From JALSIF01 sp026981635 [NCBI: bacterium] (lineage in GTDB: Bacteria; 4484-113; JALSIF01): a stretch of DNA of 8,581 bases. The stretch spans positions 1 to 8,581 of the forward strand of contig JALSIF010000304.1 of assembly GCA_026981635.1 (NCBI GenBank), written 5' to 3'. Shown one piece after another: positions 1-8,581 of this stretch. The position numbers and the translations under genes were made by a program. Below the pieces are notes generated by a model. That model was not told the DNA's origin and ran no database searches. It saw only the letters and a list, made by a program, of their open reading frames with translations. Numbering within the stretch: the first letter of the stretch is position 1; every line of letters starts with the position of its first letter.

Positions 1-987
1 CTCCTCCTCCTCGGTGGGAAAGCCCACCATGATGTCGGCACTGAGGGCCACCTCGGGGCAAACCTCCCTCAGATGCCGGCAGAGCTCAAGGTAGTCCCCC
101 ACCCGGTAGCGCCGGTTCATCGCCGCAAGCACCCGGTCGCTTCCCGACTGGAGGGGAAGGTGCAGGTGGGGACAGAGGGCGGGATGTTCTAGAAGCTCCA
201 CCACCCGCTGGCTGACCGACTCGGGCTCAATAGAGGAGATGCGCACCCGGGCCCTAGGGTAAGCAAGCTCAAGCACCCTAAAGAGCAGCTCGCCGAAGTC
301 AAACCCCTCCTCCGGCTCCTCATAGAAGCCGATGTTTACTCCGGTAAGGACGATCTCGCCGATCCCCTCCTCCAGCGCCCGCCGGACCTCCTCCCTGACC
401 CCCTGCCAGGGCAGGGAGAGGAAGGGGCGGGTCTGGGGGATGATGCAGAAGGTGCACATGGAGCGGCAGCCGTCCTGCACCTTGACGAAGCGGCGCACCC
501 GCTCGCTGCCAAAGGGGAGGAGGCCGGCGTGGTAGTCCACCCCTCCGCCTGCCCCGTTCGCCTGGACGGCAAGCTCAGCGGGCAGGTGGTTTCGGGGGTC
601 GTCCCCAAGCTCCTCAGCCAGCCGCAGAAATAGCTCTGCCGCCTGCTGGTAGTTTCTCACCACATGCACCCCCGAAAGCTCATCCTCATGCCTTCGGGTG
701 AGGGTCCTTGAGCGGGCCAGGCAGCCGGTGAGGATGATCCGCGTGCGGGGGTTTATGCGCCTTAGCCTCCTCATGAAGGCAAGGCACTCAAGCTCGGCCG
801 TCTCGGTGACCACGCAGGAGTTGATGAAGACCACCGGGTTCTCTATCCCCTGGGCTAGGCGGGCAAAATGGCGGGGAGAGGTGATCTCCAGGGGGAGGAA
901 GCCTGCCTCCCTAACCAGGCGGGCAAAGCCAAAGCTCTCCCCGTAGCTCACCTTGCAGCCGTAGCTCTTTATGAATACGCCAAGCAC
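1..987 (-). CDS. mtaB: MtaB-like tRNA (t6A37) methylthiotransferase, partial (C-terminus beyond window)
   Basis: This is a radical SAM methylthiotransferase. The MtaB family converts t6A37 to ms2t6A37 in tRNAs reading ANN codons, using two [4Fe-4S] clusters in the cytoplasm. Visible: N-terminal UPF0004-type cysteines at about residues 11 (YGCK), 58 (INSC) and 89 (TGC); the radical SAM CxxxCxxC motif at 174/178/181 in a QDGCRSMCTFC context; EIVLTG at 211-216; and SSIEP at 251-255, which resembles MtaB rather than MiaB (TSPHP). HLPLQSGS and ADIMVGFP follow. The usual Asn after GCKV is Ser here. The first 329 codons are present; the barrel end and TRAM domain lie outside the window. The start is the GTG at 987-985, chosen because it gives the family N-terminus and lies 9 nt after a perfect TATAAT, with no Shine-Dalgarno. 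The upstream RDD gene on the same strand ends 33 bp before it. Subfamily assignment is likely but not certain. Confidence 0.9.
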   Translation of the reverse strand, partial: MLGVFIKSYGCKVSYGESFGFARLVREAGFLPLEITSPRHFARLAQGIENPVVFINSCVVTETAELECLAFMRRLRRINPRTRIILTGCLARSRTLTRRHEDELSGVHVVRNYQQAAELFLRLAEELGDDPRNHLPAELAVQANGAGGGVDYHAGLLPFGSERVRRFVKVQDGCRSMCTFCIIPQTRPFLSLPWQGVREEVRRALEEGIGEIVLTGVNIGFYEEPEEGFDFGELLFRVLELAYPRARVRISSIEPESVSQRVVELLEHPALCPHLHLPLQSGSDRVLAAMNRRYRVGDYLELCRHLREVCPEVALSADIMVGFPTEEEE

Positions 988-996
988 GGTGGCTGA

Positions 997-1002
997 ATTA
1001 TA
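997..1002 (-). promoter_or_regulatory. -10 element (TATAAT) of the mtaB-like gene, leaderless type
   Basis: A perfect TATAAT on the minus strand lies in the 33-bp gap between the RDD gene and the mtaB-like gene. Nine bases (TCAGCCACC) separate it from the GTG start. A transcript starting about 7 nt after the hexamer would begin at or within a couple of bases of the start codon. No convincing -35 box and no Shine-Dalgarno is visible. The leaderless reading is inference. Confidence 0.7.
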
Positions 1003-1020
1003 TGTACCCCCAGCGTGCCC

Positions 1021-1758
1021 TCAGAGGGTGCGGCTGGCCTGGTAGATCTGCCAGAGGGCGTTCTCCAGCTCAAGCAGGGAGCCGAAGCGCATGGGGTCAA
1101 CCCCGACAGCCCGGGCCACCTCCACCGCCAGCTCCTCCCGCACCTCCTGGCTGAGGTCGGGCCGGCGCATGAAGTAGTGGGCCAGCAGATCGGCCTCCGC
1201 CGGCTTGGCCGCCCGCTCGCTCCTGCTCAGGCGGGCGGTGGGGCTCTCTTCTGGCCGGGGCGGAGCCAGGGGCTGAGGCTCGCTCTCCACCACCAGGGTC
1301 CCCGCCACCAGGTCCCCCAGCCGCTGGGCGCGAGGGGTAACCCAGATGAGCAGGACTCCGAGCACGTATAGACTGGGCATGAAATCGGCCAGCCGGAGCA
1401 GGTTGCGGTAGAAGCACTGGCCCAGGGTGGGAGCGGTGCCATCCTCCCCCACCACCCTGATCCCCATCAGCACCTTGCCCGGGGTAGCACCCCGCCAGCG
1501 GTACTCAAACAGGATGTGCCAGCCGTGGATGGTGAGGAGGAGAAGGGAGACGCCCACCAGGGGGGTGAGCAGGTTCCTCTCCCACGGCTCGCCCAGCCGG
1601 CCGGTGGCGAGATAGGTAAGGAGCAGAAGGAGGGAGAGCAGGGCAAGGAAGATGGCCTGGTCAATGAGGTAGGCGGCCAGCCGCCGGGTGAAGGCGGCCA
1701 GGGGGAGCTCAATCCTCACCTGGTCCGGCGAGAGCAGGGATGCACGGGGGCCCTCCAC
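1021..1758 (-). CDS. RDD family membrane protein with cytoplasmic C-terminal extension
   Basis: The protein is 245 aa. The RDD domain occupies about residues 18-157: the RRLAAYLID signature at 25-33 runs into a first membrane segment (about 31-50), a second hydrophobic segment lies at 63-84, GATPGK at 90-95 with GIRVV after it, and the third conserved block runs from RNLLRLAD (118-125) to QRLGDLVAGT (145-154). The remaining 88 residues are soluble and charged, with a helical LLAHYFMRRPDLS-type segment; similar tails are known on RDD proteins encoded beside SpoIIM-like genes. The molecular function is not established for this family; transport or membrane-complex roles have been proposed. The GTG at 1758-1756 is chosen because it precedes the first RDD block by about 24 residues and sits 7 nt after a minus-strand TATTAT. 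A longer reading to an ATG at 1974 would run through the divergent SpoIIM-like gene and add a non-family N-terminus. A TTG at 1761 is a possible alternative start. Confidence 0.88.
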   Translation of the reverse strand: MEGPRASLLSPDQVRIELPLAAFTRRLAAYLIDQAIFLALLSLLLLLTYLATGRLGEPWERNLLTPLVGVSLLLLTIHGWHILFEYRWRGATPGKVLMGIRVVGEDGTAPTLGQCFYRNLLRLADFMPSLYVLGVLLIWVTPRAQRLGDLVAGTLVVESEPQPLAPPRPEESPTARLSRSERAAKPAEADLLAHYFMRRPDLSQEVREELAVEVARAVGVDPMRFGSLLELENALWQIYQASRTL

Positions 1759-1764
1759 CAAACC

Positions 1765-1770
1765 TATAAT
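1765..1770 (+). promoter_or_regulatory. -10 element (TATAAT) for the SpoIIM-like/dnaX unit, leaderless type
   Basis: A perfect TATAAT is followed by 7 bases (AGCCCCG) and the GTG start at 1778. No -35 consensus is visible at 16-18 bp upstream, and there is no Shine-Dalgarno, so the transcript is probably leaderless. It overlaps the minus-strand -10 at 1766-1771. It would drive the SpoIIM-like gene, dnaX and possibly ybaB. Confidence 0.72.
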
Positions 1771-1771
1771 A
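1766..1771 (-). promoter_or_regulatory. -10 element (TATTAT) for the RDD gene, overlapping the opposite-strand -10
   Basis: On the minus strand the same AT-rich island reads TATTAT, one mismatch from consensus. Seven bases (AGGTTTG) separate it from the GTG at 1758. The island CTATAATAG (1764-1772) is palindromic except at its centre, so one site can serve RNA polymerase in both directions. Assignment rests on position and symmetry only. Confidence 0.6.
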
Positions 1772-1777
1772 GCCCCG

Positions 1778-2821
1778 GTGGCCGAGCTGAGACGAGCACC
1801 CCCCTCCTCCCACCCCGAGCAGTGGAAACGGTTCTCCGAGCTTCTTGCCCGCCTGGAGCTGGGCCAGGGGAGAAACCTGAGCCTCACCGACAAGGTTGAG
1901 CTTATGCGCCTCTTTCGGATGGTCCAGGCCGACCTGGCCCTGGCCCGCCAGCAGGGGGCTGACCCCGACCTCATTGACTACCTCAACCGCCTGCTGGTGC
2001 GCGCCTATCCGGTGTTGATGCCCCCTCCCCCCCTCACCCTCCCCTCCCCCGCCCGTCTGCTCACCCTCTTTGCCGCCCGCCTCCTGGCCATCCGCGGCTA
2101 CCTCCTGCTTGCCGCCCTCATCCTGCTGGCAGGAGCCGCCCTGGGAGCCTACCAGTACCTCTTTCTGCCCGACTACCACCCCCCCTTCATCTCGGCCGAG
2201 GTGGTGGGCAGCTACGAGACCCAGCTCAGGGTGGCCCGTGAGCAGGGAATTGAGAGCGGTCCTGAGCTCCGGCTGGCCGCCGCCATCCAACCAGGGGAGA
2301 TGTGGGCCGCCTCCCAGATGATCATGTGGAACAACATCCGGGTAGCCCTAGTGGTCTTTGGCGTGGGGCTTCTTCTGGGGGCACTCACCTACCTCATTGT
2401 CTTCGTCAACGGCTACCTGGTGGGGACCCTGGCGGCAGTCTACTTCACCCAGGGCTATGGGGGCTACTTCATCGCTGGCGTCGCCCCCCACGGCCTGGTG
2501 GAGCTTACCGTGATCGCCTTTGCCGCTGGGGCAGGGATCGCCCTGGGCAACGCCTGGCTCTTCCCCGGCGAGCTTCCCCGCCTGGAGGCCCTGCGCCAAC
2601 GGGCCCGGCAGCTTCTTCCGGTGGTGGTGGGAAGCGTCCTCATCCTCGTCCCCACCGGTCTGGTGGAGGGCTTTGTCACCCCCCTGCGCATTGAGGCCCT
2701 CTCCACCGAACTGCTCTTTGCCCTCAAAACCCTCTTTGGCATCGTCTACCTGGCCCTGGTATGGTTTCTTATCCTCTGGGCTTACCGTAGAGCAGCGGCG
2801 GAGGAGGCATCCCGTGAGTGA
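1778..2821 (+). CDS. SpoIIM-like (DUF95) integral membrane protein
   Basis: The protein is 347 aa and belongs to the stage II sporulation protein M-like family. The cytoplasmic N-terminus (about 1-95) has the usual pattern: W16 and F19-SELL, then LSLTDKVELMRLFRMVQADLA, then a Pro-rich stretch at 78-91. Membrane segments lie at about 107-129, 188-209, 213-224 with 228-259, 281-299 and 314-336. Conserved family marks include NNIRVA (185-190), NG (211-212), PHGLVE (237-242) and the late GLVEGFVTP (294-302). In Bacillus the homologue is part of an engulfment complex, but the family is widespread in non-sporulating bacteria beside RDD genes, so sporulation is not implied. The GTG at 1778 is chosen over the ATG at 1688, which lies inside the RDD gene. 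It is translationally coupled to dnaX by an 8-bp overlap, an uncommon upstream partner for dnaX. Its exact biochemical role is unknown. Confidence 0.87.
   Translation: MAELRRAPPSSHPEQWKRFSELLARLELGQGRNLSLTDKVELMRLFRMVQADLALARQQGADPDLIDYLNRLLVRAYPVLMPPPPLTLPSPARLLTLFAARLLAIRGYLLLAALILLAGAALGAYQYLFLPDYHPPFISAEVVGSYETQLRVAREQGIESGPELRLAAAIQPGEMWAASQMIMWNNIRVALVVFGVGLLLGALTYLIVFVNGYLVGTLAAVYFTQGYGGYFIAGVAPHGLVELTVIAFAAGAGIALGNAWLFPGELPRLEALRQRARQLLPVVVGSVLILVPTGLVEGFVTPLRIEALSTELLFALKTLFGIVYLALVWFLILWAYRRAAAEEASRE
2800..2807 (+). promoter_or_regulatory. Shine-Dalgarno of dnaX (GGAGGAGG)
   Basis: A strong purine-rich ribosome binding site lies 6 nt before the GTG at 2814, inside the last codons of the SpoIIM-like gene. 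It decides the dnaX start and contrasts with the promoter-proximal genes of this window, which lack such a site. Confidence 0.85.
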
Positions 2822-4517
2822 CCACTACCAGACCCTCTACCGCAAGTACCGCCCCCAGGTCTTTGCCGAGGTGGTGGGGCAGGAGCTCATCGTCAGGGCG
2901 CTCAAAAACTCGGTCGCCCAGGGACGCATCGCCCACTCCTACCTCTTTGCCGGCCCCCGCGGGCTGGGCAAGACCAGCCTGGCGCGGATATTTGCCAAGG
3001 CCATTAACTGCCCCAATGTCAAGGAGGGCGAGCCCTGCGGGGAGTGCCACGTCTGCACCTCCATCGCCGAGGGTAGCGCCATTGATGTCCACGAGTTTGA
3101 CGCCGCCAGTCACCGGAGCGTAGAGGAGGTGCAGGAGATCCTGCTTGCCAATCTCCACCAGCTTCCCGCCGAGCTTGCCTACAAGGTCTACATCATTGAC
3201 GAGGTCCACATGATCAGCCGCCACGCCTTCAACTCCCTGCTCAAGATCTTTGAGGAGCCCCCCCGCCACGTGGTCTTCATTCTTTGCACCACCGAGCCGG
3301 ACCAGATCCCCATCACCATCCGCAGCCGCTGCCTCTCCTTCCTCTTCCGCCGGGTTCCCCAGCAGGCCCTGGCCGCCCACCTCAGGCGGGTGGCCGAGCA
3401 GGAGGGGGTGAGCCTGGCTCCCCCCGCCGCCGAGCTACTTGCCCGCCTGGCCGAGGGGTCGGTGCGCGACGCCCTCTCCCTGCTTGAGCAGGTGATGGGC
3501 TACGGCGACGGCCAGATTGACCGCGGGCTGGTGAGGGAGGTGCTGGGGGTGGCCCTGCCCGACCGGCTGGCCGAGGTCTACGCCGCCATCTGCCGGGGCG
3601 AGGGGGCCGAGGCGGTGGCCATCTTCAAGCAGATGCTTGCCGAGGGGATGGACCCCGACCGATTCCTCTACGAGCTTGCCGAGGTGGCCACCGACTACCT
3701 GAGCGAGCGGCAGGCGCTGGCCGAGGAGCTGGGCGAGGCGGCCTTCGCCACCCTGGACGGGGCGCTGAGCTCCCTGCCCCCCGGCCGGCTGGTGGAGGGG
3801 CTGGAGGCCCTCTGGGAGGTGGCCCGGGAGGTGCGCTACGCCTCCCACTCGCCCCTGCTGGTGGAGATGCTGATGCTCAGGCTGGCTGAGATCTTTACCC
3901 GCACCTCCGCCCCCGCGCCGGCGGCCGTACAACCAACGGCTGCTCCCCTTGACAAACAGGCCGCAGCCACCCCTCCACCCCCCACCACACAGGGGAAACC
4001 CGCCCCCAAGAAGAAGGAGGAGCGCAGGCGCCCCGCCATCATCTCCCTCAAGGATGAAACCACCTCCCGCCAAGCCCCCTCTGAACCTTCCCCTCTTCCC
4101 CCTCCCGACCCCCACTGGATCAAGGTGCTGGACAAGGTGCGCGAGATAAGCGTCCCCGCCTGGGCCATCCTGGCCAGCGGCGCCCTGGGGTTGGAGAAGC
4201 GGGAGGGCAAGTACTACCTGCTACCCATGCCGGAAAACGACTTCGCCTTCAAGCTGGCCGAGCGGGAAAGCTTTGTGGTCCGTGCGCTTACTGCCGCCCT
4301 CGGCGAGCTGGGCGATGAGACCCCGCTGGGATTTGGCCCCCCCCTCCCCCGGCCCAAGCCAGCCAAGGCCACCCCTGACCCCGTAAGCTCCATCTTTGCC
4401 GGCGAGGATGGAGAAGAGGCCGACCGCCCCGCCGACGCCTACCCCTCAGGGGACGCCCTCATCGCCGACCTGATTGAGCTTGATCCCGGGGCCAAGCCCA
4501 TCGGCGAGGGGGACTAG
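2814..4517 (+). CDS. dnaX: DNA polymerase III subunit gamma/tau (DnaX)
   Basis: The protein is 567 aa and is the AAA+ ATPase of the clamp loader, which opens the beta clamp and loads it on primed DNA. Motifs: YRKYRP and VVGQ at 9-23; Walker A GPRGLGKT at 47-54; a zinc site at C66, C75, C78 and C81; DAAS at 96-99; Walker B IIDEVHM at 127-133; FNSLLKIFEEPP at 139-150; sensor 1 in CTTEPD (158-163); and the SRC arginine finger at 171-173. The collar domain runs to about 360. A Pro/Ala/Lys-rich linker follows at about 363-433. A C-terminal domain starting at WIKVLDKV is of the kind seen in long DnaX proteins. The GTG start is set by the Shine-Dalgarno at 2800-2807 and gives the canonical N-terminus. 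It overlaps the SpoIIM-like gene by 8 bp. No slippery A-run is present in the linker, so a frameshifted gamma form like that of E. coli is not indicated. Confidence 0.97.
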   Translation: MSDHYQTLYRKYRPQVFAEVVGQELIVRALKNSVAQGRIAHSYLFAGPRGLGKTSLARIFAKAINCPNVKEGEPCGECHVCTSIAEGSAIDVHEFDAASHRSVEEVQEILLANLHQLPAELAYKVYIIDEVHMISRHAFNSLLKIFEEPPRHVVFILCTTEPDQIPITIRSRCLSFLFRRVPQQALAAHLRRVAEQEGVSLAPPAAELLARLAEGSVRDALSLLEQVMGYGDGQIDRGLVREVLGVALPDRLAEVYAAICRGEGAEAVAIFKQMLAEGMDPDRFLYELAEVATDYLSERQALAEELGEAAFATLDGALSSLPPGRLVEGLEALWEVAREVRYASHSPLLVEMLMLRLAEIFTRTSAPAPAAVQPTAAPLDKQAAATPPPPTTQGKPAPKKKEERRRPAIISLKDETTSRQAPSEPSPLPPPDPHWIKVLDKVREISVPAWAILASGALGLEKREGKYYLLPMPENDFAFKLAERESFVVRALTAALGELGDETPLGFGPPLPRPKPAKATPDPVSSIFAGEDGEEADRPADAYPSGDALIADLIELDPGAKPIGEGD

Positions 4518-4535
4518 TTGGGCTATACTCCCCCT
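4507..4535 (+). other. Inverted repeat spanning the dnaX stop codon
   Basis: AGGGGGA (4507-4513) and TCCCCCT (4529-4535) are exact reverse complements, giving a 7-bp GC-rich stem with a 15-nt loop that holds the dnaX stop. No U-tract follows, so it is not a standard intrinsic terminator. It may be a pause or attenuation hairpin, or protect the 3' end of dnaX mRNA. It also encloses the TATACT at 4524-4529. Confidence 0.45.
4524..4529 (+). promoter_or_regulatory. Possible -10 element (TATACT) upstream of ybaB
   Basis: TATACT has one mismatch from consensus and lies in the 53-bp gap between dnaX and ybaB. It would give a leader of roughly 35 nt before the ATG at 4571. No -35 consensus is seen at 16-18 bp upstream. 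It may supply extra ybaB transcription besides read-through from dnaX. Confidence 0.4.
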
Positions 4536-4570
4536 AACCAAACCCACTGGGAGACGGGTAGGTAGACACC

Positions 4571-4903
4571 ATGGACATCAGAAAGCTCATGCAGCAGGCC
4601 CAGAAGATGCAGCAGCAGCTCAAGGAGCAGCTCAAGGAGGCGGAGGAGGAGCTGGCCTCCACCCTGATTGAGGGCAGCGCCGGCGGAGGCCTGGTGAAGG
4701 TGACGGTAAACGGCAAGAAGCAGCTCATCAAGGTGGAGATATCCCCCGAGGCGGTGGACCCGGAGGATGTGGCCACCCTGGAAGACCTGGTCTTTGCGGC
4801 GGTCAAATCTGCCCTGGACCAGGCCGACCAGAAGCGGGAGGAGATCATGGGGGCGGTGACCCAGGAGCTGGGCATCCCGCCCATGGGCCTGCCCGGCCTC
4901 TAG
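4571..4903 (+). CDS. ybaB: YbaB/EbfC family nucleoid-associated DNA-binding protein
   Basis: The protein is 110 aa, the usual length for the family. It forms tweezer-shaped dimers that bind DNA and coat the nucleoid, affecting expression and repair. The N-terminal helix is Gln/Lys/Glu-rich (MQQAQKMQQQLKEQL-type, residues about 7-30). The conserved core has a Gly-rich turn GSAGGGLVKVTVNGKK at 38-53, then IKVEISPEAVDPEDVATLEDL and a C-terminal helix containing DQADQKREEIMG. The start ATG at 4571 is the family start; a weak AGGTAG lies just upstream. It follows dnaX in the conserved order, but recR, the usual third member, does not follow. The gene ends in a 4-bp tail-to-tail overlap with the minus-strand membrane gene. 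Confidence 0.95.
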   Translation: MDIRKLMQQAQKMQQQLKEQLKEAEEELASTLIEGSAGGGLVKVTVNGKKQLIKVEISPEAVDPEDVATLEDLVFAAVKSALDQADQKREEIMGAVTQELGIPPMGLPGL

Positions 4904-4910
4904 CCAGGCC
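4895..4910. other. Short inverted repeat at the convergent gene ends
   Basis: GGCCT (4895-4899) and AGGCC (4906-4910) can pair around the shared CTAG stop overlap. The stem is only 5 bp and neither strand has a following T-run, so any bidirectional terminator function is doubtful. It is the only hairpin-like element seen between the two converging units. Confidence 0.25.
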
Positions 4911-5652
4911 TTCCTCGCTCCTCAAGACCCTCCAGCCGCTTGAGGTAGTGGCGGTAGGTGTTTATGGCCCGCCGGTCGCCCTGCTCCTCGGCGATCCTCA
5001 GGTTATCCTCAGCGAGCCTCCTTGCCTCCGCCAGCCGCTCCTCATAGATCAGCTCCTCCAGCACCGGATCCTCGGTGGGCAGCTCGCGGATCATGCGGTA
5101 GAACTCAAGCCTGCCCTGGGTTGACCAGCCGGCGTGGCGGATGGCCCGGGCCGCCCGCGAGCCCACCCGCCGCACAACGGGAGCCAGCCGCTCGCTCTGG
5201 CGAGAGAGGAAGTCGGAAAGCCTGCGGCTCTGGCGCTCAAAGCTAAACACCGCCAAGAGGCGGGAGAGGTAGCGCTCCCTTAGGCGCGAGAGGTAGAGCT
5301 CCATCTTGCGGCGCGCCCTGAGGTAGGCCAGCATCCGCTCCTCGGCCCTCTTTCGGCGGATGTATTCGGCAAGCTCCGGGCTGCCGTAGAGGCCAAGCTC
5401 CTCCTCCTCCAGATCATGCTCCACCAGGGGGCTTACCCGATACATCAGGTAGAAGGCATATCCCCCGCCCGGTACGGCCGCCGCAATCAGCGCCCAGAAG
5501 AGGCCCTTGTTGTAGCGATACTGGGCGTCGCGGTAGACCCACCAGATGTGGTAGAGGTAGAGCAGGAGGAGCACAGCGAGGGCTGCGAGCAGGGGGATCT
5601 GGCCGATGTTTTCGGCCAGCCAGTGTTTGAGGTAGCGAAGGTAGAAGCCCAT
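4900..5652 (-). CDS. Unrecognised membrane protein with two N-terminal helices and a long charged tail
   Basis: The protein is 250 aa and of unknown function. Two membrane helices at about 18-40 and 51-71 are separated by a short polar loop: WVYRDA at 38-43, then YNKGLFWAL. The W-x-YRDA loop followed by a Gly/Pro-containing helix resembles hairpins seen in other uncharacterised bacterial and archaeal membrane proteins, but no family is claimed. Residues about 80-180 are very rich in Arg, Glu and Leu with coiled-coil character (LSRLRERYLSRLL-like). Residues about 193-243 form two amphipathic helices that could be a single TPR-like hairpin (EERLAEARRLAEDN, then INTYRHYLKRLE). No catalytic motif is visible. 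It lies 24 bp downstream of mutS2 on the same strand, so it is probably co-transcribed. Its stop shares CTAG with the ybaB stop. A weak TAGTCT lies 11 nt before the ATG, and AGGCGGG is the only Shine-Dalgarno-like sequence. Confidence 0.8.
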   Translation of the reverse strand: MGFYLRYLKHWLAENIGQIPLLAALAVLLLLYLYHIWWVYRDAQYRYNKGLFWALIAAAVPGGGYAFYLMYRVSPLVEHDLEEEELGLYGSPELAEYIRRKRAEERMLAYLRARRKMELYLSRLRERYLSRLLAVFSFERQSRRLSDFLSRQSERLAPVVRRVGSRAARAIRHAGWSTQGRLEFYRMIRELPTEDPVLEELIYEERLAEARRLAEDNLRIAEEQGDRRAINTYRHYLKRLEGLEERGRPG

Positions 5653-5676
5653 CCCGCCTATCTAGACTAGCCACCC

Positions 5677-8094
5677 TCAGTGGAGTTCGGCCACTGTCAC
5701 CCCGGCTCCCCCCTCCTCCAGGGTGGCGTTGCGGTAGCCCTTGACGGCGGGGTGGTGGCGGAGGTATTCGCGCACAAACTCCCTCAGCACCCCGCTGCCC
5801 ACCCCGTGCATGATGTGGACCACCTCCACCCCCTGCCGGATGCAGCGGTCCAGAAACTCGTCCAGCGCCCGGGCCGCCTCGTCGCGGGTCATCCCGTGGA
5901 GGTCCAGCCGGTCAAAGCTCCTACCCAGCTCCTCTGATGCCTTTGCGATGGAGCTGTCAAGCTCAGCTCCCCCTTTCTTGGATTCTTTAGCGGGCATCCC
6001 GTCGGCCGGCTCCAGCTCCTCCGGCCGAAGCCTTATGCGCAACCGGCCCAGCATCACCTCCACCCCCCGCTCGTCCACCGCCACCACCTCCCCGAAGAGG
6101 TCGCGCTCCCTCACCTTGATCCGCTCCCCGGGCTTGGGCCGCCAGCCCACTTCTTCCCCACCGGCGGGCGGGGCCTCCCCCTCCCCCGACCTGGCCAGCG
6201 GTGCGGCCAGCTTCTGGGTCAGCCTCCCCCGTTCCACCGCCAGGCGGCGGGAGAGGCGCTGGCGCTGGCGCTCCTCCTCCACCAGCTCCCGAAGCCTCCT
6301 CTCCAGCTCCTTTTGGGCAGAGACCAGGCTGCGCTCAAGCTGGCGAGAAAGCCTGCGCCGCTCTTCTTTAAGGCGCTCCCTCTCCCGCTCAAGCTCCTTC
6401 GCCCTTGCCCTGGCCTTGCGCTGCTCAATCTCCGCCTCCCGCCGGGTCCTGTCCAGCCTCACCCTGACCTTCTCAAGCTCTTCAATCACCTCGGCCAGCC
6501 GCCGCCCCTCCTTTCTCCATTCCTCCCGCGCCCGCCTGACGATCTCCTCTGGCAGGCCGAACTGGCGGGCGATCTCCAGGGCGTAGCTGGCCCCCGGGAT
6601 GCCGGTAAGCACCCGGAAGGTGGGGCGCAGCTTCTCCCGGTCAAACTCCATGGAGAGGTTAAGCACCCTGGGGTGGGAGACCCCCAGGGCCTTGAGGCTC
6701 TCGTAGTGGGTGGTGACAAAGAGCTTTACTCCCCGCTCTATGAGGTAGGTGATCACCGCCCGGGCCAGCGCCGCTCCCTCGCTTGGCTCGGTGCCGGTGC
6801 CGATCTCGTCCATCAGCACCAGGGGGACCTGGACAGTGGGGTCCCTTCGCCCCTCCATCCAGTCAAGGAGACGGGTGAGGAAGTCAAGGTGGGAGGTGAA
6901 GGCGGAGAGTCTGGTGGCGAGAGAGTGCTCTTCCAGGATATCGGCAAAGAGGGCGGCAAACCTGCCGAAGCGGGCCCCCCGGGCGGGCACCAGCGAGCCC
7001 ATCAGGCCAAGCAGGAAGAGGTTGCCGATAAGCTTTAACAGGACCGTCTTTCCCCCCGCATTGACACCGCTTATCACCACCCCCTCGTAGTGAGCGGGGA
7101 CCTCCACCGTCTCGGGGACGAACTCCTCAATCAGGGGAAGCACACCCCGGTCAATCTCCACCACCGGCTGGTCCAAGAAGTGGGCCCTCACCGCATGGGG
7201 GGCGCTTTCGGCAAAGTGGGCCCTGGCCTGGGCCACATCAAGCCCCACCAGCAGGGAGAGGTTCCCCTCCACCCCCGCGCGGTGCTGGTAGGCGAGCTGG
7301 GAGAGCTGGGCGAGGATGCGGGAGATCTCCTGGCGCTCCTCCGAGGTGAGCTCCACCCGCCGGTTGTTGTCGGCAAAGACCTCCTCCGGCTCAACCACCA
7401 TGAGGCTCCCCCCGCCCGCCACCTCCAGGATGCGGGCAGAAAGCCTCTCTGCCGCCGGCCGGGGGAGGCGCAGGGCGAAGCGGTCCGCCCTCACCACCAC
7501 CGATGCCTCCGGCACCTCCGCCGCCAGCCGCTCAAGCCTGGCCGCCACCCGCCGCTCAAGCCTTACCCGCTCCCGGCGGATCTCCAAAAGCCTTGCCGAG
7601 GCCCCGTCGCGCACCTCAAGCTCGGGGCTAAACACCCGCTGAAGCTCCCCGCGAAGCTCATCTAGGGGGTCAAGGCGGGCAAGCAGGCCGGAAAGCCGCC
7701 TGAGGCCAAGCCTTCCCACCTCCTCCCGAAAGCGCATCACCTGGGCGGTAAGCTCGCAAAGGTCCCTGAGCAGGCCAAACTCCTCCCGCTCAAGCACCTC
7801 CCCCGCCCCCAGCCGCTCCACCACCCGCCCCTGGCCGGCAAGCTTCTCCAGCGCCAGCTCCCGGTAGTCCGCCCGCTCCTGGCGCGCCCGGATGAGCTCC
7901 TCGGTAAGCTCGGCCAGCCGCTCCGCCCGCTCAAAGTCAAAGTCGGGAAGCCAGCTTTGGATATGCTCCTTTGCCTGCGGCGAGCGGGCCGAGGCCGCCA
8001 CCCGCTCAAGGATGCGGTCAAACTCAAGCTCCCTCATGACCTGCCTAAGAAGCTCCTCGGGCATGGGGGGAGCTGCTGTGGGATCAAGCTTCAT
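5677..8094 (-). CDS. mutS2: MutS2 endonuclease/ATPase with Smr domain
   Basis: The protein is 805 aa, slightly above the usual 780 or so. MutS2 is a MutS-like ATPase lacking the mismatch-recognition domain. It has been linked to suppression of recombination and, in Bacillus, to rescue of collided ribosomes. In order: an N-terminal core and lever (about 15-330) including SVVVRADRFALRLP and VEPEEVFADNN; Walker A GVNAGGKT at 343-350; an SAFTSHL signature at 397-403; Walker B VLMDEIGTGTEPSEGAALA at about 426-444; and TTHY at 461-464. A long Arg/Glu coiled coil spans about 515-630, then a KOW-like segment at about 655-695. The C-terminal Smr domain carries DLHG at 731-734 and HGVGSG at 763-768, both intact, so nuclease activity is plausible. 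The segment around 200-245 is more divergent than the P-loop. An in-frame stop 15 bp upstream fixes the ATG. It is divergent from the aminotransferase gene. Confidence 0.96.
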   Translation of the reverse strand: MKLDPTAAPPMPEELLRQVMRELEFDRILERVAASARSPQAKEHIQSWLPDFDFERAERLAELTEELIRARQERADYRELALEKLAGQGRVVERLGAGEVLEREEFGLLRDLCELTAQVMRFREEVGRLGLRRLSGLLARLDPLDELRGELQRVFSPELEVRDGASARLLEIRRERVRLERRVAARLERLAAEVPEASVVVRADRFALRLPRPAAERLSARILEVAGGGSLMVVEPEEVFADNNRRVELTSEERQEISRILAQLSQLAYQHRAGVEGNLSLLVGLDVAQARAHFAESAPHAVRAHFLDQPVVEIDRGVLPLIEEFVPETVEVPAHYEGVVISGVNAGGKTVLLKLIGNLFLLGLMGSLVPARGARFGRFAALFADILEEHSLATRLSAFTSHLDFLTRLLDWMEGRRDPTVQVPLVLMDEIGTGTEPSEGAALARAVITYLIERGVKLFVTTHYESLKALGVSHPRVLNLSMEFDREKLRPTFRVLTGIPGASYALEIARQFGLPEEIVRRAREEWRKEGRRLAEVIEELEKVRVRLDRTRREAEIEQRKARARAKELERERERLKEERRRLSRQLERSLVSAQKELERRLRELVEEERQRQRLSRRLAVERGRLTQKLAAPLARSGEGEAPPAGGEEVGWRPKPGERIKVRERDLFGEVVAVDERGVEVMLGRLRIRLRPEELEPADGMPAKESKKGGAELDSSIAKASEELGRSFDRLDLHGMTRDEAARALDEFLDRCIRQGVEVVHIMHGVGSGVLREFVREYLRHHPAVKGYRNATLEEGGAGVTVAELH

Positions 8095-8107
8095 CGCCGG
8101 CTCTGCC

Positions 8108-8113
8108 TATAAT
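8108..8113 (+). promoter_or_regulatory. -10 element (TATAAT) of the aminotransferase gene, leaderless type
   Basis: A perfect TATAAT lies in the 27-bp gap between divergent mutS2 and the aminotransferase gene. Eight bases (TTAGCGCC) separate it from the GTG at 8122. There is no room for a conventional Shine-Dalgarno leader and no -35 consensus is visible, since the upstream bases are the mutS2 5' end. Confidence 0.7.
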
Positions 8114-8116
8114 TTA
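8111..8116 (-). promoter_or_regulatory. Candidate -10 element (TAAATT) for mutS2
   Basis: On the minus strand the same AT-rich island reads TAAATTATAG. TAAATT keeps the important T-A...T positions and lies 16 nt before the mutS2 ATG, giving a 5' leader of about 10 nt. No Shine-Dalgarno is seen. This call is weaker than the three perfect TATAAT sites. Confidence 0.4.
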
Positions 8117-8121
8117 GCGCC

Positions 8122-8581
8122 GTGGCCACCTTCCCCGATACCTCCTACCTTCGCTGGGCACGCCAGTTCATTGACCCGGCAAGGATAAATCTTGCCGCCT
8201 CGGGCATCCCCAGAATGCCTCCCGGGCTGATTGAGTTTGACTGGAGCCGGGTGGACGCCGCCTCCTGGGCAGCGGAGATCGTGGCATCGCTTACTGAGGC
8301 GATAGCCCTTCGCTACCGGGTGGCGGAGAGCAAGGTGATGATCACCCACGGCACCAGCCACGCCAACTTCATCGCCGGCCTGGCCCTCCACGATCCGGAC
8401 CGCCGGGTGGCGGTGGAACACCCCCACTACCAGCCCCTGCTCGCCCTGGCCAGCTACCTGGACGGGGAGCCGATCCTCCTTCACCGCGACGAGCAGGCGG
8501 GCTGGTCCCTTCCCCCCGAGGAGGTGAAGGCCGCCCTGGAGGCGGGGGCGGACCTCATCATCCTCTCCTCCCCCCACAACC
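8122..8581 (+). CDS. Class I/II PLP-dependent aminotransferase, partial (C-terminus beyond window)
   Basis: The first 153 codons are present. This is a fold-type I PLP enzyme of the aspartate aminotransferase superfamily, cytoplasmic; the substrate cannot be told from this part. Seen: INLAASG at 22-28, the N-terminal arm typical of the family; the cofactor-phosphate loop HGTSHANFIAGLAL at 76-89; EHPHYQPL at 99-106, where the Tyr normally stacks near the PLP ring; and SSPHN at 149-153, the start of the family NPxNPTG-type motif whose Asn contacts the cofactor. The catalytic Lys and substrate Arg lie past the edge. The GTG at 8122 is chosen because it follows TATAAT by 8 nt and gives a full N-terminal arm. 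It is divergent from mutS2. Decarboxylase or lyase members of the same fold are possible but less likely. Confidence 0.85.
   Translation, partial: MATFPDTSYLRWARQFIDPARINLAASGIPRMPPGLIEFDWSRVDAASWAAEIVASLTEAIALRYRVAESKVMITHGTSHANFIAGLALHDPDRRVAVEHPHYQPLLALASYLDGEPILLHRDEQAGWSLPPEEVKAALEAGADLIILSSPHN

What the first reader, a model, noticed from the sequence alone, without database searches (positions are those of the whole stretch)
1756..1780. Divergent RDD and SpoIIM-like genes share a near-palindromic -10 in a 19-bp intergenic region
The two GTG starts are 19 bp apart. The only AT-rich island, CTATAATAG, gives TATAAT on the plus strand and TATTAT on the minus strand, each exactly 7 nt from its GTG. 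Each gene would be transcribed from or next to its first codon, and each promoter's upstream DNA is the other gene's coding sequence. Divergent transcription from symmetrical -10 elements is known in bacteria, but two leaderless genes on one symmetrical hexamer with no other intergenic DNA is an extreme case. The two products are likely membrane partners, so the site would balance them by mutually exclusive initiation.
Basis: partly seen in the sequence, partly recalled or inferred. Interest (0 to 1): 0.7.

Follow-up and report, generated by a model that had tools for sequence, protein, structure and literature searches.

The report
Shared minimal promoter between divergent genes
Two genes that point away from each other seem to be switched on from one tiny, nearly symmetrical DNA signal, with no other DNA between them; it is a very compact version of a known kind of two-way bacterial promoter, and similar cases turn up in other bacteria.

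Summary
TATAAT 6-10 nt before starts is a habit of this genome, so leaderless transcription is well supported. The core TATAATA has the spacing of the commonest published bidirectional promoter (start sites 18 bp apart). I read it as a double-leaderless bidirectional promoter: a new variant of a known kind. It is not unique: loci found with its pattern give eight further gene pairs with Pfam hits on both sides, in Actinomycetota and in the window's class. In Kribbella's family the base that gives the symmetry is A in 10 of 10 loci with the divergent partner at 17-19 bp and in 0 of 17 with a distant one or none, but only three tree comparisons are independent. Against: the bare pattern is not in excess of its reversed control in three of four genome sets. 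That mutually exclusive initiation balances the two proteins is unproven; five tested E. coli promoters showed little competition at basal activity. SpoIIM overlaps dnaX, so the plus side probably also feeds dnaX.

The parts
1765..1770 (+). -10 element TATAAT for spoIIM(-dnaX), 7 nt before GTG 1778
   Evidence: sequence; TATAATN7RTG 15 vs 0 control in the genome
1766..1771 (-). -10 element TATTAT for the RDD gene, 7 nt before GTG 1758; overlaps the plus -10 by 5 bp
   Evidence: sequence; several TANNNT forms are enriched 6-8 nt before starts, but the only TATTAT there in the sample is this site itself
1759..1777 (.). whole intergenic region, 19 bp: the shared core and its two spacers; inferred TSS 1777 (+) and 1759 (-), 18 bp apart, or 1778 and 1758 if exactly leaderless
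   Evidence: sequence; TSS inferred as 7 bp after position -7
1021..1758 (-). RDD family membrane protein, GTG start, 245 aa
   Evidence: PF06271 E 1.7e-23
1778..2821 (+). SpoIIM family membrane protein, GTG start, 347 aa
   Evidence: PF01944 E 2.7e-30
2814..4517 (+). dnaX (DNA polymerase III gamma/tau), GTG start, overlaps the spoIIM end by 8 bp; likely cotranscribed
   Evidence: Pfam DNA_pol3_delta2, DNAX_ATPase_lid, DNA_pol3_gamma3; overlap read from the sequence; cotranscription is inference

Best explanation
A bidirectional sigma-70-type promoter cut down to its minimum. RNA polymerase binds the TATAATA core in either orientation; the base pairs at -11 and -7 of one direction serve as -7 and -11 of the other. 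RNA starts 0-1 nt before each GTG, so both mRNAs are (near-)leaderless and translated without a Shine-Dalgarno sequence. The plus RNA carries spoIIM and probably dnaX; the minus RNA carries the RDD gene. Only one polymerase can occupy the site at a time, but whether this regulates anything is open. Shown: sequence geometry, leaderless spacing as a habit of the genome, gene identities, recurrence of the layout at other gene pairs. Inferred: the actual start sites, use of both directions, cotranscription of dnaX.
For: Exact geometry. Leaderless spacing is a habit of this genome: 15 vs 0; in 41 stretches, 281,858 bp, TATAAT stands 6-10 nt before candidate starts 18 times (3.6 per offset) against 23 times over offsets 11-49 (0.6 per offset). 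TANNNTA is the published 18-bp bidirectional layout (PMC10268837 passages; PMC12825309 introduction). In the sample, 10 candidate divergent start pairs have TANNNT 5-10 nt before both starts, gaps 19-72 bp, against 6, 3 and 2 for the scrambles TNNNAT (which also accepts TATAAT), ATNNNT and TNNNTA, out of 1,109 candidate pairs; by arithmetic this is the only one whose hexamers overlap. The same RDD/SpoIIM pair has leaderless-type -10s on both sides in two Actinomycetota loci, L303 (22 bp) and L299 (28 bp), i.e. 3 of 84 rows with the window. Other gene pairs share the layout, with Pfam hits on both partners for eight. In 30 NAT loci of the family of Kribbella rubisoli, chosen by protein, the symmetry base is A in 10 of 10 with the divergent GNAT gene at 17-19 bp, 3 of 3 with only a C-terminal GNAT piece (one of these at E 8e-4), 0 of 17 otherwise.
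Against: No transcript data. The only TATTAT at 6-8 nt in the sample is this site itself. No -35-plus-10 match on either side. The bare pattern against its reversed control: class 22 vs 15, eight genomes 18 vs 18, 100 Actinomycetota 189 vs 228, 97 genomes of the order of Kribbella 53 vs 132; the sums are my additions. The Kribbella-family association rests on 3 independent pairs, p 0.25; with the three remnant loci counted as partner absent it is 4 pairs, on average 2.8 the expected way and 1.2 without difference; in one of the 10 (L310) the plus -10 has lost its final T. No close relative has the pair, so this site's own conservation is untested.
Confidence: 0.6

Rival explanations
1. Only the plus direction is a real leaderless promoter (perfect TATAAT, for spoIIM-dnaX); the minus TATTAT is a by-product of -10 symmetry and the RDD gene is driven mainly from elsewhere.
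For: The plus hexamer is consensus; no other TATTAT stands at 6-8 nt in the sample; reverse starts arise from -10 near-symmetry alone (PMC10268837 passages). In L296 and L297 only SpoIIM has a leaderless-type -10.
Against: The minus hexamer also stands exactly 7 nt before the GTG that best fits the RDD N-terminus, and no sigma-70-like -35/-10 pair was found in 1650-1900.
Confidence: 0.23
2. The site is a regulatory switch: mutually exclusive initiation sets a ratio of two membrane partners.
For: The two hexamers overlap by 5 bp, so simultaneous binding is impossible; the pairing is widespread; overlapping divergent promoters couple expression in EcoRV (PMC5333194, passages).
Against: Five E. 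coli bidirectional promoters showed little competition at basal activity (PMC12825309, section 14); no -35 here; dnaX likely lies on the plus transcript; no RDD gene was found beside SpoIIM in the seven same-class genomes that have it.
Confidence: 0.12
3. One or both starts are mis-assigned: transcripts begin further upstream inside the partner gene and are translated otherwise.
For: Alternative in-frame starts exist (TTG 1761, GTG 1719, GTG 1688).
Against: GTG 1719 and GTG 1688 have no TANNNT at leaderless distance and TTG 1761 has it only 4 nt away (read); homology fits the two GTGs.
Confidence: 0.1

Closest known systems
Bidirectional promoters with a symmetrical -10, 18-bp class (Warman, Grainger and co-workers; PMC10268837, PMC12825309; the 2021 founding paper is not held and is known to me only through these)
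   Same: TANNNTA core, inferred starts 18 bp apart, shared -7/-11 positions, two mRNAs
   Different: Here both mRNAs would be leaderless and nothing but the core and its spacers separates the coding sequences; the words leaderless, untranslated and start codon do not occur in PMC12825309, nor leaderless in PMC10268837
-10 region adjacent to the ORF / leaderless genes (Deinococcus-Thermus PMC12340547; PMC3160421; M. tuberculosis PMC3898074; passages only)
   Same: TANNNT placed so that RNA starts at the start codon
   Different: The passages seen treat genes singly; the words divergent, bidirectional and symmetr do not occur in PMC12340547. PMC3898074 calls closely juxtaposed divergent promoters common and shows prpD and Rv1129c as divergent leaderless genes, but the passages do not describe a shared -10
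csoR-cueA divergon of Bradyrhizobium (PMC5057107, passages)
   Same: Overlapping -10 elements; csoR RNA starts at the A of its ATG
   Different: cueA has a 42-nt leader, both genes have -35 sequences, and a CsoR box overlaps; only one side is leaderless

Membership tests
Bidirectional promoter (shared symmetrical -10) | overlapping -10 elements with -7/-11 shared on both strands | tested here: met
   TATAATA at 1765-1771; layout from PMC10268837 passages
Bidirectional promoter (shared symmetrical -10) | mapped divergent TSSs 7-25 bp apart | not testable with these tools
   inferred 18 (or 20) bp apart; no transcript data
Leaderless gene | TANNNT with its first T about 12 bp before the start codon, as a genome-wide signal | tested here: met
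   first T 13 nt before each GTG; the 12 bp from PMC3160421
Leaderless gene | 5' end at the start codon, translated without SD | not testable with these tools
   no RNA or proteome data; the crude SD profile shows no clear peak but is not decisive
RDD family PF06271 / SpoIIM family PF01944 | profile match over the curated cut-off | tested here: met
   83.9 vs 24.1 bits and 105.9 vs 26.9 bits
Regulatory switch by mutually exclusive initiation | changing one direction alters the other | not testable with these tools
   needs reporter assays

The most novel reading that the evidence does not exclude
Double-leaderless bidirectional promoters are a recurrent, selected architecture in lineages rich in leaderless genes: the whole control region of two divergent genes shrinks to about 19 bp (core plus two spacers), the symmetry base is kept while the partner is present and lost when it goes, and the coding sequences of both genes double as each other's upstream promoter DNA.
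Probability: 0.4. Interest if true: 0.6.

Novelty: new variant of a known kind. Interest (0 to 1): 0.45.

Why it matters
If true, it points to a lower size limit for a working divergent control region in bacteria and joins two themes, leaderless mRNAs and bidirectional promoters. Because both RNAs start at their first codons, promoter symmetry and protein N-termini are locked together, which can be tested by comparing genomes. Cultured Kribbella with the acetyltransferase pair offer a direct experimental test that the fragmented source genome (1.7 Mb in 317 contigs) does not.

Tried and rejected
Chance AT island: rejected. Conservation of the exact site in relatives: not testable; of nine other class genomes seven have SpoIIM and none of these has RDD in the fetched flanks. 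The first genome-contig scan with the single protein confirmed no relative; the broad alignment was too diverse to search; a narrower one worked and returned the best 80 of more. Excess of the bare pattern over its reversed control: found only in the class set (22 vs 15), not (18 vs 18; 189 vs 228; 53 vs 132). Recurrence therefore rests on loci with genes on both sides: ORFs of 90 aa or more on both sides in 4 of 24 further sites (one, L181, with a doubtful 94-aa ORF, not counted as a gene pair), 5 of 30 against 1 of 30 for an ATNNNAT control, and 11 of 30, six of them the same NAT/GNAT pair; L186 is counted in all three sets. The one control locus (L258) by my reading itself carries overlapping TACTAT/TAGTAT. 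The 30-locus sets are what the tool chose to return (30 of 189 and 30 of 53 sites). Long ORFs on both sides are weak evidence in GC-rich DNA, hence the Pfam checks. Symmetry over the full 25 bp: not exceptional. One search compared 84 rows: L170 and L301 are the same site, and two divergent loci (L122, L134) were dropped by the script's criterion. Papers: PMC12825309 abstract and three sections plus a word search; PMC10268837, PMC12340547, PMC3898074, PMC3160421, PMC5333194, PMC5057107, PMC6457490 and PMC5898192 by passages only; PMC7612053 is not held. Listings and passages from searches for leaderless with bidirectional or divergent terms showed me no description of a double-leaderless shared -10; that is no proof of absence.

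Full report
Observation. The coordinates are right to the base. The RDD gene starts at GTG 1758-1756 on the minus strand and the SpoIIM gene at GTG 1778-1780 on the plus strand. Only 19 bp lie between them (1759-1777). TATAAT (1765-1770, +) and TATTAT (1771-1766, -) overlap by 5 bp and each stands 7 nt before its GTG. The 9-mer CTATAATAG occurs once in the window, expected 0.01. Both proteins are confirmed by Pfam.

Is the spacing meaningful? In the window's own genome (1,745,230 bases, 317 contigs) TATAATN7RTG occurs 15 times and its reversed control 0 times; two of the sequences occur on two contigs each, so about 13 are distinct. In 41 stretches (281,858 bp) TATAAT stands 6-10 nt before candidate start codons 18 times (3.6 per offset) against 23 times over offsets 11-49 (0.6 per offset). 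Several other TANNNT forms are enriched at 6-8 nt too, but the only TATTAT there is this site. So a -10 just before the start codon is a habit of this genome, as described for Deinococcus-Thermus (PMC12340547) and Actinobacteria (PMC3160421). The window's MiaB-like gene (GTG 987) and aminotransferase (GTG 8122) show it as well, at 9 and 8 nt. Among 1,109 candidate divergent start pairs of the sample, 10 have TANNNT 5-10 nt before both starts (gaps 19-72 bp), against 6, 3 and 2 for three scrambles, the first of which also accepts TATAAT. The window pair is the closest of the 10.

What is the shared element? The core reads TATAATA. In bidirectional promoters the commonest layout puts divergent starts 18 bp apart, with -7 and -11 shared by the two strands (PMC10268837 passages). 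TANNNTA is that layout. With starts 7 bp beyond position -7 they fall at 1777 and 1759, one base before each GTG; exactly leaderless starts would be 20 bp apart. No -35/-10 match was found on either side. Symmetry is confined to the core: over 25 bp, 16 positions match, a level that 8.7% of sampled 25-mers reach.

Context. The SpoIIM ORF overlaps the dnaX start (GTG 2814) by 8 bp, so the plus transcript probably includes dnaX (inference). RDD and SpoIIM stand head to head in 72 of 80 named loci (five have both genes on one strand, three have no RDD hit; the set is dominated by Bacillales) and in 13 of 16 actinobacterial loci. In the window's class seven of nine other genomes have SpoIIM, none with RDD in the fetched flanks. 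Of 84 divergent rows including the window (83 distinct sites), three have leaderless-type -10s on both sides: the window (19 bp), L303 (22 bp) and L299 (28 bp). In L303 the hexamers overlap by 2 bp and exactly leaderless starts would lie 23 bp apart, another distance named as common (PMC12825309, introduction). Two loci (L304, L305) have starts only 3 bp apart with the RDD -10 inside the first SpoIIM codons. So the window is an extreme, not the extreme.

Recurrence. CAYN6TANNNTAN6RTG occurs once in the own genome. Against its reversed control it gives 22 vs 15 in ten class genomes, 18 vs 18 in eight others, 189 vs 228 in 100 Actinomycetota and 53 vs 132 in 97 genomes of the order of Kribbella; sums by my addition. 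So as a bare pattern it is not enriched. But loci with ORFs of 90 aa or more on both sides are 5 of 30 against 1 of 30 for the ATNNNAT control, and 11 of 30, six of which are one orthologous pair. Pfam finds families on both sides for eight further gene pairs: arylamine acetyltransferase/GNAT, two glyoxalase-like genes, formiminotransferase/DUF302, HxlR/L-PSP, siderophore-interacting protein/M13 peptidase, NDK/alpha-amylase, DUF2344/GlcNAc 2-epimerase, and, in the window's class, QueA/radical SAM. Two more have a Pfam hit on one side: a PIG-L deacetylase pair seen in two genomes (L220 tested; L221 alike by eye) and a MoCF-domain gene (L179).

A test not chosen by pattern. NAT genes were fetched by protein from the family of the genome of Kribbella rubisoli and 30 upstream regions were read. 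All 30 keep a TANNNT-like hexamer 6-7 nt before the start (L310 has TAGCCC). The next base, which supplies the T of the opposite -10, is A in 10 of 10 loci with the divergent GNAT gene 17-19 bp away, A in 3 of 3 where only a C-terminal GNAT piece was found (L315 weakly, E 8e-4), C in 3 of 3 with GNAT at 29-84 bp, and C or G in 14 of 14 without it. On the NAT tree each trait needs five changes, but only three independent pairs can be formed without the remnant loci, all in the expected direction (p 0.25); with them, four pairs, on average 2.8 as expected and 1.2 without difference. This is suggestive, not proof, and concerns another gene pair.

Mechanism. Most likely one polymerase at a time binds in either orientation and makes one of two leaderless RNAs. 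Exclusion is a matter of geometry; regulation by it is not shown. In E. coli five bidirectional promoters showed little competition at basal activity, and repression of the divergent RNA when one side was strongly activated (PMC12825309). The nearest experimental precedent I found is csoR-cueA, with overlapping -10s and one leaderless side (PMC5057107, passages).

Verdict. A confirmed observation and a plausible double-leaderless bidirectional promoter: a new variant of a known kind, of moderate interest, with its recurrence elsewhere as the more interesting lead.

Noticed in passing
window 8095-8121: A second divergent pair, mutS2 (ATG 8094, -) and an aminotransferase (GTG 8122, +), is 27 bp apart around TATAATTTA: TATAAT (+) overlaps TAAATT (-) by 3 bp; plus side leaderless-type (8 nt), minus side with an inferred leader of about 10 nt.
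   Followed up: partly
window 987-1002 (-): The MiaB-like radical SAM gene has TATAAT 9 nt before its GTG, so it may have its own leaderless promoter downstream of the RDD gene.
   Followed up: no
L304 and L305 (Actinomycetota): RDD and SpoIIM starts are only 3 bp apart; the RDD -10 (TAGGTT, TAGTTT) lies inside the first codons of SpoIIM.
   Followed up: partly
L166 (Aeromicrobium sp. MAG): The RDD/SpoIIM gap holds a perfect palindrome ATGCTAGCAT with SD-like sequences on both sides: a possible shared symmetrical -10 with leaders (read by eye).
   Followed up: no
window 4900-5652 (-): A 250-aa ORF between ybaB and mutS2 with hydrophobic stretches by eye matches no Pfam family.
   Followed up: no
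G000 contigs C43/C290 and C51/C314: Identical promoter-start sequences on two contigs each suggest overlapping or redundant contigs in this fragmented assembly.
   Followed up: no
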